Positions 1 through 41,742 of a DNA stretch of 41,742 bases are shown piece after piece. Within the stretch, counting starts at the first letter, position 1. Every line of letters starts with the position of its first letter. Both the position numbers and the translations under genes were made by a program. Origin of the DNA: a virus; the IMG/VR virus record IMGVR_UViG_3300021373_003387, positions 1-41,742 of that record; one strand, 5' to 3'. The notes beneath the pieces were generated by a model that was not told where the DNA came from, searched no databases, and saw only the letters and a program-made list of their open reading frames with translations.

Positions 1-847
1 TGAGCAAATCATTTGCAAGTTGTCCGACCTGCGTTCCTGCGCCCGCGTCAATGTCGCTTGATTGCCGCAAACTGTACTGCACAAACTCGTAAATCTGTTG
101 AGTGGTGCCGCTGTTCCCGTCTACTACAATGTTGAAATTGTAACTGGTGCCGCCGATTGTGTGAGTCGTTGCGCCGTAAGTGATGCTCATGCCAGTGTAA
201 GGCGCTGTTGTTGCGATTGTGGAGTCAGACGCGCTGATCTTACTGTCTACCCCTTCGGCCAGTGGAAAGCGGTTTGCAATGTAGTTTAGTGCCGTCAATC
301 CAATGCTGGTCGATGTGGCGCTTGCGTATGTTTTGCCCTGCGACCTGATGTAAACTGTTAGCGTGTTGCTCCGCTTGTCAAAATTGCCGTTGCTAGCGTC
401 TCCAAAAGTTTGGATTGCTTGGTTGACTGGCCCGGTAAAATCAAAATCGGTCTTGGCTGAATCGCTGCTAAATGCGTAGTAAGCGGTGCTTGTGGCGTCA
501 ATATTGCCCAAAGTAACAACTCCCATGTATTCGCGCTTTAATACGCCATTTGTATCAATTTCACGCCATCCACAATTCCGCAATAAATTGCGGGTTGTGT
601 CGTTTGCTGGCGTCCACCCATTGACAAACTCAAATTGTTCTGGCGTGATTGAGACCATCGGAAACGGGTATCTAATTAACGACGCATCGTCCTTCCACTC
701 TTCCTTGAGAAAAGAATAAAACGCCTGCCCGGTTGCGCCATCGTCTGGCAAGTTGCCAGCAACATTTAGTGCGAACGTTTTTGCGGTTGTGTTAAGTGTG
801 ACCTCTGTTCCCTGGTTGAGGTCGTCCGGGTCGATAATAATTGCCAT
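1..847 (-). CDS. Virion structural protein, unrecognised (3' end crosses the window edge)
   Basis: The reading frame starts at the ATG on 847-845 (MAIIIDPDDLNQG) and stays open to the left edge, giving 282 codons. Its ATG overlaps the TAA of the gene before it. If the window is circular, the frame reads CTC-AGA-TAG over the join, with TAG on 41740-41738, making a 283-residue protein. The sequence is rich in Thr, Ser, Gly and Asn and looks beta-stranded, as in fibre or baseplate proteins, but I recognise no family. It uses TTG, GCA and CGC where the rest of the phage prefers TTA, GCT and AGA, a trait shared with its neighbours on both sides of the join. A structural role is inferred only from its place in the late arm. 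Confidence 0.75.
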   Translation of the reverse strand, partial: MAIIIDPDDLNQGTEVTLNTTAKTFALNVAGNLPDDGATGQAFYSFLKEEWKDDASLIRYPFPMVSITPEQFEFVNGWTPANDTTRNLLRNCGWREIDTNGVLKREYMGVVTLGNIDATSTAYYAFSSDSAKTDFDFTGPVNQAIQTFGDASNGNFDKRSNTLTVYIRSQGKTYASATSTSIGLTALNYIANRFPLAEGVDSKISASDSTIATTAPYTGMSITYGATTHTIGGTSYNFNIVVDGNSGTTQQIYEFVQYSLRQSSDIDAGAGTQVGQLANDLL

Positions 848-1362
848 TACGAATAATTGATTGAGATTAGTCTGTTCTGTGCTGAGTAGCTAAAAGTTTT
901 GACGGTTGCCACGTAATCAGGAATTGCCCCGGACAAAGTAACTGACGCCAAATAAATGCCGTTGTATGCAAGCGTTTTTGTGATCGTGCCGCCCGGCGTT
1001 GAATAAGCTACCGTTTGCAGCTTGTCGCCGTCATAAGTAAAAGTTGCCGGATATTTTTTGAGATTTTTGGATATTGTCTCGAATGTCTCGACCCATGTAG
1101 TCTGGCCAACGTCTGCGTCAATTGTAACCGATGCCGCGCTTTGTATTGTGACCGTCGCCGTTGCGAGTGTTTCTGATATTGTGACCGGTGCCGCAATCTC
1201 TGTCGCTGCGAGCATGGCTGCCCTGAGCGTTGTCGTTTCGCCGTCAATCGTGACCGGTATAGATACAGTCTGAGAGCCTGAAGTTGCTATAGCTGCATCT
1301 AAATTTATAGCCGCAACCGTTACCGGCACACTGACTTCAATATCTGTCACTTCTGCGCTCAT
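847..1362 (-). CDS. Putative virion protein with Thr/Val/Ala-rich beta repeats
   Basis: 171 residues. The first ~95 residues are a run of short Val/Ile/Thr strands with recurring phrases such as PVTI and ATVTI. The last ~75 residues (YDGDKLQTVAYSTPGGTITK onward) look like a compact beta domain in which an axis or coefficient-like Tyr-Asp-Gly turn is repeated. No catalytic motif is seen. The gene overlaps its upstream neighbour by 4 bases and its downstream one by the TAATG junction, so the three are probably translated together. Codon use is atypical for this phage: hardly any AGA, much ACA, ACG and GCG. Fibre-associated or tip protein is a guess from position after the RCC1 fibre. Confidence 0.7.
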   Translation of the reverse strand: MSAEVTDIEVSVPVTVAAINLDAAIATSGSQTVSIPVTIDGETTTLRAAMLAATEIAAPVTISETLATATVTIQSAASVTIDADVGQTTWVETFETISKNLKKYPATFTYDGDKLQTVAYSTPGGTITKTLAYNGIYLASVTLSGAIPDYVATVKTFSYSAQNRLISINYS

Positions 1363-1724
1363 TTCGTTACATCGTCATAAACATAAATGCTGCCTTTAAT
1401 GTACGTCGTAGGGCCTTCTCCAGTCCCATAAAATTCAATATCGTACAGCCATTTCCCTACCTCAGAAAAACCGTTCGCAATCGCTGGGACTGAAATAACC
1501 CAAGTCGCAGAATTGTCGATTGATATGGGTGCATCTGGCGACTGTCCGCTGTCACTATCTAACGTAAGCACAGTGTTGCCTAACCTGAACTGCATACGCA
1601 CTCGGGCAAGAGTAACGGATGGCTGACCGCCTGCGATTGTGATAGGGCCAATTGATGTAATTCCCTTCCACTGGTCTCCGCGTACAACTCCTGGTAAAGT
1701 CAATTCCTGTCTATAGTCACTCAT
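1359..1724 (-). CDS. Hypothetical virion-associated protein
   Basis: 121 residues starting MSDYRQELTLPG. The predicted content is almost all beta strand, with a central segment (RVRMQFRLGNTVLTLDSDSG) resembling a small jelly-roll-like or Ig-like structural domain; it has no Cys and no catalytic motif. It starts two bases after the stop of the RCC1-repeat fibre gene, so the two are translationally linked. Codon use is closer to the phage average than that of the next genes downstream. Adaptor or chaperone of the fibre are possible roles, unproven. Confidence 0.65.
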   Translation of the reverse strand: MSDYRQELTLPGVVRGDQWKGITSIGPITIAGGQPSVTLARVRMQFRLGNTVLTLDSDSGQSPDAPISIDNSATWVISVPAIANGFSEVGKWLYDIEFYGTGEGPTTYIKGSIYVYDDVTK

Positions 1725-1726
1725 AT

Positions 1727-3748
1727 CTATAAAAATTGCACAGGTTGAAAAGTGTTAATAGGTTCATCATCATCCGAAGGCCTCTGGGATTCTCCTGCAT
1801 AGCCAGTCTGGAAATAATTACCTTCTTTGGTTCTTGCGCATAAGCTTGCTTGAGCATCTCTTCCTGCAACGCCTAGCTCTACAGGTTTTTCTCTCATAAA
1901 ACCCAACACTTCAGTCAAAGTAGTTACATGAGTAGTGTGCCCCACTCCCAAGTTGCCTTGTAAGTTATAGCCACAAACTTTAACCAGCCCATCATCCCAA
2001 AGGATTGCTAGACCTGAATAAGAAAGACCGCCTACTGCTTGAAGTTGCGTTATAGTTCTACCTGCGCGAATAGAACCGTTCATAAGGGAAAACGTATTTG
2101 TGTCAGTAGTATTTCCGTTGGCTTGCTGGCCGTAATTATTGTATCCTGCAGAATAAACACCTCCGTTGTTAGTTTTTAGCACGTAGATTACTCCATAAGG
2201 CCCAGAAGCAACAAGAACTTGTTCATTGTCTGTACCTAAAGCAGAAACATGCTGAGGTGTTGTTTGCTGCGTATTATTACCTAACCCAAGGTGGCCTTCA
2301 GCATTATAACCCCAAGTATAAATAGATCCATCAGACAATAAAGCAGCAGCCGAGCCGTAGGTGTTTGTTATTCCGAAATTTTCAGATGTGTCCAAAGAAA
2401 ACTGAGAAACGCTAGTTCCGCCAAAAGCATTTATGAACTGAGGCGCATTCCTAGAAGTTGTATCACCAACCCCCAATTGGCCTTTACCATTAAATCCCCA
2501 AGTGTATAAGTTACCCGACGTGTCAATACCTGCAGAATTGCCTGCACTAGTATTTGAAGAATAAATTTTCGCCCAGTCTGTTTTAGACAAAAGCTGTGGA
2601 GTTGATTGGTTTGTAGTATTACCTATTCCGAGCTGCCCATGAGCATTATGACCACAAGTAAGCAATTTCCCGTCATCTATTAAAAACATACTGTGCGGGG
2701 TGGAATGATAACCTGTAGCCATACAAATGTCTACTACATTGTAGCTGCTTAAACTCGTTACTCTGGTGGGTACATTTACTACACTCGTGTGTCCTAACCC
2801 GAGTTCCCCAGACGTATTTCTGCCCCAAGCATAAACATGTCCATTGTCCATAAGCACTAAATTTGATTGGTTGCTGCGTTCCCATTTTACGATGTTGCCT
2901 GTTACGCCAAAAGGAAAAGCAGGTTGCACAGGAAAAGATCTATCATAATGTACGCTGCCTGTGCCTAAGTTACCGTGAGCGGCATCTCCCCAGCATCGTA
3001 AAGTGCCGTCATTAAGAATCACGCCTCCTGATCTGTAACCACCATCCGATCCATCTGTGGCGGAAGAAGATGTATTAGCTATACCTACAACCATTTTCCT
3101 GTTTACATAAGCTTTTACGCTTTCAGAAGTCGGGACTGTGGTATTACTGGCAGTCGCCATAGTGTCGTCGTCTATCACGCAACCTAGTTTAGGAAAGCTC
3201 ACACCACCGTCTTTAACCCTGAGATTGCCGCCTACGGCTTCAATAGTCACGCCGTCTGGAGTAAGTAACGCTGCCGAAGCAGCTGCCGAAGCAGCACTTG
3301 CTGCTGCATTTGTTTCGCTCGTTGCGGCGTTATTCTCAGAAGTCAGAGCGGCTGCTGCCGAAGCTGCTGCCGCGTCTACTGTAGGCTGAAAGTCGACGAC
3401 TAAATCTAAATCACCGGACGCGACATCTGCAGCTAAAGAATTTGCTACAGTTCCTGTAGAAGAAGACGTAAAATCTTGCGAGGCTAAATACAACGCGTTG
3501 CTATAATAGATCATTTTGCCGCCCGCATAAAAAGTGCTTTGGGCGTATTCTCCGCCAGCGTAGTTTTTCGCTAAAAAGTCTGCAACCATTTTATTGAGGC
3601 ACGGAAAAGTTCCTCCGGTAGTTGTGACTGTGTCAGTCGGCCCTCCGCTGATAAATTCGTCAAGCTTACCATTAAGACTTTGAGTTTCGGTAAGCTCCGT
3701 TTGTAGAGAGGCAACCGCTGAATTTACTTGTTCTGTAAGTGTTGGCAT
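1727..3748 (-). CDS. Tail fibre with RCC1-like beta-propeller repeats
   Basis: 673 residues. The N-terminal ~115 residues (MPTLTEQVNSAVASLQTELT) look like a virion-attachment region. Then comes an Ala/Ser/Asn/Thr linker (about residues 120-165, AAASAAAALTSENNAATSET) typical of trimeric fibre shafts, and a stretch ending TSESVKAYVNRK, common in fibres. From about residue 240 to the end there are six to seven repeats of the pattern L-x-DG-x-(V/L)-x-x-WG-x-N-x-x-G-(Q/E)-LG-x-G, the signature of RCC1 propeller blades. The propeller probably forms the receptor-binding head, exposed at the particle surface. Its ATG overlaps the stop of the preceding tail gene. Fibre assignment is firm from architecture and position; the ligand is unknown. 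Confidence 0.88.
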   Translation of the reverse strand: MPTLTEQVNSAVASLQTELTETQSLNGKLDEFISGGPTDTVTTTGGTFPCLNKMVADFLAKNYAGGEYAQSTFYAGGKMIYYSNALYLASQDFTSSSTGTVANSLAADVASGDLDLVVDFQPTVDAAAASAAAALTSENNAATSETNAAASAASAAASAALLTPDGVTIEAVGGNLRVKDGGVSFPKLGCVIDDDTMATASNTTVPTSESVKAYVNRKMVVGIANTSSSATDGSDGGYRSGGVILNDGTLRCWGDAAHGNLGTGSVHYDRSFPVQPAFPFGVTGNIVKWERSNQSNLVLMDNGHVYAWGRNTSGELGLGHTSVVNVPTRVTSLSSYNVVDICMATGYHSTPHSMFLIDDGKLLTCGHNAHGQLGIGNTTNQSTPQLLSKTDWAKIYSSNTSAGNSAGIDTSGNLYTWGFNGKGQLGVGDTTSRNAPQFINAFGGTSVSQFSLDTSENFGITNTYGSAAALLSDGSIYTWGYNAEGHLGLGNNTQQTTPQHVSALGTDNEQVLVASGPYGVIYVLKTNNGGVYSAGYNNYGQQANGNTTDTNTFSLMNGSIRAGRTITQLQAVGGLSYSGLAILWDDGLVKVCGYNLQGNLGVGHTTHVTTLTEVLGFMREKPVELGVAGRDAQASLCARTKEGNYFQTGYAGESQRPSDDDEPINTFQPVQFL

Positions 3749-4260
3749 TACGTGTAATCTTGAGGTAAAGTCGTATTAATGAAAGGCTCTAAGTTGCTGT
3801 TATGAGTTTCTAAACTATTTGGCAATGTAAGTAAATCTTCAAAAGTGTCACCTTCAGCTTCGAGCAGCCCAATAACTTCTCCACTTAAATAATTTTGATC
3901 CAAAAGTAAAGCCTTAAAGCTAACAACAAACGTGCCCACGCCTTGGTGCTTAAAGCTGTACTCGCCGTTTATGGGAGTCGCTTCAAAAGATTGTAGCCCT
4001 CCACCATCTAAATAAAGGTCAATGTTAAAATTTAGAGAACCGTTCGAAAGTATGTCATTCCACCAGCCTTGAAAATAAGAAAAATCAAATTCTTCTAATT
4101 CCAAAGTTATAGAAGCTTCTCGCCGTTTGTCGTTAAAATTATTTCTTTGTCTAAATAGCCCAGAAGCAAATCGAGTAGATGTCACTCCGCTAGTCTTCTT
4201 ACCTGAAAAAGAAAGCGAAGGCTTTGGGAGTCGAGAAGGAAAATTGATTGAAGCTGTCAT
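3748..4260 (-). CDS. Distal-tail-like protein downstream of the tape measure
   Basis: 170 residues. The core reads like the short tail proteins that follow the tape measure in many siphoviruses: an N-terminal Pro-rich strand, a basic FRQRNNF segment (about residue 37), then SITLELEEFDFSYFQGWWND with the aromatic motif that marks these proteins, and a C-terminal FVVSFKALLL strand. Such proteins form a ring at the distal end of the tail tube and join the tape measure to the tip. It lies between the tape-measure gene (3-base gap) and the fibre gene (ATG/stop overlap). The distal tail label is inference from position and pattern, without a database match. Confidence 0.6.
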   Translation of the reverse strand: MTASINFPSRLPKPSLSFSGKKTSGVTSTRFASGLFRQRNNFNDKRREASITLELEEFDFSYFQGWWNDILSNGSLNFNIDLYLDGGGLQSFEATPINGEYSFKHQGVGTFVVSFKALLLDQNYLSGEVIGLLEAEGDTFEDLLTLPNSLETHNSNLEPFINTTLPQDYT

Positions 4261-4263
4261 AGT

Positions 4264-6879
4264 TTACCTTGCTGCCCTTCGTAAATTGTAAGAATTTTCT
4301 ACTGATTTGGCTACTTGACCAGATCCGGTTCTAAATTCTTGAGAGAGTTCACTTTTAGCTCTTCGCACCGAACGGTTGACTGCAATGTTAATTATCCGCT
4401 GCTCTTTAGTTTCTTCCTCTTCTACGCTTTCAACTTCTGAGCGGTCGATGCCAATGAAATTAATAACTGTACTCTTGTTTGAGCCGCCTAAAGAATTTCG
4501 CGTGTCCAGGTTTGATGATACTCTTGCTGGACCTTGCACAAGCTCTGGACCAGCTTCTCCAACAAGACCAACCTGCCCAGCCGGGATATTTCCACCATAA
4601 GCGAAAGACCCGGCGTTAGTTGAGGCTATTGCCTGAACGTTAGCTAATCCTGCCGCAATAGCAGCACTCGCTGCAGCAATACCTAAAGCGGGGCCAACAA
4701 TAGGTATTCCCGCCAAAGCTGCGTAAGCTGAAGTTGCTGACTCGTAAGTTTTGATCGTGGTGTTGGCAATTGCACCAGCTTTATAAATAGCCGACATTTC
4801 TTTACTGCCTGTTTTAGCTAGTACTAATAGATTTTGCTGAAAGTCATCAAAGGCAGCAACTGAATCGCTCCATCTGGCTATTTGCGCTTGCTTACTTTGT
4901 TGCTCAGTCTGTTTTTCAAGTCTGCCAAGAAGCTTTTGCTTTTCAAGCTCTGTTGTTCTAGTGTCGGCAAGAATCAGTTCTCTACGATTTTTGTACGAAG
5001 CTCTGATCTTTTCCTCCTCAGTCATTAACGACTCAGCGACAATGTCAAATTTTGCTAGCTCCGATTCACGTAAAGCTTCAAGCTCTGCAGTAGATTCGCT
5101 TTCTAAAGCGGCAAGTAAATCTTTTCGAGCTTGCGAGCTTGCTTCAGTGTTATCTAAAACAATCTGCTTTCTAGCCTCATAGCTTTGCTGAATCAACTCC
5201 TCTTCGGTAAGAAGAGATTTCCTTACCCTATCTAAATTTTCAATTCTAGCGCTTTCTTCAGCCTGCTTCTGAGCTTTTTCTAGTGCTGCTTTTTTATCGG
5301 CAGACACTTTGCTGAGCTCTACTTCTTTTTCTAATGACGCTTCGAGAAAACTGTCCGCTGTAACTCGAAAACTTTGCAGAGTCCGCTGCCTTTCTTCAAG
5401 CTGCTCTCTTAAAAGACTGGTGTTGGCTTCTATTTCTTCGGGCGACAGGTCGTATTCTATTTTCCTACGACCTCTAGTCACTCCCGTAGTTTTAGGGTTC
5501 GCGATTTTTTCCTCTAGGGCAGCTATTTCTTCTTCTACTTGCTGAAGCTCCGCAACTATTTTTTCCCTAGAAGATTCACCTAAAATCTGCTCGAGCCGTT
5601 GTTCTAAAAGAGATTTCCTCTCTTTAGCTTTTTGTCTAGAAGCTGCACCCTTCCCACTACCTTCTATGGCTTCGTCGAGCTTATTTATCTCGCTCACTAT
5701 TCCGGAGACAGACGAAGGTAAATCGTCAGAAGACAAAGCGCGAACAAAGTCAGTAGCGGCCTGTGTAGCTGACCTGAGGGACTCAGTCAGGCCAAATTTT
5801 TCATTTAAACTCAAGACAAGCTCTTCAACTGACGACTGTAAGATTTTAAGGTCTCCGGAAAGGTTGTCTGCCATTACGTCAGCCATTTCTTGAGCCCTTC
5901 CTTCAGACTCTTTCATAGCTTGGCTTAAATCTGAAAGCTTAGCTGTCTGGCTTGTTAAAGCTAAAATTGCTGGAGCCCCTCTATCGCCAAAAATTGTAAA
6001 TGCGTCGGCAGCAGAAAGACCTGCATCGGCTAGCTTTTGGACAATGTCTTCCAACTTGTTTGTCAGCGGGTTAACTTGGTCTAGAGAAATGCCATAATTT
6101 TGCAAAGCTGCTGTAGCTGCTGGAGACGCGTTAGCTAGCTCAGATATGACTCTCCTTAGGCCAGTGCCAGCCATTGTACTTTGAAGACCTGCGTCGGAAA
6201 GAACTCCCATCGCTGCAGCCGTGTCTTCTATGGAAATTCCTAATGAAGCTGCGACAGGAGCCACGAACTTCATTCCTTCTCCGAGCTGAACAACACTAGT
6301 GTTAGAACTGCTTGCGGCTGCTGCTAGAATATCAGCAACACGTGCAGATTCATCTGCTCTCATGTTAAAGCCAGACAACACATTTGAAGCAATGTCGGCA
6401 GCTTCGCCAAGCTCAAGTGCTCCGGCTGTCGCCAAGCTAAGCAAACCTGGCATAGCCGAAATAATTTCACTCGTCTCAAAGCCAGCCATGCCGAGGAACT
6501 TCATTCCCTCTGCAGCTTCCGAAGCCGAGAATCTTGTAGTAGCACCAAGAGATCTAGCCGCTCTAGCCATGTCGGCCATTTCTGATGCGCTAGACTGCGT
6601 TACGGCCTCAACCGATGAAAGAGTCTCTTCAAAATCTCTGCTTGTCTGTATTGCGAAAGCTGTAGCTTCGCGCAGTACGCGGACAGTAGTATACGCAACA
6701 ACCGCAGCTGCGGAAAAAGCCGCAAGTTTTTTACCGGTTGTCGAAAAACCTCTTCCTAGCTTATCGGCTCCTCTTTGTGCTCGGACAGCTTCATTTTCTA
6801 GGTTGTCGAGCCTGTCTGAAGCTTTCTTTACGGAATCCGACTTGACGGAAAGTGTTAGACTGGCGAGTTCATCAAACAT
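4264..6879 (-). CDS. Tail tape measure protein
   Basis: 871 residues. Residues about 85-260 hold the TP901-type tape-measure core, with the phrases RSLGATTRFSASEAAEGMKF and NVLSGFNM. A hydrophobic segment lies near residue 60 (AFSAAAVVAYTTVRVL) and another at about 710-760 (AALAGIPIVGPALGIAAASA), followed by the GLVGEAGPELVQ motif usual near tape-measure C termini. The middle is long charged coiled coil with a repeated unit, LLTEEELIQQSYEARKQIVL versus SLMTEEEKIRASYKNRRELI. The protein fixes tail length; at about 1.5 angstroms per residue it predicts a tail of roughly 130 nm. It starts one base after the stop of the frameshifted chaperone product. Confidence 0.95.
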   Translation of the reverse strand: MFDELASLTLSVKSDSVKKASDRLDNLENEAVRAQRGADKLGRGFSTTGKKLAAFSAAAVVAYTTVRVLREATAFAIQTSRDFEETLSSVEAVTQSSASEMADMARAARSLGATTRFSASEAAEGMKFLGMAGFETSEIISAMPGLLSLATAGALELGEAADIASNVLSGFNMRADESARVADILAAAASSSNTSVVQLGEGMKFVAPVAASLGISIEDTAAAMGVLSDAGLQSTMAGTGLRRVISELANASPAATAALQNYGISLDQVNPLTNKLEDIVQKLADAGLSAADAFTIFGDRGAPAILALTSQTAKLSDLSQAMKESEGRAQEMADVMADNLSGDLKILQSSVEELVLSLNEKFGLTESLRSATQAATDFVRALSSDDLPSSVSGIVSEINKLDEAIEGSGKGAASRQKAKERKSLLEQRLEQILGESSREKIVAELQQVEEEIAALEEKIANPKTTGVTRGRRKIEYDLSPEEIEANTSLLREQLEERQRTLQSFRVTADSFLEASLEKEVELSKVSADKKAALEKAQKQAEESARIENLDRVRKSLLTEEELIQQSYEARKQIVLDNTEASSQARKDLLAALESESTAELEALRESELAKFDIVAESLMTEEEKIRASYKNRRELILADTRTTELEKQKLLGRLEKQTEQQSKQAQIARWSDSVAAFDDFQQNLLVLAKTGSKEMSAIYKAGAIANTTIKTYESATSAYAALAGIPIVGPALGIAAASAAIAAGLANVQAIASTNAGSFAYGGNIPAGQVGLVGEAGPELVQGPARVSSNLDTRNSLGGSNKSTVINFIGIDRSEVESVEEEETKEQRIINIAVNRSVRRAKSELSQEFRTGSGQVAKSVENSYNLRRAAR

Positions 6880-6880
6880 G

Positions 6881-7216
6881 CTATTTCTTCAGATCTACTT
6901 CTTTCCTGATACGGTCTATGTCCATCAAAGCTTGTACTTCATCTGGCGATATTTGTGTTTTTGTGAGTTTTATCCAACTTCTGATTTCTGAAAAAGTTAG
7001 GTCAGATCCGGTAAATAGTCTGCAATAGTAAGACCAAATGTAGTAAAGCTCTTGTGGCAGTTCTGCAGCATCTTGTAGTTCTTTAGGTTTTTTGCCTGTA
7101 GCTTTCCAAACTTGGTTGAGGTGGGTTCGCTTTGATTGAGTTGAGCCGTCTCCAAATTGCTGTAATTCAAATTCTGACCTTGCGAACTTTAAGAGGTCTT
7201 TGACGGCTTCACGAAA
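6881..7216 (-). CDS. Tail assembly chaperone, second part reached by -1 frameshift (T of G-T)
   Basis: This frame has no start of its own: it is open from the slippery site to the TAG on 6883-6881, giving 111 residues (REAVKDLLKFARSEFELQQF ... RKEVDLKK). With 137 residues of the upstream gene it makes a 248-residue G-T fusion. The position just before the tape measure and the phrase LYYIWSYYCRLFTGSDL fit the second domain of siphovirus tail chaperones, which bind the tape measure while the tube polymerises. The frame is unbroken by stops through all 336 bases, and no other gene fills this interval. The fusion is inferred from frame and context. Confidence 0.82.
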   Translation of the reverse strand, partial: FREAVKDLLKFARSEFELQQFGDGSTQSKRTHLNQVWKATGKKPKELQDAAELPQELYYIWSYYCRLFTGSDLTFSEIRSWIKLTKTQISPDEVQALMDIDRIRKEVDLKK

Positions 7217-7626
7217 AAATTTTTGGGCTCTCCAGCGTGTGAGTCAACTGCTGATTTAATATTGGGAGCTTCTTTGAACAACTGAATCACATTGGCTTCG
7301 CTGCATTCCTCTTTAAGGGACCAGTCTGCAACGAGAGATGCGATAAGTTCTAAGCGATTCTTTTCTCTACCTTCGTAATCTGGCTTAAACTTTTTGCCTA
7401 AAGCTTCTTTTTCCTGCTTCTCTTTCTGGAGAATCAGAACTAAAGAAAGGTTGGCTTTAGCTTCTGCTTTACGAAAAGCGTCGCTATTCACTCCTCGGAC
7501 TAAAATCCAGTGGTTGGTTTTCTTTCCGTCAGGAGTTTCAAGGTACAGCCGTGACCCCTCGTTAGAAGGGCCACGAGTAAAGAAATCTGCCATGGACATT
7601 TCCATGTCTTCTTTTTGGTTAGGCAT
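7189..7626 (-). CDS. Tail assembly chaperone, short form (G)
   Basis: 145 residues, between the tail-tube gene (stop overlapping this start) and the tape measure. The N-terminal part, MSMADFFTRGPSNEGSRLYL followed by GKKTNHWILVRGVNSDAFRK, matches the pattern of tail assembly chaperones, with a beta-rich substrate-like segment and then a helix. Codons AAA-AAT-TTT-TTC near the end form the slippery run that can send ribosomes into the -1 frame, giving the longer G-T protein. Unshifted ribosomes stop at TAA on 7191-7189, only eight codons after the slip site. Confidence 0.85.
   Translation of the reverse strand: MPNQKEDMEMSMADFFTRGPSNEGSRLYLETPDGKKTNHWILVRGVNSDAFRKAEAKANLSLVLILQKEKQEKEALGKKFKPDYEGREKNRLELIASLVADWSLKEECSEANVIQLFKEAPNIKSAVDSHAGEPKNFFVKPSKTS
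7213..7222 (-). promoter_or_regulatory. Programmed -1 ribosomal frameshift site
   Basis: Read on the minus strand, the chaperone frame is CCC-AAA-AAT-TTT-TTC-GTG. A-AAT-TTT (7222-7216) fits the X-XXY-YYZ rule in frame, and the overlapping T-TTT-TTC (7219-7213) is a second possible slip. After the shift the frame is open for 111 codons up to one base before the tape-measure ATG. This is the classic lambda G/G-T arrangement, conserved in siphoviruses. Confidence 0.8.
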
Positions 7627-8548
7627 CAGTGCGTGTGATTTTAATATTAGTTGCTTCGGTAGAATCGAAAATAGCTTGGAAAGGCAAGTTCGTCTGAATG
7701 TTGCTTTGCCCTGTCGCGTCAGCTTGGCCGCCCGTGTACTTAATTTTTGGGATCAAAAACGTGTACTTGTTTCCGGCCGGGTCTTCTAATTCAAACTCGA
7801 GGCTTGATACAGTTTCGTCTAAGAACTTTTCAATCAAGCTAGAGTCGTCAAAGTAAGCACCAATTGAGCCAGTTAGGTTGGATCGCCCATTACCGTGCTG
7901 ACTCGTGCTATCACTGAAAACGCTGTACCTAGGCTCTAGGCCGTTGTCCCACGACAGAGTGATTTCTGTCACTGTCGCAATAGTTACTCCGTTTTCCTTA
8001 ACGAATCCTGTAAACCCATCAAACATTTCTGTTGTCGTAGGCGAGCTAAATGTTGGCGTGCCGAATGCAGTTAAATTTTGAAGCGGTGAAAGATCTTTGC
8101 CTAAAAGGCTAAACGTGCCAGTCACAGGGTCTTCAGCATTTACAGTTAAGTTGAACGAATTGACTTCGCAACCAGTAAAAAGTTGATAAGGCTTAGCAGC
8201 TCCGTCAGCAATATCGCTAAAGTGGCGCAGTACTGAGAAGGAGCGGCGTGTAGTTCCTGCTTTGAGAACGTCAGTCGTCCAAGTACCTTGCGCCATAGCT
8301 TCAAGCATATCGTCAAAAGATTCGTAAGAAAGCTCAAAGCCAATATCGCCCGAAACTGAGCGGATGCCATGACGGTGGTCGCGTATTTGCCGGTCAGGGT
8401 TAAGCTCGTCGCTAGTTTTTGCTCCTTTAGTTAAGCCTAAAGTTACCGAGGTGTGTCGTAAATCCGTAAACGTCGGATTGGAAGTAGGTGTCACTCCGTA
8501 AGTTGATTCTTGTACGTATGATAGATTGTGTCTAGATGAGTCAGCCAT
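7619..8548 (-). CDS. Major tail (tube) protein
   Basis: 309 residues. The start MADSSRHNLSYVQESTYGVT followed by the LTKGAKTSDEL phrase is typical of tail tube proteins of long-tailed phages: an N-terminal arm, then a beta-sandwich that stacks into hexameric rings around the tape measure. The middle has VSGDIGFELSYESFDDMLEA, and the C-terminal half (from about residue 180) is a second beta domain that may be a surface-exposed decoration. It lies between the tail-terminator gene and the chaperone, the canonical order. Gene-family assignment is by pattern and order. Confidence 0.88.
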   Translation of the reverse strand: MADSSRHNLSYVQESTYGVTPTSNPTFTDLRHTSVTLGLTKGAKTSDELNPDRQIRDHRHGIRSVSGDIGFELSYESFDDMLEAMAQGTWTTDVLKAGTTRRSFSVLRHFSDIADGAAKPYQLFTGCEVNSFNLTVNAEDPVTGTFSLLGKDLSPLQNLTAFGTPTFSSPTTTEMFDGFTGFVKENGVTIATVTEITLSWDNGLEPRYSVFSDSTSQHGNGRSNLTGSIGAYFDDSSLIEKFLDETVSSLEFELEDPAGNKYTFLIPKIKYTGGQADATGQSNIQTNLPFQAIFDSTEATNIKITRTDA

Positions 8549-8563
8549 GTCATTTTTTGTAGG

Positions 8564-9007
8564 TTAAATATTTCTTGTAAGTTCAGATCGAAAAGTGATT
8601 GTTACAGATTTTGTAAAGAAATTTTCGAAAGGACGCCCACCGGACATTCCAACTGAAAGAATCTTAACTTGTTGCGCGTTCCTTGTAAACACTTTGCCAG
8701 CGTAAAATCTTTGCCTAAATTTGTCGAACCAGGTATCAAAGAAACTTAAGCCGGAATTTTTTGCTGCATTTAGGTCGACTTGTAAAAACCCGATTATCGT
8801 GTCGCGACCGCCTTGCCCTAAAGTTGAAGGTTCTGGAGTCCCGCCGCTAAACGTCACTTTAAACCAATCTTTTTTCGTTTCGTGGTCGAATAAAGTGTTT
8901 TCCCATTGCACGAGACCGTCTGAGCCGTTAGACGTGTCGACAGAGTTTTCATCGAGCAGGTCTTTTACGGCGGACACTAATGCGATTTCTACGTCTGAGT
9001 CAGCCAT
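8564..9007 (-). CDS. Tail terminator protein
   Basis: 147 residues, with an N-terminal helix (VEIALVSAVKDLLDE) and then a beta sheet with DTIIGFLQVDLNAAKNSGLS and FDKFRQRFYAG, the pattern of the DUF4128/gpU-like tail terminators that cap the tail tube and stop its polymerisation. It overlaps the HK97 gp10-like gene by 8 bases and precedes the tube gene, the expected place for this function. Assignment rests on size, order and pattern; confidence is moderate to good. Confidence 0.72.
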   Translation of the reverse strand: MADSDVEIALVSAVKDLLDENSVDTSNGSDGLVQWENTLFDHETKKDWFKVTFSGGTPEPSTLGQGGRDTIIGFLQVDLNAAKNSGLSFFDTWFDKFRQRFYAGKVFTRNAQQVKILSVGMSGGRPFENFFTKSVTITFRSELTRNI

Positions 9008-9404
9008 ATTTAGATTTTAGTTTTTGGGCAATTCTTACAGCGTTAATTCTCACCATGCCTTGAGGCGCTTGCTTCGAGTGCTTGTCGAATTCTATGCGGG
9101 CCGTGTAGGGTAGACTGTTTGTTAGAAATACAGACGCCGCTTTCCTGTTCACTCTAAGATTGCGGATGTGTTTCTCTACATTCGCCGTTGATTTTGACCC
9201 AGTAGGGTCAACGATTTCAACAGTTTTCTTTTTTGGTTTATAGCTAGAAATTACCCAATTGCCTCTAAGCCTTCCGGTGTCGACAGGTGTGTCTCTAATG
9301 ACCGACGTAAACAAAGCTAAAGCGATCTGCTTGAAAGCGCTTTCATACGAAGCCATCGATTTTTCAGCCCATGCTTTTATGTCAGTTGCGAAAGTTTGTG
9401 GCAT
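9000..9404 (-). CDS. HK97 gp10-like neck/tail-completion protein
   Basis: 134 residues, with the family hallmark TPVDTGRLRGNWVISSYKP at about residues 40-58 (DTGxLRxxW), followed by beta strands, and the late phrase NSLPYTARIEFDKHSKQAPQ with Y-A-x-x-x-E/F-G-like spacing. These proteins join the head completion complex to the tail. The gene touches the preceding one at base 9404 and overlaps the tail terminator, so the neck genes form one translational block. Confidence 0.88.
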   Translation of the reverse strand: MPQTFATDIKAWAEKSMASYESAFKQIALALFTSVIRDTPVDTGRLRGNWVISSYKPKKKTVEIVDPTGSKSTANVEKHIRNLRVNRKAASVFLTNSLPYTARIEFDKHSKQAPQGMVRINAVRIAQKLKSKYG

Positions 9405-9865
9405 TATGTCAAATTTTTGATGGCCGCACTCAAAGCTTCCGGGTCGGTAAGCTGTAAATTTTTTATCGTCGAAACGTCTTTTGTCGACGGTGTTAGAAGA
9501 AAGTAAAAAATCAGAGAAGTCGTGCTCGGGACGACTTCCGCCAAGCTTTTGACGTCGTAGTAGTTCCCGTTGAAAATCACTAAATGGTCTGTTTCGACTT
9601 TGAACGTAATGCCTTTTGAAGACGCTAGCAGATAGAGTGTTTGCTTCCTGAGCGAGTCCGGAAGTGTCACATTCTCAAACGCTGAGCTGACGCTCTGAGA
9701 CTTCGGAACTCTGACCATAAAAGTGGTCGAGGAGTCTGTAAAAGAGATTGAGTCCGACCTTAGGACTGGGTCGGACTCTGTTTTGCATTCTACGATGACG
9801 GATTTTAGGCCAGCCTCCGCAATTGCGTTAGATGCGTCGCTTTGAATCTGTGCGTAGTCAATCAT
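9404..9865 (-). CDS. Head-tail connector/neck protein, family unclear
   Basis: 153 residues beginning MIDYAQIQSDASNAIAEAGL. It has a helix, then several beta strands including FMVRVPKSQSVSSAF and HLVIFNGNYYDVKSLAEVVP. Its position between the DnaT-like adaptor and the gp10-like protein is that of head-closure (gp16/FII-like) proteins, and the NGNYYDVK turn resembles the way these small beta-barrel proteins end. The role is inferred from order. Overlaps of 4 and 1 bases with its neighbours suggest coupled translation. Confidence 0.6.
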   Translation of the reverse strand: MIDYAQIQSDASNAIAEAGLKSVIVECKTESDPVLRSDSISFTDSSTTFMVRVPKSQSVSSAFENVTLPDSLRKQTLYLLASSKGITFKVETDHLVIFNGNYYDVKSLAEVVPSTTSLIFYFLLTPSTKDVSTIKNLQLTDPEALSAAIKNLT

Positions 9866-10359
9866 GACCTAGTAACAGACACTGTTCTGAAAGTTGCTTT
9901 GAGAAGCGGCTTTAGAAAAGCTTCTGCTTTATTAAATCGGCGCTGCACGGTTGAAGATCCTGAATCACTGTACTCAGTTTCAATAGGACCAACTTTTTGC
10001 CGTATGATTTGTTGGCCCGAACCTGTAGCTTGCAAGTCTCCGCCAATAGCGTCAAACGCTAGTTGGCACTGTGCATTTTTAAGTTCGACTGGGATGGCTC
10101 CACTGTCAAAATAGTCGTTGTCTATGTATACATGCTCGCGAGGCCACTGAAGAGCCTGGTCGTCATTTTTCTTGTGGCCTCTGAACTTATCTCTGAAAGA
10201 CTCAATGTAGTCCATGGCTTTTATCAACAACGCTTCCATTTCCTCAGTTTTCTCAGGAAGTGTCAGCCTTCTCAGAGACGCGTAGGCTTTAAGATTTTCG
10301 ACCGACGCATACGACTGCGCTCCGGCTACAACCGAACCGTCTTCAATTACAAGCGACAT
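9862..10359 (-). CDS. Head-tail adaptor of the DnaT-like family
   Basis: 165 residues. It starts MSLVIEDGSVVAGAQSYASV, the strongly recurring opening of the phage family called 'DnaT-like ssDNA-binding' (DnaT_2), and has DQALQWPREHVYIDNDYFDS and a C-terminal ETEYSDSGSSTVQRRFNKAE. Despite the family's name, these genes sit in head-tail connector positions and are helical adaptors bound under the portal. Here it lies directly before the neck genes, which supports an adaptor role. Confidence 0.78.
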   Translation of the reverse strand: MSLVIEDGSVVAGAQSYASVENLKAYASLRRLTLPEKTEEMEALLIKAMDYIESFRDKFRGHKKNDDQALQWPREHVYIDNDYFDSGAIPVELKNAQCQLAFDAIGGDLQATGSGQQIIRQKVGPIETEYSDSGSSTVQRRFNKAEAFLKPLLKATFRTVSVTRS

Positions 10360-10361
10360 CG

Positions 10362-10670
10362 CTATGCAAGCTCCTCATACTTCTTTTTAATTGTTGCAGG
10401 CTTGGCGTTGGGAGAAATTTTCACTCCTGCAGTTTTAAGCGCTTGCTCCATTTCTTCAAGGCTTAGCTCTTTTTTGTCAGTCTCGCCGAGTAAATCTTCC
10501 TCAAGACCTTCTGGATCTGGGTAGCGGGACTGGAAAAATGCTTTAATTTCTGCGGCGTGTTTTTTGCTAAAGTTTCCCGCTTTCTTTTTCAAACGCGCTT
10601 GCTGCAAAGCAGCTGCCTCGTCAGGTTGTAGCATTAGTCCTACAGGTGCTCCGAATTCATTCCTTTTCAT
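10362..10670 (-). CDS. Hypothetical head-region protein, helical
   Basis: 102 residues, charged and helical throughout. The C-terminal part, ELSLEEMEQALKTAGVKISP followed by KPATIKKKYEEL, resembles the short helix-extended-helix (HeH/LEM- or SAP-like) folds found at the ends of phage structural or DNA-contacting proteins. It starts 37 bases beyond a hairpin terminator that follows the capsid gene, so it is probably expressed at a lower level than the capsid. No certain function. Confidence 0.6.
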   Translation of the reverse strand: MKRNEFGAPVGLMLQPDEAAALQQARLKKKAGNFSKKHAAEIKAFFQSRYPDPEGLEEDLLGETDKKELSLEEMEQALKTAGVKISPNAKPATIKKKYEELA

Positions 10671-10706
10671 AGTTCTTTAGTTTTGCGTGTGAAATTAGTT
10701 AGAAAA

Positions 10707-10743
10707 TAGAGGAGGTAAAGATTTGTGGTCTCTACCTCCTCTA
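10707..10743 (-). terminator. Rho-independent terminator after the capsid gene
   Basis: On the minus strand TAGAGGAGGTA (10743-10733) pairs perfectly with TACCTCCTCTA (10717-10707) across a 15-base loop, followed by TTTTC. It begins 10 bases after the major capsid stop. It probably limits read-through so capsid mRNA is in excess of the connector and tail mRNA. The plus-strand reading has no T-run, so it points leftward. Confidence 0.72.
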
Positions 10744-10752
10744 CAACCATGC

Positions 10753-11760
10753 TTAGACGTTAACTTCCAAGAAAGCTAGCGGAATGTTTTTGCGCTCAAT
10801 TACTCGGTCCCAATTTGCTGCTGAGCGAAGCTCGGCTAGCGTGAAACTTTGACCTGATGGAGTGCCAATATGCTGGAAGCCGCCCGGATGCAGCAACCAA
10901 GTTTTGCGAGTCCAGAACTCTTCTTCACCGCCGCCGTTGCCGGACTTAGCACTTCGCTCAATCTCTAGAGGTACTTGAGGAGAACCTTCTCCGTAGGCAA
11001 AAGCTCCTGAACCAAAGAGGATACAGAGGTATTTGTCAGAGTTAGTCCCGGAAGTCACAGGAAGTCCGTCGTCAATAACGATACGCAAGCCTTTGTAAGC
11101 TCGGTAGAGAAGCGTGCCGTCACTGTTACGAACGTCCTCAGCTTCATTGTTGTCGACCATTGTGTGGTAGACAGCGGAGTGCATAGCTACAACTGATAGC
11201 GACTCAAAAGCATCACCTAGCGAACCAATAACTGCAGAGTTGAAGTTTGCGAGGCTAAACTTGTTGGCGCTTGTTGGAGACGCTAAATCTGAATAAGCTG
11301 TGTAGACCATGTCGCCAGAGTCATTAGCGACGTTGTCGGCTAGTACACCCTGAGCAGCGGCAATCAAACGGCGTTGCCATTGGCGTTGCCAGTAAGTGTC
11401 AATACGGTTGCGAACGTGCTGTAGAGCTTCTGCTCCCATTGTCAACTCACTGACAAGATCCTTTGCAGCGAATCCTTTATTCATGTAAGCGACTCGATAC
11501 TTTTGACTTGCTTGACTGACTTTGTCTGTGCCTGCTTCAGTATCCGAGTCGTTTGAGTAGTTGGGCTCGGAAGAGGCGTTGATGTCAGTCCAGAAAGGGA
11601 GCTCTCCGGTTGCGCTAGGAGCATTGGCAAACTCATTAAGTTGCGGCGAGTTTACTACAATGCCGGATTGGTAAAAAGCAGTCGTTTCAGGCGAATTGAC
11701 CGCTGGTAGATCTTGATAGACTTCGATGTCGATGACATCTGATAATGTTACTTTAGGCAT
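10753..11760 (-). CDS. Major capsid protein
   Basis: 335 residues. The layout is that of HK97-fold coat proteins without a cleaved delta domain: an N-terminal arm (MPKVTLSDVIDIEVYQDLPA), a long spine-helix-like segment around residues 120-150 (HVRNRIDTYWQRQWQRRLIA), and an A-domain ending with FWTRKTWLLHPGGFQHIG, where the LHPxGF phrase is typical of phage coat proteins in this position. It follows the scaffold-like gene and is followed by a terminator, as expected for the most abundant virion protein. Family assignment is by pattern and order; I cannot align it. Confidence 0.88.
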   Translation of the reverse strand: MPKVTLSDVIDIEVYQDLPAVNSPETTAFYQSGIVVNSPQLNEFANAPSATGELPFWTDINASSEPNYSNDSDTEAGTDKVSQASQKYRVAYMNKGFAAKDLVSELTMGAEALQHVRNRIDTYWQRQWQRRLIAAAQGVLADNVANDSGDMVYTAYSDLASPTSANKFSLANFNSAVIGSLGDAFESLSVVAMHSAVYHTMVDNNEAEDVRNSDGTLLYRAYKGLRIVIDDGLPVTSGTNSDKYLCILFGSGAFAYGEGSPQVPLEIERSAKSGNGGGEEEFWTRKTWLLHPGGFQHIGTPSGQSFTLAELRSAANWDRVIERKNIPLAFLEVNV

Positions 11761-11799
11761 TTGCTATTCTAATTTTGTGAATGTGAATTTTGATTGATT

Positions 11800-12525
11800 T
11801 TAGTTAGAATCAGAATCTCTCCACTTCCGGTAAGCGTCGTCTCCGTGCTTTCTTTTAAAAGCAACTTTTTCGGCTGGGGAAGCTTGTGAAAATTTCTGCT
11901 GTCCGGCACCGCCGCTCTGACTACCGTGCGCACCGCCACCATTAGCCTTACTGGCTACTATAATAGCTCTAAATCGCGAATTTGTAAAAAATTCTTTTTT
12001 AAGTTCATCTACGGTTAAAGCAGAAGGCGTTCCGTCCTCGTTAAGCACACGAGTTTTGGCTCCTGCGTCTGTTACTTCAGAGCGTAACCGCTTCTCAATG
12101 TGAGGTAGTAAAATTTCAGCATTTTCTCCAGCTAACTCATTAGCCATAGTGCGTGCAGTAGCGCCAACTGTTTGATGCTGAAGCGCTTGTTTGTAGGTGC
12201 CTAGGCTTTCCTCTAGCTCACTTCTAAGCTGATCATATTTACTTTGCCACGATTTTTCGATAGCTTCAATGTCGCCTTTGTCACGCGCGTCTTTTTCAGA
12301 CTGCTCGGACAGCTTTTGCTTAAGAGCTTTCAGCTCTTCTTCGACCGACGCAGCTCTCGCTTCCGCAGATTTTCGAGCATCTTTTTCGTGTTCTTTTGCT
12401 CTTTTTAGAGCGCCGGCGTCGTCGTCTTCAATCTTAAGATGAAATTTGTCATCCGCCTTCTTTTCATACAAGAGACGAAAAGCTTCGTCAACTTGGTCTA
12501 GTGATTCGATTACTTTTTTTAGCAT
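11800..12525 (-). CDS. Capsid scaffolding protein
   Basis: I start it at the ATG on 12525-12523 (MLKKVIESLDQVDEAFRLLY, 241 residues). The frame is open to a TTG at 12567, but that is inside the previous gene and has no better start. Residues about 30-130 are a long charged coiled coil (KEHEKDARKSAEARAASVEE). A more compact domain follows, ending in a Gly/Ser/Gln-rich linker and a basic tail, FKRKHGDDAYRKWRDSDSN. A coiled coil with a basic C-terminal capsid-binding end directly before the coat gene is the standard layout of phage scaffolds, which guide procapsid assembly and then leave. Confidence 0.8.
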   Translation of the reverse strand: MLKKVIESLDQVDEAFRLLYEKKADDKFHLKIEDDDAGALKRAKEHEKDARKSAEARAASVEEELKALKQKLSEQSEKDARDKGDIEAIEKSWQSKYDQLRSELEESLGTYKQALQHQTVGATARTMANELAGENAEILLPHIEKRLRSEVTDAGAKTRVLNEDGTPSALTVDELKKEFFTNSRFRAIIVASKANGGGAHGSQSGGAGQQKFSQASPAEKVAFKRKHGDDAYRKWRDSDSN

Positions 12526-12547
12526 GGTTGCATTTAGTGTTGGTTGT

Positions 12548-13624
12548 TTATAAGCCAGCCTTCTCAAAAATTGAAGGCTCAGCTGCTCTCATTTCTTTCA
12601 GCGTCATCGGCTGAAAATTCCGGTCAAGTTGCAAAGCAGAAAATTTTTCCGCTGATAAGCCACCGTCCCGTAAAAGTTTTGCTCTCGTTTTCCCGATTGC
12701 GTCATTTTGAAAAGACGCGCTTTGCTTTTTTAGCCATGAATAATATGTCTCATTTGAACTGACTGGCCCAACTTTGGAGGCTCTAGTTGCGTCTTCGTTA
12801 AGAAACTGAAACTCGTCTTCAAGTTCTAGAATAGTGGTTGATCGGCATCCGATATGAACAGGCGGCCTTGGGCCTTTACCAAGTTCAAATACTTTACCAT
12901 CGAGTGATCTACAAACGGCAGTCGTTCGGCTGTCTAAAGTTGCAATGTATCGATATTTTTGCCCCAAACTTTTGTTGGCTTTCCATACAGCCATTCTAGA
13001 TTCTGAAGCCATGTGTTGCACAGAAGTTCTTGCTACAGCTTCTGCTTGCCTACGGCTTACACCCTGGACTAATCCGTCTTTGAATTTATTGGCTTTGGTG
13101 CCTCTGATTTCTCTAACAAATTGACTAGTGGTTCTGCCTTCTACCCAGGCTCTCCTAGCTGAATTTTCGACTTTTAGGATTGTTGACCTTTGCCATTTTT
13201 TGACGAACGGCTCAAGCAATTCTCCAGTTGCACTTAGCGGGGATTTTAGAGCCCCTAAATAAACGGCTTCAGCTTTTGGCAGCTTGATTTTTCTCGAATA
13301 TACTTCTTTGAGTTCTGAATCTAAAGACCTTACTTCAAAGCCAGATTCGTATTCTGAGATTTCCTTTAAGGATTTGACAAAGTCGTCTACGCTTTTAGTC
13401 AGAATTTTATCCTGCTTTTTGCGCAGTTTACCAAGAAACGACTTTAGCTGCCTCGCGTTTAGTTCACCTAAATTTGAGACCTCGAGCTCCCCTACCGTTT
13501 CCTGGATTGCACCAGCCAATAGGTCAATCGATTCAGAAAATTGCCGAGCTTTTTGCGTTTTTAGCCTTTCAAGAAAAACTTGATGCCGCGTTGCAATTTC
13601 GCTTAAAGAATCTCCTGATGGCAT
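12548..13624 (-). CDS. MuF-like minor head/morphogenesis protein
   Basis: 358 residues. The N-terminal two thirds is helical. At about residues 195-275 lies the MuF (SPP1 gp7-like) domain: RQAEAVARTSVQHMASESRM, then the signature RYIATLDSRTTAVCRSLDGK and GPRPPVHIGCRSTTI, with the two Cys and the HxxCR motif. Such proteins bind the portal, are packed in the head in small number, and may be injected with DNA. The gene follows the portal (start and stop share base 13624) and precedes the scaffold, the usual order. Confidence 0.9.
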   Translation of the reverse strand: MPSGDSLSEIATRHQVFLERLKTQKARQFSESIDLLAGAIQETVGELEVSNLGELNARQLKSFLGKLRKKQDKILTKSVDDFVKSLKEISEYESGFEVRSLDSELKEVYSRKIKLPKAEAVYLGALKSPLSATGELLEPFVKKWQRSTILKVENSARRAWVEGRTTSQFVREIRGTKANKFKDGLVQGVSRRQAEAVARTSVQHMASESRMAVWKANKSLGQKYRYIATLDSRTTAVCRSLDGKVFELGKGPRPPVHIGCRSTTILELEDEFQFLNEDATRASKVGPVSSNETYYSWLKKQSASFQNDAIGKTRAKLLRDGGLSAEKFSALQLDRNFQPMTLKEMRAAEPSIFEKAGL

Positions 13625-15147
13625 TATACGTCTTCGTTACTTACTTCAGATTCGTTCGAACCAATCCCTCTGTTCATCAGCTCATCATCGTTAGCATCTC
13701 GCCACGTTTCTAAGTCGTGAAATGCTAGCCCACCTTTCCGGAACTTTTCTCGCATCTCTTCGTCGTCAATCGCACCGGCCATCCAGCTTGCAACAATCGC
13801 AGATTGATCCTGTGGGGTCAAATTGTGGATCTCAAAATCTTTATTAAGCAGAAAGTATGTGCTTTCCGGGTCAAACTCTTGGCCTAAAAAGTCCGAAAGA
13901 AAACCTAGTGCAGAAGTATATGCTGATGAAACATTTTCGGCAGCCATTGAAAGCACACTCGTCTCAGATGCTTCTTGCATAGTAGCGTCTTTGGCCGTGC
14001 GTTGCACTGTCACAGACTCAATAAGTTTTGCTCCTAGCTTCACCATTTGTTCTTCTTTGTGGCGCATAGCATCAAAAGACCAATTTGAAGGGTTAGGCTG
14101 GATTAGTCCAGCGTTGCCACCTTCTGGAAGAACTAGCAAGGAGCGGCTACCGAGTTGAATGTTGTCACCTAAAATTTCTTTGGCCCATTCTTCGCCAATG
14201 CCAGAAACGTATGGAGTTGGTTGGCCTGTAATAAACACCGCTTCTTCATAATCAGCAGAATTGCGATAGTGTGCCATGTTCAACGAAGCTATGTCGTACA
14301 AAGGAGGGTTGTCAATCCATGGGTCGTTGTTATTAGACCCGATGAAAGTGAAAGGAATATAGTCGAAAGTTTCTCCGTTCTGTTTAGTCGGAGCTCTTTC
14401 TTCTTCAACTACGACGAATTTCCCTTGTTTTTCGTCAAACTTATAGACCTCAACAGTGTAAATTCCTTCGTCTCGCAACCTGAGCACACGCCAATTCTTT
14501 TCGGTTTTATGCTCAAACTCTGATTTTTCAACCGTAGCGTCTTCTTCTATTACGACCAGACTCAGACGACTTTCAGAACCGACAGCTTTAGTCTTCCAAT
14601 TTATGATTTGCTTAGGGTTGTAGCAAACTACGACAGGCCGCATTCCTTGCTCCTCGACAGCTTGCACGCTTATCTCACCTTCAGACTTAGGAAAATCCAC
14701 CAACAAACCTGCACGGCCTTTACCAATAACGTGGAAAAGTGCTTTTTGAGACTGTTGGAAAATTGTCACACCTGATCCGTCGATGTCGGCCGCTATTTTT
14801 CCGAAATCGCTTAACTGAGTTTCTAAAACCGGGTCAGTCCGAAAAACTTGGCCTTGAAGACCATTGATTGTGCGCTTAGTTACAGAGTAAAAAACTGCTC
14901 TTTGTAAATACGAATCGTAGCGAGCAACATTCTCGACTGAGCTGTCGACCCTAAAAGGCACTGGAGCCGGTAAGTATTTTTGGCGTTTGTCTTTTATGGT
15001 GCGTTCGCCAGAAACTGCATCATCGATTAGCTCCCAATCTGGCAGAACTTCTTCGAACTCAGGAAGCCGGTAGCCGACGCCTTTCTTTAGGGCAGGGTTT
15101 TCAACTACTAAATTCGGATTTGTTTCATTTATAGTTTTGTGAGACAT
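13624..15147 (-). CDS. Portal protein (DUF4055-type)
   Basis: 507 residues. The opening LPEFEEVLPDWELIDDAVSG followed by YDSYLQRAVFYSVTKRTING and LQGQVFRTDP is the pattern of the DUF4055 portal family. The centre holds FTFIGSNNNDPWIDNPPLYD and IASLNMAHYRNSADYEEAVF, and a late segment (VTVQRTAKDATMQEASETSV) matches the tunnel-helix region of portals. Twelve copies would form the DNA channel at one head vertex. Located between the large terminase and the MuF gene. Assignment is firm by family pattern and order. Confidence 0.9.
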   Translation of the reverse strand: MSHKTINETNPNLVVENPALKKGVGYRLPEFEEVLPDWELIDDAVSGERTIKDKRQKYLPAPVPFRVDSSVENVARYDSYLQRAVFYSVTKRTINGLQGQVFRTDPVLETQLSDFGKIAADIDGSGVTIFQQSQKALFHVIGKGRAGLLVDFPKSEGEISVQAVEEQGMRPVVVCYNPKQIINWKTKAVGSESRLSLVVIEEDATVEKSEFEHKTEKNWRVLRLRDEGIYTVEVYKFDEKQGKFVVVEEERAPTKQNGETFDYIPFTFIGSNNNDPWIDNPPLYDIASLNMAHYRNSADYEEAVFITGQPTPYVSGIGEEWAKEILGDNIQLGSRSLLVLPEGGNAGLIQPNPSNWSFDAMRHKEEQMVKLGAKLIESVTVQRTAKDATMQEASETSVLSMAAENVSSAYTSALGFLSDFLGQEFDPESTYFLLNKDFEIHNLTPQDQSAIVASWMAGAIDDEEMREKFRKGGLAFHDLETWRDANDDELMNRGIGSNESEVSNEDV

Positions 15148-15148
15148 G

Positions 15149-16639
15149 TCATGTTGAGTGCTTAGCTTTTAGGCCTTTGTAGCGGTTTTTGACGAGTGAA
15201 AGACATTTGTACCGCACTTCATCGTAAAGGTGATCTTCGGCGTCGGTGTCAACGTCTTCAGGGTCGTTTTCATCTCTTGGTAGTACTGGTAAAAGGTCGA
15301 ATGATGCTGTGCAATTTTCGCAGAAAAAGATGCCTGGTCCTTCACCGCTTAAAGAAGCTTTTAACCTATCTCGGAGCAATTGTAAACCATTCTTGCGTGA
15401 TCCTTTGCTTTTATCTGACTTAAGCCACTTGACTTTTTTCTTTTCCATTTTAGTGGCAACGCAGTCGACGGACTTGTCGTCATTAGAAAAAATAGAGCTA
15501 TCTGCAGGTCCTGGCACGACTTTTGACTTAATCCAACCTTGTTCTACGAGCTGTCTTTCTCTTTTCGCGATCCCTTCGGCCACTTCTTCAGACCCTAGTT
15601 TTAGTCCGGCATTAGTGCCAGGGCCTCCTTTTGACCCGTACCACTCTGCGATTCTGATTAAAGTGCCTTTTGGTGGACAAAATCTTTTGCCGGAAGGGTA
15701 GTCTTTGGAAGGTGGAAAACGGACTTCTTCACCGTTAGCTTCGGCCCACCAACCTACAGAAAAAGGCTTCGAAGAACCCCAGTCAAACGACCGGTCGATT
15801 TTCCAATTAGAAGGAATTTTGAATCTAGGTAGACGTAGAATGTCGCTATCCCAAACGTCGTCCAGGGCGCCGCCCGCAACAATGTTCCAATCGCCTTCTT
15901 TCATGGCCGCGACTAAAGCCGGATCGCCTAATCCTTCTAAGCGGTCCAAGTAGTCAGGGTCATTTTTTAGAAGGGTTGGATTGTCACTGACTTTAGCCGG
16001 AATATATTGCCTCAACATACCACCTTCTTTTTTAGGTGTTCTATTTACAGAAAGAGGTGGCGCGTAAGTCACAAAGGTTTTTCTGACCCAGGTATGGCCG
16101 ATGCCACCTGGATTCGATCCACAAAGAGCTAACGGCAATCTTGCCGACCAGTCTTCAGGTACTTGCAAGCCGCCTAACCGACACCGAGCTCTTAAATACC
16201 GGTAGATGCTTTCGTTGAAGTGCGTAAGCTCATCGATCAATAAGACGTGGATTTCGGCTCCTTGGTATTTGAATTTGTCTTTTTCATGCTGGCAATGGCA
16301 CAACCAAATTCTTGACTTGTTCCATTTGAATTCGAGATAGTTTTTGCTCCCGTTGTACTGAACTAAGTCTTGATCCATCCAATTCGCTAACATCTCCGGA
16401 AATGAGCCAGGGCCTGTCATGTGATTTTTGACGAGGTCGTCTGAAAGCCTACGAAAAAGGTAAACTTGAAGCCCGTCAATCAAGCAACAGAGATAGATCG
16501 CAAGTGCTCGCATTAAGTGGCTTTTTCCACCACCGGCTGCGCCACCATACAAGATCTCATTGGCGACAGACTGAAAAGCGACAGACTGTTGCCGGTGGAG
16601 CCTTAAATTGCATTCGTTTGAAGGTGGAGAATCAATCAC
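15149..16639 (-). CDS. terL: Terminase large subunit
   Basis: 496 residues from a GTG start at 16639-16637; the next in-frame Met is beyond the Walker A loop, so GTG must be used. Residues 32-41 are the Walker A motif GGAAGGGKSH, and 133-137 LLIDE with the following LTHF are Walker B. The C-terminal nuclease half begins with DRSFDWGSSKPFSVGWW (RNase H-like DxG) and ends with an acidic DAEDHLYDEVRYKCLS motif. The enzyme is the ATP-driven motor and nuclease that packages concatemeric DNA through the portal. It is separated from the small subunit by ~1.3 kb of opposing small genes. Confidence 0.95.
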   Translation of the reverse strand: MIDSPPSNECNLRLHRQQSVAFQSVANEILYGGAAGGGKSHLMRALAIYLCCLIDGLQVYLFRRLSDDLVKNHMTGPGSFPEMLANWMDQDLVQYNGSKNYLEFKWNKSRIWLCHCQHEKDKFKYQGAEIHVLLIDELTHFNESIYRYLRARCRLGGLQVPEDWSARLPLALCGSNPGGIGHTWVRKTFVTYAPPLSVNRTPKKEGGMLRQYIPAKVSDNPTLLKNDPDYLDRLEGLGDPALVAAMKEGDWNIVAGGALDDVWDSDILRLPRFKIPSNWKIDRSFDWGSSKPFSVGWWAEANGEEVRFPPSKDYPSGKRFCPPKGTLIRIAEWYGSKGGPGTNAGLKLGSEEVAEGIAKRERQLVEQGWIKSKVVPGPADSSIFSNDDKSVDCVATKMEKKKVKWLKSDKSKGSRKNGLQLLRDRLKASLSGEGPGIFFCENCTASFDLLPVLPRDENDPEDVDTDAEDHLYDEVRYKCLSLVKNRYKGLKAKHST

Positions 16640-16704
16640 AGGCCATAAACATAAAATAATCTCTCAAAAAAGTAAATTAATTAGCTTTTTTGCTAAAATA
16701 AGTG

Positions 16705-16769
16705 TTTACATCTAGCAAAAAGTAGCTATAGTCATAATTGTCACCAACTAATAACTACTAAGAACTATT
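16705..16769 (+). promoter_or_regulatory. Conserved early promoter and leader, copy 1
   Basis: TTTACA (16705-16710), a 16-base spacer, and TATAGT (16727-16732) look like a sigma-70-type -35/-10 pair. They are followed by a leader containing TTGTCACCAACTAATAACTA that runs to the ATG at 16770 with 37 bases between the -10 box and the ATG. The same unit occurs at three more places with the same spacing. The leader has no Shine-Dalgarno sequence. Confidence 0.75.
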
Positions 16770-17024
16770 ATGAAAAAGCCATACATTACACTCAAGCAGC
16801 ACGCGAAAATCGCAAAAGTGTTTTTGACTACTCAATATAATTATAAAAATTATAGTAAAAGTGATGAATCTCTCATTGAGAGCTTCATGAGGTGGACCGG
16901 AAAAGACATGGCAACCGAGTTCGTTGCAAACAACACTAGCAGAACCGGTCAGCTTGACCCTTCACTTGATTTAAGTCCGGTATTTAGTGAAGTTGAGGAA
17001 TTTCTAAGCGAAATCTTTGAATAA
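16770..17024 (+). CDS. Small early protein, paralogue A
   Basis: 84 residues (MKKPYITLKQHAKIAKVFLT). It is a paralogue of the protein at 17480: both begin MKKPYIT, have QH-x-x-I-x-x-x-F, then a F-M-x-W-T-G-x-x-M-x-x-(E/D)-F motif in mid-sequence, and have an acidic C terminus. The protein is small and acidic with no catalytic motif. It is expressed from a conserved early promoter and lies antisense to the late transcript. Host-takeover function is possible but unproven. Confidence 0.78.
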   Translation: MKKPYITLKQHAKIAKVFLTTQYNYKNYSKSDESLIESFMRWTGKDMATEFVANNTSRTGQLDPSLDLSPVFSEVEEFLSEIFE

Positions 17025-17056
17025 CTATAACTACTAACAACAAACTAATAACTACT

Positions 17057-17344
17057 ATGACAATACAACAACTGATCGAAACTCTCGAAGAAATCAAAGA
17101 GCGTGTAAGTGAAGACGCGGAGGTTCGCTTTGCGAGCCAACCATCATGGCCGTTCGAATATAGCATCAGAGACGTGTACGCTCTGAATAAAGATGAACGT
17201 AGAGCACTTGCTTATGAAAACGGTGACTACCACGGCGGCTTTGACGAAGAAGAGATCGAAGAACAAGACGATGTTGTCTACCTCGAAGAAGGATGCCAAC
17301 TTGGTTACTTGCCCGGAGAAGCGAAAGAGCTACTCAATTGGTGA
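17057..17344 (+). CDS. Small acidic early protein
   Basis: 95 residues, starting MTIQQLIETLEEIKERVSED, followed by AEVRFASQPSWPFEYSIRDV and a very acidic stretch GGFDEEEIEEQDDVVYLEEG. The first half resembles the short phage proteins with the pattern L-x-x-L-x-x-x-D-x-x-V-x-x-x-x-P-x-x-P-(F/Y)-E-x-S-I-x-x-V. A leader ending CTAATAACTACT, like the tail of the conserved leaders, lies just before the ATG. It is co-transcribed with the previous gene and is followed by a strong terminator. Function unknown; net charge suggests a DNA mimic as one untested idea. Confidence 0.75.
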   Translation: MTIQQLIETLEEIKERVSEDAEVRFASQPSWPFEYSIRDVYALNKDERRALAYENGDYHGGFDEEEIEEQDDVVYLEEGCQLGYLPGEAKELLNW

Positions 17345-17354
17345 TTTTTAAGAT

Positions 17355-17392
17355 AAGGGGCTCATCTAAATGGTGAGCCCCTTTAATTATTT
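17355..17392 (+). terminator. Rho-independent terminator
   Basis: AAGGGGCTCA (17355-17364) pairs with TGAGCCCCTT (17374-17383) over a 9-base loop, followed by TAATTATTTT. It lies 11 bases past the stop of the acidic gene and closes the first small plus-strand unit before the second promoter. Confidence 0.82.
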
Positions 17393-17414
17393 TAAGTTTT
17401 TACTAAAATAAGTG

Positions 17415-17479
17415 TTTACATCTAGCAAAAAGTAGCTATAGTCAGAATTGTCACCAACTAATAACTACTAAGAACTATT
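17415..17479 (+). promoter_or_regulatory. Conserved early promoter and leader, copy 2
   Basis: TTTACA (17415-17420), 16-base spacer, TATAGT (17437-17442), then the conserved leader to the ATG at 17480. From CTAAAATAAGTG before the -35 box to the ATG it differs from copy 1 by one base (cataattg versus cagaattg), so the two are a recent duplication. Confidence 0.78.
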
Positions 17480-17734
17480 ATGAAAAAACCTTATATCACT
17501 GAAGAGCAGCATGACGAAATCGTGGGTAAATTTCACGACGTTAAATACCCTCTCGATGAAAAAACCATCGACGTTTTCATGGACTGGACCGGACAATGTA
17601 TGATTGACGATTTTATCACAGAAAACTGCGGCATAGGCTTCGGTGTGGAATGGGAAGATGAGTTTCAAGACGACGCCAACATGATTTACGTCTCCGTTAG
17701 AGACGACCTCATATCGATGTTTGTAGGCCGCTAA
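17480..17734 (+). CDS. Small early protein, paralogue B
   Basis: 84 residues (MKKPYITEEQHDEIVGKFHD). It aligns over its full length with the protein at 16770, including the mid-sequence F-M-x-W-T-G motif, but is more acidic (VEWEDEFQDDANMIYVSVRD). The promoter in front is a near-perfect copy of the paralogue's, so promoter and gene were duplicated as one unit; the proteins have diverged more than the promoter. Function unknown. Confidence 0.78.
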   Translation: MKKPYITEEQHDEIVGKFHDVKYPLDEKTIDVFMDWTGQCMIDDFITENCGIGFGVEWEDEFQDDANMIYVSVRDDLISMFVGR

Positions 17735-17776
17735 TGGCCGAGGGGACAAGTAACTTTAACAATCTGCTAATAAATC

Positions 17777-17914
17777 ATGCTAAATACATTTTTCAAAACC
17801 CTTTGGAACTGTTGGTTGTTTCTCTGCTTGGCAGAGATAATAATTTTTTACGCAACAGACGGAAAAATAGAATTTATAGTTCCAGCGCTCAATTTAATTT
17901 TTAATATCAACTAG
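17777..17914 (+). CDS. Small hydrophobic peptide, possible membrane protein
   Basis: 45 codons from ATG 17777 to TAG 17914, unlisted in most ORF searches because of size. The sequence MLNTFFKTLWNCWLFLCLAE is followed by IIIFYATDG and a second hydrophobic run, IEFIVPALNLIFNI, so it could span the membrane once or twice. It lies 42 bases after paralogue B on the same strand and ends 15 bases before the stop of the opposing terS. No clear Shine-Dalgarno; coding status is uncertain. Confidence 0.42.
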   Translation: MLNTFFKTLWNCWLFLCLAEIIIFYATDGKIEFIVPALNLIFNIN

Positions 17915-17929
17915 CGGATTTGTTAAAGT

Positions 17930-18340
17930 TTAAGACTCTTCACCGGTAAGAGTGATATTGATTACAGGGGACTTGCCTTTTAGGGTGAGTTCCCTTTCGC
18001 TTTCATGGTTGTAGCCTTTTACCTTGCAAAGCTGTGTGAGCGCTCCTACGCGGCTAGATCCGCTTTCCATAATATCATTCGCTTCTTTCCATAGGAGCGA
18101 TTCTACGCGGCTCTTGGTGATTAGAGATGACTTCTCAGACTCATCCATCAATCTCCGTATTTCTTTCTGCACGTCTGAAAGCCTAAGAAGTTCTTCGGCG
18201 ATCTTTTTAGCGGTTTTCCTACCAGGTCTAAGGTTGGCTCGGTAAACTGCCGCGACAGGATTAAAGTCAATGACGTATTCCTGCGCAAAAGTTTTTACGC
18301 CTTCAGGTCCAGGCCATTCTTTCGATCCATAATGTGACAT
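17930..18340 (-). CDS. terS: Terminase small subunit
   Basis: 136 residues. FAQEYVIDFNPVAAVYRANL at about 18-37 is the N-terminal helix-turn-helix pattern of Terminase_2 proteins, normally written F-x-x-E-Y-L-x-D-x-N-x-x-x-A-x-x-R-A. The centre is helical (SDVQKEIRRLMDESEKSSLI), and the C terminus carries LTQLCKVKGYNHESERELT, the usual ending of this family. It recognises the packaging start and loads the large subunit. It is the first gene of the late arm and is divided from terL by opposing small genes, an unusual layout. Confidence 0.9.
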   Translation of the reverse strand: MSHYGSKEWPGPEGVKTFAQEYVIDFNPVAAVYRANLRPGRKTAKKIAEELLRLSDVQKEIRRLMDESEKSSLITKSRVESLLWKEANDIMESGSSRVGALTQLCKVKGYNHESERELTLKGKSPVINITLTGEES

Positions 18341-18346
18341 TGCTCT

Positions 18347-18375
18347 ATTGTATTACGAGCTAGGCATCTTGTAAA
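18347..18375 (-). promoter_or_regulatory. Possible late promoter for terS
   Basis: On the minus strand TTTACA (18375-18370), a 17-base spacer and TACAAT (18352-18347) resemble a sigma-70-type promoter. The -10 box is only 6 bases from the terS ATG, so transcription would begin at or next to the start codon and give a leaderless mRNA. Weak evidence from one copy; a promoter elsewhere is possible. Confidence 0.35.
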
Positions 18376-18541
18376 GCGAAAGTTTTTACTCGCGCGTGAC
18401 ACGGATTTTTCCGCATGGAAGAGACAGATCGATAGATTCCAAGCTCCAAAACTTCCAAACTTCCAAACTATTCCACTTGCTAAAAATTCCATTTAAGGCC
18501 GGCTCACAAACCTACAATTTTTCTTAGTTTCCATCTCCTAA

Positions 18542-18573
18542 CCTAGAATTGTTCTGGACTTGTGGACTTATGG
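18542..18573 (+). repeat. 32-bp inverted repeat, left arm
   Basis: The 32 bases beginning CCTAGAATTGTT and ending GTGGACTTATGG match the reverse complement of 18895-18926 at 30 of 32 positions. The arm itself holds two direct TGGACTT units (18555-18561 and 18563-18569). The arms enclose about 320 bases. Confidence 0.85.
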
Positions 18574-18602
18574 TCGATGAAAATTGCTTGACCATAAGTC
18601 CA
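18563..18602. repeat. Perfect 13-bp inverted repeat around TGGACTTATGGTC
   Basis: TGGACTTATGGTC (18563-18575) and GACCATAAGTCCA (18590-18602) are exact reverse complements with a 14-base spacer. The left arm overlaps the 32-bp repeat. A further related copy, TGGACTTATGGCC, is at 18685-18697. This may be a binding site for an initiator or repressor. Confidence 0.8.
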
Positions 18603-18684
18603 TACTTTTCCTCCAGCTTATATATATATAAGAAAAAATAAAAATGCGGTTTTAGTTGACTTCATTCCCCCTCTTAATATGTTC

Positions 18685-18744
18685 TGGACTTATGGCCAGT
18701 ATGGCCAATGTTGACAACCGGTACCCTCCAGAGCTGGCCATACT
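18685..18744. repeat. Inverted repeat AGTATGGCCA / TGGCCATACT
   Basis: AGTATGGCCA (18698-18707) and TGGCCATACT (18735-18744) are exact reverse complements separated by 27 bases that contain TTGACA. Immediately before the left arm lies TGGACTTATGGCC (18685-18697), a variant of the repeat unit found at 18563. Confidence 0.7.
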
Positions 18745-18806
18745 TTTTCATTCTCAAAAAAAGTAGGGACAAAATGCGGTTTTCGCGAAATTTCACCGCA
18801 AATGCA

Positions 18807-18842
18807 ATACTAAATAAGTATAGATTAAAACTTATTTAGTAT
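18807..18842. repeat. Perfect 13-bp AT-rich inverted repeat
   Basis: ATACTAAATAAGT (18807-18819) and ACTTATTTAGTAT (18830-18842) are exact reverse complements with a 10-base spacer. There is no T-run after it, so it does not look like a terminator. It could be a protein-binding palindrome or part of an unwinding element. Confidence 0.78.
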
Positions 18843-18894
18843 CGAAAAACTGAAAAACTACTGAACCGGATCTCAACTAAAAACCTCGTTTTGG

Positions 18895-18926
18895 CCACAA
18901 GTCCACAAGTCCACAACAATTCTAGG
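18895..18926 (-). repeat. 32-bp inverted repeat, right arm
   Basis: CCACAAGTCCACAAGTCCAC followed by AACAATTCTAGG is the partner of the arm at 18542-18573, with 2 mismatches in 32. The primase reading frame is open through this arm from a TTG at 18891, but the repeat suggests this DNA is regulatory, not coding. Confidence 0.85.
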
Positions 18927-19043
18927 CCGGCCCTTAATGAAAAGAAAAAATCTAAACGCTCAAAAAAGCTGTTTACAGAATGCGATTTTTTGCGTACAAA
19001 TGGAATCCTAGTCACCTTAAGAACAGTAAAACCTTACACAACT

Positions 19044-21632
19044 ATGCCGCAACAATTCTTCGGAGGAGATGGAAAATCTCTCGCTACTGCTTCACGCCTA
19101 CCTATAAAAAGCTTCGCGCAATTAGTCGATGAAGTCCTAAACGTTCCTGCTACAATAAATGTCAGCAAGCAAAGGTATCTGAGCCTTTCTAGTGATGAGC
19201 AGAACAAACTTAAACAAGTTGCTTACATTGTACCTTGTACGTTTGTGACCGACCATTCGAAACGGCGGTACGAGTTCGCAAAAGACTTTTCGTTGATTTG
19301 TTTAGACATTGACAATTCTGATGCGGCAAGGCCGTACTACTCAGATGCTGGCACTTTAGAAACTCAGCTAGATCCTTACAATTTTGCGGTATATGAAACG
19401 GCGAGTTCTACAGAAGAAAAACCGAGAATCCGGATCATAGTAGAAGCCGACTCAATTCCTGTGGACAACTACCGCACAGCCATTTCAATGATCGCAGCGC
19501 AGATCGGGCTACCGGCTCTAAATAGTGAGTCGAAGGTTGCAGTGCAGCCAATGTATCTGCCGTCTATTTTTCACGGAGACGATCCGGATTTCGACCATCC
19601 TCTTATCCATTTTAGGAAAGACGGCAGAGCTTTTAAAAAATCAGATTTAGAGCAGAACCATGCTGAGGTTCAAACTGAGAAACGTGTAGTCGTCAACCAT
19701 TTCAACAACCCCCTGGAGTTTCTTAAAGCCCCTGTCGAAGAGATTAGTTTAGATGTAGCAAAAAGCGCTTTGTATAAACTAGACCCGGATATGATTTACC
19801 AGCAATGGCTCGAAGCTGCATTTGCGCTACGCCATCAGTTTTTCGGTGAGCAAGAAGACCAAGCTTATGAAATGTTTGACGAGTGGTCTAGCCAAGGTGA
19901 AAAATACAAAGGCTCAGAAGACACTTACGCGAAATGGAAAAGCATAAAGCCGCACGCTGCAGGCCGCAACCCTGTCACAATCCGGACTTTACTTTTCAAA
20001 GCTCAAGAAGCCGGCTGGGATAGCCACGAGGTCATTAAGAAATGCTTTGACTCTACCAAACTTTGGATCATGACTCAAGCTAAAGATGAAAGACAGCTCA
20101 TGAAAGAAGGGCCAGTCCGGGTTGCAGCTACTCCGCTTCAGACTGCTTCAGAAGAAGAGTCGCTTCTTAACATGCTTATCGACCGGTGCAAAAAAGAGTT
20201 CGGCTGTCGTGTTTCAATGACTACGATGAAAAAAGAGCTTAAGAATGCCAAGCACCAGATTAACTCAAAAAAGCAACAAAAAAGTGATGTCCAAAGTTGG
20301 ACAAAAGGGTTATGTTATGTCGCAGAGGCAAATGAGTTTTTCCGGCAATCAACCGGAGAGCGTATGAGTCCTGAAAGCACGGACAACAGGTTCGGCCGTT
20401 TCTTAACTGGTTCAGATAGTGATCCGGAAAAGGAAGTTCTTAGTATAAATGGTGACACATTAGAGAACGCTCGGCCTGTTGTTCGTGCCCGGGATTACCT
20501 TCTGAATTTACTAAAAATTCCAGAAGTTTACACCTACGCCTACGACCCTAGAAATCCGAACGAAGCTAGGATCTTTTCACGTGACGGAGTCAAGTACATT
20601 AACACTTACGTTAGATCGTATCCTGAGCCGAAGCCAGAAGACTCAGAAGAAGCAGGTGAAATCTTTCTGCGCCACCTCAACCATCTGATTGCAGAGCCTG
20701 AGTACGTAAATATCCTCATGGACTTTTTGGCTTACCATGTTCAATTCCCAGGCCATAAAATACGCTGGGGCGTTTTGATGCAAGGTTGCCAAGGTTGCGG
20801 TAAAACGGCAATTGCTCAAGCCATGCAGGTAGTCCTCGGTCGTAACCACGTAAAATCTGTGGACGCTTCAGTTCTTTTAGGTAGTAGCTTTAACGATTGG
20901 GCTAGCGGCGCGCAGATCGTAACCTTAGAAGAAATCCGGGTTGCCGGTAAAAACCGGTACGAGGTTATGAACAAACTAAAGCCTTGTATTTCGAATGACG
21001 TGATCAGCCTCAATGAGAAATTTGAAAGCGTCAAGAACATAGTCAACGTGACAAACTATTTAATGTTCACGAACCACAAAGACAGTTTGGCCTTGACTGA
21101 CAGCGAGCGGCGGTATTTTGTGCTTGAGAGCCGGATACAGACAAAGGAACAGATCAAAGCTTTAGGAGAAAACTACTTCAAAGAATTTTTCAAGATGCTA
21201 AACTTAAAAGCTGGCGGTCTAAGGCACTTTTTTGAGACTTGGGAAATCGACGACGACTTTGACGCTAATGGCCACGCTCCTTCAACGACGTATCTAGAAT
21301 CGTTAGTTGAGGCTAGCGCCGGAAATGACGTAGCGATCGTCAGAGAAATCCTAAGAGACGCAGACAATCCTCTCGTGTCGCATAAAATTGTCGTCTTAAA
21401 AATGTTGGACGCAGCTGTGGAATTAGAAGGCCACGGAAAAATAAAGCCACAAAGGTTGTCTGCTATATTAGACGAGGAAGGTCTGTTTAAGTATAAACGG
21501 ATGCGACTGAACAAAGAAAGATATACGATTTTTATAGGCAAGAAGTATTCTCAGGACGCGGCAGCACTTACAAACTTGGCTGAGGAATATATGCAAGAAA
21601 AGATTAGCCGAGAAGAAATTGACTTTTTTTAA
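19044..21632 (+). CDS. Primase-helicase (prim-pol, PriCT_2 and SF3-type ATPase)
   Basis: 862 residues from the first ATG (MPQQFFGGDGKSLATASRLP). The frame is open further back, with TTG codons at 18990 and 18891, so an N-terminal extension is possible; the 18891 option would run through an inverted repeat. The N-terminal third holds a prim-pol-type motif, FSLICLDIDNSD, with RIRIIVEAD further on. Then comes a PriCT_2-like domain (YQQWLEAAFALRHQFFGEQE to VTIRTLLFKAQEAGW). The last third is an SF3-like helicase: Walker A GCQGCGKTAIAQAM near residue 580, Walker B QIVTLEEI near 623, then NYLMFTNHKDSLALTDSERR with sensor Asn and Arg finger. It would prime and unwind at the phage origin just upstream. 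Confidence 0.9.
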   Translation: MPQQFFGGDGKSLATASRLPIKSFAQLVDEVLNVPATINVSKQRYLSLSSDEQNKLKQVAYIVPCTFVTDHSKRRYEFAKDFSLICLDIDNSDAARPYYSDAGTLETQLDPYNFAVYETASSTEEKPRIRIIVEADSIPVDNYRTAISMIAAQIGLPALNSESKVAVQPMYLPSIFHGDDPDFDHPLIHFRKDGRAFKKSDLEQNHAEVQTEKRVVVNHFNNPLEFLKAPVEEISLDVAKSALYKLDPDMIYQQWLEAAFALRHQFFGEQEDQAYEMFDEWSSQGEKYKGSEDTYAKWKSIKPHAAGRNPVTIRTLLFKAQEAGWDSHEVIKKCFDSTKLWIMTQAKDERQLMKEGPVRVAATPLQTASEEESLLNMLIDRCKKEFGCRVSMTTMKKELKNAKHQINSKKQQKSDVQSWTKGLCYVAEANEFFRQSTGERMSPESTDNRFGRFLTGSDSDPEKEVLSINGDTLENARPVVRARDYLLNLLKIPEVYTYAYDPRNPNEARIFSRDGVKYINTYVRSYPEPKPEDSEEAGEIFLRHLNHLIAEPEYVNILMDFLAYHVQFPGHKIRWGVLMQGCQGCGKTAIAQAMQVVLGRNHVKSVDASVLLGSSFNDWASGAQIVTLEEIRVAGKNRYEVMNKLKPCISNDVISLNEKFESVKNIVNVTNYLMFTNHKDSLALTDSERRYFVLESRIQTKEQIKALGENYFKEFFKMLNLKAGGLRHFFETWEIDDDFDANGHAPSTTYLESLVEASAGNDVAIVREILRDADNPLVSHKIVVLKMLDAAVELEGHGKIKPQRLSAILDEEGLFKYKRMRLNKERYTIFIGKKYSQDAAALTNLAEEYMQEKISREEIDFF

Positions 21633-21652
21633 TACTTTTTTAGTTTTTAGTG

Positions 21653-21717
21653 TTTACTTTGCCAAAAAACCTGCTAAAGTCAGAGTTGTCACCAACTAAT
21701 AACTACTAAGAACTATT
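21653..21717 (+). promoter_or_regulatory. Conserved early promoter and leader, copy 3
   Basis: TTTACT (21653-21658), 16-base spacer, TAAAGT (21675-21680), then the conserved leader (TTGTCACCAACTAATAACTA and on) to the ATG at 21718. The -35 and -10 boxes are weaker than in copies 1, 2 and 4, but the leader is unchanged and the 37-base distance to the ATG is kept. Confidence 0.72.
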
Positions 21718-22041
21718 ATGAAATCTGAACAGATAATTAAAGCGCTGCAAGACTATAAGCAGTTTTTTAAGGGGTATGCTTTGTCGTATGCTTTGAAAAA
21801 TAATCGTGGACTACTGCCACCCGGAAAATCTAAAGAGTTAGAATTTACTATAGAGGATGCCATTTTTGAATTAGAGCGGCTTAGCCGATATAACAAACTG
21901 CTTTATGTAAGCAACAAACACAAATCAAAACATATTGAACAACTTCAAAAAGAGCGAGACGAAGCGAGGCGAGAAGCCGTTGATTTTAGAGACACTAATT
22001 TAATATTACGCGATTTCACTTGGGAGGAGGACCGCACATGA
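21718..22041 (+). CDS. Small early protein with coiled coil
   Basis: 107 residues. The N-terminal half (MKSEQIIKALQDYKQFFKGY) is helical and basic, and residues about 70-95 (KHIEQLQKERDEARREAVDF) form a short coiled coil. Its TGA overlaps the ATG of the wall hydrolase (ATGA), and the Shine-Dalgarno of that gene lies inside this one, so the two are translationally coupled. No family recognised. Confidence 0.7.
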   Translation: MKSEQIIKALQDYKQFFKGYALSYALKNNRGLLPPGKSKELEFTIEDAIFELERLSRYNKLLYVSNKHKSKHIEQLQKERDEARREAVDFRDTNLILRDFTWEEDRT

Positions 22042-22478
22042 AAACTTTTTTCCTTTATTCTTTTTTCGCTCATCTTATCGTTCTCATGCTGGCTGGTTCC
22101 TCGTTTTATTTTACACAGATTGAATTTGTTGCGACTACACTAATTTTAGAAGCTGGAGGAGAATCAGACCCGAGAGCGATGTACGCCGTGAACGAAGTCA
22201 TCCACGAAAGATCTGAATCTAGAGGGCTTTCTAGAAAAGCAGTATGTTTGCAGCCAAAACAGTTTTCGTGTTGGAATGGGCCATGCATAGAGTCTGCAAT
22301 AACTAAAGCTAAAGCTCATCCTAAATATAAATGGGCTATGCTGATAGCAATGAAGCCTCGCACAAACTATACGCTAGGCGCAGACCATTTTGAGCGATAT
22401 GACCGAACTCCGTACTGGGCCAGCTCTATGACTAAAACCGTGCAAATCGGCAACCACATTTTTTACCGTAGCAAATAA
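22038..22478 (+). CDS. SleB-like cell-wall hydrolase (endolysin candidate)
   Basis: 146 residues from ATG 22038, preceded by a strong GGGAGGAGG site; a TTG at 22020 extends the frame but is less likely. Residues 1-30 are a hydrophobic signal/anchor (MKTFFLYSFFAHLIVLMLAG). The rest has the SleB/Hydrolase_2 pattern: LILEAGGESDPRAMYAVNEV with the likely catalytic Glu38, then QFSCWN, GADHFERYDRTPYWASS and IGNHIFYRSK. The family cleaves peptidoglycan as a lytic transglycosylase or amidase. The N-terminal segment suggests export by Sec or a signal-anchor-release mode. It sits in the early arm, far from the holin-like gene of the late arm, which is unusual for a lysin. Confidence 0.85.
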   Translation: MKTFFLYSFFAHLIVLMLAGSSFYFTQIEFVATTLILEAGGESDPRAMYAVNEVIHERSESRGLSRKAVCLQPKQFSCWNGPCIESAITKAKAHPKYKWAMLIAMKPRTNYTLGADHFERYDRTPYWASSMTKTVQIGNHIFYRSK

Positions 22479-22489
22479 CTATAAAAACT

Positions 22490-22969
22490 ATGACTACTAC
22501 TCAACTGACAGAAGAATACAACAACCACGCAAAAGCTTTAGGTCAACCTGAAGTTAAAAAGTTTCGCGATAAAGCGACTGCGTTACGGCGTTTAGCGTCT
22601 ATTAAAAAGCAGGCAGAAAATACAGCCAACCGTAAAAAAGAAAAAACTCCTGCGCCAGGTAGGCCAGCCAAAAAAGGTCGCAAAATGCGTCTTGTTTTTG
22701 CTCCTCAGCGAATTTCTAAGATGCCACGTGAAGGCACTTTGTCTTACACAATACTGCAAGCTTGCTTTAGAGGGATTAAGTTTAGCGCGCTAGAAAAAGT
22801 AGTAGCTACTTGGCACAAAGAAAAAGGCAACTTCGACAAACTGAAGTGCTCAACAAGATACTTTACTTGCAAAGCAATCCAAAATCTCGCAAAGCTAAAC
22901 GGCTTCGGCTTTAGGCAAAGTGTAACGGCCGGAGAGATTGTCATTCAAGCTTACACGGCGGAGGACTAA
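22490..22969 (+). CDS. Basic DNA-associated-like hypothetical protein
   Basis: 159 residues. It begins MTTTQLTEEYNNHAKALGQP followed by EVKKFRDKATALRRLASIKK, a pattern (L-x-x-x-Y-N ... V-K-K-F-x-x-x-x-T-A-x-x-R-x) common in small phage and bacterial helical proteins. A Lys/Pro-rich linker follows (about 45-66), then a C-terminal domain with TLSYTILQACFRGIKFSALE that may be a winged helix, as in replication- or transcription-related accessory proteins. Strongly basic, so nucleic-acid binding is plausible. Confidence 0.65.
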   Translation: MTTTQLTEEYNNHAKALGQPEVKKFRDKATALRRLASIKKQAENTANRKKEKTPAPGRPAKKGRKMRLVFAPQRISKMPREGTLSYTILQACFRGIKFSALEKVVATWHKEKGNFDKLKCSTRYFTCKAIQNLAKLNGFGFRQSVTAGEIVIQAYTAED

Positions 22970-22972
22970 ACT

Positions 22973-23152
22973 GTGAGCGCAATTAAATATGCTAAGGGAA
23001 AAGACCTAAAGCCGGGCGACGTCGTGCAGCTTATAAACAAAGCTTCATTGCAAATTAGCAAAAATGACACTGAACGGGAAATTGTAACTTGCTCAGCCGG
23101 CAACCAAATTAAATACTCGCCAAATCACACTTTCAAAATTATTAACCAATGA
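22973..23152 (+). CDS. Small hypothetical protein
   Basis: 59 codons from GTG 22973 to TGA 23152. The GTG is preceded at 8-9 bases by GGAGGA, a good Shine-Dalgarno, and the TGA overlaps the ATG of the next gene (ATGA). The sequence MSAIKYAKGKDLKPGDVVQL has the look of a small beta-barrel domain (KPGDVVQLINKASLQISKND), and the middle has a single Cys. Function unknown; start and coupling support coding. Confidence 0.68.
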   Translation: MSAIKYAKGKDLKPGDVVQLINKASLQISKNDTEREIVTCSAGNQIKYSPNHTFKIINQ

Positions 23153-24114
23153 ACAAACTACTTAAAGACGTATCAGAATTCCACGAGAAATTCGGGTTGC
23201 AGCAACACCATAGGGCCCGGTTTTTATCTAAAGAAGAACACTCGTTCGCGCTAAAAGCTTTACGAGAAGAATTCGACGAGTGGGTGGACGCTTGCGCGGC
23301 CGGAGACCTTGAGGGTCAGCTTGACGCCTTGATCGATCTTATTTACTTCGCTTTAGGCCGAGCTCATATACAAGGGTTGCCGTTTGACGAAGCCTGGAAT
23401 AGGGTACAGACCGCTAACATGTCTAAAGTGAGGGCTAACAAAGCTAGCGACTCAAAAAGAGGTTCTAAGTTAGATGTGGTTAAGCCTGAAGGCTGGGAAG
23501 CTCCTGAATTTTCAGACCTTTTATCTCATAACAGCTTCGACCACAGCAACCCTAAATTCATCATTGTTGAAGGTTGCGACGCTTTAGGTAAAACAACTTT
23601 GGCTAAACGTTTAGCGAAGCATTACGATGCCGCATATTGGCACATGACTTCTACAAAAAACCTATCGCCTAAGCAAACCATGCGTGATTACTCGCTAAAC
23701 GCTTTAGATAATGTGGCGGAGAACTTAGCTAACGGAAAAAGCGTAGTATTAGATCGCTTTTGGCCATCTGAATTTTGTTATGGTTCAGAACTTAGAGGAG
23801 TCGATCTAAGCGGTGTTAGTGAAGTTGCAGAAAAATGTGCCGACTTAAACCCCCATTTTGTTTTCTGCTTTCATTATAACGGTGACAAAGCTTTAAAGCA
23901 GCACAAAAATAATGTAGATCCTGACCATCCTTACAAAGATGACTTGTACCTGAAAGTGTACCAAAATTATTTAGATCTTTTTGACTTGCAGGACAACCTA
24001 GCTAATTTTTTCCCGAACAAAATCGTCACGAAATACTTTAATGAGAGCGAAACTCCTGAAGATTCTTTCCAAAATTATATTCCTTTACTTCAATCTTACA
24101 TCTATGAGCGCTAA
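23149..24114 (+). CDS. MazG-like pyrophosphohydrolase fused to a thymidylate-kinase-like P-loop kinase
   Basis: 321 residues with two domains. Residues 1-100 are an all-alpha NTP-pyrophosphohydrolase fold, with E40-E41-x-x-E44 and a following D59-x-x-x-D63 as metal ligands (MazG/PRA-PH-like). Residues 135-321 are a P-loop kinase: Walker A GCDALGKTT at 142-150, and a thymidylate-kinase-like DRFWPSEFCYGSELRG at 202. In phages with hypermodified thymine, kinases of this kind phosphorylate 5-hydroxymethyl-dU within DNA. An ordinary dTMP kinase is the alternative. The neighbours are a thymidylate-synthase-fold enzyme and a dCMP deaminase, which fits the modification pathway; the in-DNA substrate is inference. 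Confidence 0.88.
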   Translation: MNKLLKDVSEFHEKFGLQQHHRARFLSKEEHSFALKALREEFDEWVDACAAGDLEGQLDALIDLIYFALGRAHIQGLPFDEAWNRVQTANMSKVRANKASDSKRGSKLDVVKPEGWEAPEFSDLLSHNSFDHSNPKFIIVEGCDALGKTTLAKRLAKHYDAAYWHMTSTKNLSPKQTMRDYSLNALDNVAENLANGKSVVLDRFWPSEFCYGSELRGVDLSGVSEVAEKCADLNPHFVFCFHYNGDKALKQHKNNVDPDHPYKDDLYLKVYQNYLDLFDLQDNLANFFPNKIVTKYFNESETPEDSFQNYIPLLQSYIYER

Positions 24115-24889
24115 TAATAATAATAACACCCGAAACGTAGACAACGTTTGGCTTTCTACGCTACACCGGCTGCTGCAAGCGAAGAAAACTAGCCCGAGAA
24201 GCTTTGAGACTAGGGAAATAATCAACCACACTTCAGTAGTTGACATGTCAGATCCCGTAGTGAAAAACAAAGCTCGCAAAATGAACTACGCTTTCATGTA
24301 TGCCGAAGCTTATTGGATCCTTTCTGGTAGTAACATGGCACAAGACATTGCACCTTACTGCAAGCCTATCGCAAAATTCTCTGACGATGGCGTCCGGTTC
24401 GATGGAGCTTATGGCCCTATGGTTGTGCAGCAAATCAGATACTGCGTGGACTGTCTTAATTCTGATCTTCTTAGTCGGCAAGCAGTCATGTCAATATGGA
24501 GGCCTAACCCAAGACCAAGCAAAGACATACCTTGCACAGTGTCATTGCAGTTTTTAGTCAGAGATGGCAAAATAAACTGCATCGCAAACATGAGATCTAG
24601 TGACATCTGGCTAGGCTGGGTCTACGACGTTTTTAACTTTAGCTGCATTGCAAACTACATTCGCTTAAGCTTAAAACATTCGCTGCGTTTAGGCAATTTA
24701 TACTTAAACGCGGCAAGTCAACATTTGTACGAATCTGACGCCGAAAAAGCTCAAAAAGTGGTTGATTCTTTCCCATCTGACGCGATCCATCCGGTTTTAA
24801 GCCCTCCTATTTGGCGGAATGTGCTCCCTTCTGACTTTCTGCATAATCTTAAGGATTTAAGAGACAAAAATGAGCACCGAGCCGAATAA
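24104..24889 (+). CDS. Thymidylate-synthase-fold nucleotide hydroxymethylase candidate
   Basis: 261 residues; I chose ATG 24104 (MSANNNNNTRNV) over an upstream ATG at 24041 that lies inside the kinase gene. The core has RPSKDIPCTVSLQFLVRDGK with catalytic Cys144, then MRSSDIWLGWVYDVFNF. In thymidylate synthase the last motif is R-S-x-D-x-x-L-G-L-P-F-N-I; here Asp175 takes the place of the Asn that reads uracil. That change is known from phage T4 dCMP hydroxymethylase, while phage hydroxymethylases of the dUMP type also vary here. So this enzyme probably makes 5-hydroxymethyl-dUMP or -dCMP from methylene-tetrahydrofolate. Plain thymidylate synthase is less likely. It overlaps the deaminase gene by 20 bases. 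Confidence 0.85.
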   Translation: MSANNNNNTRNVDNVWLSTLHRLLQAKKTSPRSFETREIINHTSVVDMSDPVVKNKARKMNYAFMYAEAYWILSGSNMAQDIAPYCKPIAKFSDDGVRFDGAYGPMVVQQIRYCVDCLNSDLLSRQAVMSIWRPNPRPSKDIPCTVSLQFLVRDGKINCIANMRSSDIWLGWVYDVFNFSCIANYIRLSLKHSLRLGNLYLNAASQHLYESDAEKAQKVVDSFPSDAIHPVLSPPIWRNVLPSDFLHNLKDLRDKNEHRAE

Positions 24890-25307
24890 CAACATGCAAA
24901 GAATTAGCAAAATCGAATACGCTTTAGAAATAGCTAAAGTCTGCGCCTTGAGATCAGAAGATCCTCATAGAAAAGTTGGCGCGGTCGGCTTATCAAAAGA
25001 CGGCAGAATAGTTTCAACCGGTTACAATGGATTAGCGCCTGGTAAAGAAGTCAGCGAGGCGTTTTGGTTAGACCGCACTGGGCGGCTCCCATACGTTATC
25101 CATGCCGAAGCTAATATGTTAGCTAGGTGTAAACTAGGAGAAGTTTATTATGTGGCTTGTACGCTATCTCCATGCATAGAATGTATGAAGCTAATGATTG
25201 CGCACGGCGTAAAAGAAATTTACTACATTGAAGAATATGAAAGAGACACTAAAGCATTTGATCTCGCCTCATTTTACGGCATCACACTGATGCAAATTGC
25301 TAACTAA
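24870..25307 (+). CDS. dCMP deaminase
   Basis: 145 residues. HAE at 78-80 and PCIEC at 101-105 give the zinc ligands H78, C102 and C105 and the proton shuttle E80, the cytidine/dCMP deaminase signature, within a GYNGLAPGKE segment that is typical of dCMP deaminases. It converts dCMP to dUMP, the substrate of thymidylate-synthase-fold enzymes such as the one upstream, whose 3' end it overlaps by 20 bases. A start at Met9 (24894) would remove the overlap; I keep the longer frame. Confidence 0.9.
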   Translation: MSTEPNNNMQRISKIEYALEIAKVCALRSEDPHRKVGAVGLSKDGRIVSTGYNGLAPGKEVSEAFWLDRTGRLPYVIHAEANMLARCKLGEVYYVACTLSPCIECMKLMIAHGVKEIYYIEEYERDTKAFDLASFYGITLMQIAN

Positions 25308-25323
25308 ATAACTAAACACAACT

Positions 25324-25722
25324 ATGTCACTAGAATCAGAAATCAAAAAACTGCGCGAAGCTATCGCAGAAAATACTGCAACAAACCTCCAACTTTTGGA
25401 TGTTATGTCCCAATCTTCTAATACGGCAAAGCAAAAGGTCGAACAGAAAGTCGAAGAAAAGGTCGAACAGAAAGTCGAAGAAAAGGTCGAACAGAAAGTT
25501 GAAGAAAAGGTCGAAGAAAAGGTCGAAGAAAAGGTCGAACAGAAAGTCGAAGAAAAGGTCGTAACTCTAGCAGATATTAGAGCTCTCGCTAGAGTGCTGA
25601 TCAAAGCAAATAGATCTGACGAAGTTCGAAGCATCTTGGCTAAATTTGGGGCCGAGACACTTACAGAGATCGACACAAAAGATTACGCCCAAGTCGCTAT
25701 GATGATTGAGGAGTTAGGTTAA
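25324..25722 (+). CDS. Protein with ten KVEQ/KVEE tetrapeptide repeats
   Basis: 132 residues. Residues 1-37 are helical (MSLESEIKKLREAIAENTAT). Residues 38-77 are ten tandem K-V-E-(Q/E) units coded by a 12-base repeat. Residues 80-132 (LADIRALARVLIKANRSDEV ... MMIEELG) are a compact helical domain found in phage proteins of recombination/replication loci, where similar proteins sit beside DUF2800 nucleases. The repeated linker is highly charged and should be an extended helix. The start follows a leader ending CACAACT, without a Shine-Dalgarno. Role unknown; possibly a partner of the nuclease gene 2 bases downstream. Confidence 0.75.
   Translation: MSLESEIKKLREAIAENTATNLQLLDVMSQSSNTAKQKVEQKVEEKVEQKVEEKVEQKVEEKVEEKVEEKVEQKVEEKVVTLADIRALARVLIKANRSDEVRSILAKFGAETLTEIDTKDYAQVAMMIEELG
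25435..25554 (+). repeat. 12-bp tandem repeat, ten units
   Basis: Ten in-frame units related to AAGGTCGAACAG and AAAGTCGAAGAA lie within the gene at 25324. Units differ only at the wobble position of Lys or Val codons and in CAG/GAA. Perfectly in-frame 12-base units can gain or lose copies by slippage. Confidence 0.92.
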
Positions 25723-25724
25723 TT

Positions 25725-26939
25725 ATGGCAGACATTCTACAAATCTCACCGTCGGCTTCGTCTAGATGGCTGAATTGCACAGCAAGCCCTCAATTTATTC
25801 TTGAAAACAAGGACAAGATTGTAGACGAGGACAATTCATCTGTTTATGCCGAAGAAGGAACGCTAGCGCATGATTTAGCCGCTGAATCTTTATTGATGGG
25901 ATATGATCAAGAATCTTTTGAAGACAGAGAGATGGCTGAGCACGTTAAAAATTATTGCGATTACGTAAACTCAATGCGTAAGCCCGGAGATAAGATTTAT
26001 GTTGAAGCTAAGCTGCAACCTTGGTATCTTTCTTCGGACGAAAGGTATCGCGATAAGGATATTGCTCACGTCACACATGGCTACTCTGACTGCACGATAC
26101 TAGGCGCAAACCGGCTTGTTGTCATCGACTTTAAGTATGGAGCTGGCATTTCAGTTGGAGCGTTTGAAAATACTCAAATGACTATTTACGCAATGTCTAT
26201 GCTGACAAAATTTCTTAGAGAAAACGTAATCGTATTTGATGATGATGCAGAGATTGTCTTAGCTATTTTTCAACCGAGAGCCCGTGGTGAAGAAGCCGTA
26301 AGGGAATGGAAACTTACTTGCAAAGAGCTAAGAGATTTCTCGAAAAACATTTACGATACAGCAGCAAAAATCTTAGCCGGAAAAGACCTCAAGTTTTCTC
26401 CTTCCGAAAAAGCTTGCCGGTTCTGTGCAGCTAAGCCTTTCTGCAAAGCTCACGCTGGTTGGGTACTTAACCCACTACCAGTCGGTGCGTTTAATAAGAT
26501 TGAAGCAGGTGAAAAAATAGAATTGCCTTCTCTCGATTCACTTAGTTTAGAAAACTTAGTCGCAATTTTTGAAATTTCTAAAGACCTTTCAAAATACCTT
26601 GACTCAGTTGGCAAGCATCTATTTAACGTGGTTAATGCAGGAGACCAAACAACTGGGTACAAAATTGTTGAAGGGTCTTCAAGACGCGCTTGGGCAGATC
26701 CTGAGAAAGCTGAAAAGTTTTTGCGCCAACGCTTCAAAAAAGATGAAGTTTTGCCGCCTAAGTTAATATCTCCAAGTCAAGCTGAAAAGCTTTTTGAAAA
26801 AGCTAAAAAGAAGCAGCCAAACGGGTTTGAAGATCTAATCCACAAGCCGAAAGGTAAACCTCAACTTGCCAAACAAGAAGACGTTAGGCAAGACATTAAT
26901 CGCATTGATGCGAGCGAAGAGTTTGCCGAATACAACTAA
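25725..26939 (+). CDS. DUF2800 PD-(D/E)XK nuclease, Cas4/RecB-like
   Basis: 404 residues. The opening LQISPSASSRWLNCTASPQF followed by EEGTLAHDLAAE matches DUF2800, a RecB/Cas4-like family. The nuclease core is at about 120-145: THGYSDCTILGANRLVVIDF, whose Asp residues and the DFKYG that follows give the D...DxK motif. A cluster CRFCAAKPFCKAH at about 227-239, with the earlier Cys, could bind an iron-sulfur cluster as in Cas4 and AddB. Such genes are regular partners of DUF2815 single-strand-binding proteins and family A polymerases in phages, and probably process DNA ends in recombination-linked replication. Confidence 0.88.
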   Translation: MADILQISPSASSRWLNCTASPQFILENKDKIVDEDNSSVYAEEGTLAHDLAAESLLMGYDQESFEDREMAEHVKNYCDYVNSMRKPGDKIYVEAKLQPWYLSSDERYRDKDIAHVTHGYSDCTILGANRLVVIDFKYGAGISVGAFENTQMTIYAMSMLTKFLRENVIVFDDDAEIVLAIFQPRARGEEAVREWKLTCKELRDFSKNIYDTAAKILAGKDLKFSPSEKACRFCAAKPFCKAHAGWVLNPLPVGAFNKIEAGEKIELPSLDSLSLENLVAIFEISKDLSKYLDSVGKHLFNVVNAGDQTTGYKIVEGSSRRAWADPEKAEKFLRQRFKKDEVLPPKLISPSQAEKLFEKAKKKQPNGFEDLIHKPKGKPQLAKQEDVRQDINRIDASEEFAEYN

Positions 26940-26946
26940 TGCCTTT

Positions 26947-26970
26947 AAACTTGACAATCCTGTCAAGTTT
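26947..26970. repeat. 10-bp inverted repeat between nuclease and SSB genes
   Basis: AAACTTGACA (26947-26956) and TGTCAAGTTT (26961-26970) are exact reverse complements with a 4-base spacer. It starts 7 bases after the nuclease stop and has only a short T-run, so it could be a weak terminator, or an operator placed over a TTGACA box upstream of the SSB gene. A triple direct repeat of ATAAAAGC (about 26987-27016) follows. Confidence 0.6.
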
Positions 26971-27021
26971 ATACTAACAACACAAAATCATAAAAGCATA
27001 AAAGCATAAAAGCATAATACT

Positions 27022-27570
27022 ATGAAAATACAACTAAATAACGTACGCCTATCATTCCCTAAACTCTTCAAAGCCGAGGGTTTTAACGGGCAAACCGAAA
27101 ATGCGAAGTTTTCTGCAGCATTCATCCTTGACAAGGAAGAGCACGCAGAAAAGATTAAAGAAATCAAGGAAGGTATTAAAAAGGCGATTGCTGAAAAGTG
27201 GCCTAAGAAAGCCCCTAAGCTCCCGGCAGAAAAGATTTTTCTGAAAGACGGAGAAATGAAGGAGGACGATTATGATGGCTATGACAGCGGCATGATGTTT
27301 ATTAACGCCTCGTCAAAAAAGCGACCGGTAGTTGTAGACAAAAAGCTGACTCCTATAGCTGAAGACGATGACGTCATTTACGCAGGATGCTACGTCAACG
27401 CTACATTTCAAATCTGGGTTCAAGACAACGATTACGGCAAACGTGTCAACGCACAACTACGCGCCGTGCAATTTGAGCGCGACGGTGAACCGTTTGGTGC
27501 AGCCCCGGTTGAAGCTGAAGCAGAATTCGGAGCTGCTGAAGAATTCGAAGATGCAGATATTCTAGGCTAG
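27022..27570 (+). CDS. DUF2815 single-stranded-DNA-binding protein
   Basis: 182 residues. MKIQLNNVRLSFPKLFKAEG followed by FSAAFILDKEEHAEKIKEIK is the hallmark start of DUF2815 proteins, an OB-fold single-strand-binding group found in phages beside DUF2800. YAGCYVNATFQIWVQDNDYG is the conserved central strand. The C terminus is acidic (FGAAEEFEDADILG), as in other SSBs where it recruits partners. It probably coats single-stranded DNA during replication by the polymerase downstream. It is followed by a strong terminator. Confidence 0.88.
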   Translation: MKIQLNNVRLSFPKLFKAEGFNGQTENAKFSAAFILDKEEHAEKIKEIKEGIKKAIAEKWPKKAPKLPAEKIFLKDGEMKEDDYDGYDSGMMFINASSKKRPVVVDKKLTPIAEDDDVIYAGCYVNATFQIWVQDNDYGKRVNAQLRAVQFERDGEPFGAAPVEAEAEFGAAEEFEDADILG

Positions 27571-27579
27571 ACGTTAACT

Positions 27580-27622
27580 GCGGCAGGAGTATAAATTTCT
27601 ATGCTCCTGCCGCTTAATTTTT
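27580..27622 (+). terminator. Rho-independent terminator after the SSB gene
   Basis: GCGGCAGGAG (27580-27589) pairs perfectly with CTCCTGCCGC (27604-27613) across a 14-base loop, followed by TTAATTTTT. It is 9 bases after the SSB stop, so the SSB is probably the last gene of its transcript or is expressed at higher level than the polymerase. Confidence 0.88.
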
Positions 27623-27627
27623 ATAAT

Positions 27628-27795
27628 ATGGGCCGTAAAAAGAAATCAGGCTTAAAGCCTAAAAAATACGATAAGTCGATGACTGAGCTTAAGCGTTTAG
27701 TTGAGCAAGGCGAAAAACATTTTTGGTGCAATAAAAGAGGCCGGAAAGTACCTCCTTCGGTTTTTGACATCGGCAAAGAAAAATACGGAAAATAA
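27628..27795 (+). CDS. Small basic hypothetical protein
   Basis: 55 residues (MGRKKKSGLKPKKYDKSMTE). The ATG at 27628 follows the terminator; an ATG at 27601 would start inside the hairpin, so I reject it. The protein is rich in Lys, and the C-terminal half has HFWCNKRGRKVPPSVFDIGK with one Cys. Its TAATG overlap with the polymerase start suggests coupled translation. Possibly a small DNA-binding accessory; unknown. Confidence 0.62.
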   Translation: MGRKKKSGLKPKKYDKSMTELKRLVEQGEKHFWCNKRGRKVPPSVFDIGKEKYGK

Positions 27796-29804
27796 TGGCA
27801 ACAACTATACACATAGACTTTGAAACTTACTCCGAGTGCGACATAAAGCTGGGCGCTTACAGATACGCTGCAGACAAGTCAACCGAAATTCTCATAGCTG
27901 CCGTATCTTTGGATGATGGCGAGCCGCACGTCTGGGTTCCTAACCAGTATGGCCAGTCTGACCCAGAAGCTATCCAGATCATGAAGATGTGGGAAGATGA
28001 AAGCGTCGAAGTTTATGCGCACAACGCGACGTTTGAGATCGCCATTTGCGAATACCTTCTAGAAAAAACTGTGAACGTCGTAAAGCCTAGAATCCACCAG
28101 TGGAGATGTACGATGGCGATGGCGATGAAGGCGGCTTTGCCGGCTAGCCTTGACAAAATCTCTAAAGAGCTTCAGCTTGTCGAGCAAAAGGACAGTACTG
28201 GGAAAAGGCTCATCAATTTTTTCTCTAAGCCTACCAAAAAAGGCCCCTATTTTAGAAATCTGCCTAAAGAACACCCTGAAAAATTCCTGCAGTTTATTGA
28301 GTACTGCCGCCAAGACGTAAAAACTGAAATGGAAGTCGAAAAGTGCTTGCGGCCTTTTAGCCTAAAAAATATGGACTTGAAAGCTTTCCAGTTTACAAAC
28401 CGGACAAACCTTAGAGGAGTGCCGGTAAATGTTAAAGCTTTGCAGCACGCCCAAAAAATAATAGATAGTGTAAACTCTGACCTTGAAAAAGAGTTTGTTG
28501 AAATAACGAAGCTTAGACCTTCTCAAAATGTCGCTCTAAAAAACTTTTTTGTCGAGCACGGTTACCCTTACGAGTCAATGGACGTTGAGCATACCGGAAA
28601 AGCGCTTAGCGACACTAGCTGGTGCAAAGATAAAAAACTCATAAGAGCTTTACATATACGGAGAAAACTAGGATTTGCCGCCGTCAAGAAAGTTACGGCT
28701 ATGCTTAAATGCACTTGCCCTGACGGTTATGTTAGAGGTACTCTAAAATACTACGGCGCATTCAGAACCGGCCGTTGGTCTGGGAGCCTTATCCAAACTC
28801 AAAACTTTAAGAGGCCCATACTTAAAGCTAAAGACAACGCTCATGCTTATGAAATGATTTGCAATTTAGAGCCTAGAGAAAACATTGAAATGATGTACGG
28901 CGATTGCTTTGAGACGATCGCGTCAACCATAAGACATTTCATTCAGCCAAAAGATGACCGCGTTCTATTTGATGCTGACTACGCTGGCATTGAAGCTCGT
29001 GTCGTTTGTTGGTTAGCTGGTCAAAAAGACGCTTTAGAAGAATTTGAAAAAGGCCAAGATTCTTACATAAAAATGTGCCTTAAGATTTTTCCAGGAACTA
29101 CTGAGCAAGAGCAACTTGACGCTAAACGTAGAGACGAAAGCACGATCGAACGTTTTGTAGGAAAGCAAGCCGTTTTGGGTTGCGGGTTCGGTATGGGGAA
29201 AGATAAGTTTAGAGCCACTTGCGAAGGCTACGGTCAAAGTTTAGATGAAGAACTTTGTGCTAGAGCAGTCCAAGCGTACAGGTCAAAATACAATAAAGTC
29301 GTCTCACTTTGGTACGCTTGTGACCATGCGGCTAGGTCAGCAATAGCAAAGCCGGGCATTACGTTTAGGGCAGGCAAACATTTAACTTACACTGTTGTCA
29401 GAGTTTCTTCTATTCTTTTTCTCGTCTGTAAATTACCTAGCGGGCGGGCTTTAGTCTACCCTAAGCCGAAAATTGAAAACACCGGAAAGTTTGGGGATGA
29501 AATTACATTTTACGGCCCTAGACCTAAAGGCGGTTGGGGTAGAATAGGAACCTTTGGTGGCAAGCTTGTAGAAAACTGCACGCAAGCCGTCGCAACTGAC
29601 ATAATGGCTTTCGGTTCTTACAACTCAGAGCAGTCAGGCTATTGCATCAGCACACTTATTCACGACCAAGGGTTGGCTATAGCTTACCCTGAACTCGGCC
29701 AATCTATTGAGCAGTTCTGCTCTTTGCTATCTGAGCTTCCTGAATGGGCTAAAGGGCTGCCGGTATTAGCCGAGGGAAAAGTAACCAAGTACTATGTAAA
29801 ATAA
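27795..29804 (+). CDS. DNA polymerase, family A, with 3'-5' exonuclease
   Basis: 669 residues. The N-terminal exonuclease begins IHIDFETYSECDIK with D8 and E10, followed by AHNATFEIAICEYLL. The polymerase has motif A FDADYAGIEARV near residue 392, motif B RFVGKQAVLGCGFGMGKDKF near 452 and motif C STLIHDQGLA near 621. In motif C Gln replaces the usual Glu of HDE, seen in some phage polymerases but worth noting. It has no N-terminal 5'-3' nuclease domain. It would replicate the phage genome with the primase-helicase. Confidence 0.95.
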   Translation: MATTIHIDFETYSECDIKLGAYRYAADKSTEILIAAVSLDDGEPHVWVPNQYGQSDPEAIQIMKMWEDESVEVYAHNATFEIAICEYLLEKTVNVVKPRIHQWRCTMAMAMKAALPASLDKISKELQLVEQKDSTGKRLINFFSKPTKKGPYFRNLPKEHPEKFLQFIEYCRQDVKTEMEVEKCLRPFSLKNMDLKAFQFTNRTNLRGVPVNVKALQHAQKIIDSVNSDLEKEFVEITKLRPSQNVALKNFFVEHGYPYESMDVEHTGKALSDTSWCKDKKLIRALHIRRKLGFAAVKKVTAMLKCTCPDGYVRGTLKYYGAFRTGRWSGSLIQTQNFKRPILKAKDNAHAYEMICNLEPRENIEMMYGDCFETIASTIRHFIQPKDDRVLFDADYAGIEARVVCWLAGQKDALEEFEKGQDSYIKMCLKIFPGTTEQEQLDAKRRDESTIERFVGKQAVLGCGFGMGKDKFRATCEGYGQSLDEELCARAVQAYRSKYNKVVSLWYACDHAARSAIAKPGITFRAGKHLTYTVVRVSSILFLVCKLPSGRALVYPKPKIENTGKFGDEITFYGPRPKGGWGRIGTFGGKLVENCTQAVATDIMAFGSYNSEQSGYCISTLIHDQGLAIAYPELGQSIEQFCSLLSELPEWAKGLPVLAEGKVTKYYVK

Positions 29805-30106
29805 TGAACAGACGAAAATACCAGAAGGCAGCTAACCCTGAATTAGCAAATCTTTTACCAAACACTAAAGGAGTCATTTCTTTTAAGGACAGCCAGAGGT
29901 TAAGGCCTCATCTAACCTCGTACGCAAAGCTCGCTGAAGTTTTAATGCTTGAAGGGCCAAACGGTCCTTCTGAAAAAGATCTTGAATGTCTGCTAGTATT
30001 AGAGAGCGGAGGCTTAAAAAGAGAAAATGTCACGAAGAAAATCGTCGGCCGCATGCTTTCTTTAAGAAGAAAGAAAATCTACGAGGTGATCGGCTTAGAA
30101 ACATAA
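29804..30106 (+). CDS. Hypothetical protein between polymerase and VRR nuclease
   Basis: 100 residues (MNRRKYQKAANPELANLLPN). The latter half is basic and helical (LKRENVTKKIVGRMLSLRRK), which suggests nucleic-acid contact. The ATG overlaps the TAATG end of the polymerase and its stop directly abuts the nuclease start, so it is a member of the replication operon. No family recognised. Confidence 0.65.
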   Translation: MNRRKYQKAANPELANLLPNTKGVISFKDSQRLRPHLTSYAKLAEVLMLEGPNGPSEKDLECLLVLESGGLKRENVTKKIVGRMLSLRRKKIYEVIGLET

Positions 30107-30394
30107 ATGACTGAATCAGAGCTTGAGAAGAAAGCTAAAAAATACGCCGAATCGAAAAATTGCCTTTTATGGAAATTTGAATCCCCGTCAAATGCTGGCG
30201 TACCGGACAGAATTTTAATTGCTCCTAACGGAGCAGTGGCGTTTATTGAGTTTAAGTCTCCTAAGCTTAAGAATCTTAAAGCTAGACCTCTGCAGCAATA
30301 CAGAATGTCACTGCTAAACAAAAGAAAAATCAGAACTCTTTTGACTAAGAGCTTCGAGGAAGTGAAAGAATTTATTGATGAAGTATGTACCTGA
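30107..30394 (+). CDS. VRR-NUC domain nuclease
   Basis: 95 residues. The VRR-NUC core is clear: FESPSNAGVPDRILIAPNGA followed by VAFIEFKSP, giving the catalytic D34, E48 and K50 of the PD-(D/E)XK fold. Phage copies are stand-alone and act as structure-specific nucleases, probably on Holliday-like or flap junctions during replication and packaging. The gene overlaps the SNF2-like helicase by 17 bases, a pairing seen often in phages. Confidence 0.9.
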   Translation: MTESELEKKAKKYAESKNCLLWKFESPSNAGVPDRILIAPNGAVAFIEFKSPKLKNLKARPLQQYRMSLLNKRKIRTLLTKSFEEVKEFIDEVCT

Positions 30395-31781
30395 CCCTGC
30401 CCAAGAAATTGGCGAAAGTCTTCTGAGAGATAAAAGTCACCAAGGTAAAGGCTTGTTTATGGGGTGTGGCCTTGGAAAAACAGCCACTTGCTTAAGCGTT
30501 GTGTCCGAAAAGCTACTCGACTTAGAAATTAGAGGCGTGTTAGTTCTTTCTCCTCTCAGAGTAAACAACATGAATTGGCCATTTGAGCATCTAAATTTTG
30601 AAAACTTCTCATGGATGCGGGCTGTTAACCTAAGAACTAAAGAAGGTTGGCAAGCACTGGAAGAAAAATCGGCGCACATTTACTGCATCAACTACGAAAG
30701 CTGCCACAAAATCGTGAACTTCCTGAAAGGCAAACAGGTTAAAAACTGGCCTTTTGATGCAGTCATATTTGACGAGCTGACTTTCTTAAAAAATCCCAAT
30801 TCTAAAACCGCGAAGCTTTTGAGGCCGTATGTGTTCAAACTAAAACACCGTTGGGGATTGACCGGTACTCCTAACCCTAACTCTCTTTTAGAGCTTTTTG
30901 GTCAGATTAGAATGCTAGATAAAGGCGAAGCCTTAGGCAAATCCTTCAGTGCTTTTCGTAGCCGGTACTTTGAGGCTTTAGATTACCATAAAAGAGATTG
31001 GCAACCTTTCCCCTGGGCTGAAAAAGCAATCAAGGAAAAAATCGAAAGCTTTTGCGTTATGCTTTCAACAGAAGACTACATAGACTTACCGGATATCCAG
31101 GAAATTGATTATGAAATCGAATTACCATCTGAGCATAGAAGCCTTTATAAAAAACTGGAAAAAGACCTTTTCGCTTTGTTAGATGAAGATTCTGGCGACT
31201 ACGCTTTTGCCCCAAATAAGGCAGTACTAAAAGACAAACTCTTACAGATTACGAGCGGTTGCCTTTATTCTCTAACAGAAAATGATGACCGCACGACGCA
31301 GTTTTTGCATAACTCTAAAATAGACGCTGTAAAAGCCATTAAAAAGAAAGAAAAATCTCCCCTACTGGTTTTTTGTAATTTTATTGAAGAGCAAAAAAGA
31401 CTTCTTGAAGAGTTACCGGGTTCGGTCGCAATATCTTCAGCCAAAACTGAAGAGCAACAGAAAAACTTAGAAAAACAATGGAACAGCGGCAAGATCCCAT
31501 ACCTCGTGTCTCATCCGAAATCGGCTGCCCACGGTCTTAACCTACAGCATGGTGGTAGTACAGTTGTCTGGACTACTCCGACGCATTCTGGTGAGTATTA
31601 CGGACAAGGAAATAGGCGCGTAGCGCGTAAAGGTCAGAAGTTTCCCCCTAAAGTTTACAGAATTTTATGTAAAAAGACGGTCGACTTTGCTGTAGTAGAC
31701 TCGCTAAAGAAAAAGAAGCTCGGTGAGCTCGCACTAGCTGAGTCTCTAAAAGCATACAAAGATACGATAAAACTTTTTTAG
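30378..31781 (+). CDS. SNF2-like DEAD/H helicase
   Basis: 467 residues from the ATG at 30378 (MKYVPDPAQE); the TTG one codon earlier is less likely. Walker A is GCGLGKT at 29-35; a DExx motif FDELTFLKN is near 130; LTGTPNPNSLLELFGQIRML near 160; and the C-terminal domain ends with the HGLNLQHGGST and GQGNRRVARKGQ (motif VI) near 408. This is the SF2 helicase of siphovirus replication operons, close to the SNF2 group, and likely drives fork or junction remodelling with the VRR-NUC nuclease, which it overlaps. Confidence 0.92.
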   Translation: MKYVPDPAQEIGESLLRDKSHQGKGLFMGCGLGKTATCLSVVSEKLLDLEIRGVLVLSPLRVNNMNWPFEHLNFENFSWMRAVNLRTKEGWQALEEKSAHIYCINYESCHKIVNFLKGKQVKNWPFDAVIFDELTFLKNPNSKTAKLLRPYVFKLKHRWGLTGTPNPNSLLELFGQIRMLDKGEALGKSFSAFRSRYFEALDYHKRDWQPFPWAEKAIKEKIESFCVMLSTEDYIDLPDIQEIDYEIELPSEHRSLYKKLEKDLFALLDEDSGDYAFAPNKAVLKDKLLQITSGCLYSLTENDDRTTQFLHNSKIDAVKAIKKKEKSPLLVFCNFIEEQKRLLEELPGSVAISSAKTEEQQKNLEKQWNSGKIPYLVSHPKSAAHGLNLQHGGSTVVWTTPTHSGEYYGQGNRRVARKGQKFPPKVYRILCKKTVDFAVVDSLKKKKLGELALAESLKAYKDTIKLF

Positions 31782-31790
31782 TTTTTGTTG

Positions 31791-31855
31791 TTTACAAGTA
31801 GTAAAAAGTTTCTATAGTCAAAATTGTCACCAACTAATAACTACTCAGAACTACT
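31791..31855 (+). promoter_or_regulatory. Conserved early promoter and leader, copy 4
   Basis: TTTACA (31791-31796), 16-base spacer, TATAGT (31813-31818), then the conserved leader with small changes near its end (ACTACTCAGAACTACT) to the ATG at 31856. Distance from the -10 box to the ATG is again 37 bases. It opens the last early operon, which ends with the DNA modification genes. Confidence 0.77.
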
Positions 31856-32161
31856 ATGGAAACAGACTACAAACCTGGACAATTGCTAGAATTCAAAGAC
31901 AACCAAAAGGAGCTTATCAAGCTTGATGGTGGTAAAATACCTGATTATATAAAGGTACTGTTTGGGCCAGACCGGTCAAACAATATTCGCGTGCAATGCT
32001 CTTACATATCAAGGCTTGACTATATTTCAGACTTTCATGAGCATTTTGATGTGCCTATTTCAGAACTACGGAATTCGACCGCGCCAATAAGCTTTTTTAG
32101 TTGCGACATTGTCGGCAGGCGCGGCGGTAAAACGGGAACATACAAGGCTATCAGCAAATAA
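31856..32161 (+). CDS. Small early hypothetical protein
   Basis: 101 residues beginning METDYKPGQLLEFKDNQKEL. It has beta-rich character with two Cys (VQCSYISRLDYISDFHEHFD and SCDIVGRRGGKTG) and could be a small OB- or SH3-like fold. No family recognised. Driven by the fourth conserved promoter; upstream of the AAA ATPase. Confidence 0.65.
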   Translation: METDYKPGQLLEFKDNQKELIKLDGGKIPDYIKVLFGPDRSNNIRVQCSYISRLDYISDFHEHFDVPISELRNSTAPISFFSCDIVGRRGGKTGTYKAISK

Positions 32162-32167
32162 TAACTA

Positions 32168-32329
32168 ATGAAAATTGAGAAAAATACTAATGGGGGCTGG
32201 TCAATATCTGTCAACGGACGACTAGTCGGAAACTACAAAACGAAGCAGAACGCTCAAGCTGTTGCCGATCTTAGCGTCATTTCACCTAATGCGCTTCGCT
32301 CGTTTTTCGCTAGAAACTTTGGGGAGTAA
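32168..32329 (+). CDS. Small hypothetical protein
   Basis: 53 codons from ATG 32168 (MKIEKNTNGGWSISVNGRLV) to TAA 32327-32329, with the C terminus reading NALRSFFARNFGE. A short beta hairpin at the start and a helix at the end are likely. It follows the previous stop by 6 bases and its 3' end carries the Shine-Dalgarno (GGGGAG) of the next gene. Function unknown. Confidence 0.6.
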   Translation: MKIEKNTNGGWSISVNGRLVGNYKTKQNAQAVADLSVISPNALRSFFARNFGE

Positions 32330-32333
32330 AAAC

Positions 32334-33191
32334 ATGGAAGTAGGAGATTTAGTGCAAGTTAAAGTGGACGGCGAAATCGTTGACGCCACTTTTCAAGATT
32401 GGAGACCATGCGGTAAGTACGCGATCGTGCTTTTCGGCGGCAAGAAAATTTACCGGAAGCCGATAAATAGTTCTAGCTTTGGCGCTAAGCCGGTACAGCA
32501 GAGCCTTTACCATATCAACGAAAGATTCGAATTTATCGAAAACATTGTTGACATGGTTGCTTTAGGAGAAAGCAAGTCAGCGATTATTTCAGGTAGCGGC
32601 GGACTCGGAAAGACGTACACGGTTCTTGAACGTTTACACAAAGCAGGCTTTCAAGAAGATATTGACTACAAGATGGTCAAAGGCTTCACAACGCCCAAGT
32701 CGCTATACAGACTGCTATTTACGAACCAAGACAAGATCGTAATTTTTGATGACACAGATAGCGTATGGCAGGACCAGACGGCAGTCTCTTTACTTAAAGG
32801 TGCTTTAGATAGCTACGACGCACGGAAGCTTTCGTGGATGACTTCAAGAGGAGACGACGGAATTCCTGAGACTTTCGAATTTAAAGGCAAAATCATTTTT
32901 ATTTCTAACTTACCGCTGTCTAAATTAGACCAAGCTGTGTTAAGCAGAGCTTTGTATGTAGACGTGAGCATGTCTCCTCAAGAAAAAATCGACCGCATCA
33001 AGTTTATTTCACCAGAAATTCGTCCGGAGATAGACACGGAAGTCAAAAAAGAAGTGCTCGACTTTCTAGAATCTAAAGCCGGCCAAATTGGCGACTTAAA
33101 CATACGCACTTTTTTGAAAGGGCTAGAAATAAGGCTTTCTGGAAACACTAATTGGGAGCAGATGTTTGACTATATGGCAACAGCATTTTAA
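32334..33191 (+). CDS. AAA-type ATPase
   Basis: 285 residues from ATG 32334 (MEVGDLVQVKVDG), preceded by GGGGAG at 8 bases; a longer frame to 32262 overlaps the previous gene and has a poorer start. Residues 1-45 resemble a small beta-barrel (KPTGD-like MEVGDLVQVKVDG). Walker A GSGGLGKT is at 87-94, Walker B FDDTDS at about 138-143, then a sensor-1-like IIFISNLP and sensor-2 region. It could be a helicase loader, a clamp-loader-like or remodelling ATPase. It is tightly linked to the modification genes that follow; a role in that pathway is unproven. Confidence 0.85.
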   Translation: MEVGDLVQVKVDGEIVDATFQDWRPCGKYAIVLFGGKKIYRKPINSSSFGAKPVQQSLYHINERFEFIENIVDMVALGESKSAIISGSGGLGKTYTVLERLHKAGFQEDIDYKMVKGFTTPKSLYRLLFTNQDKIVIFDDTDSVWQDQTAVSLLKGALDSYDARKLSWMTSRGDDGIPETFEFKGKIIFISNLPLSKLDQAVLSRALYVDVSMSPQEKIDRIKFISPEIRPEIDTEVKKEVLDFLESKAGQIGDLNIRTFLKGLEIRLSGNTNWEQMFDYMATAF

Positions 33192-33193
33192 CT

Positions 33194-34195
33194 ATGACGA
33201 ACGGAAAAATTTTATTGGCGGGAGTGTTGCAGAATCCTCCTACGCGGCTAACTTCACACAACGCAGGCTGGACTTATGTGGTCAAAAGCATGGCTGAGCA
33301 AAGGTACCGTAAAACTGTAGAAATAGCGAAAGGCGGGGAGCATTGGTCTGATTTTGATCGAGTCGTCTTGACTGAAGGGGTAAACTTCAGAGCTGGCACA
33401 TGGAACTTATTTGGAGGAGTTTCTGAAGCGTTAAAGGCAAGAGTTAGAACTTTTAGATGGGCAAAAGATTCGTGTCTTTTTGTCGACACGATCGACCAAT
33501 GTCCGGACTACAAAGACTTAGCTCTTAAAAGAAACTTGGAACCTTTCGCATTAGACGGAAAAATCGACTCTGAAACAACGTGGAATTTTATTCCGGCGGC
33601 TAAAACTTTCGTGCTAGGAGACTCGCACAGCATATCAGTGTACGAGCCCGGCGCAAACATACGTAGGATAGATGGCAAAACGTTGTACGGCGCTTTGAAA
33701 ATTGGCCTTGAAAACCTTGTCCCTTTACGCGAAAACCCTTATGAGAAACTTGTGTTGTATTTTGGAAACATAGACTTACGCTTCCACATCTATGACGGTA
33801 TAAGTGGAATTGATACTTTGCTCAAGCATCTGTTTTGGCAAACTGAAGCTTTGCTTGTTTTAGGGCACTGTAAATCTGTAAAACTTGTCATGCCACTACC
33901 TATTGAGACAGAAGATCGCAAAATACCAAAGTCTGGCCAATATAAAGGACGTAATTTTTTAGGCTCGGCTGAAAATCGTAAAATGTTCCGTCGGTATTGG
34001 GTAAATAAGTGCGAATCTATTTTTAAGAAACTGATAAAGTCCGGTGAAGTCCACTTAGAAAAATGGAACCACCTAAAACTAGACGATGAAGGCTTTCTAC
34101 TTCAAAACCAGATGGAAGCTAAACAGAGTGTCCATTTAGCGCCTCACTCTTATTCTGCCATGTTTACAAATTATATAACCAATGGAAACTACTAA
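33194..34195 (+). CDS. Two-part protein with SGNH-hydrolase-like motifs
   Basis: 333 residues. The N-terminal ~130 residues are alpha/beta (FDRVVLTEGVNFRAGTWNLF at about 54-73) and match nothing I recognise. From about 135 the protein reads like an SGNH/GDSL hydrolase: FVLGDSHSISVY with nucleophile S144, an oxyanion-type YFGNIDLRFHI at 189-199, and SVHLAPHSYS with His314. The Asp expected three residues before the His is Gln311 here, so the catalytic triad may be altered. It overlaps the transferase candidate by 14 bases. SGNH enzymes hydrolyse or transfer acyl groups; acylation or deacylation of a modified base is one possibility, unproven. Confidence 0.72.
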   Translation: MTNGKILLAGVLQNPPTRLTSHNAGWTYVVKSMAEQRYRKTVEIAKGGEHWSDFDRVVLTEGVNFRAGTWNLFGGVSEALKARVRTFRWAKDSCLFVDTIDQCPDYKDLALKRNLEPFALDGKIDSETTWNFIPAAKTFVLGDSHSISVYEPGANIRRIDGKTLYGALKIGLENLVPLRENPYEKLVLYFGNIDLRFHIYDGISGIDTLLKHLFWQTEALLVLGHCKSVKLVMPLPIETEDRKIPKSGQYKGRNFLGSAENRKMFRRYWVNKCESIFKKLIKSGEVHLEKWNHLKLDDEGFLLQNQMEAKQSVHLAPHSYSAMFTNYITNGNY

Positions 34196-35126
34196 ATACT
34201 ACGACGACTTTCTGCAATACTTTTCCAAAGCGAAGCTTTTAGAGGAAGGCAAACACCCTGTCGGTGATCCTCTCATGGATACGGTCCCAATCTATGACTG
34301 CGTCCATAGGAGATGCGCTGGGTTCAGCAACGTTCTTGAAGACGTAATGCGTAAAGACAAAACTTATTTGCTGAAAGGGAAAACTTTTAAGGAGATTTTG
34401 ACAGTATTTTTAGTCCATAGACTAACTGGGTCTGGTGCGAGTTTTGAGCACGACCACGGCTATAGGAATTCTTGCATTTTTGAAATGTTGGAGGCATGCC
34501 CAGATTCATCAGAATGGGTTGACTTTCTTATTGAAAACAAAAAGCCGATTTTTACTTCTATTGGAAATCAGATCCCACCTTTCCCAAAGCCGGAGTCTCC
34601 ATACAAAAAAGGCAGCCACGTCTATTTTGCTAAATACCTCAAGCGGCTTGTCTCAGAATTTGCAGATTTTTTAGACTTGTCAGGTCGATCTGACATCCAA
34701 GACGCCGTCAATTTCTGCCTAGATTGGCATAAAGAAAACGGCTTAAAGAGGTTCGTTTTTGTTTTAACCGCATTTGCTATGGATGTCGCTGAGTATTTTC
34801 CGGAAAAAGTAAACCCAGACTCAGACGTATACTTAGGAAAAAATGCTGTGGAGGCGCTAGAGCTGATTTTCGGCCGGAGTTTTGCAGGCCACAAATCACA
34901 GAACATTGCTATTAGACGTCTAATCAAAGCAACCGGTTCAGTGAACACTCCCTACGATATGGAAGACGTTGTCTGCGACTACATACGCTACGTCGAAAAC
35001 TACCTACCGAAAAAAGGTTACGAAGAACACAAAGAAACACTTCTAAATAACTCTTTAATAGAAGACCACCCTAAAGGCAGACAATTTTCAGACATCCTTG
35101 GGTCAATTGTAAACCATGGCTCATAA
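34182..35126 (+). CDS. Candidate amino acid:DNA transferase (aGPT-PPlase/AADT-like)
   Basis: 314 residues, mostly helical. The middle has FKEILTVFLVHRLTGSGASF followed by EHDHGYRNSCIFEML, and there is a basic, aromatic, Lys-rich C-terminal region. The GSGASFxxDHGYRN stretch is reminiscent of the HhH-glycosylase-related family named alpha-glutamyl/putrescinyl thymine pyrophosphorylase, shown for some phages to attach amino acids to phosphorylated hydroxymethyl-dU in DNA. I cannot align it, so the family label rests on pattern memory and on neighbours (kinase, hydroxymethylase, PLP enzyme). It overlaps both flanking genes, 14 and 11 bases. Alternatives: another DNA-binding helical enzyme. Confidence 0.5.
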   Translation: METTKYYDDFLQYFSKAKLLEEGKHPVGDPLMDTVPIYDCVHRRCAGFSNVLEDVMRKDKTYLLKGKTFKEILTVFLVHRLTGSGASFEHDHGYRNSCIFEMLEACPDSSEWVDFLIENKKPIFTSIGNQIPPFPKPESPYKKGSHVYFAKYLKRLVSEFADFLDLSGRSDIQDAVNFCLDWHKENGLKRFVFVLTAFAMDVAEYFPEKVNPDSDVYLGKNAVEALELIFGRSFAGHKSQNIAIRRLIKATGSVNTPYDMEDVVCDYIRYVENYLPKKGYEEHKETLLNNSLIEDHPKGRQFSDILGSIVNHGS

Positions 35127-36042
35127 CAACCACACAAAAAGCTTAAGAAATCAAGACTTAGACAACTTCTGCAGAGAAGACTACCTTGCTATGTGCCAAG
35201 GTTTTCAGTCTAGTTTCGACGTTCCAGACGTAAAAACTTTTAAGCTTGAGGATGGCAGAAAAATAAACGTAATAGACGAAAGCGAAATAGCTGTGGGATC
35301 CAAGTGCAGATTCGGTGAAATGCTGATAAAAAATTGCCCGCACAAGACTATTGTCTATGTTCAACCAAGGTTCGGATTTGCTGGCATATCGCTAACGTGG
35401 CTTTGCAAGCGGTACAAGAAAAAACTTGTGCTATTTATGCCCTCATCTAAAAAAGTCAGCGAACACCAAGCCTGGTGCATAGCCAACGGTTGCGAGCCTC
35501 ATTTTTATAGGATAGCCGCAATGCCGAATCTTAATAAGATTGCGAAAGAGTGGGCTGACCAGAACAACGCCTTTTTTGTGCCGTTAGGCCTCAGACATCC
35601 TCAAGTAACGGCCGCGGTAGTTAACACATGCGAAAGCTTGCGATCCGCTGGACACAATCCTGGCGCTATCTGGTGTGCAACCTCTACTGGAGTGCTTAAT
35701 AGAGGGCTTCAGATCGGCTTCCCAGGCTGCCAACTTCATGGTGTAGCTGTCGCCAGAAACATTAAAGAAGGCGAAAAAGGCACATCAACTCTTTTCTCAT
35801 ACCATAAAGCTTTCCCACAGTCTGTCGCGTCTAAGGTTTTTTCTCCGTTCGATTCTTGTGACAATTACGACCTAAAAGCTTGGGACATTTGTAGCCAGTA
35901 CGCTGACGACGGAGACTACTTTTGGAACGTCGCCGGAAATCTAAGGCTAAAGCGAGATTTTGTAGACAGTGTAGCGTCGAAAGTCGATTCTTATAGAGAC
36001 TGGGGAGAAATTAAAGACCCGCAGCATAGTCTCTTTTTATAA
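35116..36042 (+). CDS. Fold-type II PLP-dependent enzyme
   Basis: 308 residues. VGSKCRFGEMLI around 60-71 parallels the GGNKxRKLE motif of ACC deaminase/D-cysteine desulfhydrase enzymes, giving Lys63 as the Schiff-base candidate. QPRFGFAGISLTWLCKRYKK at 83-102 and FMPSSKKVSEHQAWCIANGC fit the tryptophan-synthase-beta fold, and CATSTGVLNRGL at 187-198 fits the phosphate-binding loop. In phages with amino-modified thymine, PLP enzymes process the amino acid attached to the base, for example by decarboxylation. It is the last early gene and overlaps the last late gene by 32 bases tail-to-tail. PLP assignment good; DNA-base role inferred. Confidence 0.75.
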   Translation: MAHNNHTKSLRNQDLDNFCREDYLAMCQGFQSSFDVPDVKTFKLEDGRKINVIDESEIAVGSKCRFGEMLIKNCPHKTIVYVQPRFGFAGISLTWLCKRYKKKLVLFMPSSKKVSEHQAWCIANGCEPHFYRIAAMPNLNKIAKEWADQNNAFFVPLGLRHPQVTAAVVNTCESLRSAGHNPGAIWCATSTGVLNRGLQIGFPGCQLHGVAVARNIKEGEKGTSTLFSYHKAFPQSVASKVFSPFDSCDNYDLKAWDICSQYADDGDYFWNVAGNLRLKRDFVDSVASKVDSYRDWGEIKDPQHSLFL

Positions 36043-36619
36043 AAAACGCTATGTCGTAGACGCTAAGATTGGCGTTAGAGATTGACGAATCAATCATAAT
36101 TTTTGCCCCATTAGCTACAAAAGTTGCATCAGCAAAAATTGGGAAGCTGACGCTAAATTCATGCACTGTACCAGTACCTTTAGTCATCGGAAAAAGATGC
36201 TCGATAATATAATTTGGCGTCGCGGTTCCGTCGTCAATTCGTAAATCAAAGTAAGCGCTTGGCGTTGTAGTTGTAGCTTTAAAGTCTGCACGTAAAGTGT
36301 AAACGTCTCCAACAGCTGCAGCATTTATTCGATTCGAAGACCATAACGAGTACGAGGAGCCTGCTGCATTTTTCGGCGCGTACGTTGTAACTGTCCCAGA
36401 GCCGAGTTCGTCATTAGTTAATTGTGCGATTGTGTTATTTATAGACAGCGTAGAAGACGACGTGTAGTTAGAGTCTTTTAAGTAAACCCATCCGACGCCG
36501 GAAGCATCTCTTATTGTCATTTTTCGAGAAGCTGGTGTGTTTGTTTCTACTTCTATAAGAGCCGTCGATCTATCGACCGAAGTTTCTGAAGGTAAATCCC
36601 CAATTGTATTATCTGCCAT
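36011..36619 (-). CDS. Tail protein, last gene of the late arm
   Basis: 202 residues. The start MADNTIGDLPSETSVDRSTA, with the phrase LIEVETNTPASRKMTIRDAS, is typical of N-terminal attachment regions of phage fibre or tip proteins. The rest (about 60-200) is a beta-sandwich-like domain with YTLRADFKATTTTPSAYFDL and FPIFADATFVANGAKIMIDS resembling carbohydrate-binding modules. It lies 4 bases after gpJ. Probably a surface receptor-binding protein, unproven. Confidence 0.7.
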   Translation of the reverse strand: MADNTIGDLPSETSVDRSTALIEVETNTPASRKMTIRDASGVGWVYLKDSNYTSSSTLSINNTIAQLTNDELGSGTVTTYAPKNAAGSSYSLWSSNRINAAAVGDVYTLRADFKATTTTPSAYFDLRIDDGTATPNYIIEHLFPMTKGTGTVHEFSVSFPIFADATFVANGAKIMIDSSISNANLSVYDIAFFIKRDYAAGL

Positions 36620-36623
36620 TTTA

Positions 36624-39185
36624 TTAGTCTGCTAGTGTTATTCTTCTGTCTCCTGAGACCGTTACTCGATTAAATTGAGTCTCATTCGCGTTTGCTGCAG
36701 TGACTCGAACGCCACCGCTGATCAATTCTTGAGCGTACTCCCAAGCTCCTTGCCCCGTGTTAGACCCTGCGACCCGGACATACAGGTTGTCACTCAGAAC
36801 TTCGAGCTCGATAAAAGTTGATTCGGTGATGGCTACCGTCACCCATTGGTCTTCTTGCGCGTTCGCAATATCTGCCGTCTGAACAATAAACTGAGTCGCA
36901 CCAGCAGTAGAGTTCCAAGAAATTCTGTAAGTTGACCCTGCAATGTTGAAAATCTCAATTCCTGAAATAATAGGCAACGGTGGAGTTGGGTAGAAAGATC
37001 CAGTGTCTCCTATGGGAGGAGCTGACGCGCTGTCATAATCGAATACAGAATCATCGTAGACCAGCGCCGTTACTTCTACAATATCTTCGTCTGGCAATTT
37101 CCTCAGACCAGTTATATCGTAATCTTTCCCGAACGCGGCGGCTTCACCGATCATAAAAATGGGTAGCGAAGAACCAGAATAGATTGTGACATTTTGGTCT
37201 ACCGCAGAGGCAAGTTCGATTGTCGATGTGGTAGCGTTAGTTGTCGACACTGTGTAAACCGTATTTAAATAGCCATCGTTTGAAGCTATGAAAATTCTGT
37301 AGTCCTTACCGGCTTCTAAAACAACTTTTTTAGAAAGCTCTATAGTCGACCCGTCAAAACTTATAGACTCGACTAGCCCACTATCTGTTCCTTCTATGCC
37401 GAAAGTCGGAAAGTCAACTCGGATTCTGTCGCCGTAAGACATGTGGAAGCCTTCTAGACCTGTCTTGAAAGTGATTTCTTCCCTCCTTTTCTTTTTGCTG
37501 GCAAGCATGTACATCCCTTCGCGGTATGCTTGGTCTCTATTAGTAACGCCGACCAAAGTCACTGTCTCTGAGTTAACAACTGGAACGTTTGGAAAAGAGC
37601 ATAGTACAGTTTCAACTTTCCACGTTGTGGTGTCTAAATACTCAACTAAAATACTGTCATATTCTTCAACCTTTTTCAGGTCGATATTCATTTCAAAACT
37701 ACCTTCAACAATTCTGTCCGGTGTTACGATATGATTGACTAAAGGCTTTGGCTTTTCTCGGTGGATGTAAATTTTTGATGACCCGTCTAACAGCGGTACG
37801 CCTCTAAACGACCGGGATATAGTTTTCAAAGCTTCCCATACGGTTATTTTAGTGTCAAAAATGTTGTCGAACGTTATGCCTTCCGAGTCAAGTTCGTTCG
37901 CCAAAACTACTAAGCTTTCCAAGTCTAGAATGTCATCAGACAGGTTTGCTCCATATTGAGCTCTTACCACATCGCAGAATGCCCATATTGGATTTCTAGT
38001 AGCAGTTTCGCTGCTCCATGTCTGAGTGTTTAGGTCATAAATTGGCAGCTTCCGTGTGGCTGTGAAATTAAATTTTTTGGAAGACTGGTCATTCAAATTC
38101 GCAGTTGCTCGAATTTTAGTAGCAAACATTGTTAATTCGCCAAATTCACCGATGTTTGGCAAAAAAGCAATCAAGCTTTCCCACACTACTTTATCTTGAA
38201 TCGACGTACTTGCCAACGAATTGTCAATGCGTCTACCTCTGACTTCATATCGACCAAGAGGCACTGTTGAGCTAAAAGTTTTTCTGATTGGTGTGACCGT
38301 TGCCGCTGTTACCGTTTCGTATATCAGGCTATTCCAAGATGAGATTGGCAATCCGGTGTTGTCAATTTCTCTATAGTCAAAGTCAACCGTGACAGATTGA
38401 TTAACTAGGTTGCCACTACTGTTTTGCCCAAACAAGCCTGAAGGAAATACTACGTCGATAGAAATTAGATTTGCTTGAGTCCCTGCGTCATTTGCGACAG
38501 CAGTAAAAAATCCGGTGTATGCGGCTTGGTTAGGGCCGTATAACTCAAGATTGCTTACTTCCGAAGACGTTTGCACGTTGTCCCGAAACAAAGTGACTTC
38601 TCCGTTAGGTTCAACTAACTGAGTCTCAACTCCCTGAAAATTTGTCAAAGGGGTGTCTTCAATAAAACCTATTGGGGTAGTTATGTGGCCGTGAGTAAGG
38701 CAATAAAGAGAGTATTGAAAGGACTCGTTGCTTATATACTGGTCGTACGGCTTTGAGGCGTAACTAGGCCAATGGCGAAAATAGCCATAGCATGATTCAA
38801 TCGGCTCGTTAAGTTTGATCTGGTTTGTTTGCCCGCGTAACGAAAAAACTGGGTCAGGTTCTGCAACAACCGGTATGACTGGGTTCGGGACGCTTTGTGA
38901 TAAAGTGATTGACACAGCAACCACAGCTATAACGATTGAAATCACAGCAGCAATTACGCTGCCTTCAACTTTGTTGCAAAAATACACAGTGCAGCCGCCA
39001 ATTGGTTTATCCCAATCTTTTTCTTCTACAACTTTTCCGTCGACTGATACTTCAAGCTTTACAGGAAATTCTTTTATTCCTGCTTGCGCCAGAAGCTCCC
39101 AAAACGACAAACCGTCTTCAAATTCCCAAGACTTAAAATCTTTAAGAGGCTCAATTGGGTTCTTTATTTGGATTAATTCAACCAT
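36624..39185 (-). CDS. Tail tip attachment protein J (host specificity)
   Basis: 853 residues. The N-terminal part has a gpI/gpK-like beta-grasp segment and then a strongly hydrophobic stretch (AAVISIVIAVVAVSITLSQS at about 80-100) that could enter the membrane during injection. FSLRGQTNQIKLNEPIESCY followed by GYFRHWPSYASKPY is the TipJ hallmark, followed by beta-strand and fibronectin-like domains (RISWNSTAGATQFIVQTADI near 770). The protein forms the tail tip and central fibre. It overlaps the NlpC/P60 gene by 8 bases. Confidence 0.9.
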   Translation of the reverse strand: MVELIQIKNPIEPLKDFKSWEFEDGLSFWELLAQAGIKEFPVKLEVSVDGKVVEEKDWDKPIGGCTVYFCNKVEGSVIAAVISIVIAVVAVSITLSQSVPNPVIPVVAEPDPVFSLRGQTNQIKLNEPIESCYGYFRHWPSYASKPYDQYISNESFQYSLYCLTHGHITTPIGFIEDTPLTNFQGVETQLVEPNGEVTLFRDNVQTSSEVSNLELYGPNQAAYTGFFTAVANDAGTQANLISIDVVFPSGLFGQNSSGNLVNQSVTVDFDYREIDNTGLPISSWNSLIYETVTAATVTPIRKTFSSTVPLGRYEVRGRRIDNSLASTSIQDKVVWESLIAFLPNIGEFGELTMFATKIRATANLNDQSSKKFNFTATRKLPIYDLNTQTWSSETATRNPIWAFCDVVRAQYGANLSDDILDLESLVVLANELDSEGITFDNIFDTKITVWEALKTISRSFRGVPLLDGSSKIYIHREKPKPLVNHIVTPDRIVEGSFEMNIDLKKVEEYDSILVEYLDTTTWKVETVLCSFPNVPVVNSETVTLVGVTNRDQAYREGMYMLASKKKRREEITFKTGLEGFHMSYGDRIRVDFPTFGIEGTDSGLVESISFDGSTIELSKKVVLEAGKDYRIFIASNDGYLNTVYTVSTTNATTSTIELASAVDQNVTIYSGSSLPIFMIGEAAAFGKDYDITGLRKLPDEDIVEVTALVYDDSVFDYDSASAPPIGDTGSFYPTPPLPIISGIEIFNIAGSTYRISWNSTAGATQFIVQTADIANAQEDQWVTVAITESTFIELEVLSDNLYVRVAGSNTGQGAWEYAQELISGGVRVTAANANETQFNRVTVSGDRRITLAD

Positions 39186-39570
39186 GTTTGTGCGTATAGA
39201 AAATGATGTTGTCGTATTCTTGACGAATTGACCTCATGCTCTCAGCTATGACTAATTTTGCGCCTCTAGAAGAATGCAAGATAGCTCCTTCGTCTAGATA
39301 AATGCCTACGTGGTTAAGAAATTTTCCTTGGCCCATTAGCGCAAGGCATTTGTTAGACGGAAGACTTTGTTTAATCCAGTCTGCTGTGTTTTCTGGAGAT
39401 GTGGCGGCTTTGTACGCTTGCTTAGTGTTTATGCTCTGTGTCGGTAAATCTTTTAATTGTATGCCAAGGTGACGTTTGTAGAAATCCATCACTAAGCCCC
39501 AACAGTCATAAGCATCTGGGCCTCTTGCTCCTGACTTCCAAGGTTTACCTAAATAGCATAAGTACGACAT
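39178..39570 (-). CDS. NlpC/P60 endopeptidase, tail-tip gpK-like
   Basis: 130 residues. The catalytic triad is visible: Cys23 in YDCWGLVMDF, His87 in NHVGIYL and His99 in ILHSSRG. Tail-associated NlpC/P60 peptidases cut cell-wall peptides so that DNA can enter. The gene lies between the DUF1833 protein and gpJ, the canonical L/K/J region. The M-domain of lambda gpK is absent, so the gene is a minimal form. Confidence 0.9.
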   Translation of the reverse strand: MSYLCYLGKPWKSGARGPDAYDCWGLVMDFYKRHLGIQLKDLPTQSINTKQAYKAATSPENTADWIKQSLPSNKCLALMGQGKFLNHVGIYLDEGAILHSSRGAKLVIAESMRSIRQEYDNIIFYTHKHG

Positions 39571-39574
39571 AGCA

Positions 39575-40099
39575 CTATGAATTTCCTAACGCATTAAACC
39601 TATCTCTCGTGTATTTCTGCGTCAAAAATTTCAGGTTGACGATGTCGACAAAAGAAGCTCTCCCGGTTACCTTAAAAAGATCAATCTTTGCCTGAGAAAG
39701 AGTTAGGCTTAGCGGGCTAGATGTAAGAGGTTGAGAGGTGTCAGAAGCTAAAAAAGTTCGGTACTTCACAGTTGCGACTTCGTCGTAGTTTCTACAAGCT
39801 TCAAAAAACTTCCCGATGCGTAAGTCTACATTATCAAACTCCACAGTCAGTGCCGTAACACCTTGGTCATCCTGGGATGGCGGCTGAAGCCGAAAACCTG
39901 ACGGCTCAAAAGTTACAGTCTGAGAATTTTCTAAAGTAAGCTCGTAAGGCTGTGTCGCTCGCACCAAATAGTACGGGCCTAAAGCAGAATCTAAATTTTG
40001 CGAAGGGTGTGCAATTTCAATAGTCTGAAGAAACACGTCTGCTGCTCTAGCTCTAGCATAAGCTTCTTTTGCGGACTGCGTTAAACTAGAGTCGGGCAT
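39575..40099 (-). CDS. DUF1833-like tail protein
   Basis: 174 residues. The region ETVQIAHPSQ-like IEIAHPSQNLDSALGPYYLV followed by RATQPYELTLENSQTVTFEP and SGFRLQPPSQDDQGVTALTV is the DUF1833 pattern. These proteins lie next to the NlpC/P60 gene in siphoviruses and are part of the tail tip hub (lambda gpL-like position). Its ATG is 20 bases from the next gene upstream. Assignment by family pattern and order. Confidence 0.82.
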   Translation of the reverse strand: MPDSSLTQSAKEAYARARAADVFLQTIEIAHPSQNLDSALGPYYLVRATQPYELTLENSQTVTFEPSGFRLQPPSQDDQGVTALTVEFDNVDLRIGKFFEACRNYDEVATVKYRTFLASDTSQPLTSSPLSLTLSQAKIDLFKVTGRASFVDIVNLKFLTQKYTRDRFNALGNS

Positions 40100-40119
40100 A
40101 AAATTTTGCGGCTAGCAGG

Positions 40120-40317
40120 TTACTTCTTTGGCTTGTCTTTCGCTTTTCCAACGTTCAGCGCAAGCCACTCAACGACTTTATAGATTTTGCCTACAATCGC
40201 ATCATCTTTTGGCGTGGGGGTCATAGCCGTAACTAGACTGGCTAATGTGACTAGCGAAGTCAAAATCGCAACAATTTCTGCTGCGTTATTAATAAGTAGC
40301 GAGATCATTTCTTTCAT
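40120..40317 (-). CDS. Small membrane protein, holin candidate
   Basis: 65 residues. MKEMISLLINNAAEIVAILT followed by SLVTLASLVTAMTP is one transmembrane segment; the tail is TPKDDAIVGKIYKVVEWLAL NVGKAKDKPKK, with a positively charged end. The TPTPKDD...GKxYKxxxxLALNVGKAK pattern is found in small phage membrane proteins from lysis loci. One helix plus a charged end fits a class III or pinholin-like protein. The wall hydrolase is in the early arm, so the two lysis genes are split. Confidence 0.6.
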   Translation of the reverse strand: MKEMISLLINNAAEIVAILTSLVTLASLVTAMTPTPKDDAIVGKIYKVVEWLALNVGKAKDKPKK

Positions 40318-40329
40318 TTTTGTTATGCG

Positions 40330-40350
40330 GTTGTTGTTGTTGTTGTTGTT
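40330..40350. repeat. (GTT)7 microsatellite
   Basis: Seven GTT units lie between the holin-like gene and the membrane-coil gene; on the coding strand they are AAC repeats just after the TAA of the latter. Possibly a slippage-prone spacer with no clear role. Confidence 0.8.
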
Positions 40351-40768
40351 ATTCAGGTATTATTTCAAGCATGCTAAATATGGATTTTATTTCATGCTGA
40401 AGGCCTACTAACTCTTTTAGATCTTTAGCCATTTCTAGCTGAGCCGCATGACTAGTAGTAAATGCTTGTTTTAGCACTGCTATTTTTGTCCCGTGCTCTC
40501 TCAAAATTTCAGCTTGTTTTTCGTCAGTTTTTTGGATTGCTCTTAAGACTTCAGCAATGCTTTGCTGCTCGTTGTTTATCCTTGAAGCTATATCCGCTTT
40601 AGTATCATCTAGCCTTCTAGAAATATTTTCAAGCTCTTTCTGCATTGTTGGCATGTCCTGGTTAAGCTGTCGAGTATCATCAATGGTGTTTTTGATAAAA
40701 AACCCACCGATAGCTAGGCACAAATATGTAGCGCCTATAGCGCCAGGGACTATAAGCTCTTTTTCCAT
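40349..40768 (-). CDS. Membrane-anchored coiled-coil protein
   Basis: 139 residues. MEKELIVPGAIGATYLCLAI then GGFFIKNTIDD is one hydrophobic N-terminal helix. After it comes a long coiled coil (MQKELENISRRLDDTKADIA) up to the C terminus. A single N-terminal membrane helix with a coiled tail fits an inner-membrane spanin or holin-associated protein, and the neighbour is the holin candidate. Outer spanin partner not seen, so this is only a suggestion. Confidence 0.62.
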   Translation of the reverse strand: MEKELIVPGAIGATYLCLAIGGFFIKNTIDDTRQLNQDMPTMQKELENISRRLDDTKADIASRINNEQQSIAEVLRAIQKTDEKQAEILREHGTKIAVLKQAFTTSHAAQLEMAKDLKELVGLQHEIKSIFSMLEIIPE

Positions 40769-40775
40769 GCCGTGC

Positions 40776-40898
40776 TTACATCCGGTACTTCTTTTTCTTT
40801 AGCTTCACTTTAACTGCTTTTTTCTTAGCAAGAAGCGTTTTCTTTCTTACAGGTCTTTTTATTAGTTTTGCTTTAGCCATAGTCGTAGGTTTTACCAT
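40776..40898 (-). CDS. Lys/Arg-rich 40-residue peptide
   Basis: 40 codons from ATG 40898 to TAA 40776-40778. The sequence MVKPTTMAKAKLIKRPVRKK followed by TLLAKKKAVKVKLKKKKYRM is almost half Lys or Arg with no acidic residue. The stop is seven bases before the ATG of the membrane-coil gene, so it is in the same operon. It may bind DNA or RNA, or neutralise DNA in the head; virion association is a guess. Real coding status is moderately likely because it fills the gap and is strongly biased. Confidence 0.5.
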   Translation of the reverse strand: MVKPTTMAKAKLIKRPVRKKTLLAKKKAVKVKLKKKKYRM

Positions 40899-40917
40899 CG
40901 TTTTGTGAAAATGTAAA

Positions 40918-41349
40918 TCACGTTTGATTTGCAGCGATTGCCGCCTGAATTATTTGATTGAGCGCTGCATCGGTAAACACTGCCTCGCGTGATGTGAGCG
41001 ATTGAGCTGATACGCTAATGCGCGTTGATACGCTGTAAGGATTAGTAGCTGGCAGCATTACAGATACTCCAGCCGAACGCGGAAAAATGTTGCCAATAAT
41101 TAGAACTTCGCCGTCCTGGTCTGGCGGCTGTATGCGCCATCCCAAATCAGTGCGCAGGAAAAAATACGGACTGACTTCTTGGCCGCTCCCTATGTCGTCG
41201 CCGCCAATTGTTTCAAATGCTGGCAAATACTGCAAATTGTTACCAGTCGTTGCCCACTCTTTCCAGTCGCTGTAAAAATCAATTTCAGCATTATAGCTGC
41301 CGGTGCTTGGCAAAATGATTCGTTTGTTTGCTCCGTCAAATGTTACCAT
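40918..41349 (-). CDS. Hypothetical structural protein
   Basis: 143 residues starting MVTFDGANKRIILPSTGSYN. WKEWATTGNNLQYLPAFETI followed by SPYFFLRTDLGWRIQPPDQD is a pattern I associate with small proteins of many marine and environmental phages in the fibre region. It is beta-rich with a C-terminal helix, and there are no Cys. Its ATG overlaps the end of the gene upstream by 14 bases. The codon use matches the atypical module across the join. Confidence 0.7.
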   Translation of the reverse strand: MVTFDGANKRIILPSTGSYNAEIDFYSDWKEWATTGNNLQYLPAFETIGGDDIGSGQEVSPYFFLRTDLGWRIQPPDQDGEVLIIGNIFPRSAGVSVMLPATNPYSVSTRISVSAQSLTSREAVFTDAALNQIIQAAIAANQT

Positions 41350-41722
41350 TAGCTTGACCCTCGTAAAATTCTATGCGTGCAATTATCATTTGCTTTAGCT
41401 CGTTAAGCCGCTCCTGCAAATCGTTTATCTCTTTTTGTATCTGCTCGCCTTTTTTGAGCATATTGTGTCGGCTCTCAACCATATCAGCCACCCCGGAAAA
41501 ATCACCATCTTTTACGCTATCAATGGCCATTGCCCGCAGTTGATTTCCTGCTGAGTTGATCCGCAAATTAATGACCGCCGCTTTGCGCAATTCTTCATGC
41601 GTCTTTTCGGCCATCGGTGTGATAAATGACCGGTTGATATTGCGGCTAAATGCAAATTGCAACTCGTCTGGCAAATGCTGCCAAACATCCTCTGGAATGT
41701 CTGCGGGCCTTGTGTAACTCAT
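41336..41722 (-). CDS. Hypothetical coiled-coil protein next to the join
   Basis: 128 residues starting MSYTRPADIPEDVWQHLPDE. The C-terminal half has the helix HNMLKKGEQIQKEINDLQER LNELKQ, a coiled coil that could trimerise or join fibres. The ATG lies 15 bases past the TAG that the gene at 1-847 gains if the window is circular. It prefers CGC/CGG and TTG codons like that gene, which fits a shared origin. Function unknown. Confidence 0.68.
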   Translation of the reverse strand: MSYTRPADIPEDVWQHLPDELQFAFSRNINRSFITPMAEKTHEELRKAAVINLRINSAGNQLRAMAIDSVKDGDFSGVADMVESRHNMLKKGEQIQKEINDLQERLNELKQMIIARIEFYEGQANGNI

Positions 41723-41742
41723 GGATTGCTGTAATTCCTATC

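Follow-up and report, generated by a model that had tools for sequence, protein, structure and literature searches.

A conserved phage gene cassette that probably adds an amino-acid-like group to hydroxymethylated cytosine in DNA

Amino acid chemistry on the bases of phage DNA has until now been known chiefly from modified thymine, and the building of side chains from free amino acids has been described on 5-hydroxymethyluracil (5hmU). There, a DNA kinase phosphorylates 5hmdU before the amino acid is transferred (PMC6449724). In phage M6 the cluster consists of ADDT (gp51), a PALP-family PLP enzyme (gp52), a radical SAM enzyme (gp53), the 5-hmdU DNA kinase (gp54) and a helical PF18723 protein (gp55), a naming that agrees with that used for phage SN1 (PMC9476957). 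The known phage decorations of 5-hydroxymethylcytosine (5hmC) are sugars, as in T4 and RB69, and a carbamoyl group (PMC6024577; PMC8670742). A route that joins an amino acid to a cytosine derivative, the CmoX/CmoY system, was reported in 2025 (PMC12783734). The pyrimidine specificity of thymidylate synthase (TS) family enzymes follows position 177 (E. coli numbering), where Asn denotes a dUMP enzyme and Asp a dCMP enzyme (PMC8670742). When MetaGPA was applied to metagenomes, Asp177, together with position 147, marked contigs with modified cytosine, in which TS, PRA-PH and dCMP deaminase genes co-occur (PMC8670742).

The locus described here lies on a virus contig of 41,742 bases (IMG/VR record IMGVR_UViG_3300021373_003387), the whole of which is referred to as the window. 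Three plus-strand genes encode an SGNH-fold protein (33194..34195, 333 aa; phrog_13881, E 9e-37, and also phrog_17781), an all-helical protein here named MID (34182..35126, 314 aa) and PALP, a fold-type II PLP-dependent enzyme (35116..36042, 308 aa; phrog_7093, E 2e-32). Their overlaps of 14 and 11 bases, reported earlier from the letters of the DNA, agree with the open reading frame coordinates. The trio was also said to end this arm of the genome, and it does close the plus-strand arm, because the following gene (36011-36619) is on the minus strand and converges on the PALP gene. The same strand also encodes, some 9 kb upstream of the trio, a MazG/PRA-PH pyrophosphohydrolase in fusion with a thymidylate-kinase-like domain (23149..24114, +), a TS-family pyrimidine hydroxymethylase (24104..24889, +) and a dCMP deaminase (24870..25307, +). 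Nucleotide searches of the record against deposited phages gave no match. The best match of the TS-family protein is to HTVC200P (55%); a Pelagibacter host was nevertheless rejected, as the terminase and polymerase point elsewhere.

The three genes form a real cassette beyond chance, as judged by the recurrence of their order in independently seeded loci. IMG/VR was searched with each of the three protein families and the best 80 loci per family were fetched, giving three independently seeded sets and 240 loci in total, with hundreds more matching. The order SGNH-MID-PALP on one strand is found in 44/80, 71/80 and 66/80 of these best-matching loci, and among the loci listed, 149 have overlapping MID and PALP genes and 111 have overlapping SGNH and MID genes. 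The neighbourhood search in other phages that the sequence-only reading had proposed turns up the trio repeatedly; it is found in several hundred IMG/VR contigs, which include small siphovirus-like and T4-like genomes. SGNH and MID are a single protein in two loci, L190 and L024; in L190 the fusion is 713 aa long and is followed directly by PALP and a TS-family gene. In three others (L226, L238 and L253) SGNH, MID and a TS-family gene are seen and PALP was not found; SGNH and MID therefore look like the core of the cassette and PALP like a tailoring add-on. A second helical protein adjoins MID in 53 of the IMG/VR loci listed, many times between MID and PALP; a profile comparison relates it to MID (89% probability), making it a paralogue. 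For the SGNH protein alone, homologues were found in Aeromonas T4-like and Tenacibaculum phages. With the paralogue and four different MIDs as queries, tblastn had no match among 50,697 deposited phage records, and the freely available literature searched yielded no paper on the SGNH-MID-PALP trio.

The base on which the cassette acts is most likely 5hmC and not hydroxymethyluracil, as far as the sequence of the accompanying hydroxymethylase can tell. The window enzyme carries Asp177 and Thr147. Among the TS-family proteins of the IMG/VR trio loci listed, which fall into 40 groups at 70% identity, Asp177 is present in 124/124 and Thr147 in 123/124, and 113 of 223 listed loci have a TS-family gene at a distance of at most three genes from the cassette. 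The four hmdU-phage controls (M6, CampHawk, PhiW-14 and a Kuttervirus) are all Asn177/Asn147. In Aeromonas phage 44RR, gp42, a dCMP hydroxymethylase, has Asp177/Thr147 and td has Asn177/His147. It is the presence of Asp177 in the window and in all 124 neighbours, against Asn177 in the four hmdU phages, that points to 5hmC as the substrate. The sequence-only reading had instead named hydroxymethyl-dU, phosphorylated within DNA by a kinase and joined to an amino acid as in M6 and ViI. The transferase-like fold of MID and the kinship of PALP with the M6 PLP enzyme suit that pathway, and a related pelagiphage group with TS and aGPT-Pplase1 has been read as carrying out thymidine hypermodification (PMC9599517). 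Given the residues at positions 177 and 147, and the missing 5-hmdU DNA kinase described below, a thymidine route of this kind is very unlikely here. There is an even slimmer chance that the TS homologue methylates dCMP, in which case the DNA would contain 5-methylcytosine and the trio would have nothing to do with a hydroxymethyl group. An Asn to Asp change at position 177 does make a dCMP methylase out of thymidylate synthase (PMC8670742), but the Asp177/Thr147 pair is the pattern of 44RR gp42, and a plain methylase leaves unexplained why the gene is kept close to the cassette.

The other genes of the thymidine pathway were sought around the trio. The 5-hmdU DNA kinase (PF18748) was found neither in the window nor in any of 50 records (49 trio contigs and 44RR), and the M6 control was positive. 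The P-loop gene immediately upstream of the trio (32262-33191) was considered as a DNA kinase and rejected; it is AAA-type and matches phrog_1250 and NrdC.10. The phosphorylated intermediate proposed earlier is thus not supported. Radical SAM proteins were not found in the window or in 14 trio contigs, in a search in which the M6 control matched weakly, and the trio contigs examined gave no significant match to PF18723 or PF18724. Nor were relatives of the M6 radical SAM enzyme, ADDT, kinase or aGPT-Pplase1 found among approximately 4,900 neighbour genes of trio loci. These absences are soft because many trio contigs are fragments, and they count as a pattern and not singly. The sequence-only reading had also tied its case to the company of a hydroxymethylase or P-loop kinase. 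The first part holds, in that a hydroxymethylase is usually nearby, although of the cytosine type; the second holds less well, since a P-loop kinase stands beside about one fifth of the IMG/VR trio loci listed and its relatives are nucleotide-kinase-like.

The SGNH protein has an N-terminal alpha/beta part (residues ~1-120) followed by the SGNH domain (~135-330). Its AlphaFold model (pTM 0.89) retrieves GDSL/SGNH esterases from the PDB with Foldseek (best E 2.6e-5, probability 1.0). Among the 212 homologues in the matches listed, the GDSH motif with Ser144 and the SVH motif are invariant. Block III reads GNID instead of GxND, with Asn192 in 209 of these 212 homologues. In block V, His314 is invariant, while the usual Asp of DxxH is not conserved; the H-3 position is mostly Gln or Lys and an invariant Glu308 lies at H-6. 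This fold match and the conserved motifs confirm the SGNH-like type first proposed for this gene. That the protein acts on the hydroxymethyl group or on the adduct is a guess.

The helical protein was modeled from 22 diverse MID sequences, giving an AlphaFold pTM of 0.89. A Foldseek search of this model in BFVD returns close homologues first, one of which is annotated as an amino acid:DNA transferase domain. The next matches are ADDT, aGPT-Pplase1 and 5-hmdU-kinase-helical (PF18723) proteins at 9-13% identity, one of them with an E value of 2.7e-4. Against the named transferase families the TM scores are moderate (0.44-0.55). By sequence and profile (Pfam, hhalign), MID has no significant match to PF18724 or PF18723, and hhalign-type profile comparison with PF18723-type, PF18724-type and 44RR sequences likewise gave nothing significant. 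This test lacks sensitivity, since the accepted PF18723-type and PF18724-type families also miss each other by profile (1.6% probability); fold comparison and the counting of a motif against a background were used in its place. A C-terminal signature, G-x-[NG]-[ACP]...C[DE]xx[KR][YW], occurs in 62/64 MID and 13/16 PF18723-type proteins and in 0/1575 background neighbour proteins, a count weakened as evidence because the pattern was written after the sequences had been inspected. Gly219, Glu261, Asp262 and Cys265 of MID are invariant, the paralogue included. The earlier impression of a helical protein reminiscent of amino acid:DNA transferases is therefore upheld by fold in BFVD, with profiles that do not reach significance, and the model indicates that MID has the amino acid:DNA transferase/aGPT-Pplase fold. 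MID may flip 5hmC out of the helix and join a small molecule to the base.

In its fold, MID also weakly resembles glycosylases of the endonuclease III type (through an HTV1 protein in BFVD), and its matches in the PDB, all below threshold, include 8-oxoguanine and 3-methyladenine glycosylases. This raises the alternative that no base is decorated at all: MID could be a glycosylase- or nuclease-like protein directed against unmodified host DNA, or SGNH and PALP could serve host take-over, with 5hmC being incidental. Nucleases that attack cytosine DNA are indeed encoded by hmC phages (PMC8056088), and an HhH-GPD gene adjoins MID in some loci. However, base-modification proteins are the stronger fold matches of MID, its fusion to SGNH and its conserved PALP partner fit such a role poorly, and the relatives of PALP lie with base-modification genes in M6 and, in other phages, beside DNA methylase genes or within them. 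A cassette that leaves the base undecorated is accordingly quite improbable.

The third protein matches Pfam PALP (PF00291) with an E value of 5.6e-7 and 29.6 bits, under the curated cut-off of 35 bits, which M6 gp52 clears with 39.5 bits. By profile its nearest solved relatives are cysteine synthases/O-acetylserine sulfhydrylases; against cysteine synthases (E 2.7e-4), K63 aligns with the catalytic Lys and would be the PLP lysine. K63, in a KxR region, is invariant in the 215 sequences among the matches listed. With these observations the fold-type II PLP enzyme first read from the DNA is borne out. The window protein and M6 gp52 are related by BLASTP (E 2e-7) and have the C-terminal YDLKAW...FWN block in common. 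Together with the identity of M6 gp51 as Pfam ADDT, this supports the parallel to an M6-type amino acid hypermodification cassette that had been drawn earlier. PALP would be a tailoring enzyme.

The kinship with cysteine synthases also suggests the main rival explanation, in which PALP acts upstream and makes a free non-protein amino acid by beta-replacement on activated serine, MID joins this amino acid to 5hmC, and SGNH is an acyl-handling partner. Such an order would be in keeping with ester groups as the substrates of SGNH enzymes, and with a cassette that holds neither a DNA kinase nor an isomerase. It is rather unlikely, as PALP has PRxGFAG in place of the canonical TSGNTG loop that binds the carboxylate, and the related M6 PLP enzyme sits in a DNA hypermodification cassette (PMC9476957). 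A further consideration comes from the biochemistry of M6. In the M6 pathway the PLP enzyme reportedly acts on the DNA adduct, which also argues against an upstream role for PALP.

The reading we favour, and hold to be reasonably probable, is a post-replicative hypermodification cassette for 5hmC in which SGNH and MID decorate the base and PALP tailors the adduct. The dCMP-type hydroxymethylase would produce hmdCMP, the MazG-kinase fusion would remove dCTP and phosphorylate hmdCMP, and 5hmC would be incorporated into DNA. MID would then flip out 5hmC, and an amino acid or a similar small molecule would be joined at the 5-CH2. SGNH and MID are taken to act together on the same carbon since they are fused in some phages; SGNH most likely activates the hydroxyl as an ester, replacing the missing DNA kinase, or may alternatively trim off an acyl group. 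Finally, PALP would use PLP to remodel the amino acid on the base, with decarboxylation as one example. As no radical SAM isomerase was seen, the amino acid is probably bound through the side chain, so that its alpha-amine stays available to PLP. Since kinase and isomerase were not found, ester activation or a direct exchange at the methylene is suggested. The analysis shows the cassette and its conservation, the tie to Asp177 hydroxymethylases, the lack of the known kinase and, at the level of models, the folds; the substrate, the donor, the sequence of reactions and the final base are inferred. The fuller proposal, that SGNH and MID replace the hydroxyl of 5hmC without a kinase by one of these two means, that PALP reshapes the amino acid, and that hundreds of uncultured phages carry the product as a new DNA base, is offered more tentatively, as less likely than not. 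What the trio probably does is add an amino-acid-like group to hydroxymethylated cytosine in phage DNA. In that case a DNA modification common among environmental phages may have escaped notice, because MID, although it occurs on several hundred IMG/VR contigs, was matched by none of the deposited phage genomes searched, and the trio could possibly provide new tools for 5hmC labelling.

Four known systems resemble the trio in part. M6 likewise pairs a transferase-fold gene with a neighbouring PLP gene of fold-type II that is related to PALP, and its genome also encodes a dCMP deaminase and a hydroxymethylase of the TS family. In the trio loci, by contrast, the hydroxymethylase is dCMP-type, the 5-hmdU DNA kinase and radical SAM enzyme were not found, an SGNH protein is added, and MID has no significant PF18723 or PF18724 match. 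The trio is not filed with the M6 and ViI thymidine pathways because two of their defining features, the dUMP-type enzyme and the DNA kinase, fail. Aeromonas phage 44RR, a T4-like hmC phage, has the dCMP hydroxymethylase and an SGNH homologue, ORF233c, of ~30% identity, whose C-terminal part, joined to SGNH in one protein, matches PF18723 weakly (E 0.0036 and 4e-4). It differs in that PALP and MID-family matches were not found there. The 5-carbamoyloxymethylcytosine phages found by MetaGPA share the Asp177 TS homologue, PRA-PH and dCMP deaminase, followed by a post-replicative enzyme acting on 5hmC; however, the decorating enzyme is a carbamoyltransferase, and the text of that study mentions no SGNH or PLP enzymes (PMC8670742). 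In the carboxymethylcytosine-glycine system of Synechococcus phage S-B43, an amino acid is likewise placed on a cytosine derivative in DNA, but CmoX and CmoY, a Cx-SAM methyltransferase homologue and an ATP-dependent amide ligase, are unrelated to the trio (PMC12783734). If the proposed reading is right, the trio extends amino acid chemistry to cytosine, and does so without the DNA kinase of the known pathway.

A second helical protein adjoins MID, the all-helical protein with an amino acid:DNA transferase-like fold, in 53 loci, and in many of them it lies between MID and PALP, the fold-type II PLP enzyme (for example L103:7948-9000 and its relatives). By profile this protein is a paralogue of MID and retains the equivalents of Gly219, Glu261, Asp262 and Cys265; perhaps it acts as a second transferase. 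At L074:3666-4478 and related loci, an HhH-GPD (endonuclease III-like) gene is found immediately upstream of MID and the paralogue downstream of it. Neither SGNH nor PALP occurs nearby in several contigs with this arrangement, and the three genes possibly constitute a variant cassette.

A small DUF6378-type protein is encoded two genes upstream of MID, adjoining SGNH, in 121 loci (for instance L237:1442-1738). It is probably a nucleotide pyrophosphatase, for example one resembling dCTPase. The cultured Pelagibacter phage HTVC200P encodes an annotated thymidylate synthase, gp014 (L021:8354-9172), with Asp177/Thr147 (E. coli numbering), the dCMP type; judging from these residues, HTVC200P may make 5-hydroxymethylcytosine. 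The thymidylate synthase genes of related pelagiphages have been interpreted as serving thymidine modification (PMC9599517).

The PALP domain of Erythrobacter phage ZS04 lies within a larger protein that also contains a ParB-like and a DNA methylase part, and that of Microcystis phage Mae-JY30 directly follows ParB-like/DNA methylase-type genes (L001:2182-4764 and L002:6237-8672). These arrangements are a second connection between the PLP family of PALP and DNA modification, one that is not known to have been described before.

In the window itself, a VEEKVEQK-type low-complexity repeat of 132 aa (25324-25722) is flanked by dCMP deaminase and PD-(D/E)XK nuclease genes. The AAA-type protein encoded at 32262-33191 (phrog_1250) is a homologue of T4 NrdC.10; in the T4-like Aeromonas phage 44RR, the NrdC.10 gene is located three genes away from the SGNH fusion.
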